DNA from: Pyrodictiaceae archaeon
GTDB taxonomy: Archaea; Thermoproteota; Thermoprotei_A; Sulfolobales; Pyrodictiaceae
NCBI GenBank assembly: GCA_027036135.1
Contig: JALVSY010000030.1
Coordinates: forward strand, 1 to 64,000
DNA: 64,000 bases
Direction: 5' to 3'
Below, piece after piece: positions 1 to 64,000 of the stretch. Position 1 is the stretch's first letter. The number at the start of each line of letters is the position of its first letter. The notes under the pieces are model-generated. The model ran no database searches. It saw nothing but the letters and a program-made list of their open reading frames with translations, and was not told where the DNA came from. A program made the translations under genes and the position numbers.

Positions 1-296
1 CTTGCATTTCTCTTTTGAGTTAAGGGTGTATGTTCCCTGTTGGGCCCGATGTAGTTTACCCCATGATATGCTTATTTATCCTTTTCTCCCTACATGGGAA
101 CACGTGGATCTCAGCTTAATCATCCATGTCCTCTACATGACACATGTTCTCATAGAATTTAATAGAACTGAAACAATGTTCCCAAGAAAAGATTCAACTC
201 CGCTCACAGAGTGTTCCCAAGGGAATAGATAGAGGAGTTTAAAGAACAAGGAGAACAAGGCAAACAAGTAATCGGAGAAAATAGTGATTAAGTGAT
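1..296. repeat. dispersed non-coding repeat, copy A (cut by window start)
   Basis: The last ~155 bases (about 140-296) are strongly similar to 6768-6918. Both share the order CTCATAGA, ATGTTCCCAAG or TTGTTCCCAAG, CACAGAGTG/CACGGAGTG, then a nearly identical block of about 45 bases rich in AACAAGG ending in AAGTAATCGGAGA. A further match, TTCTCTTTTGA, lies near base 10. No frame is conserved between the copies, so I read it as non-coding. The left end may lie outside the window. I cannot assign it to a known element; a MITE or solo end of a mobile element is possible. Confidence 0.6.
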
Positions 297-304
297 TATA
301 AGTA

Positions 305-790
305 TTATTTTATTAGGATTGCTTGAGTGGTGGTGTTGGCTGTATGTCTTGTCTGGGCTTTGGTTACATGTTCTTTTTCTAAACCGCTTATGAGCTGTGG
401 CTGGCCCTTGGCTAGTATTGTTGCGCGGAGGCCTAGGGGCGCGTAGTCTAGGAGCTTTACGTTGACCGGGATCCCGGTTAGCTTGGATAGGTGTGTGCTG
501 AGCGTGTAGGTATAGTATGGCTCATCCCTGTAGCTTATCCTGCCCGCTGTATAGACTGCTACATCAATGTCGCGGAAGAATCTGCGCTGCGTGAACCCAC
601 CGTGGATTATTGCTAGGAGGATTTCGGGGTGCTTGGCTAGCGCTGCTACTAGCTCAGCTATTATTCTCCGGGCCTCTGGGGGCATTGTGCGTGGTAGTGG
701 CTTCTCCTCTAGCTGCTTCCTCAACGCATTTCTCCAGCTCGTGGAGGAACTCATCTCTACCGCTTTTATCCCTCCCCGGGCAGCCTCCAT
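305..790 (-). CDS. minimal nucleotidyltransferase-fold protein (MNT-like)
   Basis: A 161-residue protein with a polymerase-beta-type nucleotidyltransferase signature: Gly64-Gly65 followed by FRDIDVAVY, placing candidate metal-binding acids at Asp74 and Asp76. The usual GS dipeptide is replaced by GG, so catalysis may be altered. The ATG at 790 has a GGAG sequence about five bases upstream, which supports this start. MNT proteins usually pair with a HEPN toxin, but none is adjacent here. It lies just after a dispersed repeat, at the edge of an island rich in toxin-antitoxin genes. The fold call is fairly safe; substrate and role are unknown. Confidence 0.65.
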   Translation of the reverse strand: MEAARGGIKAVEMSSSTSWRNALRKQLEEKPLPRTMPPEARRIIAELVAALAKHPEILLAIIHGGFTQRRFFRDIDVAVYTAGRISYRDEPYYTYTLSTHLSKLTGIPVNVKLLDYAPLGLRATILAKGQPQLISGLEKEHVTKAQTRHTANTTTQAILIK

Positions 791-961
791 GAGTACTCCT
801 AGGTCGTCTATGAACTAGTAGCGGTGGATCGCTGGATTAAGGTCTTTATATAGCGCTACATTAATGACTTCGTGACACGGATTCTAGATTATTTGACTAG
901 TATGTAGAGGAAGCATACATAAGTGCCTAGGCCTTAGAACCAGGGGTTGGGGTAAGGCTAG

Positions 962-1087
962 GTGGCTTTGAAGAAAACGATGACCTGGAGAGAGGCTATT
1001 GATAAGTTTTTTGAGGAGAGTAAATGGGAGCTTGACAAGCTTAGAGAATATGATCTTAAAGCAGTTAAGAAGCCAACTAGAGCCTAG
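962..1087 (+). CDS. possible 41-residue small protein
   Basis: An open frame of 41 codons from GTG at 962, rich in Lys and Glu and predicted helical (contains TWREAIDKFFEES). It overlaps the end of the opposing Fic-like gene by four bases. Its N-terminal segment loosely resembles the SWRNALRKQLEE segment near the start of the nucleotidyltransferase at 305-790, so it may be a remnant of a related gene. No strong ribosome-binding site is seen. Coding status is uncertain. Confidence 0.3.
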   Translation: MALKKTMTWREAIDKFFEESKWELDKLREYDLKAVKKPTRA

Positions 1088-1504
1088 TCATTTTCCTTAG
1101 TGGTTCCCTCGAGCCAGTTATAGATCTTCTCAAAGCCCCACTCGCCGCGTGCAACCCCTTATAGCCGCCCTGTATACCGTGGGCCTCGTGAGCCTGTTCT
1201 TGAGTAGAAAAGCCTTCAATACCAGTGTCGCTAGCCTCTTATTACCATCTGTTAAGGGATGCCCCACTATAACCTCATAGAGTAGCGCTGCAGTCGCAGC
1301 CAGCTTCTTATCAGTGCAAGAACCCTGGGTATAGCGTGCTGCCGCCTTAGCAAACTCTATAGCCCTTTCCAGGACACCATAAGATGCAACGCGTATATGG
1401 TCCTCAGGGTAGCTTGTCCTCAGCTTCTCTACGGCGTATAGGAGAGCGCTCATGGTAGGATAATGGATTATGCATCTTCGTTCACTCTTCCCCTTCTCTG
1501 CCAC
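1084..1504 (-). pseudogene. Fic/Doc (death-on-curing) family protein, frameshifted near C-terminus
   Basis: Reading from GTG at 1504, the protein carries the Fic core motif GHPLTDGNKRLATL, matching the HPFxxGNKR loop that binds the nucleotide donor in Fic/Doc AMP- or phospho-transferases. After residue ~113 the frame ends in a short Arg-rich tail and stops near 1130. The +1 frame continues as GVARGEWGFEKIYNWLEG and stops at 1084. This matches the usual Doc C-terminus (ALxVAxGxLxxExIxxWL). One base too many in the G run near 1155-1160 would explain it. No Phd-like antitoxin is visible next to it. The gene is therefore either decayed or affected by a sequence error. Confidence 0.65.
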
Positions 1505-1808
1505 TACTCAGTCAGCCCCAAGAATTATTGATGATCCGGCAACAGTTCTTCTTAGAGAACCACGCTTCTATGTGTGATCAAAAGCATTGATTAACAGGAT
1601 ATGGAAGAGGCCTTTCCCGGCTATACATGTTGTAGAGCGCCTAGGTACATAGTAGGGACACTTTACCAGCTAAGACAAGAATTCTTCAATTGCTTTTTGC
1701 CTTGTTCAGAGGCCACGCGGATCAAGGCTTATCCATACTAGTCTCTATTCTCTATTTTAGGGATAAAGGGTACCTAAGAGTACTGGCTAGGTTCTAGGGC
1801 GGCTTGGT
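1505..1808. other. intergenic, no gene seen
   Basis: No open frame with coding character, tRNA or clear repeat. It presumably contains the promoters of the two divergently transcribed flanking genes. TATA-like AT-rich patches occur (for example around 1740-1760), but none is decisive. Confidence 0.4.
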
Positions 1809-2903
1809 ATGAGTGTCTTTGTAGACAATGGTTATAGGACTAGGCTGGGGGTATCGTTCTATGACCGTGTAGCTGAGCTCGGGAACCTGGAAGAGCTTAC
1901 CGGGTCTTATCGCCTCGTCGTGGTTTATGGGCCCCGGAATGTTGGTAAGAGCGAGCTAGTGTACTACTGGGGGCGGAGACGCCATAGGCACCGGTTCGTG
2001 GCTATTCAGTCTGATCTCCTCCGGGCAAGCGAGCGGGTAGAGGGTGTTGCGCGCTACCTTGTCGCTCCAGGGGACGAGATCCGGGAGTCTATACTCGGGG
2101 CGCTACGGTCGCGTCTAAGGGATCTGGGTCTCCTAGGCCTCGTCTACGCAGCTTATGACACTGTCCGCTCATTACTGGGCGAGACCATTTTCTTCATCGA
2201 TGAGTTCCACTTATTGCCCCGCTACGCTGGGCGCCGCGCCGGGCTCGAGGAGGCCCTCGTAGACCTGGAGGCGCTGGCTCATAGCCTGGCCAAGGCCGAG
2301 GAGCCACGGCTACGGGTAGTGCTAGCTGTGAGCGAGGGATTCTTCGCCTCGCAGGAGGCTCTCACGAGGCTCCACGGCTATAGCACAGAGCACCTCTTAG
2401 TTGAGCACATGGACGAGAAGAGCTACCGTGCCCTCTACACAGAGTACGCTGAGGGAAAGGGCTGCAGCACCGACTTCGCCACAATCTACGGGGTCGCTGG
2501 GGGCGCGCCTGGCTACCTAGCAGAGCTGTGCAGCAGTCAACAAGCCGTTGAGAGGCTCATAGAGCGCTCGGAGAGCCTCCTCGAGTGGAGCCTCGCAGAG
2601 GCAAGGGAAGCCCTAGGCCTAGGCGCCCGGGAAGCAATAGAGCTATCGTATAGGCTCCTGGGCGGGGAGTCCCTGGCCCCGCTCGAGCAGCCAAGGCTGC
2701 ACAGGCTAGGCCAGCTACTAGTCCTACACAACATAGCCTACCCAGTCCAGGAAGCAAGCGGGATGAGGTACAAGCCACAGCTACCAATATACCGAGTACT
2801 CCTCGAAATAGCCGCCGAGGAGAAACAAGCCACCCTACTAGGAATAAGCGCTGAGAAAGCACTAGGGAGGGCAAGAGAACAAGTAGAGACAAACAAGGCC
2901 TAG
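1809..2903 (+). CDS. archaeal AAA-type ATPase (Arch_ATPase family)
   Basis: A 364-residue P-loop ATPase. Walker A is GPRNVGKS at residues 41-48 and Walker B is IFFIDEFHLL with acids at 131-132. This is the archaeal ATPase family of COG1672 type, common in several copies in crenarchaeal genomes and often found in mobile or defence-like neighbourhoods. Members typically have a C-terminal winged-helix region, which would fit the segment after ~270. Function is not established for the family. It stands alone in the toxin-antitoxin island, with ATG at 1809. The last ~300 bases contain several long runs of CTA and AGG codons, but the frame is intact. Confidence 0.75.
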   Translation: MSVFVDNGYRTRLGVSFYDRVAELGNLEELTGSYRLVVVYGPRNVGKSELVYYWGRRRHRHRFVAIQSDLLRASERVEGVARYLVAPGDEIRESILGALRSRLRDLGLLGLVYAAYDTVRSLLGETIFFIDEFHLLPRYAGRRAGLEEALVDLEALAHSLAKAEEPRLRVVLAVSEGFFASQEALTRLHGYSTEHLLVEHMDEKSYRALYTEYAEGKGCSTDFATIYGVAGGAPGYLAELCSSQQAVERLIERSESLLEWSLAEAREALGLGAREAIELSYRLLGGESLAPLEQPRLHRLGQLLVLHNIAYPVQEASGMRYKPQLPIYRVLLEIAAEEKQATLLGISAEKALGRAREQVETNKA

Positions 2904-3065
2904 ATCAATAATCGAGCTATTCTTTCCCCACGAGGCCAAGTTCATAATTCCCTACCGCGGGCTAAACAGGACAAGAAATATTCAGAAACAAGCCCCGGGA
3001 ACAATGGATTAACAAAATGAAGCGTTTTAACACATTATTCCGAGCTCTCTTAGTTTCCTCTGCAC

Positions 3066-3396
3066 TCATTCTAGGGTTTCTCTCGCTATCCCTAGCGCTT
3101 CCTTAGCCTCCTCGGGTGCCGGCTCCTCTGAGCCAGGGTAACGAGCCTCTACGGCATGGTCGAAAAGACTTATTGCTTCCCTTGCCTCGTCAATATCCAT
3201 GCCGCTCTCCTCGATAATGAGCAGTAAGTGATCTATACTATGAGTCTTGGCGGCTACCAAGCACTATTATTAGCGCCTTAAGGGCTTTCTCGGCGACTTG
3301 CTGGGAATGGATCACGCTTATCCATGATATTTTGCCTAGCTCGTCCCCGGCTACGACGAGATCCTCCTCGGCTTTCCTGAGCCACTTACACGTCAT
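3066..3396 (-). pseudogene. HEPN domain protein, frameshifted; partner of MNT gene
   Basis: Two overlapping frames together give one HEPN protein. The first, from the ATG at 3396, reads MTCKWLRKAEEDLVVAGDEL, then an AEKALKALIIVLG segment; HEPN proteins have this order. It ends prematurely near 3238. The +1 frame resumes with AAKTHSIDHLLLIIEESG and AVEARYPG, the typical second half. One extra T near 3258 would account for the shift. The ATG overlaps the MNT stop as ATGA, so the two genes form a coupled operon as in known MNT-HEPN toxin-antitoxin pairs, where HEPN is the RNase toxin. As read, the toxin is broken. Confidence 0.7.
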
Positions 3397-3752
3397 CGAG
3401 CTGGTATGCCCTCTTTCTCCACAGAGTAGAACAAGTGACCCACTATGCCCCGATAGTGCCTCCACTTGTCAAGAGAGGCAACAATCACGTCAACCGGTGC
3501 TCTAAGCTCCCATACAAGTCTCATCCTCGCACACCTCGCTAGCTCCCTCCATGTCTCGCGACCCATATCGCCAAGCACCACGACTAATATGTCATAGTCA
3601 CTATCTTCTCGGTAATCCCCCCTCGCACGACTACCAAAGAGTATGATCTTCCCGATACTAACTCCCAGCTTCCCAGCCTCCTCCAATACAACCCGCCTGA
3701 TCAAGCCAAGAACACTCCTATCAGTGACAGCTCTCGGCACATTTTCTCCCAT
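3393..3752 (-). CDS. mntA: MNT nucleotidyltransferase (antitoxin of MNT-HEPN pair)
   Basis: A 119-residue minimal nucleotidyltransferase with the full signature GSRARGDYREDSDYDILVV. Gly40-Ser41 and acids Asp52 and Asp54 are the predicted NTP- and metal-binding residues. Characterised MntA proteins polyadenylylate the partner HEPN toxin and thereby neutralise it. The next gene, translationally coupled through an ATGA overlap at 3393-3396, encodes such a HEPN protein but is frameshifted. The antitoxin itself appears intact, which fits a locus that has lost its toxin. GTG and TTG starts further in are possible, but ATG at 3752 keeps the full N-terminal helix. Confidence 0.8.
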   Translation of the reverse strand: MGENVPRAVTDRSVLGLIRRVVLEEAGKLGVSIGKIILFGSRARGDYREDSDYDILVVVLGDMGRETWRELARCARMRLVWELRAPVDVIVASLDKWRHYRGIVGHLFYSVEKEGIPAR

Positions 3753-4131
3753 GCTATTCCTATCCTCTTTACAGCTTTTATATCCATTCCAAGCCTATCT
3801 CCTCTATCTTGCCCCGGATAGCCTAACAAGCCCTTCGGTCACGCATATACCAATAGCTCCCAGAGCTTGCTTAGAACCACTTCCTCTCAGTACCTCTCTA
3901 CAAGAAATTATCACAGAGAGCCCCTGTGCTAACCAGCCTTAGAAAAGCAATGTTGGAAAACAATACTAATTACTAGTTACTAGCAGTGCACAGTTCTCGC
4001 TGATGGAGTATCAATAAGCTAGGCGCTAAGCTTTATCCCCCCAAGCTCTATTCTCTTTAACGAGTTTCGAAGCCTCCCATGCTACGATCTAAGCTTTACC
4101 TAGAAGAACTGCTCTGGTACCATTTTACGCG

Positions 4132-4531
4132 CTACTTTGTGAAAGGGTTCGTTACTCTCAGTATTCTTCTGTAAGGTTTCTCGTCCTCGGTCACTATCTC
4201 CTCTACTCCATTGTTACGATAAGTGTATGCTAGTAGGCGATCCCAGTAGTAGCGCGGAGGAGCACTAGATGCATGAAGGATCTCAGAAGAAGCATAGTTC
4301 ACCACTTTAAGCATCCTCGATAATAGCTCTACGAGCCTAACTGCCTCCTCCCGCACCTCCGGTGTCTTCCTCGATACCACATATAGTCTCGGCTAGTACC
4401 TGAACAAAGACGGCATAATCGTTTGGATCCTCCACGGCTCCTCCCAGTATATTCGCTGCAATCCTCCTTTTCTCCTCATCTTGTGCAGCCAAGGCATATA
4501 CAAGAATGTTAGTATCCTGTCCTCTCAACAT
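4132..4531 (-). pseudogene. PIN-domain (VapC-type) toxin, frameshifted
   Basis: From ATG at 4531 the N-terminal half reads MLRGQDTNILVYALAAQ, the PIN opening with the first catalytic Asp, and continues to VFVQVLAET. The frame then runs into a Gly-rich tail and stops at 4337. The +1 frame supplies VSRKTPEVREEAVRLVE, then YWDRLLAYTYRNNGVEEIVTE and a typical DUF-like PIN end, stopping at 4132. A single-base insertion near 4378-4385 explains both pieces. Intact VapC proteins are Mg-dependent endoribonucleases. The antitoxin gene directly upstream, overlapping by 23 bases, is also frameshifted, so the whole module is probably dead. Confidence 0.7.
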
Positions 4532-4708
4532 AGATTTCCTCCCTTAAGGGCATCTTATCTATCCTCGCTTGCTTCCTTTTCGCAGCCTCCAATATATCCT
4601 CAAGCTCAGCTACCGGGTCAACTACTCGGTACTTACACCGCGGAGAAGCTCCTCTAACCTAACCCCCTCCGGCAATTCGATCTCAACCACTATTCTTCTA
4701 GTAGCCAT
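4509..4708 (-). pseudogene. VapB-type antitoxin, frameshifted
   Basis: ATG at 4708 follows GGGAG closely and opens MATRRIVVEIELPEGVRLEE, an archaeal antitoxin-like beta-strand and helix start. That frame stops after 28 residues. The -1 frame continues with KYRVVDPVAELEDILEAAKR and ends near 4509 within the PIN gene. One deleted base around 4625-4635 would restore a protein of about 66 residues. The order and overlap with the PIN gene are those of a vapBC operon. It was recognised by reading both frames; neither fragment alone is long enough to stand out. Confidence 0.6.
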
Positions 4709-4865
4709 AGCTCCCCACACTATTATTACTACTTGTAGGCTATCCCGCCCCCAAGAACATTCCCCGTCAACGATCATCTCTCTTAGGCAAAGTACTTACT
4801 CCATGCCATGAGTCCTAGTGAAGCCTAGCTCTGCCTAGCTAATACATGCGCCGGAGAGTCATCCG

Positions 4866-5342
4866 CTAGATACTAATAAGCACCTTGTACTCGTTGCTTC
4901 GTTGAGCTGGGTTAATACTAGTTACTATGACCGTGATCTTTCTCGGAGGAGTATTAGGGAACACGCTATACGTACCGCTCATCGGCGGGACAAGTGCTTG
5001 GCCGCAGAACGGCCCCCTACTAACACTATACCTTATGGTCATGTTTAGCACTGTCTCATCACTGAGCCTAAGCGGCCTAACACCTATATGCACGACACTG
5101 TAGCAAGCATTCTGAGGCGTCACGGTATAGAAGACATCGAGTTCGCCGCTATTATACACCGCGAACACCGAGATACTGATGTTGCCAACTATACAATTAG
5201 AAACACCATACCTTACAACACTACCTGCCCTACTTGCACCAGCACTAGCTGACTTCAATGAGGCGCCTAGACCAAAGAAAACCACCAACCCGGCTACAAG
5301 AATCAAGAACACTAGGGGGAACAATACCCCGTAACAGACCAT
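4866..5342 (-). CDS. membrane-anchored extracellular hypothetical protein
   Basis: A 158-residue protein with one N-terminal hydrophobic segment (about residues 4-30, FPLVFLILVAGLVVFFGLG) and a polar, beta-rich remainder with four cysteines. The likely topology is a signal anchor with the rest outside the cell. The short positive-free start and the LVV..FGLG helix are reminiscent of archaeal pilin-like or secreted proteins, but I see no class III peptidase site. I recognise no family. It stands alone between the VapBC remnants and a PIN gene. Confidence 0.55.
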   Translation of the reverse strand: MVCYGVLFPLVFLILVAGLVVFFGLGASLKSASAGASRAGSVVRYGVSNCIVGNISISVFAVYNSGELDVFYTVTPQNACYSVVHIGVRPLRLSDETVLNMTIRYSVSRGPFCGQALVPPMSGTYSVFPNTPPRKITVIVTSINPAQRSNEYKVLISI

Positions 5343-5460
5343 ATACCTAGTGTCTATATATTAGCAATCCAAATAATATCAATCTCTCCCATCCCTGCCA
5401 CCAAATAACGCTACAAGAGGAATAAAGAGAGATAAACCGAAAGGAACGTGATAGCTATTA

Positions 5461-5625
5461 CTACTTTCTTTTGTCGCATCGACTACCTCGACTGAGAGCA
5501 ATCAAGTACAAGGGGCCTAGAGCAGCTAAGCCCGAGGCTCAAGCTCGTAGTATTAGGTACGGGGCTGCCATTCCTGCTAGCAGCACTACTAGCACTAACA
5601 GCGGGCAAGAGGAGAGGGAGATAAA
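5461..5625 (-). other. possible remnant of a small membrane protein
   Basis: One minus-strand frame reads CPLLVLVVLLAGMAAPYLIL, then a TGA, then ASGLAALGPLYLIALSRG and a basic end before TAG at 5461. Two hydrophobic segments interrupted by one stop suggest a decayed two-helix membrane protein. There is no recognisable start codon. Weak evidence, from hydropathy pattern alone. Confidence 0.2.
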
Positions 5626-5642
5626 AAGAACGGTGGCGCGAA

Positions 5643-6233
5643 ATGAGTGGATGCCGATACCTCGTCAATATGAACTATGTTGTAGACCTTGCTGCTGGGA
5701 GGAGCGGGGCGTGGAGCTTCGCTAAGCGTAATAAGTGTAGTGTGTGCGCGGGCACAGTCTTAGCTGCGGAGCTGAGGAGAGCCAGGGCCAGGTCCGAGCT
5801 GAGAAGAGCACTCATGGAGGCGGGCGTACACTGGCTCCGTGTGACCAAGGAGAGGTCTAGGGTCAGGAGGCTCCTGGCCAGGGCGCTAGCCCTTCTAGCA
5901 GACACGGGCACTGCGTCCATAAACACGGTCTATGATACAGCATACATACTCGAGGCACGCGAGCTAGGCGCGACACTGGTCACGGGAGACAAAGCAGCGT
6001 GTAAGAGAGCTATAAGACTCGGTATATGCTGCATCTATACTAGGGTGAAGCCCTGGTGCGAAGCATGCACACTAGAACAGTGGACGAGGTGCGTAGCCCC
6101 TACAAGGAGCTCACAAAAGAGGCAATCCAGGCAGCAAAGAAGGGCTACGCGAAAGAGGCAGCCGAGATCCTCACACAATACTTCTACGGCGAGATCGACA
6201 AGAAAGAAGCGGAGAGGAAGCTCAAAGCCCTAG
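5643..6233 (+). CDS. PIN-like domain protein, C-terminal part probably not genuine
   Basis: Residues 1 to about 137 look like a PIN-type nuclease fold: YLVNMNYVVDLAAGR at the start, then DTAYILEARELGATLVTGDK near 110-125, the usual D-x-x-Y...A..LGA.LVTGD late motif. The first acid would be Asp15. After residue ~140 the composition changes abruptly to Arg/Ser/Gln-rich sequence, and the +1 frame (6056-6247) has better coding character. So the true gene probably ends or shifts frame near 6055-6080. A toxin role is likely by family. No antitoxin lies upstream. Confidence 0.5.
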   Translation: MSGCRYLVNMNYVVDLAAGRSGAWSFAKRNKCSVCAGTVLAAELRRARARSELRRALMEAGVHWLRVTKERSRVRRLLARALALLADTGTASINTVYDTAYILEARELGATLVTGDKAACKRAIRLGICCIYTRVKPWCEACTLEQWTRCVAPTRSSQKRQSRQQRRATRKRQPRSSHNTSTARSTRKKRRGSSKP

Positions 6234-6247
6234 CCGAGGCGAGGTAA
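6056..6247 (+). CDS. small helical protein overlapping the PIN gene
   Basis: A 63-residue frame, rich in Lys, Glu and Ala, and predicted helical (YKELTKEAIQAAKKGYAKEA, then EIDKKEAERKLKALAEAR). Its composition is far more protein-like than the overlapping frame of the PIN gene. GTG at 6056 and ATG at 6065 are possible starts. It could be a separate antitoxin-like protein after the PIN gene, or the genuine C-terminus of the PIN protein joined by a +1 shift. I cannot choose between these from sequence alone. Confidence 0.5.
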   Translation: MRSMHTRTVDEVRSPYKELTKEAIQAAKKGYAKEAAEILTQYFYGEIDKKEAERKLKALAEAR

Positions 6248-6572
6248 AAGGCATTGCAGGACTGGCTTCCCTGGGCCGTATTTGTTCCCGGAATGTTCGT
6301 GGCTCAGAGCACAACGTTTCCAGACTCCTCTATGAAGCCAGCGATAGCCAGCCTCCTTATAAACAAAAACACAGCACTTTAGTTTAGTAACATAGACCAC
6401 ATAATTTACACACCTTCTCTACCAGCATATGCGTTACACCTATGCATAATTCTCTATAAGCAACACTAGGCACGACTTACCAGCGACAAGGCACTGCCAA
6501 GAAGACGCCCATAACATCAAGAGAAAGGCAAAGAAGCCCTAATGCCTCCTATATACTTACAAGCCCAACTAC
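6248..6572. other. intergenic, nothing recognised
   Basis: About 325 bases without a coding-like frame, tRNA or obvious inverted repeat. The right part (after 6400) becomes AT-rich and leads into the dispersed repeat copy B. Confidence 0.4.
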
Positions 6573-6918
6573 CTTACAATTCTCTTTTTAAGCATTTGTT
6601 AATGGATATGTGAAGTACGTGTTCAGCTCCAACATGGCTGCTTACAATTCTCTTTTGAATATTGCTGGTTTGGTTTCCTTTTGGATCCGAATAATAAGTG
6701 TTATGAGGCAATTATTTATGTTTGTCGGAACCACTCTAATTCCCGTGCATCAAGCTCTCCGTGGTCATCCAAGGTGTTCTCATAGATTCGTATGGATTCG
6801 AAACATTGTTCCCAAGGAAGCATTCGAATCCACTCACGGAGTGTTCCAAGAGAAAAGAAAGAGGAGATTAAAGAACAAGGAGAACAAGGCAAACAAGTAA
6901 TCGGAGAGAATGATTATT
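6573..6918. repeat. dispersed non-coding repeat, copy B
   Basis: Counterpart of the repeat at 1-296; similarity is strongest over 6768-6918. The left part contains an internal direct repeat, CTTACAATTCTCTTTT, at about 6573 and again at about 6641. The first of these may be the element boundary or a partial duplication. The core has a small palindrome around GATTCGAA...TTCGAATC (6792-6832). A 96-codon frame spans it, but the frame is not conserved in copy A, so I do not call a gene. Confidence 0.6.
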
Positions 6919-6919
6919 T

Positions 6920-7204
6920 GTGTTGTGGCCTATTAATGCTGTATTAGGGTTTATGCTTGTTTCTTGGTTTATTGATTTTGGTATTGATTATTTTGAGCGG
7001 GGGCTTAATTTACGCCGCCTCGTGTGTTTAACTAGTTTTGCTGAGCTTGGTCTCAAGGATCATTGCTGCCGGGTTGTAGAGTGGTGCAGCGGTAGTGATT
7101 CTGTTGAGGGGTCTTTGATTACAGAGATTGCTTGGCATGGTTTTGTTGTGAGGCTTGTTGACAGGGTACTTGGCGCTCTCGGTGGTTTGGCTGAGGCTGC
7201 TTAG
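6920..7204 (+). CDS. doubtful open frame after the repeat
   Basis: A 94-codon frame from GTG. It has a hydrophobic start and moderately hydrophobic helices, but unusual T-ending codon use compared with neighbouring genes and no ribosome-binding site. It begins right after the end of dispersed repeat copy B. It may be chance or the decayed end of a gene. If rejected, 6919-7270 is empty intergenic sequence. Confidence 0.2.
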   Translation: MLWPINAVLGFMLVSWFIDFGIDYFERGLNLRRLVCLTSFAELGLKDHCCRVVEWCSGSDSVEGSLITEIAWHGFVVRLVDRVLGALGGLAEAA

Positions 7205-7270
7205 GGGCCTTGTTATGATAGGATCTTTTGTCTGCGTAGGGGTTGGTGCTGGTTATGAAGCTATGCTATG

Positions 7271-8227
7271 TTATATAGTCTCTTCTCTGTGAGGCAGGTA
7301 GAGCCCTGCTGATTGGTTATTATTCTTTTCCTCTGCCCATGGCTCTACTACTGGTGGTAGCTGGTGCCTCGGTGGCTCTATTGCGACTGCGTGTATCTCT
7401 CCCAGGCCTAGTCCCGGGCTCCCCCCGGCCCCAGTGTACTGGCCTAGTTGGAGGAGTTGTTTGAGGCTCTCCGCGTTCTCCTTGCCGCATACTAGGTGGT
7501 AGCGTGCCTCGCCCGCGAACACTTTTACCTCTTTGCCGTGTGTCAGCCTTATCCTCGCCTTCTTCGTGTTGTCCAGCGCTAGCTCCAGGCATTGCTGGAG
7601 GACTCTTACCAGGGGCTTGTAGTCCACCCCCGTGGCCATGGAGACCCTTCTGGCTATGCTCGCGACGAGTCTCCAGGGGCTCGGGTAGGCCACTAGTGCT
7701 CCGTGGAACCTGTAGAACGTGGGTCCGTGCCTCACCGCTATGGTTGCGGCTACTGGTTCTCCTCCTTCCTCACCGCTTGGCTCCGGGCTCGGGGCCGCTG
7801 CTTTCTCTTCTCTTAGCTCCATACTCTCCACTACTATGTCCCGGTTGAGGCTTAGCCCGGTGATGAAGCCCCTTGCGAGCACGTGGCCCGGGGCCTCTCC
7901 CGCCTTGCCCCAGAACACGGCGCGGAACCGGTACTTCTCCCCCGGGGCCAGGAACCCGGAGACCGGGGTGAAGCCGCCCCCGGCTGGGTAGACGGGGGAG
8001 ACACGGAACAACCCGCCCTCGGGGAGCATTGTGCCAGCGAGGCTCAGGCTATCGTAGACCAGTTTGCCGGAGAACACGCCGCTCCACGATACTAGCTTGA
8101 CGCGGTAAGGCACCTGGAAGACCACGTCCACTACGTAGAACCTCGTCTCTATCAAGACCTGTCTTCCCTCAAGGGATGCCCGCTGTACGCCCCTCCCTAG
8201 CGGGATAGATAGGAACCGAGGACGCAT
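7271..8227 (-). CDS. Cas6-like RAMP protein (CRISPR_Cas6-type C-terminus)
   Basis: A 318-residue protein whose C-terminal part has the glycine-rich loop GQYTGAGGSPGLGLGEIHAV (near 265-285). This pattern is typical of Cas6/RAMP ferredoxin-fold proteins of the PF10040 group, which cut precursor CRISPR RNA. The preceding RFRAVFWGK...HVLARGFITGLSL segment (about 97-125) also fits that family. Residues ~140-155 form a Pro/Glu-rich linker, longer than usual. No other cas gene and no repeat-spacer array is present in the window, so it is an orphan here and would act in trans or have another RNA-binding role. A catalytic residue cannot be assigned. Confidence 0.55.
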   Translation of the reverse strand: MRPRFLSIPLGRGVQRASLEGRQVLIETRFYVVDVVFQVPYRVKLVSWSGVFSGKLVYDSLSLAGTMLPEGGLFRVSPVYPAGGGFTPVSGFLAPGEKYRFRAVFWGKAGEAPGHVLARGFITGLSLNRDIVVESMELREEKAAAPSPEPSGEEGGEPVAATIAVRHGPTFYRFHGALVAYPSPWRLVASIARRVSMATGVDYKPLVRVLQQCLELALDNTKKARIRLTHGKEVKVFAGEARYHLVCGKENAESLKQLLQLGQYTGAGGSPGLGLGEIHAVAIEPPRHQLPPVVEPWAEEKNNNQSAGLYLPHREETI

Positions 8228-8409
8228 AGATAAACCCAGCCCTGGTAGCTGTTGCGCACCTCGGCGCTACGTGTGTTCAGCCTTAATAGCTTCCCAAGGC
8301 CTCCTAATAGGTAGCGAGACTGGGGCGCTACTGCTTTGTCCAAGGTTGCTGGAGCGCTGAGAAAGTGTGCACCGGGGCGAGAAAACCATGGCCCAGGGAC
8401 AAGGAGCGA

Positions 8410-9024
8410 CTAGAGCCTGGATAGGAACTCTCCGAGAATCTTCTTGAACTCCTCTGGCCTATCCCGGTGGGCCACGTGACCCGCGCCCGGTACCTCTACT
8501 AGTCTCGCTCCTAGACGCCTAGCGACGCCGTGGGCCGCGCTGTGAGGAGCTATTGCGTCATTCTCGCCTCTTACCACTAGGGCTGGCTTCCCCGCTAGCT
8601 TGGCCCTGGCCTCCTCTAAGACCTTCTCGGCGCCGCCTCCTAAGGCGGGCCCAACTAGTACTAGGCCAAGCGTGTTCTCTGGCTCCCTCAGGGCTAGGTA
8701 GAGGGCGTACCGGGCACCCATGCTAGCCCCCACTGCTACGAAGCGCTCTATCCCGGCCTCTCTCAGCGCCTCCCTAGCTACCTCGAGGTTAGTGTCTATG
8801 CTCGTGGTTCGCTTGGTACAGCTAGTGCTCTTCCCATACGGCATATCGGGGGCCGCCCACGCCCAGCCGAGACCCGATAGATACTCTGTTATGCCTGGCT
8901 CGGTCCACACAGTGTAGCGGAAACTATAGCCGTGTAGGAGGAGGATGCCCCTCCCATCCCTGCTGGGCTCCACGAGTGCCTCGCAACTAACAGAGCCAGT
9001 CCCGAGAACCACTCTGCGCGGCAA
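8410..9024 (-). CDS. alpha/beta-fold hydrolase
   Basis: A 204-residue alpha/beta hydrolase. It has the oxyanion-hole HGYS at 31-34, nucleophile elbow GASMG with Ser101, acid Asp156 in RGENDAIAP, and His183 in GAGHVAH. The complete triad in canonical order implies an active esterase or acyl hydrolase. Length is short, close to the small dienelactone-hydrolase or YdeN-like members. Start is TTG at 9024, with no good upstream alternative. It is a cytoplasmic enzyme with no signal peptide and an unknown substrate. It lies between the Cas6-like gene and a phosphodiesterase-family gene in the same orientation. Confidence 0.8.
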   Translation of the reverse strand: MPRRVVLGTGSVSCEALVEPSRDGRGILLLHGYSFRYTVWTEPGITEYLSGLGWAWAAPDMPYGKSTSCTKRTTSIDTNLEVAREALREAGIERFVAVGASMGARYALYLALREPENTLGLVLVGPALGGGAEKVLEEARAKLAGKPALVVRGENDAIAPHSAAHGVARRLGARLVEVPGAGHVAHRDRPEEFKKILGEFLSRL

Positions 9025-9153
9025 AGCAAGGGAACCCGGCTATCCAAGAAGCCGTGACCCTCCCCTTATAAGTAGGGAGGAACCGAGAACCAGGTAGCGA
9101 GGATGCCTACTAGGAGCCCAGAGTTGTTAAGCACCAGGGGGTCTGGCAAGGGG

Positions 9154-9975
9154 TTATTTCTCCCTCAGTATTCTTAGGAATAGGTTGAAGAAATCGGTGG
9201 CTTTCCTGGGCTGGAACCAGTCCCAGTCCTGGTTTATGCTCCAGAAACCGTAAGGAGTGTGGTCGCCTGTCACGCCGTCACCGCTCGGCCCCATCCCGTG
9301 GTCGCTCAGAATGACTATTGCCACGTCGTTGCCTAGGGCCTCACGCGCCCTAGCAGCCACTCTCGCCAAGTCGAGGTAAGCCATCTTTATCTGGGCGAAG
9401 CACTTATGCCAGCACACGTGGCCCAGGAGGTCAGCTATATCGAACCACGCCATGAACAAGTCCCAGTCCTCGCTGAGCCTCTTGAAGAACTCCTCCTTGC
9501 GCCACCGGTGTACCTCCCATATGGCCTTGATGTACTCCTGTACACCCTTCTTTATCGCCTCGTTTAGCTTCTCGTGGGGCCAGACTGGCTCGCTGTACCC
9601 CGGTATGAATAGGGCTATTGGCTTCTCGGCGTAGTCGAAGATAGTCTTTACCCGGAGCTCCTCCCTGGTATAGAGCCTCGGCTTTATGCCGAGCTTCCAG
9701 AGTATCTTCCGCTTATTCTTTATCCAGACAAGCGGTGGCTTCGTGCGCAACCAGTCAAGTACCTTGCCATAAGTCCACCAATCATCTATGCCGTGCTCCT
9801 CGGGCGGCTTACCCGTGATAATCGTTGTCCACGCCGATGGCGTGTGGGGCTTCTCGTACTTTGGGCTCCTGGCTGCCTCGTACCTACCATACCTCTTCTG
9901 CAAGAGGTCTCGTAGCCTAAGCCTCTCCACCAACGTGTACTCCAGTGCATCATAGGCGAGTACTAAGAGCCGCAT
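9154..9975 (-). CDS. alkaline-phosphatase superfamily phosphodiesterase (PDE/NPP type)
   Basis: A roughly 273-residue member of the type I phosphodiesterase/nucleotide pyrophosphatase group. Visible metal-site elements are the N-terminal LAYDALEYT with the first Asp, PSAWTTIITGKPPEEHGI with the Thr/Ser nucleophile region and its His, then ILSDHGMGP and GDHTPYGFW near the C-terminus. Such archaeal enzymes hydrolyse phosphodiesters or nucleotide-linked substrates. I choose ATG at 9975 because the conserved strand begins right after it; a TTG two codons earlier is better spaced from the GGGGG sequence and is equally possible. No signal peptide. Confidence 0.8.
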   Translation of the reverse strand: MRLLVLAYDALEYTLVERLRLRDLLQKRYGRYEAARSPKYEKPHTPSAWTTIITGKPPEEHGIDDWWTYGKVLDWLRTKPPLVWIKNKRKILWKLGIKPRLYTREELRVKTIFDYAEKPIALFIPGYSEPVWPHEKLNEAIKKGVQEYIKAIWEVHRWRKEEFFKRLSEDWDLFMAWFDIADLLGHVCWHKCFAQIKMAYLDLARVAARAREALGNDVAIVILSDHGMGPSGDGVTGDHTPYGFWSINQDWDWFQPRKATDFFNLFLRILREK

Positions 9976-10055
9976 AAGCAATAAGCCCCCTGATAGTGTC
10001 TATATGTTTTCCCGTTCCTAATTCCTCGGAGTAGTTCGGTAGTACCGCACAACCA

Positions 10056-10065
10056 CTATTTATGC
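10056..10065 (+). promoter_or_regulatory. TATA-like box upstream of structured RNA
   Basis: CTATTTATGC preceded by AACCA. An archaeal TATA box here would place initiation near 10083-10090, at the start of the structured segment described next. Judged by eye. Confidence 0.35.
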
Positions 10066-10082
10066 ACAGCCGTAATAGGTGG

Positions 10083-10240
10083 AGAGGAACCCCGCCTAGA
10101 CAAGGGTGCCTAGCGAGCTGCAGAGGAGCGCTTCAGCACCAATAACTGAGCCCGTAACAAGGCATAGCGGGGAAGCGATGATCCCCGTCACGGGTTTTTG
10201 GCGAGGACCCGTCCCAAGCAATAGCGACACGAAAGGGGGT
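10083..10240 (+). ncRNA. structured RNA, uncharacterised (stand-alone or permease leader)
   Basis: About 155 bases with no coding frame and several clean stems. Stem 1 is GGTGC (10105-10109) with GCACC (10136-10140), extended inside by AGCG/CGCT. Stem 2 is CGGGG (10168-10172) with CCCCG (10183-10187), loop AAGCGATGAT. Stem 3 is ACGGGT (10190-10195) with ACCCGT (10207-10212). Two alternatives compete: CCCCGC (10090-10095) can pair with GCGGGG (10167-10172), and CCCGT (10151-10155) with ACGGG (10190-10194). GC content is high against AT-rich flanks. It may be a separate small RNA or a regulatory leader of the amino-acid permease at 10276. I match it to no known family. Confidence 0.45.
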
Positions 10241-10260
10241 ATGTTTAAGAGAGTGCTAGA

Positions 10261-10278
10261 CACCTAGGATTGTAGGTG
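10261..10278 (+). promoter_or_regulatory. hairpin covering the permease start codon
   Basis: CACCTA (10261-10266) and TAGGTG (10273-10278) form a perfect six-base inverted repeat around a six-base loop. The second arm includes the GTG start codon of the permease. If it folds in the mRNA it would mask initiation. Upstream, TATGTTTAAGA (10240-10250) could be a TATA box, in which case the mRNA would begin close to this hairpin and be nearly leaderless. Confidence 0.35.
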
Positions 10279-11604
10279 CCTTCCTTGGACCGAGGGGGAG
10301 GTAAGCTCAGCCTCTGGGAGGCCACCGCGATAGCCGTAGGCATAATTATAGGCGCTAGTATCTTCTCGTTAATAGGTGTTGGAGCCGAGATAGCTGGGCG
10401 CAACCTACCACTGGCATTTATCCTGGCCTCTCTCGCTGCCCTCGTCGTGGCCTATAGCTACGCGAAGCTGGGCTCAAAGATAATCTCCAACGCGGGGCCT
10501 ATAGAGTTCATTCTCCGGGGAATAGGGGACAACATTTTCACCGGGATGCTCGCGTTCATGCTGTGGTTCACCTATGTCGCGTCTATAGCGCTGTTCGCGA
10601 AGACCTTTGCCGGCTACTTCCTCGCACTCGTCCACGAGCCACTCACCAAGCTGAACATAGCACTAGTCGAGATAGTTATTGTAGCTATATTCGTTTCTCT
10701 TAACTTCCGTGGCTCGAAGACCGTTGGTAGAGCAGAGAGCCTGATAGTCGCGACGAAGCTGGGGATACTTGGCTTATTCATAGCAGTAGGTCTATGGAGT
10801 ATTAAGCCCTCGCTCCTAGCACCGCTAACCGATAAGGAGCACATAATGGGCGCCGTCTATGCCGCGACGCTCTTCTTCCTAAGCTACACAGGGTTCGGGC
10901 TCGTAACTAACGCCTCAGAGGACATAGAGGACCCGGAGCGCAACGTGCCCCGAGCAATATACCTGAGCCTGCTCATATCAACCCTGGTCTATGTCGGTGT
11001 CTCGGTGGTAGCGATAGGTAATCTCCCGGTAAAGGAGCTTGTGCACGCCAAGGAGTACGCATTAGCGGAGGCCGCTAAGCCCTTCCTCGGCGAAGCCGGG
11101 TTCACACTAATAGCGATAGGGGCTCTCTTCTCCACCTCCTCGGCGATAAATGCGACGCTCTACGGCGGCGCCAACATAGCATACGCCTTGGCGAGGGAGG
11201 GCGAGCTACCGAAAACGTTTGAGAGGAAGGCTTGGTTCGGAGCACCCGAGGGCCTATACATAACAGCTATCCTGGGCCTCTTGCTCGCATTCCTCCTAAA
11301 CCTAGACGGAGTCGCCGCTGTATGTAGCGCAACCTTCATAATAATCTACCTAGCCGTGATAATAGCCCATTACAAGCTACGCCACATAACTAGGGGCAAT
11401 GCAACGATTATACTAGTAAGCCTAGTCGTTGTAGCAAGCATACTAGTACTCCTACTCTACCACCAATACGAGACCAACCCAAGGAGCTTCTACACAATAG
11501 TAGCAAGCTATGCAGGGGCACTACTGGTAGAGTACATATACCGTGCAAGGACGAACCGCGTGATAAAGAAAAGAACTCCGATCATCGCCTCAAGGGCTCA
11601 ATAA
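10276..11604 (+). CDS. APC-superfamily amino-acid permease
   Basis: A 442-residue integral membrane protein with about twelve hydrophobic segments. It opens with the APC signature KLSLWEATAIAVGIIIGASIF (residues ~9-29), where GxIIG is the substrate-binding unwound part of helix 1. A second conserved region is FFLSYTGFGLVTNASEDIEDPE near 200-220, with EDIEDPERNVPRAI typical of the family. It probably imports amino acids with H+ or Na+ from the peptide-rich medium. Start GTG at 10276 lies in a small hairpin and directly after a structured RNA. It is monocistronic, with no downstream gene in the same direction for 250 bases. Confidence 0.88.
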   Translation: MPSLDRGGGKLSLWEATAIAVGIIIGASIFSLIGVGAEIAGRNLPLAFILASLAALVVAYSYAKLGSKIISNAGPIEFILRGIGDNIFTGMLAFMLWFTYVASIALFAKTFAGYFLALVHEPLTKLNIALVEIVIVAIFVSLNFRGSKTVGRAESLIVATKLGILGLFIAVGLWSIKPSLLAPLTDKEHIMGAVYAATLFFLSYTGFGLVTNASEDIEDPERNVPRAIYLSLLISTLVYVGVSVVAIGNLPVKELVHAKEYALAEAAKPFLGEAGFTLIAIGALFSTSSAINATLYGGANIAYALAREGELPKTFERKAWFGAPEGLYITAILGLLLAFLLNLDGVAAVCSATFIIIYLAVIIAHYKLRHITRGNATIILVSLVVVASILVLLLYHQYETNPRSFYTIVASYAGALLVEYIYRARTNRVIKKRTPIIASRAQ

Positions 11605-11863
11605 CAGCAAAATACTATGCCCCGGGGAACAGAACCAAGGTTGATCCCTAATATAGATAAATCGATAACATCATATTTATATAAATAATCATATTCATTA
11701 TTTTTGGCTTAATTAACTCGATAACTCTTATAGCCTAAGAAGTCTTAGAGAAATAATGTTATCACTAGGAGACCTAGTGTTTAAGGCCAAAATTCCTTGA
11801 GGAACCAGGCTCCGGTAACTTAAGCACCAAGAGATAAATGCTCGAAAATACTGATCCAGAGCC

Positions 11864-12634
11864 TTGGCCGAAGCAAGGGAGAATACGAGGGACCTTGTAG
11901 CCATGGTTCTCGGGCTGGAAGAATATGTGTTCCTTGTACGTAACCTCCGGGGCGTCTACGCGCCGTTATCGAGCGATGATCATGGCCGTTATGTGGGATG
12001 GCTTGTTAAGCGCTACCGTTACCGAGACATAGGTGTTGCAGATTGCACGGTGGAGGCCTCGCCCGGTGTATTTGAGGGAAGGCTTGGTGGCAAACCGTTC
12101 CACCTGCTAGAGCCCCCGACGAGGAGCCTTGAGAAGGGAGTCTCCGTGGCCGAGGAGGCCCTGGGAGACGTTATTGAGCCGTGTCTCGCGAGGACTATCC
12201 TGTTATCCCTTGTCTATGCCTCGCCACTCTACCTCACAGCCAGTGGCCTCGAGGAGCTTAGGCGCGCTGGCCTCGTCGTATACGAGGTCAAGGGGAGTAT
12301 CCCGGATCTCTCCTCGGCTCGGCTCCACATGAGGATATCTGGGTACACTGTGCTCGACTATTACGTGGAGTCGGTGAGAAGGGCCTTAGAAGCCGTGGAG
12401 AGGGGCGACGCCGAGGCAGTGCTGAGGGAGAGGGCTGGGTTCGCCGAGAAGGATTCCCGGCGCTACTGGAGGATAATGGGTAAGGGCGAGGAAACAGTGA
12501 TAGCTTATCTAGACCATGTACACTTGCTCATTGAGAAGGACGTGGCGAAGAAGCTTGTTGACCCAGAGACGAGGATTCTCCTAGCGATGCCAGCTGGCTT
12601 CGTGCTGGATCCGGCCATAGGAGCAACTGGCTAG
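11864..12634 (+). CDS. hypothetical protein
   Basis: A 256-residue soluble protein with mixed alpha/beta character and no motif I recognise. It is neither secreted nor membrane-bound. Codon use matches neighbouring genes. TTG at 11864 is used as the start; ATG at 11903 (MVLGLEEYVFL) is an alternative. The end overlaps the opposing lplB gene by four bases. The gap upstream (11605-11863) is AT-rich and likely holds its promoter. No function is proposed. Confidence 0.7.
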   Translation: MAEARENTRDLVAMVLGLEEYVFLVRNLRGVYAPLSSDDHGRYVGWLVKRYRYRDIGVADCTVEASPGVFEGRLGGKPFHLLEPPTRSLEKGVSVAEEALGDVIEPCLARTILLSLVYASPLYLTASGLEELRRAGLVVYEVKGSIPDLSSARLHMRISGYTVLDYYVESVRRALEAVERGDAEAVLRERAGFAEKDSRRYWRIMGKGEETVIAYLDHVHLLIEKDVAKKLVDPETRILLAMPAGFVLDPAIGATG

Positions 12635-12942
12635 GCGCTCTGGCCGCTGCCCAGGCTTGCTAGGGCTCTCCTCAGCGCCTCCTCTACATCGCTCCTATCA
12701 ATACCGTATATCCTTGCAGCGACCCGGTCGAACTCTCCTAGCACCTTCTCCACTACCTCCCCGAGGCCCGTCTCGAGACCCGCTAGCCTCTCTATGAGGT
12801 GCTCGGCCTTGTCCTCAGGGTCTGCGAAGAAGTCGCCGCTGAGAAGCACTCCCTTGACCCTATTATTGATTACCCGTAGGCATATCTTTACGAGCTTGCC
12901 TCCTGGGTGCTTCTTCTCTCCACAGACTATCTTAGCTGTCAT
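12631..12942 (-). CDS. lplB: lipoate-protein ligase, accessory C-terminal subunit LplB
   Basis: A 103-residue protein matching the small C-terminal domain of bacterial lipoate ligase as a separate polypeptide. The markers are GEKKHPGGKLVKICLRV and VLLSGDFFADPED (residues ~33-45). In Thermoplasma the ligase is made of LplA plus LplB, and LplB is needed for lipoate adenylation. The ATG lies inside the end of lplA with an 11-base overlap, so the two are translationally coupled and presumably made in equal amounts. This argues for a functional lipoylation system in the organism, for example for glycine cleavage H or 2-oxoacid complexes. Confidence 0.8.
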   Translation of the reverse strand: MTAKIVCGEKKHPGGKLVKICLRVINNRVKGVLLSGDFFADPEDKAEHLIERLAGLETGLGEVVEKVLGEFDRVAARIYGIDRSDVEEALRRALASLGSGQSA

Positions 12943-13822
12943 GCTCCATGGCCTCCTCTATGTTCTTCTCTATCTCCTCTATGATTTTCTCCTGCTCAGG
13001 GCCTGGGCTAGCTGCCCACTTTAGGGCTTCTAACTCTTCCCTAGCCAATGCATCCTCTATGAAGCCTAGGTACTTTAGGTGCCACTCAGTCCTCGAGTAC
13101 TTTTCTCGGTAGAGCCGGAGAGCCTCTCGTAGCTCCTCTTGGCTCGGCGAATCCTCGGCTATGCCTAGTCCCAGTTTCTCTGCTAAGGCATCGCTTATTG
13201 CCCTGTATATCTCCTCGGGTGCGAGCTTCCTGCCCACGGCCTCCTCTAGGGTTATTACTCTCTTCTTTCTACTAGCTACGAAGCGTTTATCGCTTAGCTT
13301 CTCCCTGCTCACCTTGAGCACCCTGCCCAGTATCGAGAGGTCACTGCCCGCGAGCAGCGCGCCGTGCACAAAGACCTTGCGGGGAAGCGTCGTGCCCGCG
13401 AGCCCGGATACCTTCAACCCGTCTATCTCTATATCGTTGAGCGCCCGGTAGTAGGCGCCCCGGGCCCCGAGGCTCTCTAGGGCGGAGGCCACTGCCTCGC
13501 CTACGAGGCGGAAGAGCTCAACCACGCTCTTTACCCCGCCTAGGCCACGCCTAATGACCAGCGCGTAGTTAATGTTGCCGAGGTCGTGGTAGACGGCGCC
13601 GCCCCCGGTGAAGCGCCTGGTGAGCTTAACCCTCTCGCGGCGAAGAGCGCGCGCGTCAACCTCTAGTGCTGCGCACTGATGCCTACCGATAACAACTACT
13701 CGGTCGTTGCGCCAGAAGCGGAGAGCGGCATCCCCGCTAAATACTCGTAGGAAGGCCTCCTCGAACCCGAGGTTGAAGAACTGGTTCCCAGGCCACTCAG
13801 CGACAACGACACGGAGAGCCAT
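12932..13822 (-). CDS. lplA: lipoate-protein ligase A, catalytic subunit
   Basis: A 296-residue biotin/lipoate A/B ligase-fold enzyme. It shows NLGFEEAFLRV near the start, LRFWRNDRVVVIGRHQ (about 34-50), the lipoyl-AMP binding RRFTGGGAVYHDLGNINYAL (about 68-87), and VSGLAGTTLPRKVFVHGALL (about 153-175) for the substrate pocket. It adenylates lipoate and transfers it to lipoyl domains. The C-terminal domain is encoded separately by the overlapping lplB. ATG at 13822 has GGGAGGG about eight bases upstream, a strong site. The acidic C-terminal tail (EEIEKNIEEAMEHDS) is longer than the catalytic domain needs. Confidence 0.88.
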   Translation of the reverse strand: MALRVVVAEWPGNQFFNLGFEEAFLRVFSGDAALRFWRNDRVVVIGRHQCAALEVDARALRRERVKLTRRFTGGGAVYHDLGNINYALVIRRGLGGVKSVVELFRLVGEAVASALESLGARGAYYRALNDIEIDGLKVSGLAGTTLPRKVFVHGALLAGSDLSILGRVLKVSREKLSDKRFVASRKKRVITLEEAVGRKLAPEEIYRAISDALAEKLGLGIAEDSPSQEELREALRLYREKYSRTEWHLKYLGFIEDALAREELEALKWAASPGPEQEKIIEEIEKNIEEAMEHDS

Positions 13823-13965
13823 AACGACGTCCCTCCCCAGTTAGCTTAGCCCTCTTATCCAAGGACTATGGATTAATCCCCTCTACCACTAAGAGGGGCT
13901 TGGATGGACGGAAAAATAACCAGTGCTGCGCCGAGGTAGCTGAGCTATATAGGCGTCTTCCCTTC

Positions 13966-15745
13966 TTATCTCCGCCGCTTTGCAGCTAGGTAGCCTAGGG
14001 CAGTGCCTAGCACGAGTACTGCTAGGAGCTGAGCCGAGCCTTGCTTATTCCTAATCACTGTCTTCGTGAGCGTTGTTGTGGCTGTGCTTGTCTCTGTCCT
14101 TATAGCTGTCTTGGTCACGGTGGTTTTCTCTGTGACTGTTACTTGTTTCGTAACGATATGCGTGGTTGCTGAGGCACTGGTAACGGTTCTCCAGCTCGTC
14201 TCGGTACTGGCAACTGTCTCCGTGATATTTATGACGTTCTTGGTGCGGCTGCTCTGTTCTTGTCCTAGTAGCCTCTTTGCCTCCTCCAGGGCTTTCCCCG
14301 GCTCACCTCTGGCTAGCCATGCCTCTACGAGGGGTAATGGCTCAGTCTTCTTCGCTGCGAGTATCCCAGCTAGGTGTATGAGTGCTGTCTTCGCGGCCTC
14401 GTAGCGGGATACGTCGCCTACCCGGTAGTATGCCATTCCCTCATCGTAGTAGCTCATAGGGGTCTCCTCGAAGTCCATAAGCCACCTTATCTCGCCGCTA
14501 GGCAGCTGGAAGGGGTGCAACAAGCCCAGACTATGGCCTGCCTCGTGGGCTATTACCTGGTTAATATCACCCCTTATTACTCGGAGACCGTAGCCCGGGT
14601 AGCTAGTAGCTCCGAGCCACCCTGTGTCGAACCCGGTGAAGTTGAACAGTGTTCCCTGGAACCTCATATAGCTTGGCCGCGGTGTTGCTAGTACATAGAA
14701 CACGAAGTCGCAGGCCTGGGCGATGTTCTCCGAGCCGCATGGGTTGAGGCCGTGGAATCTCTTCTTCGCGTCGAGTACTAGGAGCTTGGACGTGTTACCG
14801 TAGTAGAGGATGAGCCAGCCATTCTCGTGCCCAGCCTCCTCGAGGACCTTGTACAGCGGTGTGCCTGGCTCAGCACGTACAGTGCGGAGGTCTATGCTGG
14901 TGTTTACCCAGGGATCCATTAGCTCTACGAGGCTCCCTACGAGGCTCGTGTTGATACCAGCCCTTATTCTCGCTGTTAGCGTCTCGTTGCCATAGTCTAC
15001 TAGGACTATGTGAACCCGGTACAAGGGGGTATACCAGGGCCTCGCGGGGCATAGGGTGAGGTAGTGGAACCTTATGTTGTCGTGTACGAGCCCCCGTATG
15101 TAGCTGGCTGGGTCTCTTAGGCTCCATAGAGGTGGCTCCGTGGAGACGTTGACGGGCTTGCCCATGCCGTAGAAGGGCATAGTCTTGCTAGGCCACGGCT
15201 CCGGTACCACACTTAGGTCATAGAATACTAGGGGGTGCTCACCCGCCCAGCCCCTAACACCTTCTAGCCCAGCGACGTGAAGGTAGGGGGCTGGCTCCTC
15301 GTAGTACTGGCGAGAAACATTATCAACATTGCCTATGATAGCAACTATATCGCTTACCTCTATGCCCCTCTCCTCCACTATTTGTTGGCTAAGCCTCCAT
15401 AGCTCCTCGTAGAATGGGCGGAGCCCCAACCACCTAACCGAGAGATGATGCGCCACCACATAGTCCTTGGCCCAGCTCGGCACACCCTTGTCCACGTAGT
15501 GGCTCTCCACATAGGCTCTTAGGGGCTCGTAGGGCCCAGCTAGGCGCGTACACATAGTCTATCTCGGCGCTAACGCTCAGAACTATTCCCGAGCAGTTTA
15601 TACTGTACATGTAATGTTCTCTCTGCAGATCCTCGAGGAGTGTGTGGCTCGGGTCAAATACGAGGACTAACACGTGTAAACCGAGTACGAGCCCCTGCTC
15701 GGAGCGGGCAATAGAGCCCAGTAACATCGAAGCAAAGAAGAGCAA
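13966..15745 (-). pseudogene. secreted metzincin-type metalloprotease, frameshifted near N-terminus
   Basis: The long frame (13966-15555) encodes the zinc motif HEAGHSLGLLH followed by a downstream MSYY that may be the Met-turn. A Thr/Ser/Val-rich stalk (about 445-500) and a C-terminal membrane helix ending AAKRRR come next. This is a cell-surface protease with its catalytic domain outside. Its N-terminus is missing in this frame. The -strand frame at 15434-15745 supplies a signal-like hydrophobic start (LLFFASMLLGSIARS) and then VFDPSHTLLEDLQRE. The two join near 15545-15560 by a +1 shift. No start codon with a good ribosome site is visible before 15745. It may be decayed. Confidence 0.7.
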
Positions 15746-15857
15746 TAATAAGAGTGGAGTAATTGTTCTCCGCTGTAAGGTACTGGCACCTCTCCTCCTC
15801 GGGGGAAATAAGGGGGCTAAGCCCTTGTTCCTAGTCTATGTGTTCTCTCAGCTCTTT

Positions 15858-16448
15858 CTATATATGTCTCTTCGCCTCTGTCGTGCCTTGTTCCTCGGGA
15901 AGCGCGTAGAGAACATAGGCTGATGCTATTATGGATAACAGTACTAGTATTAGTAGCGGCTTGCCTGTAACGAGGCCGTAGACCTGGGTGAGGATTATCT
16001 TTTCCCTTGGGAATTCTATGAGCCCAGCGCTTGTCCGTACAGATTTTATCTCGATGTGCCTAGCCTCGAAGAGTATGAGCTTGACTAGGGCCTGGGTTAT
16101 TGAGAGCGCGACTAGGAGTATTAGCGAGGACGCAAAGATCCCGGGGATTGTTACTCGTTGCCATCGGGGGCTTAGTAGAGAGTAGAGCGCTGTGAAAGAG
16201 AACACTATTGCTAGTCCAGCTGCCAGGAATATTAGCACCGACATGAATCTCACGTAGTCGTATATCTGTGAGTCAACTGGCTGGCCGAGGACTACTACCT
16301 GGTAGGATGTCGTTGAGACCCATCCCTTCACCGAGCCCTGGAATACTATTAATGGACGCGAGGCGCAATACACGAGCGCTATCGATGCCGCTATCTCCGC
16401 GACGGCCACCATAATTACTAATAGTCTCCACAGAGCCCCGGCGTTCAT
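15858..16448 (-). CDS. four-helix membrane protein of surface-filament locus
   Basis: A 196-residue protein with four hydrophobic segments (about residues 8-30, 68-92, 101-122 and 160-183) and an extracytoplasmic loop after helix 1. I recognise no family. It starts three bases after the stop of the signal peptidase gene, so it is probably in the same operon as the pilin-like gene, the secreted subunit and the signal peptidase. By position it may assist export or assembly of the filament, but this is inference. Confidence 0.65.
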   Translation of the reverse strand: MNAGALWRLLVIMVAVAEIAASIALVYCASRPLIVFQGSVKGWVSTTSYQVVVLGQPVDSQIYDYVRFMSVLIFLAAGLAIVFSFTALYSLLSPRWQRVTIPGIFASSLILLVALSITQALVKLILFEARHIEIKSVRTSAGLIEFPREKIILTQVYGLVTGKPLLILVLLSIIASAYVLYALPEEQGTTEAKRHI

Positions 16449-16451
16449 CTC

Positions 16452-17538
16452 TTACTTCAGCCTCAGCTTATAACTATAGACGTGGCCATAGGCCCTATAG
16501 GTGACGATAGCGTAGACGAAGCGAGCACTGCTAGGCGGGCTCGCCTCGAACACCCTGTCAACTATTACCTGGTCGCTCGCCTTTCTCCATGGGCTTCCAG
16601 GGCCGTACGCGTAGAGAAAGGTTATGTTTACGTGAAGGGGGTAGCAATTAGGGTTAAGGATCACCACCTTGCCGTTACTCTTCATTACCTTGAGGGGCTT
16701 GAAGGGTATAACAACGCTGTACTTTCCCTTTAGGTGTCCGAGCCTAGTGAGCACTGCGTCTACTGTTATGCTTAGTCTCGGGCTACTCGATTCCTCTACG
16801 TGCTTTGAGAGAAGCATTGGTGACAGGTAGATACGTAGAGTATTATTCCCCGTCACGTAGGTGTCTATCTTGGTATGGTCTACTGTCACGCTGTTCACAC
16901 TGAGTATGCGGAGCCCCCTTGTGCCGACATAGTGTATTGTTACTGTACAGTCCTTGTTATCAAAGCCTATCTTTGCTAAGTATAGGAGCGGGGCTTCACG
17001 TAGCCGAGCATTGCTATGCTCATAGATGTATAGAAGAAAGGCATTACCGCCGCGAGCACCACGTAGAAGCCGAATACGCCAGCCGCTATAGCGATCGGCG
17101 AGACTTCCTCCCTCCCTCCCTAGTACCGATGCCATACTTGGAGCCGATATGACGAGTATTACTAGTAGCAATAAGGGTATCCAGATGTACCACGGCACAA
17201 TAGCTACTACTTTCCCCTTAAGCTTGGAAACCGGGACAGGGTTATCGGGAACAGGGTTAGCATCACCCTTAGTAACTATGAAGCCATCACGTATCTCTAT
17301 GAGTCTATGGACTACGCAGTAGAGGGCACTCGTGCACCAAACAACAATATCGCCTACCTTGACGTGCTTGCCATACACTATCACCATGTCTCCCGGGTGT
17401 ATAACCGGGACCATGCTACGCGTAGGCACAATGAATATCCCGAAAGGAACTGGGAGGGAGCTTAGAGACAATAGCCACTAAGACGAAGCCTATGAGGCCT
17501 ATGGTTAGTGCCTTGCGTAGACGCTGAAGCCTCTCCAT
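16452..17538 (-). pseudogene. ER-type signal peptidase I (SipW-like), several frame lesions
   Basis: The catalytic region reads FIVPTRSMVPVIHPGDMVIV (Ser nucleophile in RSM) and CVVHRLIEI (His of the Ser-His dyad), typical of archaeal/ER-type signal peptidases such as SipW. The frame starting at 17471 lacks the N-terminal membrane anchor. It is found in the +1 frame from ATG at 17538 (LTIGLIGFVLVAIVSKL) and joins at a CCC run near 17460. A second lesion lies at a GGGA repeat, 17109-17120. After it the +1 frame holds a clear membrane segment (AAGVFGFYVVLAAVMPFFY) until about 16990, where the first frame resumes. The extracytoplasmic C-terminal region is larger than in housekeeping peptidases. 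Confidence 0.65.
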
Positions 17539-17607
17539 AGGGTATCAGCCACTCCTTAGCCCAGCTAGGCACTAGCCATGCTTCTCCTTCGATGAGCTGT
17601 GCTCGTG

Positions 17608-18837
17608 CTAGGCCCTGGTATAGCGGTTACTTATAGCTATGTACTCTCCATGAATAATCCTAGCACCTATATCGATTTTATTTGAGACAGGGACTGGCTC
17701 CAGGATTTTAGCGACTTGTTGCTTCACTAGGGCAGCGCTTCTGGGGTCAATGACTAGTTGTACTGGGTAGTAGGTGCATGCGCCCGTGCCTGGGCTGCTG
17801 CCGCTACAGATCTCTATGTAGAGTAGTAGCGTTGAGTTAACCTGGCTCAGCTTGGACACGTTGACGTATATGTAGCCAGAGGAGTAGCCGGAGATTGTTG
17901 GAGCTAACTCTATCCAGCTAGTAGCTTGTGTCTCCACAACACCGTTGGTTATTGTTATAGCCGTGCTCTTGACAGACGATACATTGACCAGGCTTATTGT
18001 TGCATTAAGCCCCGGCTCGATACTTGCTGAGCTTAGTATCAGCCTGGAGTACACTGGTGGCGAGAGAGAGGTTGTCGCGTTAACACCTAGCACAGTGTTA
18101 GAGAACACATAGTATGGTGTAGTTACTATAAAGTATACACTATCTATTCTAAAATCAATGCTACCACTATTAAGCAGTGTTAGTCCCTCTACGCCCACGA
18201 TGACGTAGTAGGTCTTCCCGGGCTGTACGTAACCCGTTAAATTCACTAAATAAGTCGTATAAGTCGAGGGATTAGTACGATTATAGGCTGCATAGATATT
18301 CCCTGTAGCAGGATCATATATTCCAGCAAACCAGTAGGTAAGATATACAGAATCAGTTGCATATCTGATAGTTACGTATATATATGCTGATTCTATTGGC
18401 GCGTTTGGCACACTCACCTCTTGGTAGATTAGGGCTGAATCGTAGCTCAGGGCAGGAATTGTACCATATATAGAGACGACGCCGCCAACAGCACCAGTAT
18501 CACTAGCTAGCCAGTAGCAGGAGAGATAGCTACCGGGGCTACAGTACCAGTAGTCCGGGTTGCTGTAGAACTGGGGGTTCTTTACGAGCTGCGTATAGTT
18601 AGAGGCGGTTATTGCCACATTCGCGCTGGCTGGGCTCGGGCCTAGAGAGACCGTTGTATTAAGGCTCCCCGGGTCGAGGAGAACGTAGCTGGGCTGCGAG
18701 GGATAGAGCATTGCAAGGAGGGGTGCATAGATAGAGCTATGTGCATACACAGATACGCTTAACTGGAATAGAAGCATGATGGACATAGTTATTATAAAAA
18801 ACATGTACGTAGCGATCCTCGCCTCAAGGATTCTCAC
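17608..18837 (-). CDS. secreted surface protein, possible minor filament subunit
   Basis: A 409-residue protein with one N-terminal hydrophobic helix (about residues 10-32, MFFIITMSIMLLFQLSVSVY), then a long Ser/Thr/Asn/Tyr-rich region with many N-x-S/T sequons, typical of exported crenarchaeal glycoproteins. Residues ~85-235 look like a jelly-roll type carbohydrate-binding module by composition (NPQFYSNPDYWYC..., then long beta-strands), which is tentative. It sits 19 bases after the pilin-like gene and before the signal peptidase, the position of a tapA-like accessory subunit in Bacillus. The frame is intact. Start is GTG at 18837. Confidence 0.6.
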   Translation of the reverse strand: MRILEARIATYMFFIITMSIMLLFQLSVSVYAHSSIYAPLLAMLYPSQPSYVLLDPGSLNTTVSLGPSPASANVAITASNYTQLVKNPQFYSNPDYWYCSPGSYLSCYWLASDTGAVGGVVSIYGTIPALSYDSALIYQEVSVPNAPIESAYIYVTIRYATDSVYLTYWFAGIYDPATGNIYAAYNRTNPSTYTTYLVNLTGYVQPGKTYYVIVGVEGLTLLNSGSIDFRIDSVYFIVTTPYYVFSNTVLGVNATTSLSPPVYSRLILSSASIEPGLNATISLVNVSSVKSTAITITNGVVETQATSWIELAPTISGYSSGYIYVNVSKLSQVNSTLLLYIEICSGSSPGTGACTYYPVQLVIDPRSAALVKQQVAKILEPVPVSNKIDIGARIIHGEYIAISNRYTRA

Positions 18838-18856
18838 CCATCAGCCTAGGAGGTTT

Positions 18857-19444
18857 TTAGCTCGGTGAGGCTGATAGGTATAGCTCAGCTGTTGTCGTTG
18901 TCGGTGTTGTGCCCTCGGGTATGTATACGAGCAAGTCTACCTCCCATACGCCGCCAGCGCTGAGAGTGCCTATGCTTGTCGTGCCTGTCTGTGTCAGGTC
19001 AACCATTGCCACATATGTACCAGTTGCTGGTAGTGGTATTGGCCAGCCAGTTAGGCTCCTAGTCGCGCCCTTGTTGTAGATTATTAGGTAGGCCTTGGAG
19101 CCTGCTGGTAGGCTTAGGGCTTGGCTAACAGTTATATTGACGTTATACGATGTCGCTGTATCGGTGTTCTCTATTATCGTTATGTTCTTGTAATATGTTG
19201 TCTCGTAGGTTGGGTGGAGCGTGAGCGTTAAGTTGGCGCCATTTGTTCCAACTGTTACTCCTATTGTGCCACCATTGATGTCTGTCTGGCCCGCGTTGCT
19301 ACCTGGGGCGAATATTACCTTTGGCGCTGAGGGCACTAGTGTGACGTTTACTGGATACTAGCTCATTACGTGGGCATATGCGAATGCTAGTACTAGTGCT
19401 AGCGAGGAGGCAACCGCTATTAGTGCTAATCGCTTAGCCTGCAT
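18857..19444 (-). pseudogene. TasA/AbpA-like pilin with in-frame TAG after the signal peptide
   Basis: From ATG at 19444 (GGGTGGG upstream) the frame encodes MQAKRLALIAVASSLALVLA, a clear signal peptide. It continues to AYAHVMS and then meets TAG at 19358-19360. The same frame continues without further stop as YPVNVTLVPSAPKVIFAPGS, a Thr/Gly/Asn-rich beta-sandwich domain of about 165 residues ending at 18857. Composition and architecture match TasA/camelysin-like donor-strand pilins, including archaeal bundling pilins. A nonsense mutation, a sequencing error, or readthrough are the options; internal GTG at 19336 would give a protein without export signal. Confidence 0.6.
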
Positions 19445-19666
19445 ACGTGCCCACCCTGGTTACCACTACGCCTTCTATTATGTTATGTTCCTTTTCTCTC
19501 AATTTGTAGTTTAAAGCTTAGTTCCTTATTAATTCGCTTCTAGAAGATGACTGAAAATATTTAGCTAATATAAAGAATTTCTAGCCATATAATTTTCTTT
19601 CTATGAATAGCGTAACTATTCGCCCATCATATAAAGACATTGTAGATATTAGTGTGGTTTCTAGCA

Positions 19667-20176
19667 CTATATATCCACTACAAATTGTACCCGCCAGCAA
19701 CCATTCTCCTTAACTATCTCCATCATAGCATAGGTCATGGCCTTCACTATCGTCCTCGTAGGGTGCTTCGCGGGATCCAGTTTCTCGCCCCATGCCCTGG
19801 CCCGTAGCCTTAGCACCGAATTTCCCTGCTCATCACTGCCCTTCTCTATTGGCTCTACCTTGAACCTTGAGAAGACTAAGCCCTCGGAGTCGGTATAGAA
19901 TAAGAGATCCTCTATCCAGCGATAGAGTAGCTGCTCCAAGTCCTCGCCCTCATCCTCTATGCTCCTCTCCTCCCTGGGCTCCACCTTGGAGGTGTCTGTT
20001 ATTACCTCGTAGACCCCGATAGCTGCTTGCTCGAAGGCCTCTTCAATACTCCGGCCCTTAGCAACAATAATTACGTCCGCTGGATGTGGTGCATGAGCCC
20101 AGCCGGGGCACTTGAGGCTAGCTATTGTCTTCTTTAACTCTTTGAGAATCTCTTCGCGCTCCATTCCCTGCTCCAC
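19667..20176 (-). CDS. archease (RtcB activator)
   Basis: A 169-residue archease. Recognisable parts are HPADVIIVAKGRSIEEAFEQ (family H-T/P-A-D near residue 31 with a metal-binding Asp), then EEFx-like LLYRWIEDLLFYTDSEGLVF and the C-terminal GEKLDPAKHPTRTIVKAMTY, where the family has H...IKA.T. The protein promotes multiple-turnover tRNA ligation by RtcB and widens its NTP use. GTG at 20176 has GGGGGAG six bases upstream and is preferred over the ATG four codons later. The N-terminus carries about 20 extra residues. It is monocistronic and cytoplasmic. Confidence 0.88.
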   Translation of the reverse strand: MEQGMEREEILKELKKTIASLKCPGWAHAPHPADVIIVAKGRSIEEAFEQAAIGVYEVITDTSKVEPREERSIEDEGEDLEQLLYRWIEDLLFYTDSEGLVFSRFKVEPIEKGSDEQGNSVLRLRARAWGEKLDPAKHPTRTIVKAMTYAMMEIVKENGCWRVQFVVDI

Positions 20177-20416
20177 GGCCGTCTCCCCCGGTATGTCTTC
20201 TTAAATTAGTATTAGGGAAGGCGCTAGTAGTGTTTTGCCGTGTTCTGCTAGACAGCGTATGTGTGCGTAGATGTGTTCTCTCCTAGAAAGCGCTCACGCT
20301 CTCCCGGGGGTTAAGGGGATACTTGATTAAGGGGCTCCGGGCTAGTTAGGCTGGTTAGGGAATAGAAGTCACTGCTCTGCAGGCTGCTCTCCGGCGCTGT
20401 ATAGGGGTGCTGCTAT

Positions 20417-20854
20417 ATGGCTCGTGTCAGGGTTGAGGCTGAGGTTAGGCCTACGGAGGACGTGGAGAGGGTTAAGCGGGCTGTTCTCAACGTGTTCGTG
20501 CCGGATACTATCCATGTCGAGGACATGGGTGGCGGGTATTACTTGGTTGTAGCGGAGTCTTATAGTCTCCGGGGCCTTGTCCGGCTCCACGAGAAGCTCC
20601 GGGTTGAGCGCATACTCGATGCTGCCCGGGGCTACATGCTCCGAGGCATTGATCGCGGCGTATTGGTGTTCAAGCTTAATAAGCAGGCCGCATTCGTTGG
20701 CCGTGTTAGCCTCATTGATATGGACGCGGAGGCTCCTATGGGCCCCATAGTATTTACTATTGAGCACCGTGATCCCCGGGCCGTTGTTGACTGGCTCGCA
20801 CCACCCACCCGAATGGGTCGACCGTTGTACGAGAACCCTATGCCGGAGGACTAG
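20417..20854 (+). CDS. UPF0201 family RNA-binding-like protein
   Basis: A 145-residue archaeal protein of the UPF0201 family, with N-terminal VRVEAEVRPTEDVERVKRAV and central LRVERILDAARGYMLRGI. The fold is related to ribosomal protein L5 and suggests nucleic-acid binding; the role is not established. It stands 71 bases before a UPF0200 kinase-like gene in the same direction, the pairing that is found adjacent or fused in other archaea. ATG at 20417. C-terminal part ends in a conserved GRPLYENPMPED-type tail. Confidence 0.82.
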   Translation: MARVRVEAEVRPTEDVERVKRAVLNVFVPDTIHVEDMGGGYYLVVAESYSLRGLVRLHEKLRVERILDAARGYMLRGIDRGVLVFKLNKQAAFVGRVSLIDMDAEAPMGPIVFTIEHRDPRAVVDWLAPPTRMGRPLYENPMPED

Positions 20855-20925
20855 GGGCTTGCCGCGCCCTATGTTTTATAAGGGCTCGGTAACTGCTATG
20901 GCTTATCACTTATCCTGGGCGTGGC

Positions 20926-21519
20926 TTGGAGCGCCGCATAGTCATCGTTGTTGCTGGTATGCCTGGTAGCGGTAAATCAGTGGTCTCAAGGGCTGCGAAG
21001 GAGCTTGGGCTACCCGTTTATGTCATGGGAGATGTCGTCCGCGAAGAAGCTGCTAGGCGTGGCCTCGAGCCGACCCCGGCTAACCTGAACATGGTTGCTA
21101 AGAGCCTGAGGGAGGAATATGGGCCCACTGTTGTCGCTGAGCGCACGGCGCAGAAGTTCCAGGAAGGCGAAGAAGCCGTACTAGTTGATGGCGTGCGGAG
21201 CCTGGACGAAGTAAGGGTGTTCCAGCGCTACGGCGACGTGGTGATAGTCGCTGTCCATGCCTCGCCGCGTACACGGTTCGAGAGGATAAGGAAGAGGAAT
21301 AGACCCGGGGACCCCAGGACCTGGGAGGAGTTCGTCTCAAGGGACATGACCGAGCTAGGCTTCGGGATAGGAAACGTCATCGCGCTAGCCGATTACATGA
21401 TTGTTAACGAGGAGAAATCCCTGGACGAGGTACTGGAGGAGACCCGGATCCTGCTCCAAGAGAAAATACTAGGCAAGAGGGGCCTAGGCCACAGCAACAG
21501 ACCTAGGAGGCACTGGTAG
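20926..21519 (+). CDS. UPF0200 family P-loop nucleotide kinase-like protein
   Basis: A 197-residue P-loop protein with Walker A GMPGSGKS (residues ~11-18), VMGDVVREEAARRGLEPTPA typical of the UPF0200 family, and a lid-like RIRKRNRPGDPRTWEEF region near 110-126. It is close in fold to dephospho-CoA and adenylate kinases, but the substrate is not known. TTG at 20926. It presumably forms an operon with the UPF0201 gene upstream. Its 3' end overlaps the opposing hypothetical gene by 36 bases. Confidence 0.82.
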   Translation: MERRIVIVVAGMPGSGKSVVSRAAKELGLPVYVMGDVVREEAARRGLEPTPANLNMVAKSLREEYGPTVVAERTAQKFQEGEEAVLVDGVRSLDEVRVFQRYGDVVIVAVHASPRTRFERIRKRNRPGDPRTWEEFVSRDMTELGFGIGNVIALADYMIVNEEKSLDEVLEETRILLQEKILGKRGLGHSNRPRRHW

Positions 21520-21873
21520 TGTAGAGCCTACTAGGCTAGTCATCCCTAGCAAGAGGTTCTCTATTCGGACAATAACCTCCTCGTCGCTTATAATATCTAT
21601 GTTGGCCCGGAGCAAGCCATCCTCGTCCTCATAGACAATGCCTGCTGCCTCGTAGAGCTCCAGCTCCTCAAGTATATCCCTCAGAGTAAAGGCTGGTGGA
21701 AGGAACCCCGCCTCCCTCAAGCGGGCAAGATCCTCTACTAGCTCGTGGAGCGGGGCAGGCGCTAGTAATAAGCGGGCTATGATAGCGTAGCGGAGCACGC
21801 TAAACGCCTTCGCGCGCTCATAGGGAGAAGCAGCATCGACACCTACTACTAGAACCGGGCTAGCCAAATGCAT
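21484..21873 (-). CDS. hypothetical protein
   Basis: A 129-residue soluble protein with predicted helices and an ELELYEAAGIVYEDEDG segment that resembles a winged-helix wing. I do not recognise a family. ATG at 21873 lies after an AT-rich stretch. It ends within the 3' end of the UPF0200 gene on the other strand. No function is proposed. Confidence 0.6.
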   Translation of the reverse strand: MHLASPVLVVGVDAASPYERAKAFSVLRYAIIARLLLAPAPLHELVEDLARLREAGFLPPAFTLRDILEELELYEAAGIVYEDEDGLLRANIDIISDEEVIVRIENLLLGMTSLVGSTLPVPPRSVAVA

Positions 21874-22084
21874 TTCACCGTTATGTACTTATACCTATAA
21901 TTGGGAATAAAAGGGATAAGGCGAGAACTAACACTGATACTAAAAGACCAGGAGATAATTAATGGATAGACCAGTGTAGCACCAGAAACTTAGAAGCAGA
22001 TAGGGAGTTCTTGAGGAAAAGAGCCAGTTAGGGGGAAGAAGTTTAACAATTGTCGTTTAAAAACAAAAATCCTTTTAAACAAAG

Positions 22085-23476
22085 CTAGTGTACTGGCGTT
22101 ATCTTTCCCGTCGTCGGGTTGTACATAGCTATTGTCTTGAATTCGCATTTGCCACCGTTGCATGCGTATACCCAGATACTGTACTTCTGGTATTTCAGGT
22201 CACCATTCTTGTCTAGCAGCTTCCACCCTGTGACTCCGAAGAAGTGCTCCGCCACTATTGGTAGCACCTCCTTTATTACCTTGCCATTGTACTGCCCTGC
22301 TACCACAACTGATAGGCATGCCAGGTATGCTGCATCATAGGCGTATGGCGAGTAGGCTGACTGCGGCGGCCTACCATATACTTGCTCGAAGTGTTTCACA
22401 AACCAGGCGTATAGCGGGCTCTTCGCCGGTACAGGGAACGTACCCTCCATGTGCACCTTCAGCAGGAACTCTCTAACTGGCTTAGGTGCCTTCAGCAGAG
22501 CCGGTGATGTGAGAGCGTCGCTTGTGAACCACTGCACCTTGCTTAGAACTGGTATCTGCGATGCATGCGTCAATATGTTTATGCCATCGGTGTCGAAGGC
22601 TATTAGGAGCACTGCCACCTTTTTGCCCTCGCTTAGTAGCTTCTTTACCACTGAAGCCAGCTTCTCCACTTGCGGTGCGAAGTCACTTTGCTCCGGGTTG
22701 TAAGGTATGAAGACGACTTTTCCACCATACATCTTCTCGAAGTCGTGCTTAAACGCATCTGCCAGGCCTCTTCCATAGGCCTCGTTGCGGAATATCACTA
22801 CTACTGTATTGTAGCCCTTACTGTGTATCAATGTCGCGAGAGCCTTTCCTTGACCAAGATCGTTACCCACTACCCTGAATATGTAATCAGGCTTTGCCAG
22901 CGCCGGGCTCGTGCTAGCCGGGCTTATCATAACTATGTGGTGGGTATTGGCGAACCCCATTACACCGCTCAGAACCCAGCTACTATCGGTGCCAACCACC
23001 ACCTGGACATGGTACTCGTTGTACATGGCCTCGAGGGCTGCCAGCGCTTTCCTGGGATTCGTACCACTATCAGCAACTATCGGTACGAAGCGGAACGGCG
23101 CACCTATCGATTCAAGGAACTTGTCAAAGTCCTCGATTGCCAGCTTAGCCGCCTTTATGTTATCCCTGCCGTCGGATGCGAGGCCACCCGTCTCGGGCAA
23201 TAGTATCCCAATAGGAATCTTGCCCCTTAAGCCACAATGCTTACACGACGCCATCATAGCCTTGGTCGCAGTAATGGTCTTGGTTATCGTTACAGTCTTG
23301 GTCCCTGCAGTCACCGAACTAGCAGAGTTGGCGGCGACGGTCTTAGTAATAGTTACTGTCTTAGTGCCGCCGCCGTGGTGTGTTGCGAATCCTATCCCTA
23401 TGCCTATTATAAGACCTATTATGAATAGTGCTACTAGTACACCATTTGATGTACCCCTAAGTTTTTCCATATTCAT
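22085..23476 (-). CDS. livK: ABC transporter substrate-binding protein, branched-chain amino-acid type
   Basis: A roughly 463-residue periplasmic-binding-protein type I family member (LivK-like). Order: an N-terminal membrane anchor (VLVALFIIGLIIGIGIGFA), a Thr/Val-rich linker with repeated KTVTITKT typical of archaeal binding proteins, then the ligand-binding domain starting KIPIGILLPETGGLASDGRD. It captures amino acids or similar solutes at the cell surface for the divergent permease-ATPase operon at 23719-27346. GGTGA lies five bases before the ATG at 23476, which I choose over the GTG nine bases upstream. CKHCG just before the domain might bind metal or form a disulfide. Confidence 0.88.
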   Translation of the reverse strand: MNMEKLRGTSNGVLVALFIIGLIIGIGIGFATHHGGGTKTVTITKTVAANSASSVTAGTKTVTITKTITATKAMMASCKHCGLRGKIPIGILLPETGGLASDGRDNIKAAKLAIEDFDKFLESIGAPFRFVPIVADSGTNPRKALAALEAMYNEYHVQVVVGTDSSWVLSGVMGFANTHHIVMISPASTSPALAKPDYIFRVVGNDLGQGKALATLIHSKGYNTVVVIFRNEAYGRGLADAFKHDFEKMYGGKVVFIPYNPEQSDFAPQVEKLASVVKKLLSEGKKVAVLLIAFDTDGINILTHASQIPVLSKVQWFTSDALTSPALLKAPKPVREFLLKVHMEGTFPVPAKSPLYAWFVKHFEQVYGRPPQSAYSPYAYDAAYLACLSVVVAGQYNGKVIKEVLPIVAEHFFGVTGWKLLDKNGDLKYQKYSIWVYACNGGKCEFKTIAMYNPTTGKITPVH

Positions 23477-23527
23477 ATTATTCACCTTATGTTTTCACCT
23501 CGGGCTGGAGAGTAACGTGTAGGAATT

Positions 23528-23600
23528 CTGTTTAAAAGTTTTTCTTAGAGGAATTTAGTGGATTCAAGAAACTAGTTGCAAGCAAGACTTATAAGGGAGT
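23528..23600. promoter_or_regulatory. divergent promoter region for livK and livHMGF
   Basis: On the minus strand AACTTTTAAAC (about 23530-23540) is placed to serve as TATA box for livK. On the plus strand CTTATAAG (about 23588-23596) could serve livHMGF, leaving a leader of roughly 100 bases. Judged by eye; no operator repeat seen. Confidence 0.3.
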
Positions 23601-23718
23601 AAGCTGATCAAGCTCCTTGCTTCGGAGTCTTCACCTAGAGGTTATGCTCCTGCAATAGAGGCCTCGGCTCCATGACTGATAACGTACTCTGACAAGAGAG
23701 CGATAAGGTGGTGGAGGA

Positions 23719-24723
23719 GTGGGAGTAACGTTCATGGTATATTCCTTGGCCTGGGGGTCTGCACTAGCTCTAATGGCTAGTGGGCTATCCCTTTATTATT
23801 CAGTAAGCAAGGTTGCCAACTTCGCGCATGGATCATATGTTAGCATGGGTCTCTTGGCCTACTTGCTGGCAATAGCTTTTGCCCACTGGGGTAGCAAGAT
23901 CACGGGCTTCGGCATAGACCACTATGCAATATTCAACATATCCAACTTGTGGGCGCTTATACCCGCCTTCTTGGTGGCCGGGCTAGTGTCTCTGGCTAGT
24001 TTCGCAGGTATCTTCTGGCCCCTAATGAAGAGAGGTGCTACCCCACTACAACTACTCGTTGCTAGCATTGGTCTCATGTTCGTGCTAAGGTTCTTGATGT
24101 ATATCGTGGCTGGCAGCATGAACTGGATAACTCTCTGGACACCTGGATCCACTACCTACCATATATTAGGCGTTAGAATTACACTTGCAGAAATCTTATC
24201 GTTTGTACTACTGGCCCTAGTCGCGGGACTCATAGCCCTACTCGAGACAAAGACACTTATCGGCGTGTCACTCAGAGCGATAGCAAGTAACCCCTCCTTG
24301 GCTGAGGCAAGCGGCATTGATAGCTTCAAGGTACAGGCACTGGCGTGGTTCCTGGGAGGAGGGTTTGCCGGGCTAGGAGGCGTGCTGATGTTTATCTTCA
24401 CCGGGCCTCCGGGCGGGAGGCCAATAGTAGAGCTTGGCTGGATGAACTTATTATCGATCTTTGCTGCAGCGGTGCTAGGCGGACTAGGCAGCTTCTACGG
24501 CACGATTATAGCCGCACTAATACTTGGGATAGCGTTTAACCAGGCAGCTGCATGGTTCACGATATACCTTAATGTCAGTAGCTCGCTTGCACTGCTCATT
24601 CCATTCGGTATAACCCTTCTGACCCTGCTATTTTTCCCGCAAGGCCTGGCTGGCATAAACTGGAGAAAGCTAGTTAACAAGATCCGTATAACACGCGTAG
24701 AAGAAGAGGTGGTAAGGCGATGA
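23719..24723 (+). CDS. livH: ABC transporter permease, LivH type
   Basis: A 334-residue inner-membrane permease of the branched-chain amino-acid transport family, with about eight hydrophobic segments. It opens with the LivH-like ALMASGLSLYYSVSKVANFA, and near 190-215 has RAIASNPSLAEASGID followed by the coupling-helix region and FAGLGGVLMF. It forms the translocation pore with LivM. The ORF opens at GTG 23719 directly after GGAGGA; ATG at 23734 is an alternative. Its stop overlaps the livM start (ATGA). First gene of an intact four-gene operon. Confidence 0.88.
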   Translation: MGVTFMVYSLAWGSALALMASGLSLYYSVSKVANFAHGSYVSMGLLAYLLAIAFAHWGSKITGFGIDHYAIFNISNLWALIPAFLVAGLVSLASFAGIFWPLMKRGATPLQLLVASIGLMFVLRFLMYIVAGSMNWITLWTPGSTTYHILGVRITLAEILSFVLLALVAGLIALLETKTLIGVSLRAIASNPSLAEASGIDSFKVQALAWFLGGGFAGLGGVLMFIFTGPPGGRPIVELGWMNLLSIFAAAVLGGLGSFYGTIIAALILGIAFNQAAAWFTIYLNVSSSLALLIPFGITLLTLLFFPQGLAGINWRKLVNKIRITRVEEEVVRR

Positions 24724-25850
24724 ACATTATAAGCTTTCTTGTCACGTATCTAAGCGTTGCAGCCGTATACGCGCTATTAGCGATAAGCATGAATATCGAC
24801 TATGGCTGGGCGGGGATACCTGACTTCGGCAAAGCAGCGTTCATAGCCGCAGGAGGCATAGCGGCCGCCATAGTTGCCACCAGGATTGTGCCACCCCTCA
24901 TGCTTCACATGCACCCAGCTAATCCCTCAAAGCTAAGCTTTTTCACCTACTACAACGGGAAAATACTGCCAGCCATTACAGCCCACCCAATAGATACCTG
25001 GATAGTCTTCATCATATCAATATTGCTCGGCGGAATTATAGCAGCTGGCTTCGCTGTCATATTCTCCTACCCAGCGATAAGGCTGAAGGAGGACTACCTG
25101 GCCATAGCCTTGCTTATGGCTGCGCAGATAGTGTGGTTATTCCTAAGAGTCTATACTCCTATAATGGGTGGCACAATGTCAATGACGTTGCCATCGCCGA
25201 GCTTTAAGCCAATAGCGAGAGCACTGTTCCACAGCACGTCTCCCAGCGCAATAGATGCCGCAAAGGCGCTGTTCTTGTGGGGGCTGGTGGGGGTGTTCCT
25301 CTACTATGCCGAAAAACAGATGAATTCACCCTTCGGAAGAATGCTCAGAATGGTCAGGGACGATGAATATGCTGCAGCAGCGCTGGGGAAGAACGTCGCA
25401 AGGGCGAGGCTCGAGTCACTAATAGTTGCATCATTCCTGGCTGGTGTGGCTGGAGCGGTATATGTGCTCATACACTTCTCCAGTGTTAATCCAGACTACT
25501 TCATGCCGGACTTGACCTTCTTCGTGTTAACTCTTGTGCTAGTAGGAGGTGTTGGGAATAACATTGGTAGCATAATCGGTGCACTACTAATAGCACTATT
25601 ATACAGAGCAAGCTACATCTTTGGAACAAGCCTAGGGTTCAGCTGGGGTAGCTACCTCTATTACATGATAATAGGACTTGCAATACTGATAACGATATTC
25701 GTGAGACCCAATGGGATTCTCCCCGAGAAGCCCGTGCGCACCCCCGCTTGGGACGTCTACGCCTTAGTTAGGGGAAAGCAACCCTGGTTCCTTAGGCGCA
25801 TCCTTATGAGAGGTCGGGGTAAGGTAAATACGGGTGAGAAAAGTGAGTGA
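24720..25850 (+). CDS. livM: ABC transporter permease, LivM type
   Basis: A 376-residue permease of the LivM family with roughly ten hydrophobic segments. It has YALLAISMNIDYGWAGIPDF near the start (LivM: ALSLNL..GYTGL..), RLKEDYLAIALLMAAQI near 120 and RMVRDDEYAAAALGKNVARAR (about 215-235), the cytoplasmic loop that contacts the ATPase. Partner of LivH in the pore. The ATG overlaps the livH stop, and its own end overlaps the livG start by a few codons, so the genes are translationally coupled. Confidence 0.88.
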   Translation: MNIISFLVTYLSVAAVYALLAISMNIDYGWAGIPDFGKAAFIAAGGIAAAIVATRIVPPLMLHMHPANPSKLSFFTYYNGKILPAITAHPIDTWIVFIISILLGGIIAAGFAVIFSYPAIRLKEDYLAIALLMAAQIVWLFLRVYTPIMGGTMSMTLPSPSFKPIARALFHSTSPSAIDAAKALFLWGLVGVFLYYAEKQMNSPFGRMLRMVRDDEYAAAALGKNVARARLESLIVASFLAGVAGAVYVLIHFSSVNPDYFMPDLTFFVLTLVLVGGVGNNIGSIIGALLIALLYRASYIFGTSLGFSWGSYLYYMIIGLAILITIFVRPNGILPEKPVRTPAWDVYALVRGKQPWFLRRILMRGRGKVNTGEKSE

Positions 25851-26604
25851 CGAGGTACTAATAGTGGATAATGTTCACAAGTATTTTGGCGGTATAAGGG
25901 CTGTTGACGGTGTCTCGTTAAAAGTCCCAAGGGGTAGCATAGTAGGGCTGATAGGCCCTAATGGGAGCGGCAAGACTACTCTCTTCAATACTATATCCGG
26001 GTTCTACAAGCCGAATAAGGGCAGGATAATGTTCGATGGACGCGATATAACCGGGCTCCCTCCACACAGGATATACAAGCTTGGATTAATAAGGACTTTC
26101 CAGAACCCAAGGGTTTGGAGAAGCCTCACGGTGTTCGAGAACGTCCTAGGCTCCGCTAAGGATCAGCGAGGAGAAAATATGCTGTTGGCAATGATACATG
26201 CTACCTGGGCTTCCCAGGAAAAGAAGCTCGCCAAGGAGGCCCTCCACTGGATTGACTTCACTGGCCTAGCCCCCGTTGATACGAGATTCGCGCCGGAGAT
26301 AAGCGGTGGCCAGATGAAGCTCCTCGAGGTAGCCAGGGCACTCATGGGGAGCGCGAAGATGCTTCTACTAGACGAGCCGGCCGCCGGCGTAAATCCGGTA
26401 ATGGCGCGCAAACTGTTTGGCGGCATCGAGAGGCTTAGGAGCGAGATGGGGCTGACATTTCTAATAGTGGAACACCGCCTTGAGATACTCTTTGATTACG
26501 TTGACTATGTTTACGTAATGCATCGTGGCCGCATAGTTGCTGAGGGTAAGCCCGAGGAGGTCGCGGAGAACCCGGTTGTTCACGATATTTACCTAGGAGG
26601 CTGA
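25834..26604 (+). CDS. livG: ABC transporter ATP-binding protein, LivG type
   Basis: A 256-residue ATPase. Walker A is GPNGSGKT (about 41-48), the signature EISGGQMKLLEVARAL (about 149-164), Walker B MLLLDEPAAGVNP and the switch His in FLIVEHRLE. The P-A-A-G-x-N-P stretch is the LivG hallmark. It powers import with LivF. GTG at 25843 is better spaced from GGTGA than the GTG at 25834 and may be the true start. It overlaps livM and ends five bases before livF. Confidence 0.9.
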   Translation: MRKVSDEVLIVDNVHKYFGGIRAVDGVSLKVPRGSIVGLIGPNGSGKTTLFNTISGFYKPNKGRIMFDGRDITGLPPHRIYKLGLIRTFQNPRVWRSLTVFENVLGSAKDQRGENMLLAMIHATWASQEKKLAKEALHWIDFTGLAPVDTRFAPEISGGQMKLLEVARALMGSAKMLLLDEPAAGVNPVMARKLFGGIERLRSEMGLTFLIVEHRLEILFDYVDYVYVMHRGRIVAEGKPEEVAENPVVHDIYLGG

Positions 26605-26608
26605 GAGC

Positions 26609-27346
26609 ATGGAGGAGGGGCTCCCTATCCGGGTTGAGAACATCAAAGCCGGTTACGGGAAGTTGGAGATACTTCATGGGGTAAGTATCCGTGCCGAGCT
26701 CGGAGAACTAGTAGCGATTGTCGGGCCCAATGGCAGCGGTAAGAGCACATTACTGAAAACGATATTCGGGTTCACGAACATCTATGAGGGCAGAATACTC
26801 CTAGGCGACATGGATATAACTAAGACACCGCCACATAAGAAACCCTACCTAGGAATGGCATACGTGCCACAAGTAGCCAACGTGTTCCCTTCTCTCAGCG
26901 TTGAGGAGAACTTGAGGCTATCATATATTGTCTTCAGGAAGAGAGGGGATGGGGCAAGGAAATTCTCCCAGGTTCTCGCAGATATTTATGAGATGTTCCC
27001 AATACTGAAAGAGAGGAGGAAGCAGAAAGCTGGGACGCTGAGCGGCGGAGAGAGACAAATGCTCGCCATAGCTAGGGCGCTCTTGACGCAACCCAGGGTA
27101 ATGCTCCTCGACGAGCCTACGGCTGCCCTTGCGCCGAAGATAGCGGAGGAGATATTCAGGATTATAAGGGAGATAGCTAATAAAGGTATAACGGTTCTTT
27201 TAGTTGAGCAGAATGCTAAGCGTGCTCTCGAAATATCCGATCGGGGCTATATACTTGTGCAAGGCAAGGTAGCGTACGAGGGTCACTCGAGGGAAATATT
27301 GTCCCACCCAGAGCTGGGGAAGCTCTACTTAGGGCTCTTGAAGTAA
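26609..27346 (+). CDS. livF: ABC transporter ATP-binding protein, LivF type
   Basis: A 245-residue ATPase with Walker A GPNGSGKS (about 38-45), signature TLSGGERQMLAIARAL (about 144-159), Walker B VMLLDEPTAALAPK and LLVEQNAKRALEI after it, which is the LivF pattern. It pairs with LivG to drive uptake of branched-chain or other amino acids bound by LivK. AGGAGG lies about ten bases before the ATG at 26609. Last gene of the operon. Confidence 0.9.
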   Translation: MEEGLPIRVENIKAGYGKLEILHGVSIRAELGELVAIVGPNGSGKSTLLKTIFGFTNIYEGRILLGDMDITKTPPHKKPYLGMAYVPQVANVFPSLSVEENLRLSYIVFRKRGDGARKFSQVLADIYEMFPILKERRKQKAGTLSGGERQMLAIARALLTQPRVMLLDEPTAALAPKIAEEIFRIIREIANKGITVLLVEQNAKRALEISDRGYILVQGKVAYEGHSREILSHPELGKLYLGLLK

Positions 27347-27381
27347 TCTCTATAGCTTGTTCTTTTTGCCATGCCACGAGC

Positions 27382-27996
27382 CTAGTTTTCGCTGATTGCT
27401 GCATGCATGAAGATAGGGGCATAGAGCGCTACAGAGACTAGCTCTGGTATCGCAGCGCCTGGCGGCACATCTTTTACAAAGTGCATGTACCAGATAGCTA
27501 TGTAGGACGCTAGTGCCACTGCAGCGTAGGCCTTCAGCGCAATGTTCTCCGCCCTAGCTATATAGGCTATTATGAGTGCTAGAAGTGAGAGAAAGAATAG
27601 TACTGAGACCCAGAAGTGCAGAACCCCATAGGCCTCGTTAAATACCGCTACTAGAGCGAGGCTAAAGCCTTCTAGCCATACTAGTGCCTCGCGCCAGCCC
27701 CGTAGACACTTACAAGCTAATAATGACAAGAATATAGTGCCCAATACGAGCCCCGTGTTGAAGATCTTTGCTGTGTCCGGGTGCTTTACTTGGTGCCCTA
27801 GGTCGCTTAGGGCATTGCCCCAGAAGCTGAACCACGGGGCAGCCGCTATAGCTATCCCTATTAACACGAGGGGGGCCGCGAGCGCAAGAATTGCTAGGAT
27901 GATGCACCTTTTCTTCAAAGCGTCTCCCGTGTAGTAATTAGTATCTGGTTTATGGTTATTGGTGTTTTCCTTGTAGTAGTGAGCTAATTTATTCAT
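27382..27996 (-). CDS. DUF998 family membrane protein
   Basis: A 204-residue protein with six hydrophobic segments. The loop after the first helix reads PWFSFWGNALSDLGH, the hallmark of DUF998 membrane proteins. Function of the family is unknown. The N-terminal ~30 residues are polar and cytoplasmic. It is transcribed towards the end of the liv operon and stands alone. Confidence 0.8.
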   Translation of the reverse strand: MNKLAHYYKENTNNHKPDTNYYTGDALKKRCIILAILALAAPLVLIGIAIAAAPWFSFWGNALSDLGHQVKHPDTAKIFNTGLVLGTIFLSLLACKCLRGWREALVWLEGFSLALVAVFNEAYGVLHFWVSVLFFLSLLALIIAYIARAENIALKAYAAVALASYIAIWYMHFVKDVPPGAAIPELVSVALYAPIFMHAAISEN

Positions 27997-28135
27997 TACG
28001 TTATTGTGGCTAATTGGTTGCTTAACCGTTGTACGTGGTATTACCTTGTAGGCTGCGGGGATAGGCTTAAAACCTTGTTAGAAACAGTTTCTAGTATACA
28101 GAGAATACGGAGAGAAAGGAATAGGGTGAGACGTG

Positions 28136-28843
28136 ATGCCCGGACAAATACCACTCATAGGAGAAAAGTTCCCGGAGATGGAGGTAAAGACTGACAGAGG
28201 AGTAATAAAGCTACCAGACTACTTCGTTGAGAAGGGCAAATGGTTCGTCCTCTTCAGCCACCCAGCAGACTTCACGCCAGTCTGTACAACAGAGTTCGTA
28301 GCCTTCGCCAAGAGGTATGAGGACTTCCAGAAGCTAAACACCGAGCTAATAGGCCTAAGCGTCGACAATAGCTTCAGCCACATAAAGTGGAAGGAGTGGA
28401 TCAAGGAGAAGCTAGGAGTAGAGATACCATTCCCGATCATTGCTGACCCGATGGGCGAGGTCGCTAAGAAGCTAGGAATGATACACGCCGAGAGCGGCGT
28501 AGTAACCGTTCGCTCGGTCTTCGTGGTGGACAACAAGGGCGTGATAAGGGCGATACTCTACTACCCACTAGACGTCGGCAGAAACATCGACGAGATACTA
28601 AGACTAGTAGAAGCCCTACAACTTAACGAGAAATATGGCCGTGCATTACCAGCCAACTGGCCGAACAACGAGATAATAGGCGACAACCTAATAGTGCCAC
28701 CAGCATCCACGGAGCAGGAGGCCGCTGAGAGAATGAAGCAATTCAAGTGCTTTGATTGGTGGTTCTGCTACGAGGACAAAGCAACCGCCGAGGAGAAGGA
28801 GTTCGCTAGGAAAGCCCTAAAGAGAGTAGCCAACTGTCAGTAA
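28136..28843 (+). CDS. peroxiredoxin (Prx6-type, thiol-dependent)
   Basis: A 235-residue peroxiredoxin close to the crenarchaeal thioredoxin peroxidase type. The peroxidatic Cys is in [13 protein letters not shown] (about residue 49-50), and two further cysteines, [12 protein letters not shown] near residues 204-212, lie in the C-terminal arm. Aeropyrum pernix Tpx has the same three-cysteine layout. It reduces H2O2 and organic peroxides. ATG at 28136 lies directly after an in-frame GTG at 28133; GGGTGAGACGTG upstream is the ribosome site. High codon bias with CTA/ATA suggests strong expression. Confidence 0.93.
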
Positions 28844-28916
28844 CGACTAAAATATCATAGTTCGAGGCAATAACTAGGTACCCGGTTTTTACGGCTCTGT
28901 AACACTTTGTAATTCC

Positions 28917-29288
28917 TTAGCCTTTTTGCTCAAAGCACTCGCTTCTTTCTACACCCATGTGTACCCCTCCATGGCCGTAGAAGACTACCTCAACTGGCTC
29001 CAGAGTTATCAAGCCCTCCTTCACTATATTACGTAACTCTCCTAGGACGCTACGTATCTTCTCTTCCTCGTCAATAACCTCTACTACTACTGGTAAGTCC
29101 TCAGAGAGCCTGAACACGCTTATACTATGAATCTTGCTGTGAGAGCCGTAGCCAGCTATTCCGCGGAAGACTGTGGCTCCTCGGAACCCCTTCCTATGAA
29201 ACCATTCTAGTAGGTACATGTATAGTGGCTTGTGATGGAAGTGGTCTGATTCACCTATGTATATTCGTAGGCGTGCGCACCTAGTCAT
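28917..29288 (-). CDS. DUF190 protein, partner of fluoride exporter
   Basis: A 123-residue DUF190 protein. It opens LRIYIGESDHFHHKPLYMYL with the family pattern ES(D)...G.PLY..l, has RGATVFRGIAGYGSHSKIHS (about 35-55), and VVEVIDEEEKI later, as in GlnB-like DUF190 proteins. It directly follows crcB with an ATGA overlap, as in many genomes, so it probably modulates or senses the function of the fluoride channel. Cytoplasmic. Confidence 0.85.
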   Translation of the reverse strand: MTRCARLRIYIGESDHFHHKPLYMYLLEWFHRKGFRGATVFRGIAGYGSHSKIHSISVFRLSEDLPVVVEVIDEEEKIRSVLGELRNIVKEGLITLEPVEVVFYGHGGVHMGVERSECFEQKG

Positions 29289-29680
29289 CGACGATACACC
29301 ACCGCTGATAGGCTATACCCCGCGTATATCATTAGGAGCCCGAGAGCTATACTGATTCCTATGTAGAGGAGTGCTTCGCCTATAGACCAATCTAGTAGGT
29401 ACATAAATGACTCGTACATGAATGTTGAGAACGTCGTGAACGCTCCCGCGAACCCTGTCGCTATGAGGAGGCGTTGCCACCTAGTAAAGGCGCCGTAGAG
29501 AGAAGCTGCCCCCATGACGAATCCTAGTAGGAGGGAGCCGAGCAGGTTAACGGCTAGTGTGCCCACGGGAAACTCATGGCCATCTTGCACTATGCGGGCT
29601 AGTAGCCACCTAGAGACCGCTCCGAGCGCGCCGCCTATCGCTACCGCTGCCGTGTCTAGTAGAAGGTCCTCTAGCCCCAT
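29285..29680 (-). CDS. crcB: fluoride ion exporter CrcB/Fluc
   Basis: A 131-residue four-helix membrane protein of the Fluc family. It has GGALGAVSRWLLARI near the start, GTLAVNLLGSLLLGFVMG with the conserved Asn, and ATGFAGAFTTFSTFMYES with the TTFST polar track. As a dual-topology dimer it exports F-. Followed with four-base overlap by the DUF190 gene. I looked for a fluoride riboswitch upstream (29681-29840) and did not see its consensus. Confidence 0.92.
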   Translation of the reverse strand: MGLEDLLLDTAAVAIGGALGAVSRWLLARIVQDGHEFPVGTLAVNLLGSLLLGFVMGAASLYGAFTRWQRLLIATGFAGAFTTFSTFMYESFMYLLDWSIGEALLYIGISIALGLLMIYAGYSLSAVVYRR

Positions 29681-29843
29681 AGCCCGGTACCCTCCCCTAG
29701 GCTGGGGCCCCGAGGACTCTTTTGCTCTATGTTTAGAGGAGTAATGGTATAAGTGTGGGGCTAGCGGGATGTGAGCAAACTTATCTGGTTCGGCGCCTAG
29801 TTTATCTAACGCCTACTCCCTAGAGCTATATAGTGGTGTAAGG

Positions 29844-31679
29844 GTGGCCTTGTCAGGCGAGAAGCTGTTTAGTTGGAGTAAGCGTATTCTATGGGTAGAC
29901 CTTGGTCGTGGAGAGTTCCGTGAGTGGCACTATCCTGGCGAGATGGCTAGGATGTTTCTTGGTGGGCGTGGCTTCGCCGCCAAGATTCTCTGGGACTACT
30001 TGAAGCCGGGTACCGATCCGCTTAGCCCGGATAACTTGTTCATAGTAGCTGTTGGGCCCTTGACCGCCCTACCGGGGCCGAGCACAGGCAAGGTAATTGT
30101 TGCCGCTAAGAGCCCGCTCACGGGTGGCTACGGTGACGGCAACATTGGTTCGTGGGCATCAGTTCACCTGAGGGCTGCCGGCTGGGACGCCATCGTTATC
30201 CGGGGCGCGCTTGACAAGCCGGGCATACTCGTGGTTGAGGATGATAAGGCCCGTATCGATAGCGCTGAGGACCTCTGGGGCCTTGACACGTTCACGGCCT
30301 ATGACAAGTTGCTGGAGAAGTATGGGAAGAACATTGGTACCCTCATAATAGGCCCTGCTGGCGAGAAGCTAGTAAAGTTCGCCACTGTTGTGGCTCAGAA
30401 GGGTAGGAGTGGCGGACGCCCAGGAATGGGCGCTGTCATGGGCAGCAAGAAGCTCAAAGCAATAGTCGTCAAGGGCACGAAGAAACCAGAGCTATTCGAC
30501 CCCGACGAGTACGCTAAGTTCGCCCGGGAAGCGCTACGGGACGTTAAGAACTCGCCTAACTATAGCTTCTGGATGCGCCAAGGAACAATGGCTACTGTTG
30601 AGTGGGCTCAGGGAGCAAGCGTCCTACCAACAATGAACTTCAGGGAGGGAGTCTTCGACGACTATGAAAAGATAGGTGGCATGTATATGGAGAAGATAAG
30701 GGTTGCCCTAAGGAGCTGCCCATACTGTGCCATGAGCTGCGGCCACGTCATCAAGGACTCTGAGGGCCAAGAGGTTGAGCTGGACTACGAGAACGTGGCA
30801 ATGCTTGGAAGCAACCTCGGCATAGGGAGGCTAGAAGACGTCGCTATTCTGAACAGGCTAGCAGACTACTACGGCATGGACACCATTAGCCTCGGCAACG
30901 TCCTCGGCTACGCACTTGAGGCAGCAGAGAGAGGCAAACTAGAGATAGACGCAAGGTGGGGCGAGGTCGCGAAGATAATCAAGCTAGCAGAGGACATAGC
31001 CCATCGCAGAGGAGTGGGAGACCTCCTCGCCGAGGGCGTGAAACGGGTATCGGAGAAAGTAGGAGAGACATGGTACGCTATGCACGTCAAGGGCCTAGAG
31101 ATAAGCGCCTACGACTGCCACGCTGCACCAGGCATGGCGCTCGCATACGCCACTAGCCCGATAGGTGCCCACCACAAGGACTCCTGGGTAATTAGCTGGG
31201 AAGTACAGCACGGCCGCTTCGAGTACAACAGGGAGAAGGTAAGGAAGGTCATAGAGCTCCAGAGGATAAGGGGCGGGTTCTTCGAGTCAGCCGTGACCTG
31301 CAGATTCCCGTGGGTCGAGCTAGGTATAGACTTCAACCACTACCTAAGAATGCTGAAGGCAGCCACCGGGCTAACAATGACGATGTACGACGTGGTGACG
31401 CTAGCCGATAGAATCTATGCGCTCATAAGAATGATATGGGTACGAGAACTAGAAGGCTGGAGCATAGAGATGGACATACCGCCCGAGAGATGGTTCAAGG
31501 AGCCACTGACCAAGGGGCCATTAAAGGGAGCAAAGCTGGACAAGGACAAGTTCCTAGAAATGCTCAGAATGTACTACGAGGAGCGCGGCTGGGCAAGCAA
31601 CGGAGTACCCAAGCCAGAGACCCTCAAGCGCCTAGGACTAGAAGACACCGTACCACTAGCGGAGAAGTACGCAAAGTAA
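29844..31679 (+). CDS. aor: tungsten-containing aldehyde:ferredoxin oxidoreductase
   Basis: A 611-residue AOR-family enzyme. The N-terminal domain has WVDLGRGEFREWHYP and FLGGRGFAAKILWDYLKPG, then NLFIVAVGPLTALPGPSTGK, all diagnostic. The [4Fe-4S] cluster is bound by CPYCAMSC (near 297-304) and the later Cys in AVTCRFPW. It oxidises aldehydes from amino-acid breakdown to acids with ferredoxin as acceptor. It needs a tungsto-bispterin. GTG at 29844. Which branch (AOR, FOR, WOR) it belongs to cannot be settled by eye. It fits peptide fermentation together with the amino-acid importers nearby. Confidence 0.92.
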   Translation: MALSGEKLFSWSKRILWVDLGRGEFREWHYPGEMARMFLGGRGFAAKILWDYLKPGTDPLSPDNLFIVAVGPLTALPGPSTGKVIVAAKSPLTGGYGDGNIGSWASVHLRAAGWDAIVIRGALDKPGILVVEDDKARIDSAEDLWGLDTFTAYDKLLEKYGKNIGTLIIGPAGEKLVKFATVVAQKGRSGGRPGMGAVMGSKKLKAIVVKGTKKPELFDPDEYAKFAREALRDVKNSPNYSFWMRQGTMATVEWAQGASVLPTMNFREGVFDDYEKIGGMYMEKIRVALRSCPYCAMSCGHVIKDSEGQEVELDYENVAMLGSNLGIGRLEDVAILNRLADYYGMDTISLGNVLGYALEAAERGKLEIDARWGEVAKIIKLAEDIAHRRGVGDLLAEGVKRVSEKVGETWYAMHVKGLEISAYDCHAAPGMALAYATSPIGAHHKDSWVISWEVQHGRFEYNREKVRKVIELQRIRGGFFESAVTCRFPWVELGIDFNHYLRMLKAATGLTMTMYDVVTLADRIYALIRMIWVRELEGWSIEMDIPPERWFKEPLTKGPLKGAKLDKDKFLEMLRMYYEERGWASNGVPKPETLKRLGLEDTVPLAEKYAK

Positions 31680-31831
31680 ACTTCCGATTACCCGGATACG
31701 CCTCGTCTACATCATTTTTGCAAAGATACTATGTCTCCTAGTCTCTTTTGCTCTATTTCTCCTTGATTAGGGCTAGCTTGTTATTCCCCAGCGAGGCTAA
31801 ATTCTTATGAGAAGCGTGAAAGGGGTAGGCA

Positions 31832-32953
31832 ATGCCCAGGATAGTTGTCGCTGGATCAGGATTTGCCGGAGTAGAAGCTGTAGCTGGGCTTGCTAGTCGC
31901 GGTCTCTGCGACAAGTATGAATGCCTATGGATCTCGCCCGGGAAGGTTATGAGTTTCCAGCCTCTGATACCACTGGTGGCCTCTGGGAGGCTTAGGGCCG
32001 AGGACATAGTGTTTAGGCTGGAAGGGTTCGCGCGGAGCCTTGGAGCCGAGCTACTGGATGACAGGGTAACCAGGATTGATAAAGACAAAGTGGTTCTCGA
32101 AGAGAACGGTGACCTCGGCTATGACTTCTTAGTAGTAGCTACTGGTGCTAGGCCCGCGTTCTACGGCGTACCCGGCGCCGATACCTATACCGTGCCACTA
32201 TACACACCGAGTGAGGCCCAGAGCCTATACGAGAAGCTCGTGAGGAGCGAAGCTAGTAGTGTCGCGATAGTTGGTGCAGGCTTTGTCGGCGTAGAGCTTG
32301 GTGCTGAACTCCTCTGGCTAAACAAGGAAAAAGAACTCGGTGTAGACGTCGCGGTCATCGATATGCTTTCCGAGCCTCTCCAGTTACTCGGAAACCCTGC
32401 CGCCTCTAGGCTTGCCCGGAGAATCCTGGGCGAGATGGGTGCAATTCTTCTCATGAACCATCGCGTCGCGCGGGTTGAGCCGGGGAGACTCGTGTTCAGC
32501 AACGGGGACAGCGTAGAGGCGGACATAATTGTGTGGAGCGCTGGGCTCCAGGGACCCGGCATAGAGGCCCCAAGGGAAGCCATCGGGAAGGGAGGCTTCC
32601 TAGAGGTAGACGAGTATCTACGGGTAAAGGGTCTTGGCGGGAAAGTCTACGCAGTAGGTGACTCGGCAATCATGCGGAGAAATAACTGTGTGGCGCTGAA
32701 GATGGCGCGCGAGGCAATAAGCTCTGCGAGAACCGCGGTAGCGAACATCGCGGCCAGTATCAGTGGCGGCGAGCTGCGTCACTATAAACCGATGATAACC
32801 AACTGCTTCCCATTGGCCGGGATAAGCCTCGGCCCCGGAGACGGCATACTAGTCATAGGCAAGAGCATCGCGCTGAGGAGCAACCTAGCAGAGCTATATC
32901 ATAAAACAGTGCTAAAGTATTACGAGAAGCTGTTAGAGAGACAAGAGAAATAG
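31832..32953 (+). CDS. NDH-2/SQR-like FAD-dependent pyridine nucleotide oxidoreductase
   Basis: A 373-residue flavoprotein with the FAD-binding VVAGSGFAGVEAVAGL at the N-terminus, FLVVATGARPAFYGVPG (about 107-123), a second dinucleotide fold SVAIVGAGFVGVELGAELLW near 152 and a FAD-contact VYAVGDSA near 280. It resembles type II NADH dehydrogenases, or sulfide:quinone reductases, which lack the second full NAD motif. It probably passes electrons from NAD(P)H to quinone at the membrane. No redox-active Cys pair is evident, arguing for NDH-2 over SQR. ATG at 31832 follows GGGGTAGG. Confidence 0.82.
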   Translation: MPRIVVAGSGFAGVEAVAGLASRGLCDKYECLWISPGKVMSFQPLIPLVASGRLRAEDIVFRLEGFARSLGAELLDDRVTRIDKDKVVLEENGDLGYDFLVVATGARPAFYGVPGADTYTVPLYTPSEAQSLYEKLVRSEASSVAIVGAGFVGVELGAELLWLNKEKELGVDVAVIDMLSEPLQLLGNPAASRLARRILGEMGAILLMNHRVARVEPGRLVFSNGDSVEADIIVWSAGLQGPGIEAPREAIGKGGFLEVDEYLRVKGLGGKVYAVGDSAIMRRNNCVALKMAREAISSARTAVANIAASISGGELRHYKPMITNCFPLAGISLGPGDGILVIGKSIALRSNLAELYHKTVLKYYEKLLERQEK

Positions 32954-32972
32954 AATAGGGGAGGGATAACCC

Positions 32973-33212
32973 TTGGATAACATAGATGATGATGCTGCTG
33001 CCGAGGCAATAAAGGTTCTTAAAGAGAAGCTTAGCAACGCAAATATAAACCCAGTGTTCATAACTATTACGAATGTGTACAGAAAAGGAAACGTATGGAT
33101 TATCGAGTTTACCTATATGTTTCGCACATATGTAGCAGAACTAGATGCAAGCGGAAAATTATTATCGCTAAGAAGCAAGACTATTCTCCAACCCACAGTA
33201 CTCGCCACGTAA
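32973..33212 (+). CDS. small hypothetical protein
   Basis: A 79-residue soluble protein from TTG at 32973, with GGGAGGG about nine bases upstream. It has an N-terminal acidic helix (IDDDAAAEAIKVLKEKL) and then beta-strands. The fold may be PepSY- or cystatin-like by its pattern (I..EF.Y..R.YVAELDASGKL), but this is a guess. It lies 19 bases behind the NDH-2-like gene, so probably in one transcript. Confidence 0.6.
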   Translation: MDNIDDDAAAEAIKVLKEKLSNANINPVFITITNVYRKGNVWIIEFTYMFRTYVAELDASGKLLSLRSKTILQPTVLAT

Positions 33213-33217
33213 ACTAG

Positions 33218-33667
33218 ATGGAAGGACACAAGAGATGATAGACTAGAGCAAAACGAGAGTATAAGAAGAAAATACGAGCAATACCATAGGCTCCTCCGAC
33301 ATGGAGAGCTAGAGAAAGCGGGAGAAGACCTATGGTCTATAACAGTCATTATGCTAGACACGATAAGCATGCTGGTGCAAGGAAGGCCCTTGAGAAGGCA
33401 TCGTGAGCTAAAAACATTTGTAAAGACCGGGGTCGCTCAACTCTACAATAGCCTAACTGGCGGTGACCCAGTCGTACTGGTTAAGCCTTTTGAAAACGCT
33501 GAAAGGCTTCACGCGAATTTTACCACGAGTTCCTAGACACGGAAGAACTGCTCAACTACATCGGGGCAGCCGAGCTCTTGGCCCAAATCCTTAATGAATT
33601 ACTGGAGATGATTATAAAGAAAATCCAAGACTCGGAGTATAAGGAGAGACTGTATTATCCTGTGTAG
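33218..33667 (+). pseudogene. PaREP1-like (HEPN-related) protein, frameshifted
   Basis: Joined frames give a protein like the crenarchaeal PaREP1 family: helical YHRLLRHGELEKAGEDLWS, then HRELKTFVKTGVAQLYNSL and ENAERLHANF. After HANF the frame stops at a TAG, but one extra T would restore YHEFLDTEELLNYIG and a helical end at 33667. This is the family's usual LHANFY..FL end. At the start ATG (33218) leads into a stop after six codons, and the main frame has no start, so a second lesion lies near 33235. The tail overlaps the opposing phosphatase gene by 13 bases. Confidence 0.6.
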
Positions 33668-34551
33668 CGATAGACTGTTATGCCTTCACGGGTTACGTGG
33701 ATTGCTCCTGCGCCTAGGCCGTGGTATAGGCTTGTGAAGACCGTTATGACGCTATGTCTTAGCTCTTCTAGGCTCCTCTTCTCTCCATGTCTTAGCCCTG
33801 GCTCGTAGCTGCCATTGGGTCTCCAGAGGGCTACGGCGTCCACGGTCTCGTGGGCCCTTATGATTAGCTCTAGGCTATTCGCCTCGAGGAATCTTCGCCA
33901 AGCTTCTCTTCCATAGAAGTATATCCCGGGGCCTCTTATGCTGGGCGCGAACCACTCTAGGTCTCCGCGTGGATCATTCCATAGAAGCTGCATAGGTACC
34001 CCAGCAGGGTCTATTGCGTCCCGTGTACAGTGTATCTCTTTGACTTGCTTAGCTATCTCCTCTAGGCTTAGGGGCTCCTCGGGCTCGTTAGTGCATTCCC
34101 TGCACGGGACTCCCCCATGGACTAGCCATACCTGGTTATTGAGAACCATGTAGAATGGTAGGCATGTGTACAGCTCCTCTATGTAGTCCTGGGCCTCTGG
34201 GCCGAGCTTGTTAACTAGTTCCTCTCGGAAGCCATAGTAGTAATTCATCACAGGGGACTCGTGGTTACCCCTAAGCAGCACCACGTGCTCGGGCTCAGAG
34301 ACTAGGCGTTCTAGGAGAAGCTCAAGGTTCTCAACGCCGCGGGGTCCACGGTCAACATAGTCTCCGAGGAATACCACTAGGTCTACACCTAGCTCGTCGG
34401 CTAGGCTGAGAACCCACCTACTAGTCTCGGGGAAGCCGTGTGTATCCCCCGCGACTAGTACCGAGTCAGCGCCTCTCTCTAAGTAGGCGCCGTGCTGCGT
34501 GCGCAGTATGCTGAGCGCCTGCTCTACAAGCTCCTGTAGCCCACGGACCAT
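33655..34551 (-). CDS. PPP-family serine/threonine protein phosphatase
   Basis: A PPP-type metallophosphatase with all hallmark motifs: VAGDTHG (GDxHG), VFLGDYVDRG (GDxVDRG) and LLRGNHE (GNHE), plus HGGVP later. Two metal ions bound by these motifs drive dephosphorylation of Ser/Thr. Archaeal PP1/PP2A-like enzymes are of this size (about 298 residues). I choose ATG at 34551 because GGGGAGG lies nine bases before it; the frame stays open to a TTG at 34620. Cytoplasmic. It overlaps the PaREP1-like remnant at its 3' end. Confidence 0.88.
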   Translation of the reverse strand: MVRGLQELVEQALSILRTQHGAYLERGADSVLVAGDTHGFPETSRWVLSLADELGVDLVVFLGDYVDRGPRGVENLELLLERLVSEPEHVVLLRGNHESPVMNYYYGFREELVNKLGPEAQDYIEELYTCLPFYMVLNNQVWLVHGGVPCRECTNEPEEPLSLEEIAKQVKEIHCTRDAIDPAGVPMQLLWNDPRGDLEWFAPSIRGPGIYFYGREAWRRFLEANSLELIIRAHETVDAVALWRPNGSYEPGLRHGEKRSLEELRHSVITVFTSLYHGLGAGAIHVTREGITVYRYTG

Positions 34552-34741
34552 AGCGATGCGCCTCCCCGTAGTACGAGTGATTAGTGGCAATAACAAGTGC
34601 TTATCCACATGCCCGAGCAAGGGGACTACGCAACTCCACCCCTGAGCTGCATTGCCACCTTTGTATAGGAGTGAGTAGAATTAGGGGGTATTCCTAGCAT
34701 AGATATGTAGCCGGGGCGCGTAGCTCTAGAGGGGATTAGCT

Positions 34742-35779
34742 GTGAAGCCGAGGAGCCTTGTCAGGACGCCGGTAGGCGTTATTGCTGACTGGGATGCTGA
34801 TGGCGTAACGTCTGCTGCAATGATATATTATGCTCAGCACTATAAGCGTGTCTACCCGCTTCGTGGCCGCTACGACGTGGCCTTGGAGCCTGCTGGCCCC
34901 AGGGGGTTCCCTGACGCGCTTGACCACATTGTTGGCGGTGGTGGGTGCCCGGACGCGCTCGTGGTACTCGATATACCACTGACTAGTAGCGTCTACGATG
35001 TTCTTAGCAGCTTTCTCCGCGAGTGCAAGGAGACACGCCTAGTCTATATCGATCACCACTTCTCAACCATATATATGTCCAAGAAGCTTTACGAGCTAAG
35101 CGAGGAGGTCTACCTAGGCCATAAGCCAACCGCTATGCTCACCTTTAACTTGTTACGAAGCCTAGGAGTACGCCACATGACACCGAGGCTAGAGGCCTTC
35201 ATGAAGGCTGTCGGTGTCTTGGAGAGAGGGGCGAGGCCTCTAACAGAGGCCGAGAGGAGAGTAGTCAAACTCGCCGCGAGCATCTCAAAGGCATGCACTG
35301 TTCTCCGGGACAAAGAGATGTGGCAGAAACTAGTAAAGTGGCTGGCAAGTCCCTTACCACAAGATATGCCGTTTGACCGCAAACTCGTGGAAAAGGTCGT
35401 AAGGATAGCGGAGGAGAGCGATAGAGAGATAATGGAGAAGGCCAAGGAGCTAGCAATAACAGCTCGGAGAATAGGATACATACGATTCATAGATGCCCGT
35501 GGGAAATGGACTAGTAGGGGCTCAAGCGCGCTAGCCTCCAAGCTCTACAAGGTACTAAAGCAGCCAGTAGCACTACTAATAGAGAGGGACGACGGGGTAA
35601 AACTCCTAATTATAAGGAGTAGGGGAAGGGGGGCCTACCGGGTAGCAACCGGGCTAGTAAAGGAGGGAATAGCCCTGGATATAGGTGGTCATAGCGGCCT
35701 TGCGATAGTCAGGCTCCGGGATGACCTAGACCTCTCCGAGCTAGAGAACGCGCTAAGAAGGCTTAGCCTCCACCTATAG
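34742..35779 (+). CDS. DHH-family phosphoesterase (RecJ-like)
   Basis: A 345-residue DHH protein. The first motif is VIADWDADGVTSAAM with the two Asp ligands, motif III is VYIDHHFST (DHH), and a DHHA1-like C-terminus ends in ALDIGGHSGLAIVRL with the GGH substrate loop. It is predicted to be a Mn-dependent exonuclease or nanoRNase/cyclic-dinucleotide phosphodiesterase; archaeal RecJ-like and GAN proteins belong here. GTG at 34742. Upstream of this gene is a divergent phosphatase gene. The central region (150-240) is helical and less conserved. Confidence 0.85.
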   Translation: MKPRSLVRTPVGVIADWDADGVTSAAMIYYAQHYKRVYPLRGRYDVALEPAGPRGFPDALDHIVGGGGCPDALVVLDIPLTSSVYDVLSSFLRECKETRLVYIDHHFSTIYMSKKLYELSEEVYLGHKPTAMLTFNLLRSLGVRHMTPRLEAFMKAVGVLERGARPLTEAERRVVKLAASISKACTVLRDKEMWQKLVKWLASPLPQDMPFDRKLVEKVVRIAEESDREIMEKAKELAITARRIGYIRFIDARGKWTSRGSSALASKLYKVLKQPVALLIERDDGVKLLIIRSRGRGAYRVATGLVKEGIALDIGGHSGLAIVRLRDDLDLSELENALRRLSLHL

Positions 35780-35814
35780 CTAGGGTTAGGGAAGGACATT
35801 ATTTCTGGCCGTGT

Positions 35815-35876
35815 GGAGTATTGATGCACCTCCGCTGAGCAATGGATATGATGAGCGGGCACCTAGCCGAAGCTCC
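35815..35876 (+). ncRNA. possible C/D box guide RNA
   Basis: In the 297-base gap after the DHH gene: GGAG (35815-35818), C-like TTGATGC (35821), CTGA (35835-35838, D'), ATGATGA (35848-35854, a perfect C'), CCGA (35867-35870, D with one mismatch) and CTCC (35873-35876) closing a terminal stem. Order and size fit an archaeal C/D sRNA, but the outer boxes deviate and the C-D' spacing is short. Low confidence. The rest of 35780-36076 shows nothing else. Confidence 0.25.
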
Positions 35877-36076
35877 TGCTCCACATCTTTGTCTTTCAAT
35901 ACCTTACATTACCTCTATACCACTATGTAGCCTTAAGGAGAGTTAATAAATGAGGAAAGCACTATAATACTCAACCCCTAGACTATTAGGGCCTGGCACC
36001 TCTTCCCGGAACCCTTGAATCTACTCTATTACTCCTCGCCGTCTAGAATATCTATGATAAGATAGAGGAGTAGCCT

Positions 36077-36787
36077 ATGAGCCTCGAGGAGCCCATGAGC
36101 CGGGACATGCTACGATTATTTAAAGCCGTTGTGACAGGGCTACGTGACATAGCAAAACTGTGCGCCAGCAATCATGGGCTCCATTGTATCGATGCACCAG
36201 CATTTACCACAACGTTTCTCCGGAGCCGGGGCTTCAACGAATACATTATTCGTAGGATATGGCGAGCTGCACATGATCGTAGCGTTACTAAGGGTCAAGT
36301 AATATATAGATATGGGGGAATAGTGTTTCGTCTTAAGCCTCGGCTAGAGCATGGAACGGCGTACCACGATGCTAAAACGATGACGCCTCTCGATAGATTC
36401 GATTGCAGTATACTTGGTGACGAATGCTACGAGGTTCCGCACTGCAACTCCTTCTACATATACGTTGAGGGGGAACTAGGACACGCGTCCGTGCGTATGA
36501 ATGTGTCTTATCTCGTTGGGCTCTTGGCGAGGACGCGTTCAGGGTTTCTTAGCAAGTTCTTGGAGTTCGCTAACCGTGTTATAGAGAGGCCGCGCGACGA
36601 GTTCGAGGCAATAGCTATTCTAATGGATGATATACTATCCGTCCTAAAGGAGGAAAATAGGCTACTAGGCTTTATCCTGCCATTTGTTCCACATAGCCTC
36701 GATGAATTGCTTCGCGTGTCTCCTCTCGCTAAGAAATTGTACATCGAGCTTGTACAAAGGGGGATAAAAGCGCTCCAAGAGAGCTAG
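36077..36787 (+). CDS. hypothetical protein
   Basis: A 236-residue soluble protein with helical C-terminus. It has paired features that could bind metal (HGLHCIDAP near 53, DRFDCSILGDECYEVPHCN near 106-125 with three Cys and a His), but no family I recognise. ATG at 36077 has GGAG upstream. It stands alone ahead of the radical SAM pair. No function is proposed. Confidence 0.65.
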   Translation: MSLEEPMSRDMLRLFKAVVTGLRDIAKLCASNHGLHCIDAPAFTTTFLRSRGFNEYIIRRIWRAAHDRSVTKGQVIYRYGGIVFRLKPRLEHGTAYHDAKTMTPLDRFDCSILGDECYEVPHCNSFYIYVEGELGHASVRMNVSYLVGLLARTRSGFLSKFLEFANRVIERPRDEFEAIAILMDDILSVLKEENRLLGFILPFVPHSLDELLRVSPLAKKLYIELVQRGIKALQES

Positions 36788-36912
36788 CCCAGAGAATATT
36801 TGGGAGCGTAATGATAATCTTCCTGTCACATGCCTAGCGTATATAGAGTGTTCTCCGAGTTAGCCTAATCCCGGTAAACACTCCTATACTGTTAAATGGG
36901 TATGCGGTGACC

Positions 36913-38349
36913 ATGCGTGTCCTGCTTAGCCTCCCGCCCGGTATCCACCGGCTAGAGATATACAAGATAACTGGGATGAAGGCGCCTCCGCTCGGCCTAG
37001 CTTATATAGCTGCTGTGCTGGAGCGCAACGGGCACAAAGTAAGGATCATCGATACGCCGACGCTCGAGATGGGGAGAGATACATGGCTCAGTGAGGTTAA
37101 GTCCTGGAAGCCTGATCTAGTCGGGTTATCACTACTGACACCGACTGCGCCAAAGGGATACGAGGCCATCAAACTACTAAAGGAAGAGCTGCTCGACGTA
37201 CCAGTTATTGTTGGCGGTATCCACTCAACATTTATGTTTAACGAGGCCCTCGACCATGGTGCTGATATAGTGGTTAGGGGTGAGGGAGAATACACTACAG
37301 CAGAGCTAGCAGACATCATTGAGCGTTATGGGCTCGATGAGGAGAAGCTCAGAGAAGTAAGGGGGATAGCGTTCCGCTCAAAGAAGAACGGGAGAACAAT
37401 ACTTACCCCTGAGAGGCCGCCGCCCGACCTCGATGAGCTGCCGTGGCCTGCTCGCCACCTCTTACCGATGGAGAAGTACACGTTGTTCAATAAACCGATA
37501 AGGATTATACATATCATGGCTAGTCGTGGCTGCCCCTATGGCTGCATGTACTGCTCAACTAGCTACTTCTTCGGGAGGCGAATAAGGATTCGGAAAGCGC
37601 TCAACGTGGCCGATGAGATAGAGGAGGCTGTCTACAAGTATCGTGCAAAGCACGTCGTATTCGCGGACGACGATATAGGCGTTGGTAGGAGGTTCATGCA
37701 AGAGCTAATAACTGAGCTCAAGAAACGTGGCCTGGACCTAACGTTTGCCTGTGGCTCCCGAGTAGACCACATGACCAAGGAGTATATGAAGTTCCTCTAC
37801 GAGAATGGTTGCAGCGCTCTCTACTTTGGCGTTGAGTCGGCTAACCAGGAGACGCTTAACAAGATAGGCAAAAAGATAACCGTTGAGCAAGTTGAGAGAG
37901 TATTCCGCTGGAAGAAAGAGATAGGAGGATTCGCTACCGCCTCATTCATACTAGGGTTCCCATGGGAGACCATAGATGATATGAAGAAGACAGTGGAGTT
38001 CGCGATAAAGATTGACCCAGACTATGCACAGTTCACCGCACTGACCCCGTATCCCGGTACGCCTCTCTACCAATACGCGAAGAAATACGGGCTCATAGAG
38101 GATACTAACTGGGAGCACTACACTACAGTCCGGGCTGTTATGCGTGGATTCCACTTTACTAGGAAGCAGCTTCAGAGCATGATCAAGTACGCTTATCGTC
38201 GCTTCTACTTGAGGTCTGGATTTATTTGGCGCGAGCTACGAGCCGGGAGGCTCAAGGACCTAATAGGTGTTCTTTCCCGCGAGGCCCTCTCCATGATTAA
38301 GGAGTTTATTGTACACCCCTTACAGTGGAAAGGAGGTGGAAGGAAATGA
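36913..38349 (+). CDS. B12-binding-domain radical SAM protein
   Basis: A 478-residue enzyme. Residues ~1-140 form a cobalamin-binding-like Rossmann domain (GLAYIAAVLERNGHKVRIID, then PDLVGLSLLTPTA and VIVGGIHSTFM). The radical SAM core follows with ASRGCPYGCMYCST (CxxxCxxC near 203-210) and GVESANQETLNKIGKK. It probably performs a C-methylation or other radical reaction on an unknown substrate. ATG at 36913 follows GGTGA. The stop overlaps the ATG of the next radical SAM gene (ATGA), so the two are translationally coupled and likely act in one pathway. Confidence 0.85.
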   Translation: MRVLLSLPPGIHRLEIYKITGMKAPPLGLAYIAAVLERNGHKVRIIDTPTLEMGRDTWLSEVKSWKPDLVGLSLLTPTAPKGYEAIKLLKEELLDVPVIVGGIHSTFMFNEALDHGADIVVRGEGEYTTAELADIIERYGLDEEKLREVRGIAFRSKKNGRTILTPERPPPDLDELPWPARHLLPMEKYTLFNKPIRIIHIMASRGCPYGCMYCSTSYFFGRRIRIRKALNVADEIEEAVYKYRAKHVVFADDDIGVGRRFMQELITELKKRGLDLTFACGSRVDHMTKEYMKFLYENGCSALYFGVESANQETLNKIGKKITVEQVERVFRWKKEIGGFATASFILGFPWETIDDMKKTVEFAIKIDPDYAQFTALTPYPGTPLYQYAKKYGLIEDTNWEHYTTVRAVMRGFHFTRKQLQSMIKYAYRRFYLRSGFIWRELRAGRLKDLIGVLSREALSMIKEFIVHPLQWKGGGRK

Positions 38350-39887
38350 GTAGTCTAGGAGAAGTAGCCTCAGACGAGATAGAGAAGCTACACAAGGAGG
38401 CTAAGCGAGGAGGCATCGGCGCCTACCTCGCCGCCATTAGGATAATGTTCAACAACCCGGTAACTAGGTCCATGCTTAGACTAGCCATCAAGAGGATTAG
38501 GTGTGTCCACCCAGACCGTGGAGAAGTGGACGCTACACTGCTCTATCACGCTCTTACCCAGTTCGCGGGCCAAGAACTATACTCGTGCCCGATAACTGCG
38601 CGCTTCCTCTCCGCAGTGATAAACAAAATAGTTGAGATAGGTATCAGAGCGCTCCACGGAGACCTTGACGAGGCTCGCAAGGCTCTCTCAGACCCAGCTC
38701 TACGCCGCGGCGTCTCCCTAGTCTTCGAGGGCCTAGCACGCTACGGCGTGACTGTTCCACAGAAGATGCCAGCACCCTTCCTCATAGTGTGGAACTTCAC
38801 TAATATGTGTAATCTGCGCTGCAAACACTGTTACCAGAGAGCTGACCACCCATTACCAGACGAGCTGACCCTTGAGGAGAAGCTGAAGCTTGTAGACGAG
38901 CTCGATAAAGCCGGGGTAGCTGCTGTCGCGCTTAGCGGCGGGGAACCAACTATTCATCCCCACTTCTACCACATAGTGCACGAGATGGCTAAGAGAGGGA
39001 TATATGCGGCTGTGGCTACTAATGGATGGATGTTCGCCGACATAGAGAAGCTCGAGAAAGCCGTCAAGCTAGGCCTACGATATGTCGAGGTCTCGGTTGA
39101 TAGCGCTAACCCGAAGAAGCATGACTGGTTCCGCGGCGTGCCAGGCGCGTGGCAGCGAGCAGTAAAGGCTCTCGAGAACGCTGTTAAGCTTGGCGTTAGC
39201 CATGCTATGGCCGTGACTGTTACAAAGGCTAACATAGATGAGGTAGATGATATACTTGACCTCGCGGAGAGCATCGGTGTTGAGAGGGTTGTGTTCTTCA
39301 ACTTCGTCCCAGTTGGGCGCGGCAAGGAGAACATGTGGCTAGACCTAGACCCCTTAGAGAGGGAAGAGTTCCTACGCCACATCTACAAGGAGATGAACAA
39401 GAGGAAGATACAGATAGTCAGTACCGCGCCCCAGTACGGCAGGGTATCTTTACAACTAAGCGGCGGCGAAGACATAGCGCCAACACACTTCTACGTAGGC
39501 GATGACCCCATAGTAAAGGCTGTAGCAGAGTTCGTAGGCGGCTGTGGAGCCGGAAGAATATATGCAGCAATACAGCCGAACGGTGATGTTACTCCATGCG
39601 TCTTCCTACCAATCAAGGTAGGGAACGTCAGGGAGAAAAGCTTTAGAGAGATATGGGAGACCGCCCCTCTCTTCAAGAAGCTACGAGACCGCGAACAACT
39701 AAAGGGCTTCTGCGGCAAGTGCCCATTCAAGTACATATGCGGAGGATGCCGCGCACGGGCCTATGCCTACTTCGGAGACCCCTTGGCACCGGATCCTGGC
39801 TGCATCTATAACCTAAAGGAGTGGAAGAAGCTACAGGAAGAACTTGGAGTAAAAATCAAGGTAGCTGCTCCAGCAAAGGCGGCATAG
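38346..39887 (+). CDS. radical SAM/SPASM protein with N-terminal helical extension
   Basis: About 513 residues. The first ~155 are a helical domain not typical of SPASM enzymes. Then comes the radical SAM motif NMCNLRCKHCYQRA (CxxxCxxC) and the SPASM region with GGCGAG, VTPCVFLP, and FCGKCPFKYICGGCRARAY for auxiliary clusters. ATG at 38346 lies in the stop of the preceding gene with GGAGGTG about eight bases upstream; I prefer it to the GTG-free earlier ATG at 38325. SPASM proteins modify peptides or make cofactors (heme, PQQ, tungsten cofactor). Substrate unknown; no small precursor peptide gene was seen next to it. Confidence 0.85.
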   Translation: MSSLGEVASDEIEKLHKEAKRGGIGAYLAAIRIMFNNPVTRSMLRLAIKRIRCVHPDRGEVDATLLYHALTQFAGQELYSCPITARFLSAVINKIVEIGIRALHGDLDEARKALSDPALRRGVSLVFEGLARYGVTVPQKMPAPFLIVWNFTNMCNLRCKHCYQRADHPLPDELTLEEKLKLVDELDKAGVAAVALSGGEPTIHPHFYHIVHEMAKRGIYAAVATNGWMFADIEKLEKAVKLGLRYVEVSVDSANPKKHDWFRGVPGAWQRAVKALENAVKLGVSHAMAVTVTKANIDEVDDILDLAESIGVERVVFFNFVPVGRGKENMWLDLDPLEREEFLRHIYKEMNKRKIQIVSTAPQYGRVSLQLSGGEDIAPTHFYVGDDPIVKAVAEFVGGCGAGRIYAAIQPNGDVTPCVFLPIKVGNVREKSFREIWETAPLFKKLRDREQLKGFCGKCPFKYICGGCRARAYAYFGDPLAPDPGCIYNLKEWKKLQEELGVKIKVAAPAKAA

Positions 39888-39909
39888 ACTAAAACAATTC
39901 CTCCTCCCT

Positions 39910-40863
39910 CTACTTTTTCTTTTCCTGCAAGAATAATCTTATGCCCTCAATACTATCCATGAAGACGCCCTGGATCTGCTTGCTCCACGAGAGGCTCTCG
40001 TATAGCCGCCTTGCTAACTCATCGACCTCTAGTATCTTCTTTACTAATTCCTCTGAATCAGAACTGAGGTTCTTACTTATTATTTTGACCCACAGCTTTA
40101 CTTGCTCTCCATGCTTCTCCAAGAGGGCTCCGGGCCCCGGGCCTAGATGTGTTGGCGCAACCCACTCCGGGTTATACTTCTTCATTTTCTCAAGGCTCTC
40201 AAGGAAAGGCTCTAGCTTGAAAGGCGGCGGTGTTGTTGGTACGAGACCACCACTCAGGGGGTCATAAATCCCTGCTGAGTCTCCCGTAAATATTATCGTG
40301 TCCATTGGTAGCTCTAATACGATGCTCTGGTGATGGCTGGCGTGGCCCGGTGTATGGATTATCTCTAGCATGGTTTCTCCGAGCTCTACTTGTTCTCCAT
40401 CACTTGTAGGACGGAGACCATCCATCGTGTAGGGTACTGGTTCGCCGAACTCGTGGGCGCGTTCCCCGAGGACTTGCTGTGACGCCGCCCATAGCTTCGT
40501 GGGGTCTCTTAGGTGGCGTTCTCCCCTTGGGTGAACAAATGTCTCAACACTAAAGCCTCTCTGGGCTAGATACTCAGCTAGCCTTGCCGCGCCACCGCCA
40601 TGGTCTAGGTGGATATGGGTAAGCACTATGTAGACCTTGCTGGTGCCGCGGCAGAGTCTTGTCACGGTCTCTGCTACTTGGCTAGCGGCGTTACTCGGGC
40701 CCGAGTCTATTAGGGCGCACGCCTGCCTATCCTTGACCAAGTATGTTTTTATAAAGTCTATGTCAAGCAACCAAGGCGATGCATCAACGATATAGACCTT
40801 TGCTCCTAGCCCGCTTTCAACAAAGACAACTGAGGGTATGACCAAGGCCGGCATAGCACCCAT
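39910..40863 (-). CDS. metallo-beta-lactamase fold hydrolase
   Basis: A 317-residue MBL-fold enzyme with the metal motif VLTHIHLDHGGGAARL (HxHxDH, near 81-96), HTPGHASHHQSIVLE (His near 173), and FTGDSAGIYD (Asp). A C-terminal helical extension (about 240-317) follows. This arrangement resembles glyoxalase II-like and other thioester or lactone hydrolases. Cytoplasmic. It converges with the radical SAM operon, with a 22-base gap. Substrate unknown. Confidence 0.85.
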   Translation of the reverse strand: MGAMPALVIPSVVFVESGLGAKVYIVDASPWLLDIDFIKTYLVKDRQACALIDSGPSNAASQVAETVTRLCRGTSKVYIVLTHIHLDHGGGAARLAEYLAQRGFSVETFVHPRGERHLRDPTKLWAASQQVLGERAHEFGEPVPYTMDGLRPTSDGEQVELGETMLEIIHTPGHASHHQSIVLELPMDTIIFTGDSAGIYDPLSGGLVPTTPPPFKLEPFLESLEKMKKYNPEWVAPTHLGPGPGALLEKHGEQVKLWVKIISKNLSSDSEELVKKILEVDELARRLYESLSWSKQIQGVFMDSIEGIRLFLQEKKK

Positions 40864-41092
40864 TACTTCTTTGCAAATTATAGGCTCTTAGCCCTAATAA
40901 GTAGCATTCGAGAACCCGGACACGGCCGACAATGGCGTCATTGCCTAGGAAACACTTAGCACTATGCTATGTGTTGCGAAAGCATCAAGGAGGAGCGATG
41001 ACTTTAGAAGAGTGATGAAAAGAGCGTGCTACTCTATTCCCAAAAATAGTGTTAAGGACTACTAAATGAAAAGTGTTCTGATGCTTTGTTGT

Positions 41093-41344
41093 TTATAGCT
41101 GTGCATCAAGGGTAACTGTTATTGTCTTCGCCAGGTGCTCTGGCTTCGTGTACCACTTGTCATAGGTATACTTCTTGCCCTTGAAGCTTAGCTCTACAAT
41201 CTCTCCCTTATCGCTGATATTCATTACGGTGTCTCCGTCCTTTACTAGCTTGAGCGTCGAGCCTACTAGGAGTGCCTTGAGGCCTTTCTCCTGTAGCTTG
41301 GGCTTTATGAGGTCCCTTACCTTTGAGAGGTACTCGCTGGGCAT
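41093..41344 (-). CDS. small hypothetical protein
   Basis: An 83-residue soluble protein, Lys-rich, with predicted N-terminal helix (EYLSKVRDLIKPKLQEKG) and a beta-rich rest. ATG at 41344 with GAGGAG upstream (in the minus sense). No family recognised. It lies 98 bases before the PGI/PMI gene in the same direction of transcription but is downstream of it, so the two may be cotranscribed. Confidence 0.6.
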   Translation of the reverse strand: MPSEYLSKVRDLIKPKLQEKGLKALLVGSTLKLVKDGDTVMNISDKGEIVELSFKGKKYTYDKWYTKPEHLAKTITVTLDAQL

Positions 41345-41442
41345 TCTTCTCCTCCTCCGACGAGGCGGTGGAGGTGTTGCTACTTTATTAAGCCTTGCCC
41401 CCTTATACCCTCTGCGAAGAATTTATTGAGAAGCCGTGGCTG

Positions 41443-42444
41443 TTATGCTCCCCACTCTGTGGTCTTCTCAACTATGGAGCGGAATAGCTTGACTGCTGTG
41501 AGCTTTTCTGCCTCGTAGCCCTTCATCTCGGCTAGCTTTACTGAGGCCAGCCCAGCTATCCATGTGCCCCACACCATCTTCGATACAGTGTTTGTACCGC
41601 GCAGCTTCTCTACGTAGAAGTCAGCGGGTCTCGCTAGGCCCATGAACTCCTCTAATAACTTGCTCCAAGGCTCCTCAACGGGATCTATTACTAGGAAGTT
41701 GTAGCGCGCCTCATTGCTCCATCCCTCTAGTATATTATGACCCGACTCTGGTACATGCGAGGCATCGCTCGCAGACTTCGCGTTTTCTGCTAGCTCGCTC
41801 CTCGTCCTCACAGCAACGGGATAGTAGGGAGCCGGCGCCAACACTACTAAATTGCCCTGTACAGCCTTGAGCCACGAGGCTGTCTCAGAGGCCTGGTTCT
41901 CGGCTTCCCTGCGCTCGCTGAGGAGGCGGAGAGACTCCTCGATATCGGGGCCCGGTGTATTCAACAAACCATTACCCACTAGGCTACCTAGCAACGTGTA
42001 GAAGAGCTGAGGCCAACCAGCACGAGGCGCCGGGGCCTGCTCAACTATGGCTACAGGGAGGTTTCTCTCCCTCGCCCACGCTGCTAGCTTGCCACCAGTC
42101 GTGACTGCTACGACACGACCGCCCAGCTCGTAGCTCCTCCTCGCACAGTTGAGCGTCTCCCTCGTGTTGCCAGAGAAGCTGACAGCATAGACTAGGGCGC
42201 CGCGACTAACCCAGTGAGGGGGCTCAGCCTCCTTTAGCGAGACTATCACGGAGCCACCGTACCTTGCAGCGAGTACTGCTAGGTAGTCGCCAGCAGCCCC
42301 GCTCCCACCCATACCACATACGAGTACAAGGCTGCTCGCTGCGTAGCTGGCTGGGAGCCCGAGCGATAGGCCTGATAAATAGGCTCGGCGTGCTGGCTCC
42401 TCCCAGGAAAGATAGTACTCATAGAACCCATTCAAGCCTAGCAC
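41443..42444 (-). CDS. bifunctional phosphoglucose/phosphomannose isomerase
   Basis: A 333-residue SIS-domain isomerase of the crenarchaeal PGI/PMI family, with VLVCGMGGSGAAGDYLAVLA (residues ~40-60), VYAVSFSGNTRETLNCARRS (about 86-105, phosphate-binding SGNTxET) and SDASHVPESGHNILEGWSN (about 228-246, with the catalytic His/Glu region HNxIEG). It interconverts glucose-6-P, mannose-6-P and fructose-6-P, linking glycolysis to sugar nucleotides for glycans. Start at 42444 is near the consensus N-terminus. Family length is about 300-330 residues. Confidence 0.88.
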   Translation of the reverse strand: MLGLNGFYEYYLSWEEPARRAYLSGLSLGLPASYAASSLVLVCGMGGSGAAGDYLAVLAARYGGSVIVSLKEAEPPHWVSRGALVYAVSFSGNTRETLNCARRSYELGGRVVAVTTGGKLAAWARERNLPVAIVEQAPAPRAGWPQLFYTLLGSLVGNGLLNTPGPDIEESLRLLSERREAENQASETASWLKAVQGNLVVLAPAPYYPVAVRTRSELAENAKSASDASHVPESGHNILEGWSNEARYNFLVIDPVEEPWSKLLEEFMGLARPADFYVEKLRGTNTVSKMVWGTWIAGLASVKLAEMKGYEAEKLTAVKLFRSIVEKTTEWGA

Positions 42445-42545
42445 CGAGTCTTATTAGCCACTAGCCTAGATACTTAAACAAAAATGAGGAACCAGCGTAG
42501 TGTATTCAGCGCTAAACACGTGACTATATAGAGCTACCTTGATTA

Positions 42546-43118
42546 CTAGACGCAGAATCCTAGCTCGCGTAGCTTGTGAACGACGAACTTCTTGTCCTCC
42601 TCCGGTAATAGTTCTACGTCTCTCCTGATTATCCTCTCGTCTATGCGCAGCCTCCCCGAGTCTATGTACTCCTTGACTATCCTTAGGTCCTCTATGTCGG
42701 GTTCGCGGGCAGCCTTTGCCTTCAAAACTATGTAGTCCTCGGGCCTGATGACGCGGATACTAGCACCGCTGATCTGCTTCGTGGACGCATTCTCTATTAT
42801 CTCGAGCGGGATATAGAAGTCGTGGATGTTCTCGTAAAACTCCGTTATTACTTCCTCGCCACTAGGAAGCCTTATGACGAACTTTGGTGTGCCCAGGGCT
42901 GTGTAGCTCATCTGCCAGCTATTACGAAACGCTATCTCCCTATACTGATCCTCCTCTATTAAGGGGCTTGGCTCGAGGACGAAGAAGTCTAAATCATCCT
43001 CGAATGATTTACGGCGAAGCTCTAGGTCGATAACAGTGCTCCCAATTATTACGCCGCGTATACCTTCTTCCTCAAGCTTCTTGACTAGCCACGCTATATC
43101 CTTTAATGTATAGGCCAA
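42546..43118 (-). CDS. nucleotidyltransferase-fold protein
   Basis: A 190-residue protein with GVIIGSTVIDLELRRK followed by FEDDLDFFVLEP, which fits the GS...DxD arrangement of nucleotidyltransferases (metal acids at about Asp42 and Asp44). The C-terminal VIRPEDYIVLKAKAAREPDI is also typical of the AbiEii/DUF1814-like group, where K-x-x-A-x-R-x-K/P-D contacts the substrate. Role unknown; the type is often an antitoxin or toxin partner. No partner gene is adjacent. ATG at 43118. Confidence 0.6.
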   Translation of the reverse strand: MAYTLKDIAWLVKKLEEEGIRGVIIGSTVIDLELRRKSFEDDLDFFVLEPSPLIEEDQYREIAFRNSWQMSYTALGTPKFVIRLPSGEEVITEFYENIHDFYIPLEIIENASTKQISGASIRVIRPEDYIVLKAKAAREPDIEDLRIVKEYIDSGRLRIDERIIRRDVELLPEEDKKFVVHKLRELGFCV

Positions 43119-43336
43119 GACTGGGCGCCTCCGCTCTGCTTACTAGGGCGAAAACAATGTATTCCCGGGAGGCTTGACTATTGTTCTCTCTGTTTTTAGC
43201 TTGTGTGCTACAAGGCGTAGGGAAGCCTCGCTAGGACTATACTGTGCGACGATGCGCTAGGGGGCTTGCCCTCTTCCGTGTAGTATAAAAATACTTGTAC
43301 TTTGCGAGAATCTGTGCTCGGGGGAATGTTGTAGAT

Positions 43337-44809
43337 ATGAGGAAACAGTTCATTCTCTCCCTTAGCCCTGCAGAGGCTCGGCGTTTACTCGGCTCGCTAC
43401 AAGACATGCTGCGCCGTGTCTCAGTCGTGGACGAGGTCGGAAGCAACTATGTGACGGTAGTGGTTCCTAAGGGTAGGCGTGGCACCGAGAAGGTACGACT
43501 ATTAATGGATATATACGAGACCGAGAACAGTACCGCAGCCATACTCTATAGCGATACCGATATGATGTTCATAGACATTACCGCTACTAGGCAAGGAGTA
43601 CAGACATCTATCACAGTTACTTGTCAAGGCGTAGGCCGGGTAGAGAAAATCATCGATACCCTTGGAAACGAGCTAGCGAATCTCGTGAGAACCCGGCTCG
43701 AGAACGCTTATCCCTCAACAGATATAAACGAAGAGGATAATAAGCTTGCAGCCCTCGAGAAGTCCCCACCGCTACTCACAACGCTTGTCTACTACGATTC
43801 CTTCATCCCTGTATTCAACGTCGTCCTCGAATCTGCTCTAAGGGTTCTATCAGCTCTGGGCCCAGATCACTACCTAGTCGAAGTTGAGAGCCTGGATGAG
43901 CGCGAGCCGTTCACGCTCCGCCTCGTCGTGAGAGAGAACAAGGTTACCGGTCTCTATGCAGAGCTTCCTGGCCAGCGTCTACGCGGGGATAGCGTCCTCT
44001 ATGCTAACTTTCCTCTGGCTAGGAGGGTCAATGTAAAGGCTTGGGCCCTTTACGGCGGCAGGGAGACAGTTGTCTACGCACCACTGGAGTTAACGAGTAG
44101 TGGAGACCACAGAGTATACTGGGTCTCGGTGAAGGGCTGCGCTGCATGCGGCGGATTATTATCTAATGGCTTCATGGTCGTTGATCGGAGAGAAGCCGTT
44201 CTCATCAACCCTGCTGCCCTCGAGGAGAGACACATAATTCACATAGAGGAGCTCTTACAAGGCCTTGATAACCTTAGACACATAGTCTTAACACATGTTG
44301 AGGCAGACCTCATAGCAGGTATCGAGACAATATTGTCCCATAACCCCAGGGTCTATATCCACGCGCCACCTTACCACGCCAGTCTGCTAAACTCAGCAAT
44401 TCGCCAAATAAGTGCCAACATAAAGACGCTGCCACTACGCGAGTCGGAGACCAACACGGGACGAACAAGACTACTAGTACTAGAGGGAGCAGCTAACTCG
44501 CCGCACAACATAGCGCTCTACGACCCAGCGTCAAAGGTGTTATTCGCCGGGGTTACACTGGGCTCTATTACTCCCCCCGGACTATGGGCTCCATTTGTAA
44601 GCGATGTGGAGGAGTACTTGAAGACTGTTGTCCCCTACGTGACGCACCTAGTTAACATCAGCAAACTAAGAGCTTGGACCGAGAGAGTGAGCAAGCTAGA
44701 CGTCGAGATAATAGCTCCTCATTACGGGCCACTGGTTATTGGTAGGGATGAAGTGCGCTCCGTAATTGCTAGGCTAAGAGAACTCGCAGACCTACTAAGC
44801 AGCGCATAG
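43337..44809 (+). CDS. multidomain protein with degenerate metallo-beta-lactamase fold
   Basis: About 490 residues. An N-terminal alpha/beta domain (1-150), a middle part (about 165-255) with HYLVEVESLDEREPFTLRLV and VRENKVTGLYAEL that resembles a PATAN/DUF4388 domain, and a C-terminal MBL-like fold. The last has HIVLTHVEADLIAG where HxHxDH would be expected and IIAPHYGPLVIG at the end. Most metal ligands are missing, so it is likely a non-enzymatic, sensor or scaffold version related to flavodiiron/ODP-like MBL domains. ATG at 43337 with GGGGGAA upstream. It starts a group of regulator-like genes ahead of the hydrogenase. Confidence 0.55.
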   Translation: MRKQFILSLSPAEARRLLGSLQDMLRRVSVVDEVGSNYVTVVVPKGRRGTEKVRLLMDIYETENSTAAILYSDTDMMFIDITATRQGVQTSITVTCQGVGRVEKIIDTLGNELANLVRTRLENAYPSTDINEEDNKLAALEKSPPLLTTLVYYDSFIPVFNVVLESALRVLSALGPDHYLVEVESLDEREPFTLRLVVRENKVTGLYAELPGQRLRGDSVLYANFPLARRVNVKAWALYGGRETVVYAPLELTSSGDHRVYWVSVKGCAACGGLLSNGFMVVDRREAVLINPAALEERHIIHIEELLQGLDNLRHIVLTHVEADLIAGIETILSHNPRVYIHAPPYHASLLNSAIRQISANIKTLPLRESETNTGRTRLLVLEGAANSPHNIALYDPASKVLFAGVTLGSITPPGLWAPFVSDVEEYLKTVVPYVTHLVNISKLRAWTERVSKLDVEIIAPHYGPLVIGRDEVRSVIARLRELADLLSSA

Positions 44810-44829
44810 GCCAAGGAGAGGTGAGCGTG

Positions 44830-45441
44830 ATGGCAGAGGGTGTTCCTCGCTTAGAGTTCAAGGGACTAGGCCCCTTCATACGTTATGGAGATATACAAGC
44901 CGCTCTCAGGAGAAGCAGGAGAGTAACAGTATCGATAGACCTTGATGCAGAGCCCCTCCTAGAGACCTGGGCTCGGAAACACCTCATAAAGGTACAGAAA
45001 ATGAGTGAAGGGATATACCTCCTTGCCTTCGAGGAGGCTAGCCTCGAGAAGCCAGCAGCGAGGCTAGAGATACCGGACTATATTCCCCAGGACCTTGCGA
45101 GGCTAGTGCCCTCGCCTACGATCACTAAGTGGAGGCGTGACCTCTCCGAGAAGCTAGCTGATCCCGCGCAGCTACTAGGTCTCGTCCTCAGAGCGCAGAC
45201 ACTATACCGTGGACCTGCCCGGGGAGAAGAGTTTGAGGACCTTCTTCGCAGAGAGGATCCCGTGCTACTAAAGGCAACCATTGATGGAAACGACGTGGTA
45301 CTGGTTATTAGGCATGGCGACGTAATAGCAGGAGCACGTATAAATAATGCGCTAACAGAGACGGAGGCAAAAGCTATCCTGCAGCGCGTGCTCCGAGAAG
45401 GCCTAAGCGTAACGATATACGATGTAGCCGCGCTCATCTAG
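44830..45441 (+). CDS. hypothetical protein, PATAN/DUF2226-like C-terminus
   Basis: About 203 residues. The C-terminal half (LKATIDGNDVVLVIRHGDVI, AGARINNALTETEAKAILQR) follows the pattern of PATAN/DUF2226-type domains: strand, charged turn, strand with hydrophobic-x-x-G-x-I-x-A, then helices. The N-terminal half (FKGLGPFIRYGDIQAALRR) is unassigned. GGAGAGG lies before either GTG 44821 or ATG 44830. Follows the degenerate MBL gene by about 20 bases, so same transcript. Confidence 0.5.
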   Translation: MAEGVPRLEFKGLGPFIRYGDIQAALRRSRRVTVSIDLDAEPLLETWARKHLIKVQKMSEGIYLLAFEEASLEKPAARLEIPDYIPQDLARLVPSPTITKWRRDLSEKLADPAQLLGLVLRAQTLYRGPARGEEFEDLLRREDPVLLKATIDGNDVVLVIRHGDVIAGARINNALTETEAKAILQRVLREGLSVTIYDVAALI

Positions 45442-46070
45442 GGTAGCTGGAACACTATTTTCTCATAGCCTCCGGTCCTGCCACCCCTCCTACCATATAT
45501 TGCTACGACATTATCGCCGACGATGTCCCAGTCCTCGTTACCGGGGCCCATGTCGACCTCAAGCACCCTGGAGCCCGGCGGAAATATCCAGTAGGCCTCA
45601 TAGTTATACTCTATTGGTTCCTGCTCGTAACGGTTCTCATAGGTGTTCCTCCCGGGCCGGAGAGGGGCGCGGAACCGGAGCCCAAACACTATGAAGACGC
45701 GGTCTCGGCGACCCCTAAACCCTATATCGACCAGGACAACGCGTGGACGGACACGCTCTCCATTAACGAGTACCTCCTCTTTATTAACTAGCTCCTGCAT
45801 ATTGTAGGCGAGAGACGCTGTTTCCTCCTCATAGAGCTTCTCGTCACGCAGCACAGCGTCATAGTACCCCATGGGGTCTATATAGTCAAATACAATATAG
45901 TAGGCAATGTAGCGGTAACCGACATAGAAGAAGCCCTGGGCATGAACCGGGGTTACGGCCTCACCAGCCTCTCTCAAGAAACTCTCTCTAAGCACACGCC
46001 GTGGGCCACGTCGCCCCAAGTCGCTGACACCGCTGAAAAATAATCGAGCCAGCCAAGGATAGCGCTTCAA
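45438..46070 (-). CDS. hypothetical protein
   Basis: A 210-residue soluble protein, Tyr- and Arg-rich, with mostly beta-strand prediction (GFFYVGYRYIAYYIVFDYID, then a final VVAIYGRRGGRTGGYEKIVF). No family recognised. It converges with and overlaps the PATAN-like gene by four bases, and its ATG overlaps the stop of the upstream gene at 46067-46070 (ATGA), so it is translationally coupled to it. Confidence 0.6.
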   Translation of the reverse strand: MKRYPWLARLFFSGVSDLGRRGPRRVLRESFLREAGEAVTPVHAQGFFYVGYRYIAYYIVFDYIDPMGYYDAVLRDEKLYEEETASLAYNMQELVNKEEVLVNGERVRPRVVLVDIGFRGRRDRVFIVFGLRFRAPLRPGRNTYENRYEQEPIEYNYEAYWIFPPGSRVLEVDMGPGNEDWDIVGDNVVAIYGRRGGRTGGYEKIVFQLP

Positions 46071-46789
46071 GGGGCTAAATAGATCTTACAATTCATTGGC
46101 TCCTCGAGTTCCTCGACATGATTGCCATTTACATCGGCTGCTGCACAACCATTACTTGTACAGACAACATTAATGATGCGGTTATGCCGGGTAATGCACC
46201 TAGCATAGGCTACACTATATGACCCGCGGCTCTCGCTAAGTGCCGCTATGACTTTGCTAAGCCTATCACTACTTATCTCTGTGCTTTTCTCAGCATGTAG
46301 AACAATACGTAGCAATGCCGCAACGTCCCGGGCAAGGCTTAGGGCCTCATGGCTGAACCCGATACGGGGCTCCTCGCTAGGCGTACCCTGTGCATGGCTG
46401 GCCTCAATGGCTTGGGACACTGGCTTTTCTCCAAGAAGCTGCTCTACGCTGAGCCCTGGTACACGGGCATTAGGGGCATACTCTAGGTCGACTCGTATCT
46501 TTTCATCATTGAGCTGGATGACTTCAACGTATCCGTTTCTCTCCCCGAGCTTCTCGCGGAGCAGCTTAATGGCCTCTTCTCCCCTTATTATGTTCCCGCT
46601 CGTCTTCTCTTCGGCCATTACCGCTACTATTCTACCCCTTTGAAGCTCGAGTTCTATAGTATAGTTATCAAGGTATATGACTAGTCTTCCACTAAACCCT
46701 CTCGCTGCATAATCCTTTATAATGCTCTGCAAATCCTCTTCGAACAAGTTATGGAATTTTATGGTCTTGCCGCGACTAAGGAACAGCAC
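46067..46789 (-). CDS. PATAN/DUF4388-like domain protein
   Basis: A 240-residue protein. Residues ~10-110 follow the PATAN/DUF4388 pattern: F..LFEEDLQSIIKDYAARGFSG, then RLVIYLDNYTIELELQRGRI and VAVMAEE, with EEAIKLLREKLGERNGYVEV after it. The remainder has a helical stretch and a beta-rich, Cys-containing end. In bacteria and archaea these domains are tied to Roadblock and small-GTPase or two-component regulators; a Roadblock gene is 144 bases upstream in the same direction. The likely role is regulatory, by context. ATG at 46789. Confidence 0.5.
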   Translation of the reverse strand: MLFLSRGKTIKFHNLFEEDLQSIIKDYAARGFSGRLVIYLDNYTIELELQRGRIVAVMAEEKTSGNIIRGEEAIKLLREKLGERNGYVEVIQLNDEKIRVDLEYAPNARVPGLSVEQLLGEKPVSQAIEASHAQGTPSEEPRIGFSHEALSLARDVAALLRIVLHAEKSTEISSDRLSKVIAALSESRGSYSVAYARCITRHNRIINVVCTSNGCAAADVNGNHVEELEEPMNCKIYLAP

Positions 46790-46932
46790 CTCTTTTTCAC
46801 CGACGCACTAGCCCAAGCTAAGCTAATCCACTAGCTAAAGTAAAGAACGTAGAGAAAAATAAACAATATGTCCTAGTCATGGATTAAACAAATGAGATAG
46901 AAAGAAGCACTGAACAAAATAATTATACCTGG

Positions 46933-47292
46933 TTAGAGAGCAGCCTTTATCCGGTCCTTCTGCTTCTTCATCTCATACCTTATTCTGCCAAGGTAAGCCG
47001 TCCTATCAGATATGACCGTAAATACTGCTTCACCAAGGTCTTCTAGGAGTACATAGCTGTTAGCGTACTCTAGGATGACCATATCCATGTCTCCTAGTTT
47101 CAGCTCTGAGCCCATTCTATCAGCTGCACCATAGACAGTGGTTATCATCGCTGCCAACGCGTCGAGGTCTATCTCCAGCCCACCGGGTGTTGAGGCCTCT
47201 ATGACGAAGCCGTCTTTGCTCACGATTATTGCTCCGCGCACACCCTGTATACGTGTAAACTCTGCGACAATTGTTTGGAGCGGGGAGGACAT
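46933..47292 (-). CDS. Roadblock/LC7 domain protein (MglB-like)
   Basis: A 119-residue single-domain Roadblock/LC7 protein: I..EF..IQGVRGAIIVSKDG at the start, DLDALAAMITTVYGAADRMG central helix and YVLLEDLGEAVFTVISDRTA near the end. These dimeric proteins modulate small GTPases or signalling complexes. No Ras-like GTPase gene is in the window. It sits between the V4R-like and PATAN-like genes, all on the minus strand, which suggests one regulatory unit. GTG/ATG alternatives were not needed; ATG at 47292 has GGAGAG-like sequence upstream. Confidence 0.8.
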   Translation of the reverse strand: MSSPLQTIVAEFTRIQGVRGAIIVSKDGFVIEASTPGGLEIDLDALAAMITTVYGAADRMGSELKLGDMDMVILEYANSYVLLEDLGEAVFTVISDRTAYLGRIRYEMKKQKDRIKAAL

Positions 47293-47405
47293 GGCCCTCT
47301 TTCCTCTCTGCTACTCTTCCACAATATGCAAACCCACTTACAAGTATTAAAAATGTCTTAGGCTCTTATATTAGTATTTTAGCCCCATATTTACTAATAT
47401 CGATA

Positions 47406-48015
47406 TTATGAGTGCAGCGGCAATATCTCTTCAACAATTATTGTCAAGGGCTCGCTCTCGCTTCGAGGAAGCAGAGTAGTTACATTAACCCTAGCCCTAG
47501 GATTCCTCTCAAGAAGCATCTTCCTAACAATAGCAGCCACTATCATCGCCTCAGGGCTTAACGGGTACTCACGGAGCCCCCCTCTTTACAAGAACCTTGT
47601 GAACAGGCATAAACATACTATCCTTTATCTCCACCCTGTAGCGGCGAAGCTTCCTACCATGCTTCTCCACGTCTTCAAGCCTCTCAACCCTAACCTCTTT
47701 CGCTATACCAAGCTTCTTGAGAACATCAGCTATTAGCTCATGGGGCTCAGATACATTATAACTTATTTTACCCTCAAGCTCGCCTAGAACCTCAAGTATA
47801 AGGTCACCTATCTCGCCGAGAAGCATCTGCGTCATAGCACCAGCTCCAGCACTACCAAGGGCACGATAAAGAGCCATTTGGTAACCAGCAAGTATAGCAT
47901 AGCCAACCATATCCAATTTCTTCCTATCCCTCCACTCAGTATTCACGCCTTCATACTCAGATATCATTGTTCGGGCCTCCATCCGGACACCCTTTTTATC
48001 TAACTTATTAAACAT
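47406..48015 (-). CDS. V4R-like protein, frameshifted at a G run
   Basis: From 48015 the frame runs to KVLVKRGAP and stops at 47569 at a run of six G. The +1 frame continues LREYPLSPEAMIVAAIVRKM, then ARVNVTTLLPRSESEPLTII, ending at 47406. Removing one G gives about 203 residues with a V4R-like plan: N-terminal helices (GYQMALYRALGSAGAGAMTQ) and a C-terminal half with E-x-P...helix...strand. It lacks the usual Cys. A small-molecule-binding sensor is plausible by fold and by neighbours (Roadblock, PATAN-like). The frameshift may be a homopolymer error. Confidence 0.5.
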
Positions 48016-48327
48016 AGCTAGAACCCCATATAATATCTTTTGATAAATAAATAAGCACCTATATTATTTCCATGACGAGTACCATATATCATATAGGGTA
48101 TAAATCATCTGCGCACTCCATGTACATGAGCATATTCATAGACGGGCTCCCATAGTATAGCAATGCACTAAAAGCAAGCATATTACTAAATCACAAGCTA
48201 CAATGCTTCATGAAATCTTTTCAGGAAATGAAAGTAGTTACAAATAAAGTAATACACCCACCACTCAAACCAAAAGAACAATGTACAAGTGCCTTTCGCT
48301 TTCCTAGCGTCTTCGCAGTAGAATTAG
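48016..48327. other. intergenic, nothing recognised
   Basis: AT-rich gap of about 310 bases between the V4R-like gene and the tRNA-Ile gene. TATA-like stretches occur (48020-48060, 48085-48105), consistent with the V4R-like promoter on the minus strand. No small RNA, repeat or frame is supported. Confidence 0.4.
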
Positions 48328-48402
48328 TGGGCCCGGGGGGATTCGAACCCCCGACCTCCCGGTTATCAGCCGGGCGCTCTAACCGGGCTGAGCTACGGGC
48401 CC
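48328..48402 (-). tRNA. tRNA-Ile (GAT)
   Basis: The minus strand folds into a complete cloverleaf. Acceptor GGGCCCG pairs with CGGGCCC, D arm begins TAGCTCAG, and the anticodon stem CCCGG encloses CTGATAA with anticodon GAT. The T arm reads GGGGGTTCGAATCCCCC, with discriminator A and no CCA encoded. No intron. It is the usual reader of AUC/AUU codons. Confidence 0.95.
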
Positions 48403-48632
48403 GTTCCCAGGTATAGTGGTGTTCTCTCACCATATAAGGGGCTATTTTTATCTTCACTTTCTTCCAGGTAAGATATACAGCCTTACTTCTTCTTGGTTAC
48501 TTTGTTACTTTAAGAAGTATTTGTTAGGAGACTCCATGTTTCGGTGAACCCTAGCTATTTATTTTATTGATTGGATTTAGCAGAAGCTATTTTTGTTATC
48601 TCATATAACTTTTAGTATGAGTGGCGGGGCGA

Positions 48633-49589
48633 ATGGAGACTTCCTTGCTTCTTGAGGCTAGGCAGAGTGCTGTGAGCGATATAGAAGTTTATTCAAAGCT
48701 TATCGCTATGACTGTTGTTGGTGTAGAGGAGGCCATAGGTAGTAACATGGTTGGTGGCTTCGTGAACCTGGTAGCGCGCAAGCTTGAAGAAGAGCTAGGA
48801 GTGCAACGTGGGAGCAATGTCCGCGAACTACTTGAATGGATTAATAAAAATACGGTACTTAGGCTCAATACTTATCGTGTTAAGGACCAACTTGTGCGCG
48901 ACGAGGAGAAGGGGCCTGCTTTCTATATGATTGCCTATGAGTGTCCAGTACGCCAGATACTTTACTTAGAGGATCTGCCTGGTGGCAGGGCACTATGTAT
49001 GATTATATGTCGTTTCCTTAGCAGATTGCTGTCGGGTGGTCTTGGCTCTAGTTGCAGGGTTGAACCAGCTCGGATTGGGCCTAATGCATGTCTTCTCCGA
49101 GTCGGTATTAGCAACTCTGTTAGGGAGAGGGTTAAGGAGCTTGATGTTACCTCTAGGAGCCCTGATATTAAGGAGTATGAGGAGTTATTGAGAAGGTTCT
49201 TCTCGGCTCTTCTCCGTAGCATAGGCTGGGCGCTTAATACGCTACTTGGTGGGAACCCTGCTATGAGTTACAGAGCAGGGAAGAGCTACGGAAGGCTTGT
49301 TGGAGCCTCTATTCTTGCACAGGGTTATGAGGCTAGTTCCCTAGATGAGGCGGTCAACATATTTAATTCTTCTATGAAAAGCTTGATAAGCATACGTATA
49401 AGTGGCTCCGCGATAGTTATCGAGAAGAGCTGGTTCGATGAAATAATTGAAAAGGAGGCAATAAATCACTCAGAGTTCATTAAAAGAGTTGTCCAAGGCT
49501 TTATCGCAGGCTCTCTCGAGACGCTACTTGCAAAACGAGTTGATCTACGCTCCCTAGGTGATAACAAGTTCGAGGTGATAATACGGTGA
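48633..49589 (+). CDS. tandem V4R-like domain protein coupled to hydrogenase
   Basis: About 318 residues with two related halves. The first ends AYECPVRQILYLEDLPGGRA, then LCMIICRFLSRLL and GPNACLLRVGI. The second ends INHSEFIKRVVQGFIAGSLE then NKFEVIIR. Both follow the V4R plan of acidic/Cys-Pro strand, G-F-x-x-G helix and a final C/x-F-x-I strand. V4R domains bind small hydrocarbons or metals and act as sensors or chaperones. The stop overlaps the GTG of the hydrogenase small subunit (GTGA), so it is co-translated and may assist or regulate the enzyme. ATG at 48633 was chosen; GTG at 48621 is possible. Confidence 0.5.
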   Translation: METSLLLEARQSAVSDIEVYSKLIAMTVVGVEEAIGSNMVGGFVNLVARKLEEELGVQRGSNVRELLEWINKNTVLRLNTYRVKDQLVRDEEKGPAFYMIAYECPVRQILYLEDLPGGRALCMIICRFLSRLLSGGLGSSCRVEPARIGPNACLLRVGISNSVRERVKELDVTSRSPDIKEYEELLRRFFSALLRSIGWALNTLLGGNPAMSYRAGKSYGRLVGASILAQGYEASSLDEAVNIFNSSMKSLISIRISGSAIVIEKSWFDEIIEKEAINHSEFIKRVVQGFIAGSLETLLAKRVDLRSLGDNKFEVIIR

Positions 49590-50590
49590 GCAAGCTTAGT
49601 TTCGCCTTTGTCCCTCTAAGCGGCTGTGGCGGGTGCGAGGTACAAGTTCTTCGCGCCTTCACCCTTCACCCGGAGCTAGAAGAACTCTACGATATAGTTT
49701 ATTGGCCCATGGTTGTTGAGACCACCGAGATCCCGGAGAAAGTTGACGTCGTGATGGTGGAGGGACTCGTCAGGACCAAGGAGAACCTCGAGAAGCTGCG
49801 AAAAGCGCGCTTCGCTGCCTCAAAACTAATAGTTGTTGGAAGCTGCGCTTCTTGGAGCGGTATCGGTGGCGCCGCCGACGCGCTCAGCGCGAGGCTCAGC
49901 ATGAAGGCGATATATGGGAGAGAACAGATAAATGAAGATGAGGCGCCCGAGATCCTGCCAAGAGTATTTGCTCCCTCGGACCTAGTTCCCGTCGACTACA
50001 TTATCTCCAGGTGCCCTCCACCCGTAGAGCATATAGTGATAACTCTCAAGGCCGTCGCAAAGGGCAAACCAGTACCCACGGCAACTAGCACTGTTTGCAG
50101 CCAGTGTCCGCGGAAGATGAAACCCATAGAGAAGCTCGAATTCAAGCCCGGGCTTCCGGGCCCCGATGCCGACCCAGAGACTTGTTTCCTTAGCCAGGGC
50201 TATCTCTGCCTAGGCTCTGTTACAACTGTTGGATGCGGTGCACCATGTCCACGCTTCGGTATACCATGTTTTGGCTGCGGTGGCCCACACTACGAGATTG
50301 CAGAGAGAAGAGATATGGATATCATTACCGCTCTTGCAAGGAAGATAGCGACATTGGCTGGGCTTGATCCAGTTAAGGATCTAGACATAGTGATTAAGAA
50401 GCTCCTAGAAGCGTACGATCCCAGGCGCTTCTATGTATTCACGCTGGGCTCTGAAGTGCTTAGGAGAAAGCCGCAAGGATACGCTGTACAAGCCATAGCA
50501 AGAAGCAAGCAGGATCCCAAGTACCGTAAGCTACTTGAGGAGAGGGCCAAGTTTGTTACCGAACAAAGTATTAACAGAAATGAGGAATAA
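49586..50590 (+). CDS. [NiFe] hydrogenase small subunit (cytosolic, MvhG/group 3-like)
   Basis: A 334-residue small subunit with three FeS clusters. The proximal cluster motif is PLSGCGGCEVQ (Cys14, Cys17), with SCASWSGIGGAA and PRCPP-like SRCPPPVEH later. Cysteine-rich TSTVCSQCPRKMKP and GCGAPCPRFGIPCFGCGG supply the medial and distal clusters. There is no twin-arginine signal, so it is cytoplasmic. The pattern is nearest to F420-non-reducing (Mvh-like) small subunits. It carries electrons between the Ni-Fe site and the ferredoxin at 52132. GTG at 49586 overlaps the V4R-like gene. Confidence 0.88.
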   Translation: MSKLSFAFVPLSGCGGCEVQVLRAFTLHPELEELYDIVYWPMVVETTEIPEKVDVVMVEGLVRTKENLEKLRKARFAASKLIVVGSCASWSGIGGAADALSARLSMKAIYGREQINEDEAPEILPRVFAPSDLVPVDYIISRCPPPVEHIVITLKAVAKGKPVPTATSTVCSQCPRKMKPIEKLEFKPGLPGPDADPETCFLSQGYLCLGSVTTVGCGAPCPRFGIPCFGCGGPHYEIAERRDMDIITALARKIATLAGLDPVKDLDIVIKKLLEAYDPRRFYVFTLGSEVLRRKPQGYAVQAIARSKQDPKYRKLLEERAKFVTEQSINRNEE

Positions 50591-50670
50591 GGCTTTGTTT
50601 ACTTCTTTTTCTTCTTTTAGCGCACACATATACGCGGCTTAGCATGGCCACTATTTAAGGGGGATGTGTA

Positions 50671-52128
50671 GTGGAGGAGAATAAGAACCTCGTAAAGGAA
50701 CATAGACGGCTACGCAGGGTCTTAATGACCCTTATCGAGGGCCACGCCTATGTTGTATTCAAGACGAATAAGGGTGTTGTTGAGGATGTCCTCTTCCAAG
50801 GCGTTGATACACGTATGTTCGAGACCATGTGGATAGGCATGCTGATCGATGAATTGCCACGAGTAACTCCAATGATTTGTGGTGTTTGTAGTGCAACTCA
50901 TCACGTGGCTAGCGTTAAGGCTGTTGACCAGGTAAAGGCTGTTGAGCCCCCGGAGGACGCTAAGCGGATAAGGTATATGATAAACTATGGTATTCACTTG
51001 AATAACCAGGCACTTCACCCGCTTGTATTCGGGCTGCCTGACTTCCTCCCCGCTGATATCGACAAAAGGAGTGTTCTCCAGCTGGCACGAGTCAGCCCCG
51101 AGCTCGTAAAGGCTGGAATGAGAATAGTTGAGCTCGGGTTCAAGATAGTTGAGGTCTTTGGGGGCAGGGATATTCATCCAATAAACGGCATCGCTGGCGG
51201 CGTAACAAGGAAACCAAGCAGCAGTGATATTGATAGGATTAAGAGCCTTGTAGAGAAGCACCGCGGAGACCTAAGGATATTCGTAGACGGAGCGATAAAG
51301 ATGATGGAGGAGGCTAAGGCTAAGATAGAGACTTATAAGCCGGGCTACTCCTATATGATGGCTATAGCTGGGCCGAATAACTCCTATAACATAGTTGATG
51401 GGAGGGTTAAGATAATAGACGCGAAGACAGGGGCCGAGGTAGCAGAGTTCTCTGATAGGAGCACAGAGTATCTCGAGCATATCCAGGAATACACGGTCCC
51501 GTATAGCTATATCCGAATGGTTACAACGAAGTGGAGAGCAAACGCTCCTAAGACAGGGGCTATCAACGTGGGTGCACTAGCTCGTGCTAACATAGTAAAA
51601 AGCTATGGCTCAGAGACAGCTGATGAACTTAGAGACAAGGCGTTCGAGGAATGGGGTAAGCCGTTAACACATCCATTAATGGCCACGTACATGAGGCTTG
51701 TAGAGACTGTTGCACTCTATGACATAATTAGCGAGGAGCTCAAGAAGCCGCTAGGCGATAAGCTACGCAATGAGCCGCAGAGGGAAACCGGCGAGGAAGT
51801 AGGTATAATAGAGGCGCCACGCGGAACACTAATCCATCACTACCGGGCCGAGAATACTAAAACCACGTTTATAAATATAATAACTCCTACTGCGATAAAT
51901 GCTGCCGCAATAGAAGCTGATCTAGGACAGTTCTTCAAGGATAAAAACATAGATTCTATGAGTGATAAAGAACTATACATGCATGCTGTATCAATCGTAA
52001 GAAGCTATGATCCATGCATGGCATGCGCAACACACGCTATGGATCCATCCCTGCGCTCATCGATCGCCATAGTGATAGCCGATAATAACTGGAAGCCGAA
52101 GAGGATAATTAAACCAGGAGGTGCTTAG
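50671..52128 (+). CDS. [NiFe] hydrogenase large subunit
   Basis: A 485-residue large subunit. The L1 motif RVTPMICGVCSATHH gives Cys70 and Cys73; the L2 motif DPCMACATH gives Cys449 and Cys452 near the C-terminus. These four cysteines bind the Ni-Fe(CN)2CO centre. About 30 residues follow His455, which a maturation endopeptidase would remove after nickel insertion. No peptidase or hyp gene is present in the window. GTG at 50671 with GGGGGA upstream. It forms an operon with the small subunit and the ferredoxin. Confidence 0.92.
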   Translation: MEENKNLVKEHRRLRRVLMTLIEGHAYVVFKTNKGVVEDVLFQGVDTRMFETMWIGMLIDELPRVTPMICGVCSATHHVASVKAVDQVKAVEPPEDAKRIRYMINYGIHLNNQALHPLVFGLPDFLPADIDKRSVLQLARVSPELVKAGMRIVELGFKIVEVFGGRDIHPINGIAGGVTRKPSSSDIDRIKSLVEKHRGDLRIFVDGAIKMMEEAKAKIETYKPGYSYMMAIAGPNNSYNIVDGRVKIIDAKTGAEVAEFSDRSTEYLEHIQEYTVPYSYIRMVTTKWRANAPKTGAINVGALARANIVKSYGSETADELRDKAFEEWGKPLTHPLMATYMRLVETVALYDIISEELKKPLGDKLRNEPQRETGEEVGIIEAPRGTLIHHYRAENTKTTFINIITPTAINAAAIEADLGQFFKDKNIDSMSDKELYMHAVSIVRSYDPCMACATHAMDPSLRSSIAIVIADNNWKPKRIIKPGGA

Positions 52129-52131
52129 CCT

Positions 52132-52386
52132 ATGGTTAAGATAAGGATAGACCTTGATAAATGTAAGCAGTGTCTCAACTGTGTAAGGGCATGTACAGCA
52201 TTTGATGGCGTCTACGATGAAGGACCCGACGGATACCCGGTGGTGGCGAGACCCGAGGAATGCGTCCAATGTCTTATATGCCATACGGTATGCCCAACAA
52301 ATGCAATAATTCATGAGGATTATAGAGAGACTGTTATAATTAATCCAGACAAGGTTATAGTTGAGCGCTACCGGAATATGATATAG
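52132..52386 (+). CDS. 2[4Fe-4S] ferredoxin, hydrogenase-linked
   Basis: An 84-residue ferredoxin with two clusters: CKQCLNCVRAC (Cys11, 14, 17, 21) and CVQCLICHTVC (Cys44, 47, 50, 54), each followed by Pro or a hydrophobic turn. It starts four bases after the large subunit stop. As the third gene of the hydrogenase operon it is probably the electron acceptor/donor subunit. The C-terminus (KVIVERYRNMI) is slightly extended. Confidence 0.9.
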   Translation: MVKIRIDLDKCKQCLNCVRACTAFDGVYDEGPDGYPVVARPEECVQCLICHTVCPTNAIIHEDYRETVIINPDKVIVERYRNMI

Positions 52387-52573
52387 CTTTTAAGCTCTAT
52401 GGTATTTTTATATCCATAAAACACTACGTTGATACATATTAAAGCAATCATTTTAATAATAGAAAACGCTCATAGAGTTGCTTAGACATCTACGTCTAAA
52501 CACTTTTTGCCTTCCTTAATGTTTTAGAATAATTAGAGCTAAGGATGCTCTGCAAAGAACCTCCTTCGGGCAT

Positions 52574-53485
52574 ATGTGGTGGTGTATAAAGGTCTTGACC
52601 CTATCCCCCGAAGAATTGAAAAATTTTCTTATAGAACTAATACGCACAGCTGAGACAAGGCTCCCCGTTGATGTCTATGAGGCGCTGAAGCAAGCATATG
52701 AGGTAGAGGATAACCCTATTGCTAAGCAACACCTAGGCGCTATACTGAGGAATAGCGAGCTGGCAGCTAAGCTAGGTAAGCCTATTTGCCAAGACACCGG
52801 TACCCCGGTATTCTATGCAGAGATGGGGGCTGATTTCCCGCTCCGCTCAGAGTTCTACGACATCGCACGCGAAGCTGTACGGGAGGCCACTAAGCTTGTG
52901 CCCCTGAGGCCAAACGCCGTCGATCCATTCAAGAAGAAGAATACCGGTGACAATACTGGCAGATTCGTTCCTTGGTTCGAGGTAGAGATCGTACCAGGCA
53001 GCGACCTCAAGGTGACATTTGTTGCCAAGGGTGGGGGAAGCGAGGCGCCCTCAACGCTGCGCATGGGACTCCCCATAAGGGGTGTAAGGAATGTCTGGGA
53101 GACAGTGCTCCAAGCCATTGTTGAGGCTGGGCCTAAGCCATGCCCACCAGTAATTGTTGGTGTTGGTGTTGCTGCACTAAGCGACCAGGCAATGGCTCTG
53201 GCCAAGAGAGCTGCACTACTAAGACCTATTGGCGATAGGCACCCAGACCCAGAGATAGCCAGGCTCGAGGAAGAGATGCTTAAGGCCGTTAACGAGCTCG
53301 GTATCGGTGTCCACGGCTTCGGAGGCAAGGTCACTGCGCTGGATCTACACATAGAGTATGCCCACCGGCACCCAGCGACCTACGCCGTGGCTGTCGCGAC
53401 TAATTGCTGGGCGATGCGCCGCGCAACCGGGTACATAACGAGTGAGGGCAAGTGGGAGATCATATCCAAGCACATAACAGGGTAA
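52574..53485 (+). CDS. fumA: fumarate hydratase class I, alpha (N-terminal) subunit
   Basis: A 303-residue iron-sulfur fumarase subunit. Motifs are GKPICQDTGTPVFYAEMG (near 71-88, first cluster Cys), KPCPPVIVGVGVAA (about 193, second Cys), GIGVHGFGGKVTALDLHIEY and ATNCWAMRRA (third Cys). It converts fumarate to malate with FumB. ATG at 52574 adds a few residues (WWCIKV) before the conserved LSPEELKNFL; an inner TTG could be the true start. Downstream fumB begins 30 bases later. Works with the SDH operon on the other strand. Confidence 0.9.
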   Translation: MWWCIKVLTLSPEELKNFLIELIRTAETRLPVDVYEALKQAYEVEDNPIAKQHLGAILRNSELAAKLGKPICQDTGTPVFYAEMGADFPLRSEFYDIAREAVREATKLVPLRPNAVDPFKKKNTGDNTGRFVPWFEVEIVPGSDLKVTFVAKGGGSEAPSTLRMGLPIRGVRNVWETVLQAIVEAGPKPCPPVIVGVGVAALSDQAMALAKRAALLRPIGDRHPDPEIARLEEEMLKAVNELGIGVHGFGGKVTALDLHIEYAHRHPATYAVAVATNCWAMRRATGYITSEGKWEIISKHITG

Positions 53486-53514
53486 CCCGTGTCTCATATG
53501 GAGGTGAGTCCTAG

Positions 53515-54117
53515 ATGACAAACGTGTATCATCTACGTACCCCTCTCTCTGAGAAGGATGTTAGGAAGCTACGAGTAGGCGACACAGTGTATCTCTCCGG
53601 CCTAATATTCACGGCAAGAGACGCTGCGCACCGGAAGATACTTGACCTCATAAACCATGGCGAGAAACTACCCTTTGACCCAAGAGGACTAGCCGTATAC
53701 CACGTGGGCCCAGTTGTTAGGAGGAAGAACGGGGAATGGGAAGTAATAGCCGCTGGGCCAACGACTAGCGCGAGACTTGAGCCAGTCGAGCACGAGTTCA
53801 TAGCAAAGACAGGGGTAAGAATGATTATAGGCAAGGGCGGAATGGGCGCAAAGACAGCCGAGGCCTGTAAGAAGTACGGAGCAGTATACGCAGTGTTCAC
53901 CGGAGGCGCAGCAGTACTCGCCGCACAAGCAATCAAGAGAGTAGTAGACGTGTACTGGCTAGACGAGCTAGGCATACCAGAGGCTGTGTGGCTCTTCGAG
54001 GTAGAAGAGTTTGGTCCACTAACAGTAACGATAGACGCTACTGGCAAGAACCTATACGACGAGATACTGGAAAGAGCTAAGAGGAAAGCACAAGAAATAC
54101 TCTCAAGACTATCATAA
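53515..54117 (+). CDS. fumB: fumarate hydratase class I, beta (C-terminal) subunit
   Basis: A 200-residue partner of the alpha subunit. It has LRTPLSEKDVRKLRVGDTVY and YLSGLIFTARDAAHRKI near the start, GPTTSARLEPVE (about 82-93), MIIGKGGMGAKTAEACKKYG and the catalytic-region FTGGAAVLAAQAIKRV. It completes the class I fumarase heterotetramer. ATG at 53515 with GGAGGTGAG about five bases upstream. Cytoplasmic; part of the reductive or oxidative C4 cycle along with SDH. Confidence 0.9.
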   Translation: MTNVYHLRTPLSEKDVRKLRVGDTVYLSGLIFTARDAAHRKILDLINHGEKLPFDPRGLAVYHVGPVVRRKNGEWEVIAAGPTTSARLEPVEHEFIAKTGVRMIIGKGGMGAKTAEACKKYGAVYAVFTGGAAVLAAQAIKRVVDVYWLDELGIPEAVWLFEVEEFGPLTVTIDATGKNLYDEILERAKRKAQEILSRLS

Positions 54118-54205
54118 TTCTTTCTATGGAGATTCCAATAAAATATAATATTTTGAATAATTATGATAGAATATTTTGGAATAAAAATACGTGGCTTTAC
54201 CCAAG

Positions 54206-55120
54206 TTACTCTTTCAGCCACTCCTCTTTGAAATCTATATCGACTGGCTCCCTTGCCTGTTGCTCCGGGTCTACGCCTGGTAGCAAGTTGTGCTTTGGAT
54301 ACTCTGCTTTCACTTGTCTTAACGGTTTCTCGAGAGGCCCGGCTACTGGGCTTACTTTCTTCTTCCGCCATAGCTTGAGTCCATGTAGCAATGCTATGCG
54401 TCTTAGCTTCTGTATAGCCCCGGCAGGATCCACAGCCTTTGGACAGACAGCACTACAGCTGGCTGCAAAGTGGCAAGCAAAGCATCCATCCGCATTAGCT
54501 ACTATCGCTAGCCGTTTATCAGCTCCCGCATCACGGACATCAACTATGAAGCGATAGGCTTGTGTGAGAGCTTGAGGGCCAAGATACTTCTTGTTAGAGT
54601 TGAATACCGGGCAAGCAGCGTTACATAAGCCACACATTATACATAGACTATACTGATATATTTGAAGATGCTCCTCCGGGTACATTATGAACTCGTACTT
54701 AGCGTCATCAACTTCTTTTTTATCACGCCTAATTATGTATGGCATTATCCTTCTATGATTTTCTATGAGCCTAGTCATATCGACTATAAGGTCACGTACC
54801 ACGGGATACCCAGGAAGAGGCGCTATCTCAATAACATTGCTATGATTTTCTTCTAGGAGTTTAAGTACTTGTGTCTGACAAGCTAGTCTTGGCATACCGT
54901 TTATGAGCATACCACAGCTTCCGCAAACACCCATTCTACAACTATACCTCATTGATAATGTAGGATCAAGGTTCTCTTTTATCCATATCAGTGCATCAAG
55001 TACAGTAAGGCCACGGTACACTGGTACCTTGTATTCCTGTATCCACTTCTTCTTGGTCTCCGGGTTGTATCGATGAACCCGGAATACAGCTTCTTTGTGG
55101 CTAGGTATATTGGAGGCCAT
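54206..55120 (-). CDS. sdhB: succinate dehydrogenase/fumarate reductase iron-sulfur subunit
   Basis: About 304 residues. The [2Fe-2S] site is CRMGVCGSCGMLINGMPRLAC, the first cluster of the C-terminal domain is CIMCGLCNAACP, and the second region is CFACHFAASCSAVCP. A long charged C-terminal tail (about 45 residues) follows. It carries electrons from SdhA to the membrane part. ATG at 55120 follows the SdhD stop with GGTGAAGG upstream, so I prefer it to the TTG at 55138. Last gene of the sdhACDB operon. Confidence 0.9.
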   Translation of the reverse strand: MASNIPSHKEAVFRVHRYNPETKKKWIQEYKVPVYRGLTVLDALIWIKENLDPTLSMRYSCRMGVCGSCGMLINGMPRLACQTQVLKLLEENHSNVIEIAPLPGYPVVRDLIVDMTRLIENHRRIMPYIIRRDKKEVDDAKYEFIMYPEEHLQIYQYSLCIMCGLCNAACPVFNSNKKYLGPQALTQAYRFIVDVRDAGADKRLAIVANADGCFACHFAASCSAVCPKAVDPAGAIQKLRRIALLHGLKLWRKKKVSPVAGPLEKPLRQVKAEYPKHNLLPGVDPEQQAREPVDIDFKEEWLKE

Positions 55121-55127
55121 AGAGCCT

Positions 55128-55451
55128 TCACCAACCAAAGGATCTTATTAAGCCTACTCCGCCAACCCATAGAACCGTTATTAATAGAATCCAGTAAACG
55201 ATCTCAGTGAATATTCTGCCAGCCTTGCCAGATACATAGTCGTACATAACTGAGCGAAAGCCCTCAAGGCCGTGATATGATGCGAATATGAGGAGGAGCC
55301 ATAGTACTGGTGACCGAGGGGGCTGCTGAATAGACCATGATGATGGTACATGATGCTCTAATAGGTGCAGAGGCAGGATTATTATTAGCAATAGCGCGAA
55401 TATGTATCTAAGGTTTTGCCTTATGGTTTCAAGCGTGGACATCAGAGTCAC
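55128..55451 (-). CDS. sdhD: succinate dehydrogenase membrane subunit (SdhD-like)
   Basis: A 107-residue protein with three hydrophobic segments (about 15-32, 48-64, 84-102). ASYHGLEGFRSVMYDYVSG contains the H-G-x-x-G-x-R-x-(x)-x-x-D/E-Y motif of SDH anchors, with the His as a probable heme ligand. The same motif occurs in SdhC next to it. It anchors SdhAB to the membrane and shuttles electrons to quinone. Ten bases separate it from sdhC and its 3' end abuts sdhB. Confidence 0.8.
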   Translation of the reverse strand: MTLMSTLETIRQNLRYIFALLLIIILPLHLLEHHVPSSWSIQQPPRSPVLWLLLIFASYHGLEGFRSVMYDYVSGKAGRIFTEIVYWILLITVLWVGGVGLIRSFGW

Positions 55452-55460
55452 CCCTCTATG

Positions 55461-55859
55461 CTACGGATAAGCTATTAATATATATGTATATATTGATATA
55501 AATAATATAGCCAATATTATTAGTACGTGTTGGAGTACTCGTTGCTTTGCACGAAGCGTTCCAGAAATATATGGCGGCTTCGGTAGCTCTGGCTTACCTA
55601 TAGCCAGGCCAAGGTACTCTGTTATTATTAGGCGTATACCATTAAGTCCATGTATACTAGCAACAGCTATCACAATAAACCTAATTATCTTTGACGAAAT
55701 TATATAAGATGATAAAGAAGCAAAACTAGTATATCCAGCAAATACAGCACCCATGCTTATTACGTGTATAAGGAAGTAGGCGAGAAGGATTAGGCCAGTA
55801 ACTCTGTGTAAGTAAAATGCAAGCCTCTCAGGATTATTCCTTATACTAACTCTTCCCAC
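55461..55859 (-). CDS. sdhC: succinate dehydrogenase cytochrome b subunit
   Basis: A 132-residue three-helix membrane protein, opening RLAFYLHRVTGLILLAYFLI with the SdhC signature (Arg/His...G...L...H). The second His motif ASIHGLNGIRLIITEYLG is near 67-85. Likely heme b ligands are in the helices. With SdhD it forms the quinone-reactive membrane part. Start ATG at 55859. It is preceded by sdhA by 79 bases. Confidence 0.85.
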   Translation of the reverse strand: MGRVSIRNNPERLAFYLHRVTGLILLAYFLIHVISMGAVFAGYTSFASLSSYIISSKIIRFIVIAVASIHGLNGIRLIITEYLGLAIGKPELPKPPYISGTLRAKQRVLQHVLIILAILFISIYTYILIAYP

Positions 55860-55938
55860 ACAAGTTCACCTCCTATATCCTACTCATGGGCCCGCTAACT
55901 AGATGCAAGGATTGCATTATTGAGGGAAAAGGTAAATC

Positions 55939-57777
55939 TTAGTACTTCCTCGCTATTGGCTTCCATGTCGTTATTCTCACCGGAGTATATGTCACTTCTA
56001 GTCCTCCATTAGAAGTCATATATACCAACGTATGCTTGAGCCAGTTGTCATCGTCTCTCTTAGGATAGTCTATACGATAATGGGCACCACGGCTTTCCGT
56101 CCTTAGCAACGCTCCATAGATGACTGTATAGGCAACGTCAACCATGTTCTGGGTTTCGAGAACCGTTATCAAGTCCGTGTTATAGATTCTTGACTTATCG
56201 CTCGGATACACATTCCTCATTTCCTTTCTTAGCTCAAGTGTAGTCTGTAAAGCCTTCTTGAGGCCGCTTTCGTCGCGGAACACATACACATACTTATCCA
56301 TCGTCTCTCTAAGCTTAGCACGTACTTCGTAAACAGTCACAGAGCCAGACTCGTGCTTTAATAGTTCATCAAAGATACGTTTCTCCTCTTTCTCTATTAG
56401 CTTCTCGCTGGGCTTTGGCTCTGGAGCTCCCTGTTCTTTAAGCTTCATCACATACTGTGCCGCTTGTCTCCCAGCAATCCTGCCACTTACAAGGCACTCA
56501 GCTGTACTGTTCGATCCAAGCCTATTAGCGCCGTGTACGCTAGCACACGAGACCTCGCCAGCCGCCCATAAGCCTTTTACCCACTTGTCCTCAATGTTTA
56601 AGACCCTATAGTACTTATCAGTGTGTATCCCGCCCATCGAGTAATGAGCCACAGGCCTTACAGGTATTGGTTCGGAGACAGGGTCTATTCCTGCATGCTT
56701 TATAGCTATCTCTCTTACCGCTGGTAAGCGCTCATTTATACGCTCTTCACCTAGGTGTCTTAAGTCGAGGAGAACGTATTCAAGGCCGCTTACCGGGTCT
56801 TTAAATCCGCGGCCCTCGAGTATCTCGGTCATCTCTGCGCGTGATACAACGTCGCGTGGGGCGAGCTCCATTTTCTCTGGAGCATATTTCTTCATGAATC
56901 GTTCTCCGTTCTTATTAATTAGGTAGCCACCCTCACCTCTGGCACCCTCTGTTATCAGTATTCCGCTAGGTACAAGACCTGTTGGGTGGAACTGTATAAA
57001 CTCCATATCCTTGAGGGGTATGCCGGCTCGGAGAGCCATTGCCTGACCATCGCCGGTAACTGTGTGAGAATAAGTAGTAAATTTGTAAATACGGCCAACG
57101 CCACCAGTTGCTATTATTCCTGCACGTGCGCGGAATACAAGAAACTCTCCAGTCTTCATATCTATTGCCGTAACGCCCTTAAACTCGTTGTCTTCAATCA
57201 AAATACTTGTCACATAGACCTCGTCGTAACGATCCCAATTATCATAGCCTACTAACCTGCTATAGAGCGTCTGCATTTCAAAGAAGCCGGTCTTATCTGC
57301 TGCAAAGCATGCCCTGGGGAAGCTGTGGCCTCCGAAAGGCCTTTGTGCTATCCTGCCATCGGGGCGGCGGCTCCAGGGCATACCCCAGCGCTCAAGCTGC
57401 CTTATCTCCTCGGGGAGGAGCTTTACCATGAGCCATACGGCATCCTGGTCAGCAAGGAAGTCAGCACCCTTAATAGTGTCCCATGCGTGGAGAGCGAAGC
57501 TATCACCTTCCTCAGGGTAGAGAACAGCTGCCGTTCCACCCTCCGCGGCTACACTATGACTACGCATTAATTGTATCTTGCTTATGAGCGCAAGGCTAAC
57601 CTTGTCCCCAAATGTCCTCTTAACCTCGAGGGCTGCACGTAGCCCAGCTATACCCGAGCCTACTATCACGATATCGTAGTAAAGGGTGTCTGTCAAAACT
57701 ATACGCCTCACATTAAGCCGCGAAGCGCCTAAGGCTCTTTTCTCTCCAGGTTTCAAAATCCCTACGGTGAGGTACAT
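55939..57777 (-). CDS. sdhA: succinate dehydrogenase/fumarate reductase flavoprotein subunit
   Basis: A 612-residue FAD protein. It has the Rossmann [19 protein letters not shown], the covalent-FAD region [11 protein letters not shown] with its His ([11 protein letters not shown]), the active-site [18 protein letters not shown], and [12 protein letters not shown] later. It oxidises succinate or reduces fumarate. From ATG at 57777 there are about 27 residues before the conserved start; TTG at 57696 with GTGAGG upstream is an attractive alternative giving 585 residues. First gene of sdhACDB, convergent with fumAB over a 90-base gap. Confidence 0.92.
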
Positions 57778-57941
57778 TAAGCGTATTGGCTGTTAAACTG
57801 GCTAATCTTCATATAGATTACACTACAAAAACAAGCTATAATTGATAATAATACTTATTTATAGATTAAATTATTCTTTACTGAACCCCTACAGCATAAA
57901 GACCTTGCAGAGGCTGTATAGGCGTAGCGGTAAGGAGCGTT

Positions 57942-59135
57942 ATGGCGAACAATACATGCCCCGAGAAACTCGTAGTAATAGGTGGCGGGTTCGTAGGGCT
58001 TCATAGCGCTGTTCATGCAGCAAAGAAGGGCATAGATGTACTAGTCATAGATATTAGCGAGGACGTTGTCCGGAGAATAAACTCTGGCAACAGGGACGCG
58101 CTACACATACGTGAACCATATATACTTGATAACTGGGATAGCGTCAAGGCACGCATCCATGCGACAACAGAGTATAGCGAGGCCAAGGGCTCGCGCTACT
58201 TCATAGTCGCTGTCCAGACCCCGCGGAAAGGAGAAGTAATAGATTACTCGCCGCTGCTAAGCGTCGCGAAAAGCCTAGCACCCTACCTAGCACGAGGCTC
58301 ACTCATCGTATCAGAGGTCACGATTTATCCCGGAGGCACCATGGAGCTCCTCGCCAAGCCACTGAGCAAAGCTACAGGGTTCAAGCTCGACGAGGAACTA
58401 CTTGTAGCCCATGTCCCCGAGAGGCTAAACGCTGGCTCTACCAAATGGACGCCAGAGAACATACCTCGTGTGATCGGGGGCATAGGGCCCCGGAGCCTAG
58501 AGGCAGCAATAAGGCTCTACAGAGACTGTCTAGGCGCACCAGTTCACCCCGTCCACGATATACGTGTCGCAGAGGCCTCAAAGCTCCTCGAGAACAGCTT
58601 TAGGTTACTCAATATCTCGTTCATTAATGAGCTTAAGAGAGCATTTGACAGGATAGGGTTAGACATAAAAGAGGTAGTGAGGGCTGCCTCTACTAAACCC
58701 TTCGGCTACATGCCGTTCTACCCAGGCCCCTATGCAGGGGGAGCATGCTTGCCAAAGGATGCCTTCATGCTAGAGACAAAGACCGATTCACTCCTCCTAA
58801 GAATAGCCCGCTACATAAACGAGACACAGCCGCTCTACTACGCAGCACTACTTCTCAAGAAGATACGGAGGCAGGGTGCAAGGAAGATATTATTCTATGG
58901 GCTAGGATTTAAGCCGAACTCGCCATATCCCATTGAGAGCCCAGTGCTACGGGTGATTGAGGAGCTGAAACAATTAGACCCAGGGCTTGATATAAGGAGG
59001 TTTGATCCCCAGATTCCTTGGTTAAGTGACTTCAGAGAAGAGGAAGAGGCTATAAGCTGGGCTGACCTAGTTATACGCTGGGGCTATAAAGATAAGCAAC
59101 TAGGAACAAATGTAGTGGAGCTCGAAGACTTGTAG
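57942..59135 (+). CDS. nucleotide-sugar dehydrogenase (UDP-glucose / UDP-ManNAc DH family)
   Basis: A 397-residue NAD-dependent dehydrogenase. The NAD fold is LVVIGGGFVGLHSAVHAAKK (about 11-30); the catalytic Cys lies in YAGGACLPKDAFMLETK (about 262-278); NSFRLLNISFINELKRAFD (about 214-232) is the dimer helix. It oxidises C6 of a UDP-sugar to the uronic acid for cell-surface glycans. It is followed by a glycosyltransferase gene, consistent with N-glycan or S-layer glycosylation. Which UDP-sugar it uses cannot be said. Confidence 0.88.
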   Translation: MANNTCPEKLVVIGGGFVGLHSAVHAAKKGIDVLVIDISEDVVRRINSGNRDALHIREPYILDNWDSVKARIHATTEYSEAKGSRYFIVAVQTPRKGEVIDYSPLLSVAKSLAPYLARGSLIVSEVTIYPGGTMELLAKPLSKATGFKLDEELLVAHVPERLNAGSTKWTPENIPRVIGGIGPRSLEAAIRLYRDCLGAPVHPVHDIRVAEASKLLENSFRLLNISFINELKRAFDRIGLDIKEVVRAASTKPFGYMPFYPGPYAGGACLPKDAFMLETKTDSLLLRIARYINETQPLYYAALLLKKIRRQGARKILFYGLGFKPNSPYPIESPVLRVIEELKQLDPGLDIRRFDPQIPWLSDFREEEEAISWADLVIRWGYKDKQLGTNVVELEDL

Positions 59136-59173
59136 TGCTCTACTCGCGGGCTATGTGAAGGGGAAGATCTTTC

Positions 59174-60157
59174 TTGGCCAAGAAGGTATTGTTGACTGCT
59201 GCACCTGGCGGGCACTCTGGCTATGCCTATGCGATAGCATATTATCTACGGAGCCACGGTATTGAGCTTGTCTTCATAGTAGCTCAGCACGATAAGTGGG
59301 CTCCTAGGAAGCTAGAGAGGCTAGGAGAAGTAATCCGTATACCTATGCCACGTTTACCCGGCGAGCCCCTCTACTGGACGCTTCATAGGTGGCCAGCAGC
59401 TTTTCTAAGAGCCATGCGGGTAGTCAAGAAGGAGTACCGGGTACTCGTTAGCTGTGGAGCCAACCTGAGCATAGCCCCGGGAGTAGCCGCGAAGACTAAG
59501 GGACTTAGGCTAGTTAATGTCGAGAGTATTGTGAGGCTCAGCACGCCCGGGCGTACGCCAAGACTGCTACACCGCTTGGCCGACAAAACCCTGGTCCATT
59601 GGCCTGAACAAGCCAAGCTTCTCCCAGGAGCGGAAGTAGTTGGCCCGATATACGAGCCGCCGAGATATAAGCCTAGAGACGAGGGCTACATCCTAGTCAC
59701 AACGGGCACCATGGGGCATAAGGCTCTCTTTGACGCATTATCCAAGCTAGGCCTACGCAACATTGTCTTGCAGACGGGGCGAGTAGACCCGGAGCCTTAT
59801 CACAGAAAGAACCCTACGTGGCGCGTCTTCCGCTTCGACCCCGACCTCGATAAATGGATAGCTAGGGCTAGTCTTGTAATAACACACTTCCCGGGAATGA
59901 CCTCCGCTACAGCAGCACTCGCATATAATAAGCCAGTTATACTTGTAGCAGCTCCTCATCTGAGACTCTCGGCACCTCAGCGAGACGGACCCCTCTATGC
60001 CGAGAAAATAGGCGCCATTTACCTATCAGAGGTGTCCCCGAAGAGCCTTATGGAAGCAATAGAGAAGGCAGAGGGTCTAGAGCCTAAGCGTCTCGATAAC
60101 GGGGCTAAGAGGGCAGCGGAGATAATAACAAGGATATATTCCGGTAAAGAGGACTAG
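59174..60157 (+). CDS. GT28-like glycosyltransferase (fused Alg14/Alg13 type)
   Basis: A 327-residue protein. The N-terminal part starts LTAAPGGHSGYAYAIAYYL, matching the Alg14/PssD glycine-rich motif, and has VLVSCGANLSIAPGVAAK. The C-terminal part has ILVTTGTMGHKALFDAL, then ARASLVITHFPGMTSATAAL, as in Alg13/MurG (H-x-G-x-x-S/T). So acceptor and donor domains are in one chain, as in archaeal homologs. It probably adds the second sugar (GlcNAc-like) to a lipid-linked glycan on the inner membrane face. TTG start at 59174. Confidence 0.75.
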   Translation: MAKKVLLTAAPGGHSGYAYAIAYYLRSHGIELVFIVAQHDKWAPRKLERLGEVIRIPMPRLPGEPLYWTLHRWPAAFLRAMRVVKKEYRVLVSCGANLSIAPGVAAKTKGLRLVNVESIVRLSTPGRTPRLLHRLADKTLVHWPEQAKLLPGAEVVGPIYEPPRYKPRDEGYILVTTGTMGHKALFDALSKLGLRNIVLQTGRVDPEPYHRKNPTWRVFRFDPDLDKWIARASLVITHFPGMTSATAALAYNKPVILVAAPHLRLSAPQRDGPLYAEKIGAIYLSEVSPKSLMEAIEKAEGLEPKRLDNGAKRAAEIITRIYSGKED

Positions 60158-60160
60158 GCC

Positions 60161-60508
60161 TTGAGGAGGAACCGAGCCAAGATACATAGGCATAGGTGCT
60201 GTAAGCCGGGTTATCGTGGAGAGCTATGTGAGCTCTTAGAGACCCTGCTTCTCAACTCCCGTGACTTCTTTGACAAAAATGATTGTCTTAACAGCGATGG
60301 TAGGCGACTACTTGAGACAATTATCCGCCTACTACTGGACGAACACCACGAGTATAAAGAGCTTGTTAAACGCGTACGTAAACATCCATGTCTGGAGAAC
60401 ATATTGCGCTTATCAAGCGTTTTCTATAACTGCGATGCATACCTGTTCTACAGTATTGGCCGCAGATCATGGTATAGCATAGGGAATGGTGATATTATGC
60501 TGGGATGA
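60161..60508 (+). CDS. hypothetical protein
   Basis: A 115-residue basic helical protein with seven cysteines scattered through the chain. TTG at 60161 lies four bases after the glycosyltransferase stop, so the two are likely cotranscribed. I recognise no family and see no membrane segment. Coding status is supported by operon position rather than conservation. Confidence 0.5.
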   Translation: MRRNRAKIHRHRCCKPGYRGELCELLETLLLNSRDFFDKNDCLNSDGRRLLETIIRLLLDEHHEYKELVKRVRKHPCLENILRLSSVFYNCDAYLFYSIGRRSWYSIGNGDIMLG

Positions 60509-60569
60509 GTGAACCAACAATCATAAAATTGATCATATCTTAATTTAATATACTATGTTATTAATATAA

Positions 60570-62111
60570 TTATTGATATGAAAGAAGTTCTGATCTCCTC
60601 CTTCTTAGTGCCATTATTCTTCGCGCTGACTCCAAGGCGTAAAAGAATCCTACAACCTCTAGGCGGCCAAGAGTCATTAACACCATGAGTATTATTTTAG
60701 CTGATAGAGGTGCCGAAGCAGATGTTATCCCTACGCTTAGACCCGTGGTGGCGAGTGCGCTGGCAACCTCGAACGCAGCATCTATAACATGGTATTGCGG
60801 GTTAAACACAACCATGAGTATGGTCCCGAGGGTTTCTCCTACTATGTAGAAGGCAATAACGGCAAAAACTGCTGCTATCTCTGAATAATCTATAGTGTAG
60901 CCGCCTATGCGCCTCCTCACTATAACGTCTCCCTGAAGCGTCTCTTTTATATTCCACCACATGTTCTTAAAGAACACTATTAGTCTATATTGCTTGATGC
61001 CGCCAGTTGTTGAGAGAACCGAGCCACCTATTAGCATAAGGATTATAAGTATTAGCTTCCATAGCTCCGGCGCCTTGCCCAGATTACTTATGCTGAAACC
61101 AGTTGTTGTTACAGCACTTACTACATCGAAGAGCGCTTCCCTGAACGGGTTATTGGTTGTCCACTTCATACCGAGTCGTAGTAGAAGCGGAGCCGATAGC
61201 AACGTCGTTATTGCTATTATTAGGAGGAGAGATGTTGTTTCTCCACTAAACTTCCTCTTCTTACCAGTAAGAAGCGCGTAGAGGTCTGCGAAGTTGCATG
61301 CACCGAATATCATGCCTGCTATTACTGCTAGCTCTATTTTGAAAGAATGGTAGAACGCTATACTAGCGCTATGTGTCTCGAAGCCACCAGTCGAGAGAGC
61401 AGTCATTGCATCATATACTGCGTTTGGGAGCGGGGCGCCAGCGAAGTATATGAGCGCTATATCTACTAGGGTGAAGAAGAGGTATGTGAGCATTAGTGCT
61501 CTTAGGCTTTTGGCTATGCTTGGTTCTAGTCTCTCGTATCTGCCCTCTGCTAGGCCTACGAGGTGAGCTGGGAGCCCGCCTAGCCGGGCGAACACGAAGA
61601 ACATAACCACTATGCCGAAGCCTCCTAGCCACTGGCAATAAGCCCTCCACCACAAAATACTCGGAGGAAGCTGCTCCACGCTGGGTACATAGCGGTGGAA
61701 AAACGGGTCAACACCACCAGTGAACACAGAGAGACCAGTAGTAGTATAGCCACTAATACTCTCAAACCAAGAATCAACCAAGGGTATATGGAGAACAACA
61801 CTAACCGGAACAGCAGAGAAAAAAGGAGTCAAAACCCAAGCAAGAGCAACAAGAACAAATGCTTCCTCTTTTCGCATGCTACGTGAGGGCCTAGTATACA
61901 TGAGCCATATTATCGAAAATGCCAGATATCCTATACTCCAGGCTAGTAATTGCAATGAATACAGAATATCTCCGCTAAGAAGTCCCGTGATTGCAGCTAA
62001 TAAGTGAGTTATGCCAGCAAACGCTACTGATACGACAAGATACCTAACTAAGGGAGATACATAAATAACACGCCCTGACTCTGTACGCCTCGCCGAAGTA
62101 ATGCTTGCCAT
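60570..62111 (-). CDS. trkH: TrkH-family potassium transporter membrane subunit
   Basis: A 513-residue membrane protein with about ten hydrophobic segments and the four pore-loop motifs of Trk/Ktr proteins: SGYTTTGLSVFTGG, ALSTGGFETHSAS, AVTTTGFSISNLG and ALATTGLSVGIT, each with a selectivity-filter Gly. It mediates K+ uptake, working with a cytoplasmic TrkA regulator. No trkA is present in the window. ATG at 62111. The conserved WWRAYCQWLGGFGIVV near 150 is a family mark. Confidence 0.9.
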   Translation of the reverse strand: MASITSARRTESGRVIYVSPLVRYLVVSVAFAGITHLLAAITGLLSGDILYSLQLLAWSIGYLAFSIIWLMYTRPSRSMRKEEAFVLVALAWVLTPFFSAVPVSVVLHIPLVDSWFESISGYTTTGLSVFTGGVDPFFHRYVPSVEQLPPSILWWRAYCQWLGGFGIVVMFFVFARLGGLPAHLVGLAEGRYERLEPSIAKSLRALMLTYLFFTLVDIALIYFAGAPLPNAVYDAMTALSTGGFETHSASIAFYHSFKIELAVIAGMIFGACNFADLYALLTGKKRKFSGETTSLLLIIAITTLLSAPLLLRLGMKWTTNNPFREALFDVVSAVTTTGFSISNLGKAPELWKLILIILMLIGGSVLSTTGGIKQYRLIVFFKNMWWNIKETLQGDVIVRRRIGGYTIDYSEIAAVFAVIAFYIVGETLGTILMVVFNPQYHVIDAAFEVASALATTGLSVGITSASAPLSAKIILMVLMTLGRLEVVGFFYALESARRIMALRRRRSELLSYQ

Positions 62112-62712
62112 TCCCGGATCCTCTGTTCAAGGCTTAGAGTATTAACCTCTCCGAGAAGCATCGGCTTTACTGATTCATAGGATAAAACGCTTTATCTTTT
62201 GCTGGACGTTTATAATACTTCTCTTAAACATAACCAGTGTTATCATTGAAAGCCAACCTGGTACTTAACTAGCTCTCAACAAGCATATCAAATGACAATA
62301 ATCAAGTGAATTATACCAGCTACCGCTACGTAGGGCACTATATAAGTATGTAGAAGAATTGAACAACCAATTTCAATTATTCATCATTCAAACATGCAAT
62401 GACTTGGCTCTATAAAAGTAAAAGGCATTACTTTATGACTGGCTTCACAAACTCTTCTCTGAATCTAATACAAATCTTCAGCGCCTCCTTACCAGTGCTG
62501 AATAAGCTAGTTTAACATGCATCAAACAAGATACCATGACCGCTAAACAACGTCACCAAGGGACTTTACTAGCTTCTAGGCTGAGAGCCATGGATGAAAA
62601 TGCTCATAAAACCTAATGAGAAGGATGATGGTGACGACACTTGTCTAGAAGTCTTAGGAAAACGATCTTTGGTTTAGCTTAACCGAGCAAAGGAGATTTG
62701 AACAGGGGGTGG
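62112..62712. other. intergenic, nothing recognised
   Basis: A 600-base AT-rich gap between trkH and tRNA-Ala without a coding-like frame. I looked for C/D boxes (some ATGATG around 62620-62640 but no fitting D boxes), tRNA arms and repeats and found none. It likely carries promoters of trkH and possibly an unseen small RNA. Confidence 0.4.
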
Positions 62713-62786
<74 letters not shown>

Positions 62787-62870
62787 ACCTCCTCGCCTAG
62801 GGGAGGGTTCCGTGTTCTTGTTGCATTGTCTGGGACTCTAGCTTATATTGGCTTCTCTCGTGGCGGTATC

Positions 62871-63359
62871 CTAGGTTAGTCTTATTATTGCCTCGTTTAC
62901 TTTTCTCCTTACCTCGTCTATGCTTGGTAGCTCTGCTATCATTCTTACCTTGAGGGTTATTGTTATCTCGCCTTCCCCAGCATCATAGGTTACATCGTAC
63001 TCGTCTACTCCTTGGAACTCCTCGGACGATTCTATACTCGCTGCGATTTCTTCCTCTACTACTCGTTTATCAAGGCCTTTATCGACCCGTATAGTGTACA
63101 CTGCTTCTACGCCATCCGGGCTCGCGTCGATGAAGACGCTCTCTATCCCGGAGCCCGGTGACAGCTGAATAACTATTCTCGGACCATAGGGATCTATCTC
63201 TATGTCCTCAACCGTTGTAATCTTAGCGCCAAGGGGCTCTATTATTGGTCGAAGTGCTTTCTCAACCAGCTTAGCTAGTCTGATTAGGTGCTCGTCCTCA
63301 GCCAATGAATTCACACCATTATCCTGGTTTATGAGAAGAGAAGCTATTACCTTTCCCAA
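62871..63359 (-). CDS. hypothetical protein
   Basis: A 162-residue acidic soluble protein with alternating strands (ITTVEDIEIDPYGPRIVIQL, GVEAVYTIRVDKG and EITITLKVRMIAE). This suggests a small two-layer alpha/beta fold, perhaps a ferredoxin-like or UPF-type archaeal protein. No family recognised. ATG at 63359. Located just after tRNA-Ala on the same strand. Confidence 0.65.
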   Translation of the reverse strand: MGKVIASLLINQDNGVNSLAEDEHLIRLAKLVEKALRPIIEPLGAKITTVEDIEIDPYGPRIVIQLSPGSGIESVFIDASPDGVEAVYTIRVDKGLDKRVVEEEIAASIESSEEFQGVDEYDVTYDAGEGEITITLKVRMIAELPSIDEVRRKVNEAIIRLT

Positions 63360-63452
63360 ACCTCAACTAACTCCTAGGTATGAATATTACGTAATAATTG
63401 TAAACGGTAATTAGGATCCGAGTATCGCGAAAATAATTGCTAAGGCATAGAT

Positions 63453-64000
63453 CTATTTCTTTGCCTCTGTTAGTTTCTCCTCGACGAATTCTCTGATGCG
63501 CTTAGTGCCTTCAACTATGTCTTCTCGGTTCACCGCGAAGCTTATGCGTATGAAGCCCTTGCCTGCTTTGTCAGGGAAGTTGGTTCCTGGCAGGGTTACT
63601 ACTGCTTTCTCCTCTACTAGTTTCTCTGAGAACTCCTCTGTTGAGAACCCGGTCTCTTTGAGTACCTTGGCTATTCGTGGAAAGATGTAGAAGGCGCCAC
63701 GCGGCTTTGCTACCTCGAATCCGGGTACCTTGCTGAGCTCCTCGTATATGAGGTCACGGCGCCGCCTAAACTCCTCTATCATCTTCTTGACGGGCTCCCA
63801 TGGGCCGCGGAGAGCTGCTGCTCCTGCCCGCTGACTGATACTCGGCGCGCAGCTATAGATGTTGACTGCGAGTCTTCTCAGAGCTGTTATTACCTCTTTC
63901 TTCGCTGCTATGTAGCCTAGCCTGAACCCTGTCATCGCGAATGTCTTTGAGTGCCCATTAACGTATATCACGTAGTCCTTCCAGCCTGACTGCTCAAGGA
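63453..64000 (-). CDS. class I aminotransferase, PLP-dependent (5' end outside window)
   Basis: The C-terminal part of an AspC/AAT-type aminotransferase. NGHSKTFAMTGFRLGYIAAK holds the PLP-binding Lys, followed by FYIFPRIAKVL and GKGFIRISFAVNRED with the substrate-carboxylate Arg. The frame stays open to the window edge at 64000, so the gene is truncated by the window, not by a lesion. It fits amino-acid metabolism alongside the importers. Substrate cannot be assigned. Confidence 0.88.
   Translation of the reverse strand, partial: LEQSGWKDYVIYVNGHSKTFAMTGFRLGYIAAKKEVITALRRLAVNIYSCAPSISQRAGAAALRGPWEPVKKMIEEFRRRRDLIYEELSKVPGFEVAKPRGAFYIFPRIAKVLKETGFSTEEFSEKLVEEKAVVTLPGTNFPDKAGKGFIRISFAVNREDIVEGTKRIREFVEEKLTEAKK

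Follow-up and report, generated by a model that had tools for sequence, protein, structure and literature searches.

Group 3c [NiFe] hydrogenases are the partners of the Hdr electron-bifurcation complex, to which they are joined through MvhD. The MvhAGD-HdrABC system of methanogens (group 3c; PDB 5odc) has in common with the hydrogenase genes described here, HydS and HydL, the order of small and then large subunit and the conserved Fe-S ligands of the small subunit. V4R domains belong to a different body of work. In MsvR, a V4R redox regulator of methanogens, the cysteines of the V4R domain serve as a redox switch (PMC3729527), and its archaeal V4R domain has three conserved cysteines, as does the protein that we call V4R2. 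The phenol sensors PoxR, MopR and DmpR, together with TRAPPC3/Bet3, share the V4R fold, and the V4R2 model plausibly matches them in structure; V4R/TRAPPC3 sites bind Zn, and in PoxR and Thor-TRAPPC3 the Zn sites are of the Cys type (PMC10933270). Two further systems resemble the genes upstream: the oxygen-binding di-iron chemotaxis sensor ODP of Thermotoga and Treponema is similar to the C-terminal half of one encoded protein, and the Roadblock/LC7 proteins MglB and Asgard RB have the compact Roadblock domain of another.

Our analysis of a Pyrodictiaceae contig (the window, meaning the whole stretch of 64,000 nucleotides) identifies a four-gene cassette on the forward strand at 48633-52386, encoding V4R2, HydS, HydL and a 2[4Fe-4S] ferredoxin. 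The open reading frames and coordinates of the preliminary description were borne out (Table 1), as was the 4-nt GTGA overlap that it placed between the end of V4R2 and the start of the small subunit gene. Thirteen of the 147 genomes surveyed from the order carry V4R2, with 14 copies among them, and HydS lies directly 3' of it on the same strand in every one of these, with a gap of -8 to +21 nt. The pair is kept even in G038 and G055, in which HydL and the ferredoxin are on the opposite strand. The HydS clade (E<=1e-77) is confined to exactly the 13 genomes with V4R2, and the pairwise identities of V4R2, HydS and HydL are correlated (r 0.92-0.94), as expected for a co-inherited cassette. A search for V4R2 in 398 genomes sampled from the phylum gave, outside the order, nothing beyond short partial matches, and a scan of public genome contigs returned eight loci, all in Desulfurococcales-type MAGs and all copies of loci already counted. 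The V4R-hydrogenase cassette is an obligate unit, and the tie of a V4R protein to the hydrogenase, first proposed from this one locus, is strongly supported by all 14 copies, adjacent, co-directional and tightly coupled.

Table 1. Features of the signalling cluster and the hydrogenase cassette in the window.
Feature	Coordinates	Strand	Remarks
ODP-family MBL-fold protein, ~250-aa N-terminal region without domain match	43337..44809	+	5/7 di-metal ligands
ODP-gene partner, 203 aa	44830..45441	+	no domain match
Conserved 210-aa protein, no domain match	45438..46070	-	adjoins the 46067 homologue in Pyrodictium-like genomes
DUF2226/PATAN-like protein (weak match)	46067..46789	-	recurrent neighbour of Roadblock or 45438
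Roadblock/LC7 protein, 119 aa	46933..47292	-	Pfam Robl_LC7
Roadblock-partner gene, frameshifted	47406..48015	-	G run near 47590 is one G too long
tRNA-Ile (GAT)	48327..48402	-	between signalling cluster and cassette
V4R2, tandem-V4R protein, 318 aa	48633..49589	+	alternative GTG start possible at 48621
HydS, MvhG/VhuG-like small subunit	49586..50590	+	12 conserved Cys; GTGA overlap with V4R2
HydL, MvhA/VhuA-like large subunit	50671..52128	+	NiFe ligands C70, C73, C449, C452 intact
2[4Fe-4S] ferredoxin	52132..52386	+	3' of HydL in 13/14 cassette copies

The sequence of V4R2 from the window gave no match to Pfam V4R, while matches were obtained from 11 of 13 homologues, the best at 3.2e-6 and 27.6 bits and all below the gathering score of 31. 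The structure model (pLDDT 88.8) comprises two helical/beta halves, and its plausible Foldseek matches in the PDB are the V4R sensor domains of PoxR, MopR and DmpR, with probabilities of up to 1.00 at E-values of only 0.04-0.2; the match to PoxR (5frz) combines a probability of 1.00 over 157 columns with similarly weak E-values. A profile search against PDB sequences and a search of a viral fold library yielded nothing useful. It is because of the homologues and the modeled fold, rather than its own sequence, that we regard V4R2 as a predicted V4R/TRAPP-fold protein, in agreement with its earlier description as V4R-like. Residues C104, E113, C122 and C153 are invariant in the 13 V4R2 sequences, and two homologues weakly match the NCBIfam model of MsvR (0.08). 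Neither Pfam and NCBIfam searches nor the model revealed a DNA-binding or output domain.

The assignments of the [NiFe] hydrogenase subunits and the ferredoxin were confirmed by profile searches and comparison with PDB structures. HydL retains the ligands of the L1 CGxC and L2 DPCxxC motifs, the latter as DPCMACATH, and the Fe-S ligands of HydS are intact. The closest solved structures are chains E and F of 5odc, MvhG and MvhA (7e-46 and 1.7e-68 for HydS and HydL), and the best NCBIfam models are VhuG and VhuA, at scores below the equivalog cut-offs. The HydL of the window carries a C-terminal extension, unlike H2-sensing (regulatory) hydrogenases, which have no cleavable extension. In relatives of the same order that fall outside the clade the gene order is HdrA-MvhD-MvhG-MvhA (MvhD verified by Pfam in three of them, HdrA by NCBIfam in one), and V4R2 occupies the position of MvhD in the cassette. 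No MvhD gene adjoins the cassette copies examined, and a search for MvhD (PF02662) that was positive in control methanogens found none in ten of ten Pyrodictiaceae carriers, a set that included G000 and left out G038, G055 and G092. Judged from sequence, HydS and HydL are best read as a cytoplasmic MvhAG-type, group 3c-derived hydrogenase that would operate without an MvhD/HdrA partner. A hydrogenase of this type has been reported in the proteome of P. delaneyi (PMC8105010), presumably from the same operon.

The genes upstream of the cassette agree in part with their initial description. The Roadblock/LC7 protein is well founded, with a Pfam Robl_LC7 match of 3.6e-16 and 59.1 bits against a gathering score of 23. 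PATAN/DUF4388-like segments had been proposed in three proteins, of which only the one encoded at 46067 gave matches to DUF2226/PATAN (6.6e-4 and 0.11), both weak and below the cut-off (19.7 versus 22 bits); the N-terminal region of the 43337 protein and the 44830 protein had no Pfam match, and hhalign probabilities were below 4% with shallow profiles (Neff 2-4). For the frameshifted 47406 gene, whose counterpart in a genome of the same genus is intact at 201 aa, the V4R-like label is not supported, as neither it nor its homologues match Pfam V4R and hhalign gave a probability of 0.5% against the V4R2 family, again with shallow profiles (Neff 2-4). An MBL fold was rightly recognized in the 43337 protein, the C-terminal half of which belongs to the ODP family (Pfam ODP 1.6e-18; Foldseek to T. 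maritima ODP 5e-16). The accompanying claim that its metal ligands are lost is imprecise, since at the HxExDH...H...D...H di-metal positions it has H, E, D, L, H, V and H, five of the seven; paralogues keep fewer, down to none.

We consider it an even call that the locus comprises an MvhD-less hydrogenase with V4R2 as its regulatory subunit and, beside it, the Roadblock/ODP/DUF2226 cluster as a separate module. H2 would be split or made by HydL and HydS, and the three Fe-S clusters in HydS would relay electrons to the cassette's own ferredoxin. V4R2 may dock on HydS at the site that MvhD would otherwise use and gate assembly or electron flow, with its first V4R domain, in which C104, E113, C122 and C153 form a candidate site, sensing a metal, the redox state or a small molecule. 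Another explanation, which we regard as fairly unlikely, casts V4R2 as an assembly chaperone that, produced immediately ahead of HydS, would bind it (for instance while Fe-S clusters are inserted or HydL docks) and would not remain in the mature enzyme. The tight coupling to the HydS gene that persists in the two genomes with HydL on the other strand would suit such a role, and the invariant cysteines could pass on metal or clusters; against it, MvhG/MvhA relatives within the order manage without V4R2, and to our knowledge no hydrogenase chaperone has a V4R fold. Translational coupling of V4R2 and HydS is also compatible with a chaperone or a regulator. P. delaneyi has been reported to have no HypB (PMC5556600); general replacement of HypB by V4R2 was rejected because hypB was found in five genomes with V4R2, the source genome among them, and also in non-carriers. 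It is also conceivable, though improbable, that V4R2 is a soluble MsvR-like regulator or ligand sensor that is co-transcribed with the enzyme and does not bind it. V4R domains are chiefly known as sensor domains, in line with the PoxR/MopR matches, and the V4R redox regulator MsvR is the one that two homologues weakly match, but V4R2 has no domain for DNA binding or output, and a free protein would not require strict order and coupling with HydS in every copy.

The genes at 43337-48015 are spread over both strands and separated from the cassette by a tRNA-Ile gene that had been overlooked. Elsewhere, the Roadblock and DUF2226-like genes lie away from the cassette in three Pyrodictium-like genomes and one further relative, as does the ODP gene where present, and G069, of the same genus, keeps the Roadblock cluster and has an empty site, lacking the cassette, at tRNA-Ile. 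In a separate examination of mobile-element insertion at this tRNA gene, the two flanks examined had no direct or inverted repeat of at least 10 nt in common, and the tRNA gene has its 5' side toward the cassette; this origin was rejected. The joining of the whole Roadblock/PATAN/ODP set to the hydrogenase, as first envisaged, is thus not the rule, and the set is best read as a signalling cluster of its own that is mostly not linked to the hydrogenase and is probably functionally independent of it. The exception is G092, in which V4R2, HydS, HydL, ferredoxin, Roadblock, zinc-ribbon/TM and DUF2226-like genes follow one another on one strand. This argues against complete independence and makes some crosstalk conceivable, and through this one genome synteny of the set with hydrogenase genes does occur in a relative. 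That hydrogenase and set form one system sensing H2 or redox state nevertheless appears quite improbable: adjacency in the window, the row in G092 and linkage in two of the 11 genomes that have both parts (a rough chance of 0.001-0.007, estimated post hoc) speak for it, and against it stand the unlinked arrangement in the other judgeable carriers with both parts, a same-genus genome that keeps the Roadblock cluster but not the hydrogenase, divergent transcription across a tRNA gene, and Roadblock pairs that are common in families without a V4R2-type hydrogenase. The divergent HydL copies G082b and G092 have no C-terminal extension. We think it rather doubtful that these V4R-hydrogenases (G092, perhaps G082b) serve archaea in sensing H2 or redox state, with a [NiFe] hydrogenase of reduced catalytic function relaying the signal via a tandem-V4R adaptor to a Roadblock/DUF2226 module anchored in the membrane; the window would then hold a catalytic cousin beside signalling genes of the same kind.

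An MvhD-less clade with an obligate V4R partner would represent a different wiring or control of a group 3c-type hydrogenase, in H2-using archaea whose habitats approach the upper temperature limit for life. V4R2 would be a named, testable partner for the hydrogenase type reported in the P. delaneyi proteome, and the cassette suggests what function to look for in an archaeal V4R protein whose fold is akin to that of eukaryotic TRAPP/Bet3. No description of a V4R-hydrogenase link was found in open-licence papers.

Compared with the ODP sensor, the 43337 protein has lost two of seven ligands and has an extra N-terminal region, and no chemotaxis genes were noticed nearby. In contrast to MglB and Asgard RB, no small GTPase gene was noticed beside the Roadblock gene, the recurrent partners of which are the 47406 family, DUF2226-like proteins and zinc-ribbon/TM proteins. 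MsvR has a DNA-binding domain and, in PMC3729527, no link to hydrogenase, whereas V4R2 is built of two V4R halves, with its cysteines at shifted positions; relative to PoxR/MopR/DmpR and TRAPPC3/Bet3, its identity is low (7-14%) and it lacks an AAA+ domain. Unlike MvhAGD-HdrABC, the Pyrodictiaceae cassette is without MvhD and without an adjacent HdrA, has V4R2 in the place of MvhD and carries a short ferredoxin gene after HydL.

The V4R gene of the window and the hydrogenase genes beside it belong to a real, conserved cassette, in which a tandem-V4R protein (V4R2) is encoded with small and large [NiFe] hydrogenase subunits and a ferredoxin. V4R2 is present in 13 of the 147 genomes of the order, its named relatives being Pyrodictiaceae and Desulfurococcales MAGs, and a search of 229 genomes of the class with the V4R2 alignment as query returned the same full-length copies together with short partial matches. 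The preliminary description had tied this gene to the hydrogenase, and this holds throughout: a same-strand small-subunit gene comes next in 14/14 copies, at spacings from an 8-nt overlap to a 21-nt gap. A small-subunit profile recovers the same 13 genomes as a single tight group, set well apart from the next matches by a jump in E-value from 1e-77 to 1e-58. The large subunit is followed by a 2[4Fe-4S] ferredoxin in 13 of the 14 copies; the exception, genome G134, is an unfair test of ferredoxin position because an intact large-subunit ORF was likewise not found on its contig. In two genomes (G038, G055) the large subunit and ferredoxin run in the opposite direction, and V4R2 and the small subunit stay paired. 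One MAG, G082, holds both a typical and a divergent cassette (loci L050, L054). No description of the cassette was found in the literature searched.

Genes and loci discussed, by window position unless a locus is named
Position	Strand	Feature
36907-39887		Two adjoining radical SAM genes, one with B12-binding domain, the other with SPASM; kept beside an MBL gene in the same genus
43337	+	ODP-family protein
44830	+	ODP partner
45438-46070	-	No domain assignment; 74-82% identity across Pyrodictiaceae, unusually high for the neighbourhood
46067	-	DUF2226-like
46933	-	Roadblock
47406	-	Roadblock partner
between 47406 and 48633	-	tRNA-Ile
48633	+	V4R2, after tRNA-Ile
49586	+	Small subunit
50671	+	Large subunit
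52132	+	Ferredoxin
L057:3831-4979 (G092)		Large subunit that keeps its four Cys ligands; same gene row as Roadblock genes
L060:4054-10719 (source genome, contig C7)		Zinc-ribbon protein, ~350-aa unknown, VWA protein, ~255-aa unknown, PP2C-like phosphatase, 44830-like and ODP-like genes

Searched from their own sequences, 44830, 45438, 47406 and V4R2 gave no meaningful Pfam match. Among the V4R2 homologues, Pfam V4R matches 11 of 13, in both halves of the protein, with a best value of 3.2e-6 and every match under the gathering score. The predicted structure (pLDDT 88.8, pTM 0.88) has two helical/beta halves, and its plausible PDB matches are the V4R sensor domains of PoxR, MopR and DmpR, and human TPC6; with no E-value better than 0.04, it is the match probability, together with consistency with the sequence profile, that carries the fold assignment. 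Bet3 and V4R are homologous (PMC2253512). Residues C104, E113, C122 and C153 are invariant across the 13 homologues; V4R cysteines form a redox switch in MsvR (PMC3729527), and Cys-type Zn sites occur in V4R/TRAPPC3 domains (PMC10933270).

The neighbouring signalling cluster (43337-48015) is separate. Its genes are present as previously described, though spread over both strands; the Roadblock match is solid (3.6e-16), 43337 has the MBL fold as an ODP-family protein (1.6e-18), and 46067 gives a weak DUF2226 match. A single additional G in a G run near 47590 splits 47406, which is intact in G069 of the same genus, reflecting either a sequencing error or a recent pseudogene. Joining the whole set to the hydrogenase went too far. 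In Pyrodictium-like genomes the ODP/44830 pair, 45438 and the DUF2226-like gene sit close together, far from the hydrogenase, which in G028 adjoins TatA/TatC. G069 has the order Roadblock-47406-tRNA-Ile-fumarase, and aligned flanks confirm an empty cassette site between tRNA and fumarase. Adjacency in the window is thus recent or labile. Roadblock partners across the order are the 47406 family (families f2, f6, f9, window genus) or a DUF2226-like gene, with a zinc-ribbon/membrane protein nearby in several loci read. The Roadblock/47406-family pair is conserved in three other families (L127, L129, L131-L136, L138); where these loci were read, the next gene encodes a zinc-ribbon/TM protein whose N-terminus may be Roadblock-like. 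The source genome (2.2 Mb, 40 contigs, 99.6% complete) carries a second ODP/44830 pair adjoining VWA, PP2C-like and zinc-ribbon genes (L060). Gene sizes and order resemble this cluster in Pyrodictiaceae loci L059, L061-L064 and L073, domains having been checked in L060 only, save the zinc ribbon, also in L059.

The exception is G092, a genome from another family (79% complete) with a divergent copy: on one strand, V4R2, the small and large subunits and ferredoxin are followed by a 56% identical Roadblock, a zinc-ribbon/TM protein and then a DUF2226-like gene. Linkage in two of 11 genomes with both parts has a rough chance probability, estimated post hoc, of 0.001-0.007; given these two cases, window and G092, a functional link between cassette and Roadblock/DUF2226 genes is possible.

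Four NiFe-site and twelve small-subunit cysteines are kept in 8/8 aligned copies; the EGH glutamate and EAPRG arginine are lost only in G092, and the large subunit's C-terminal extension is absent in G082b and G092. We favour V4R2 as a regulatory subunit that would bind the small subunit, replacing MvhD, and may act as a sensor, with electrons probably passing to the dedicated ferredoxin. The published findings on MsvR, TRAPPC3 and Bet3 given above support this view as background. MvhD was absent from all ten Pyrodictiaceae carriers, control methanogens being positive. Beyond the V4R2 clade, the nearest hydrogenase relatives in the order have the arrangement HdrA-MvhD-small-large (MvhD confirmed by Pfam in three loci, HdrA by NCBIfam in one); in the V4R2 clade, V4R2 precedes the small subunit in MvhD's place, and the closest solved structures to the small and large subunits are MvhG and MvhA.
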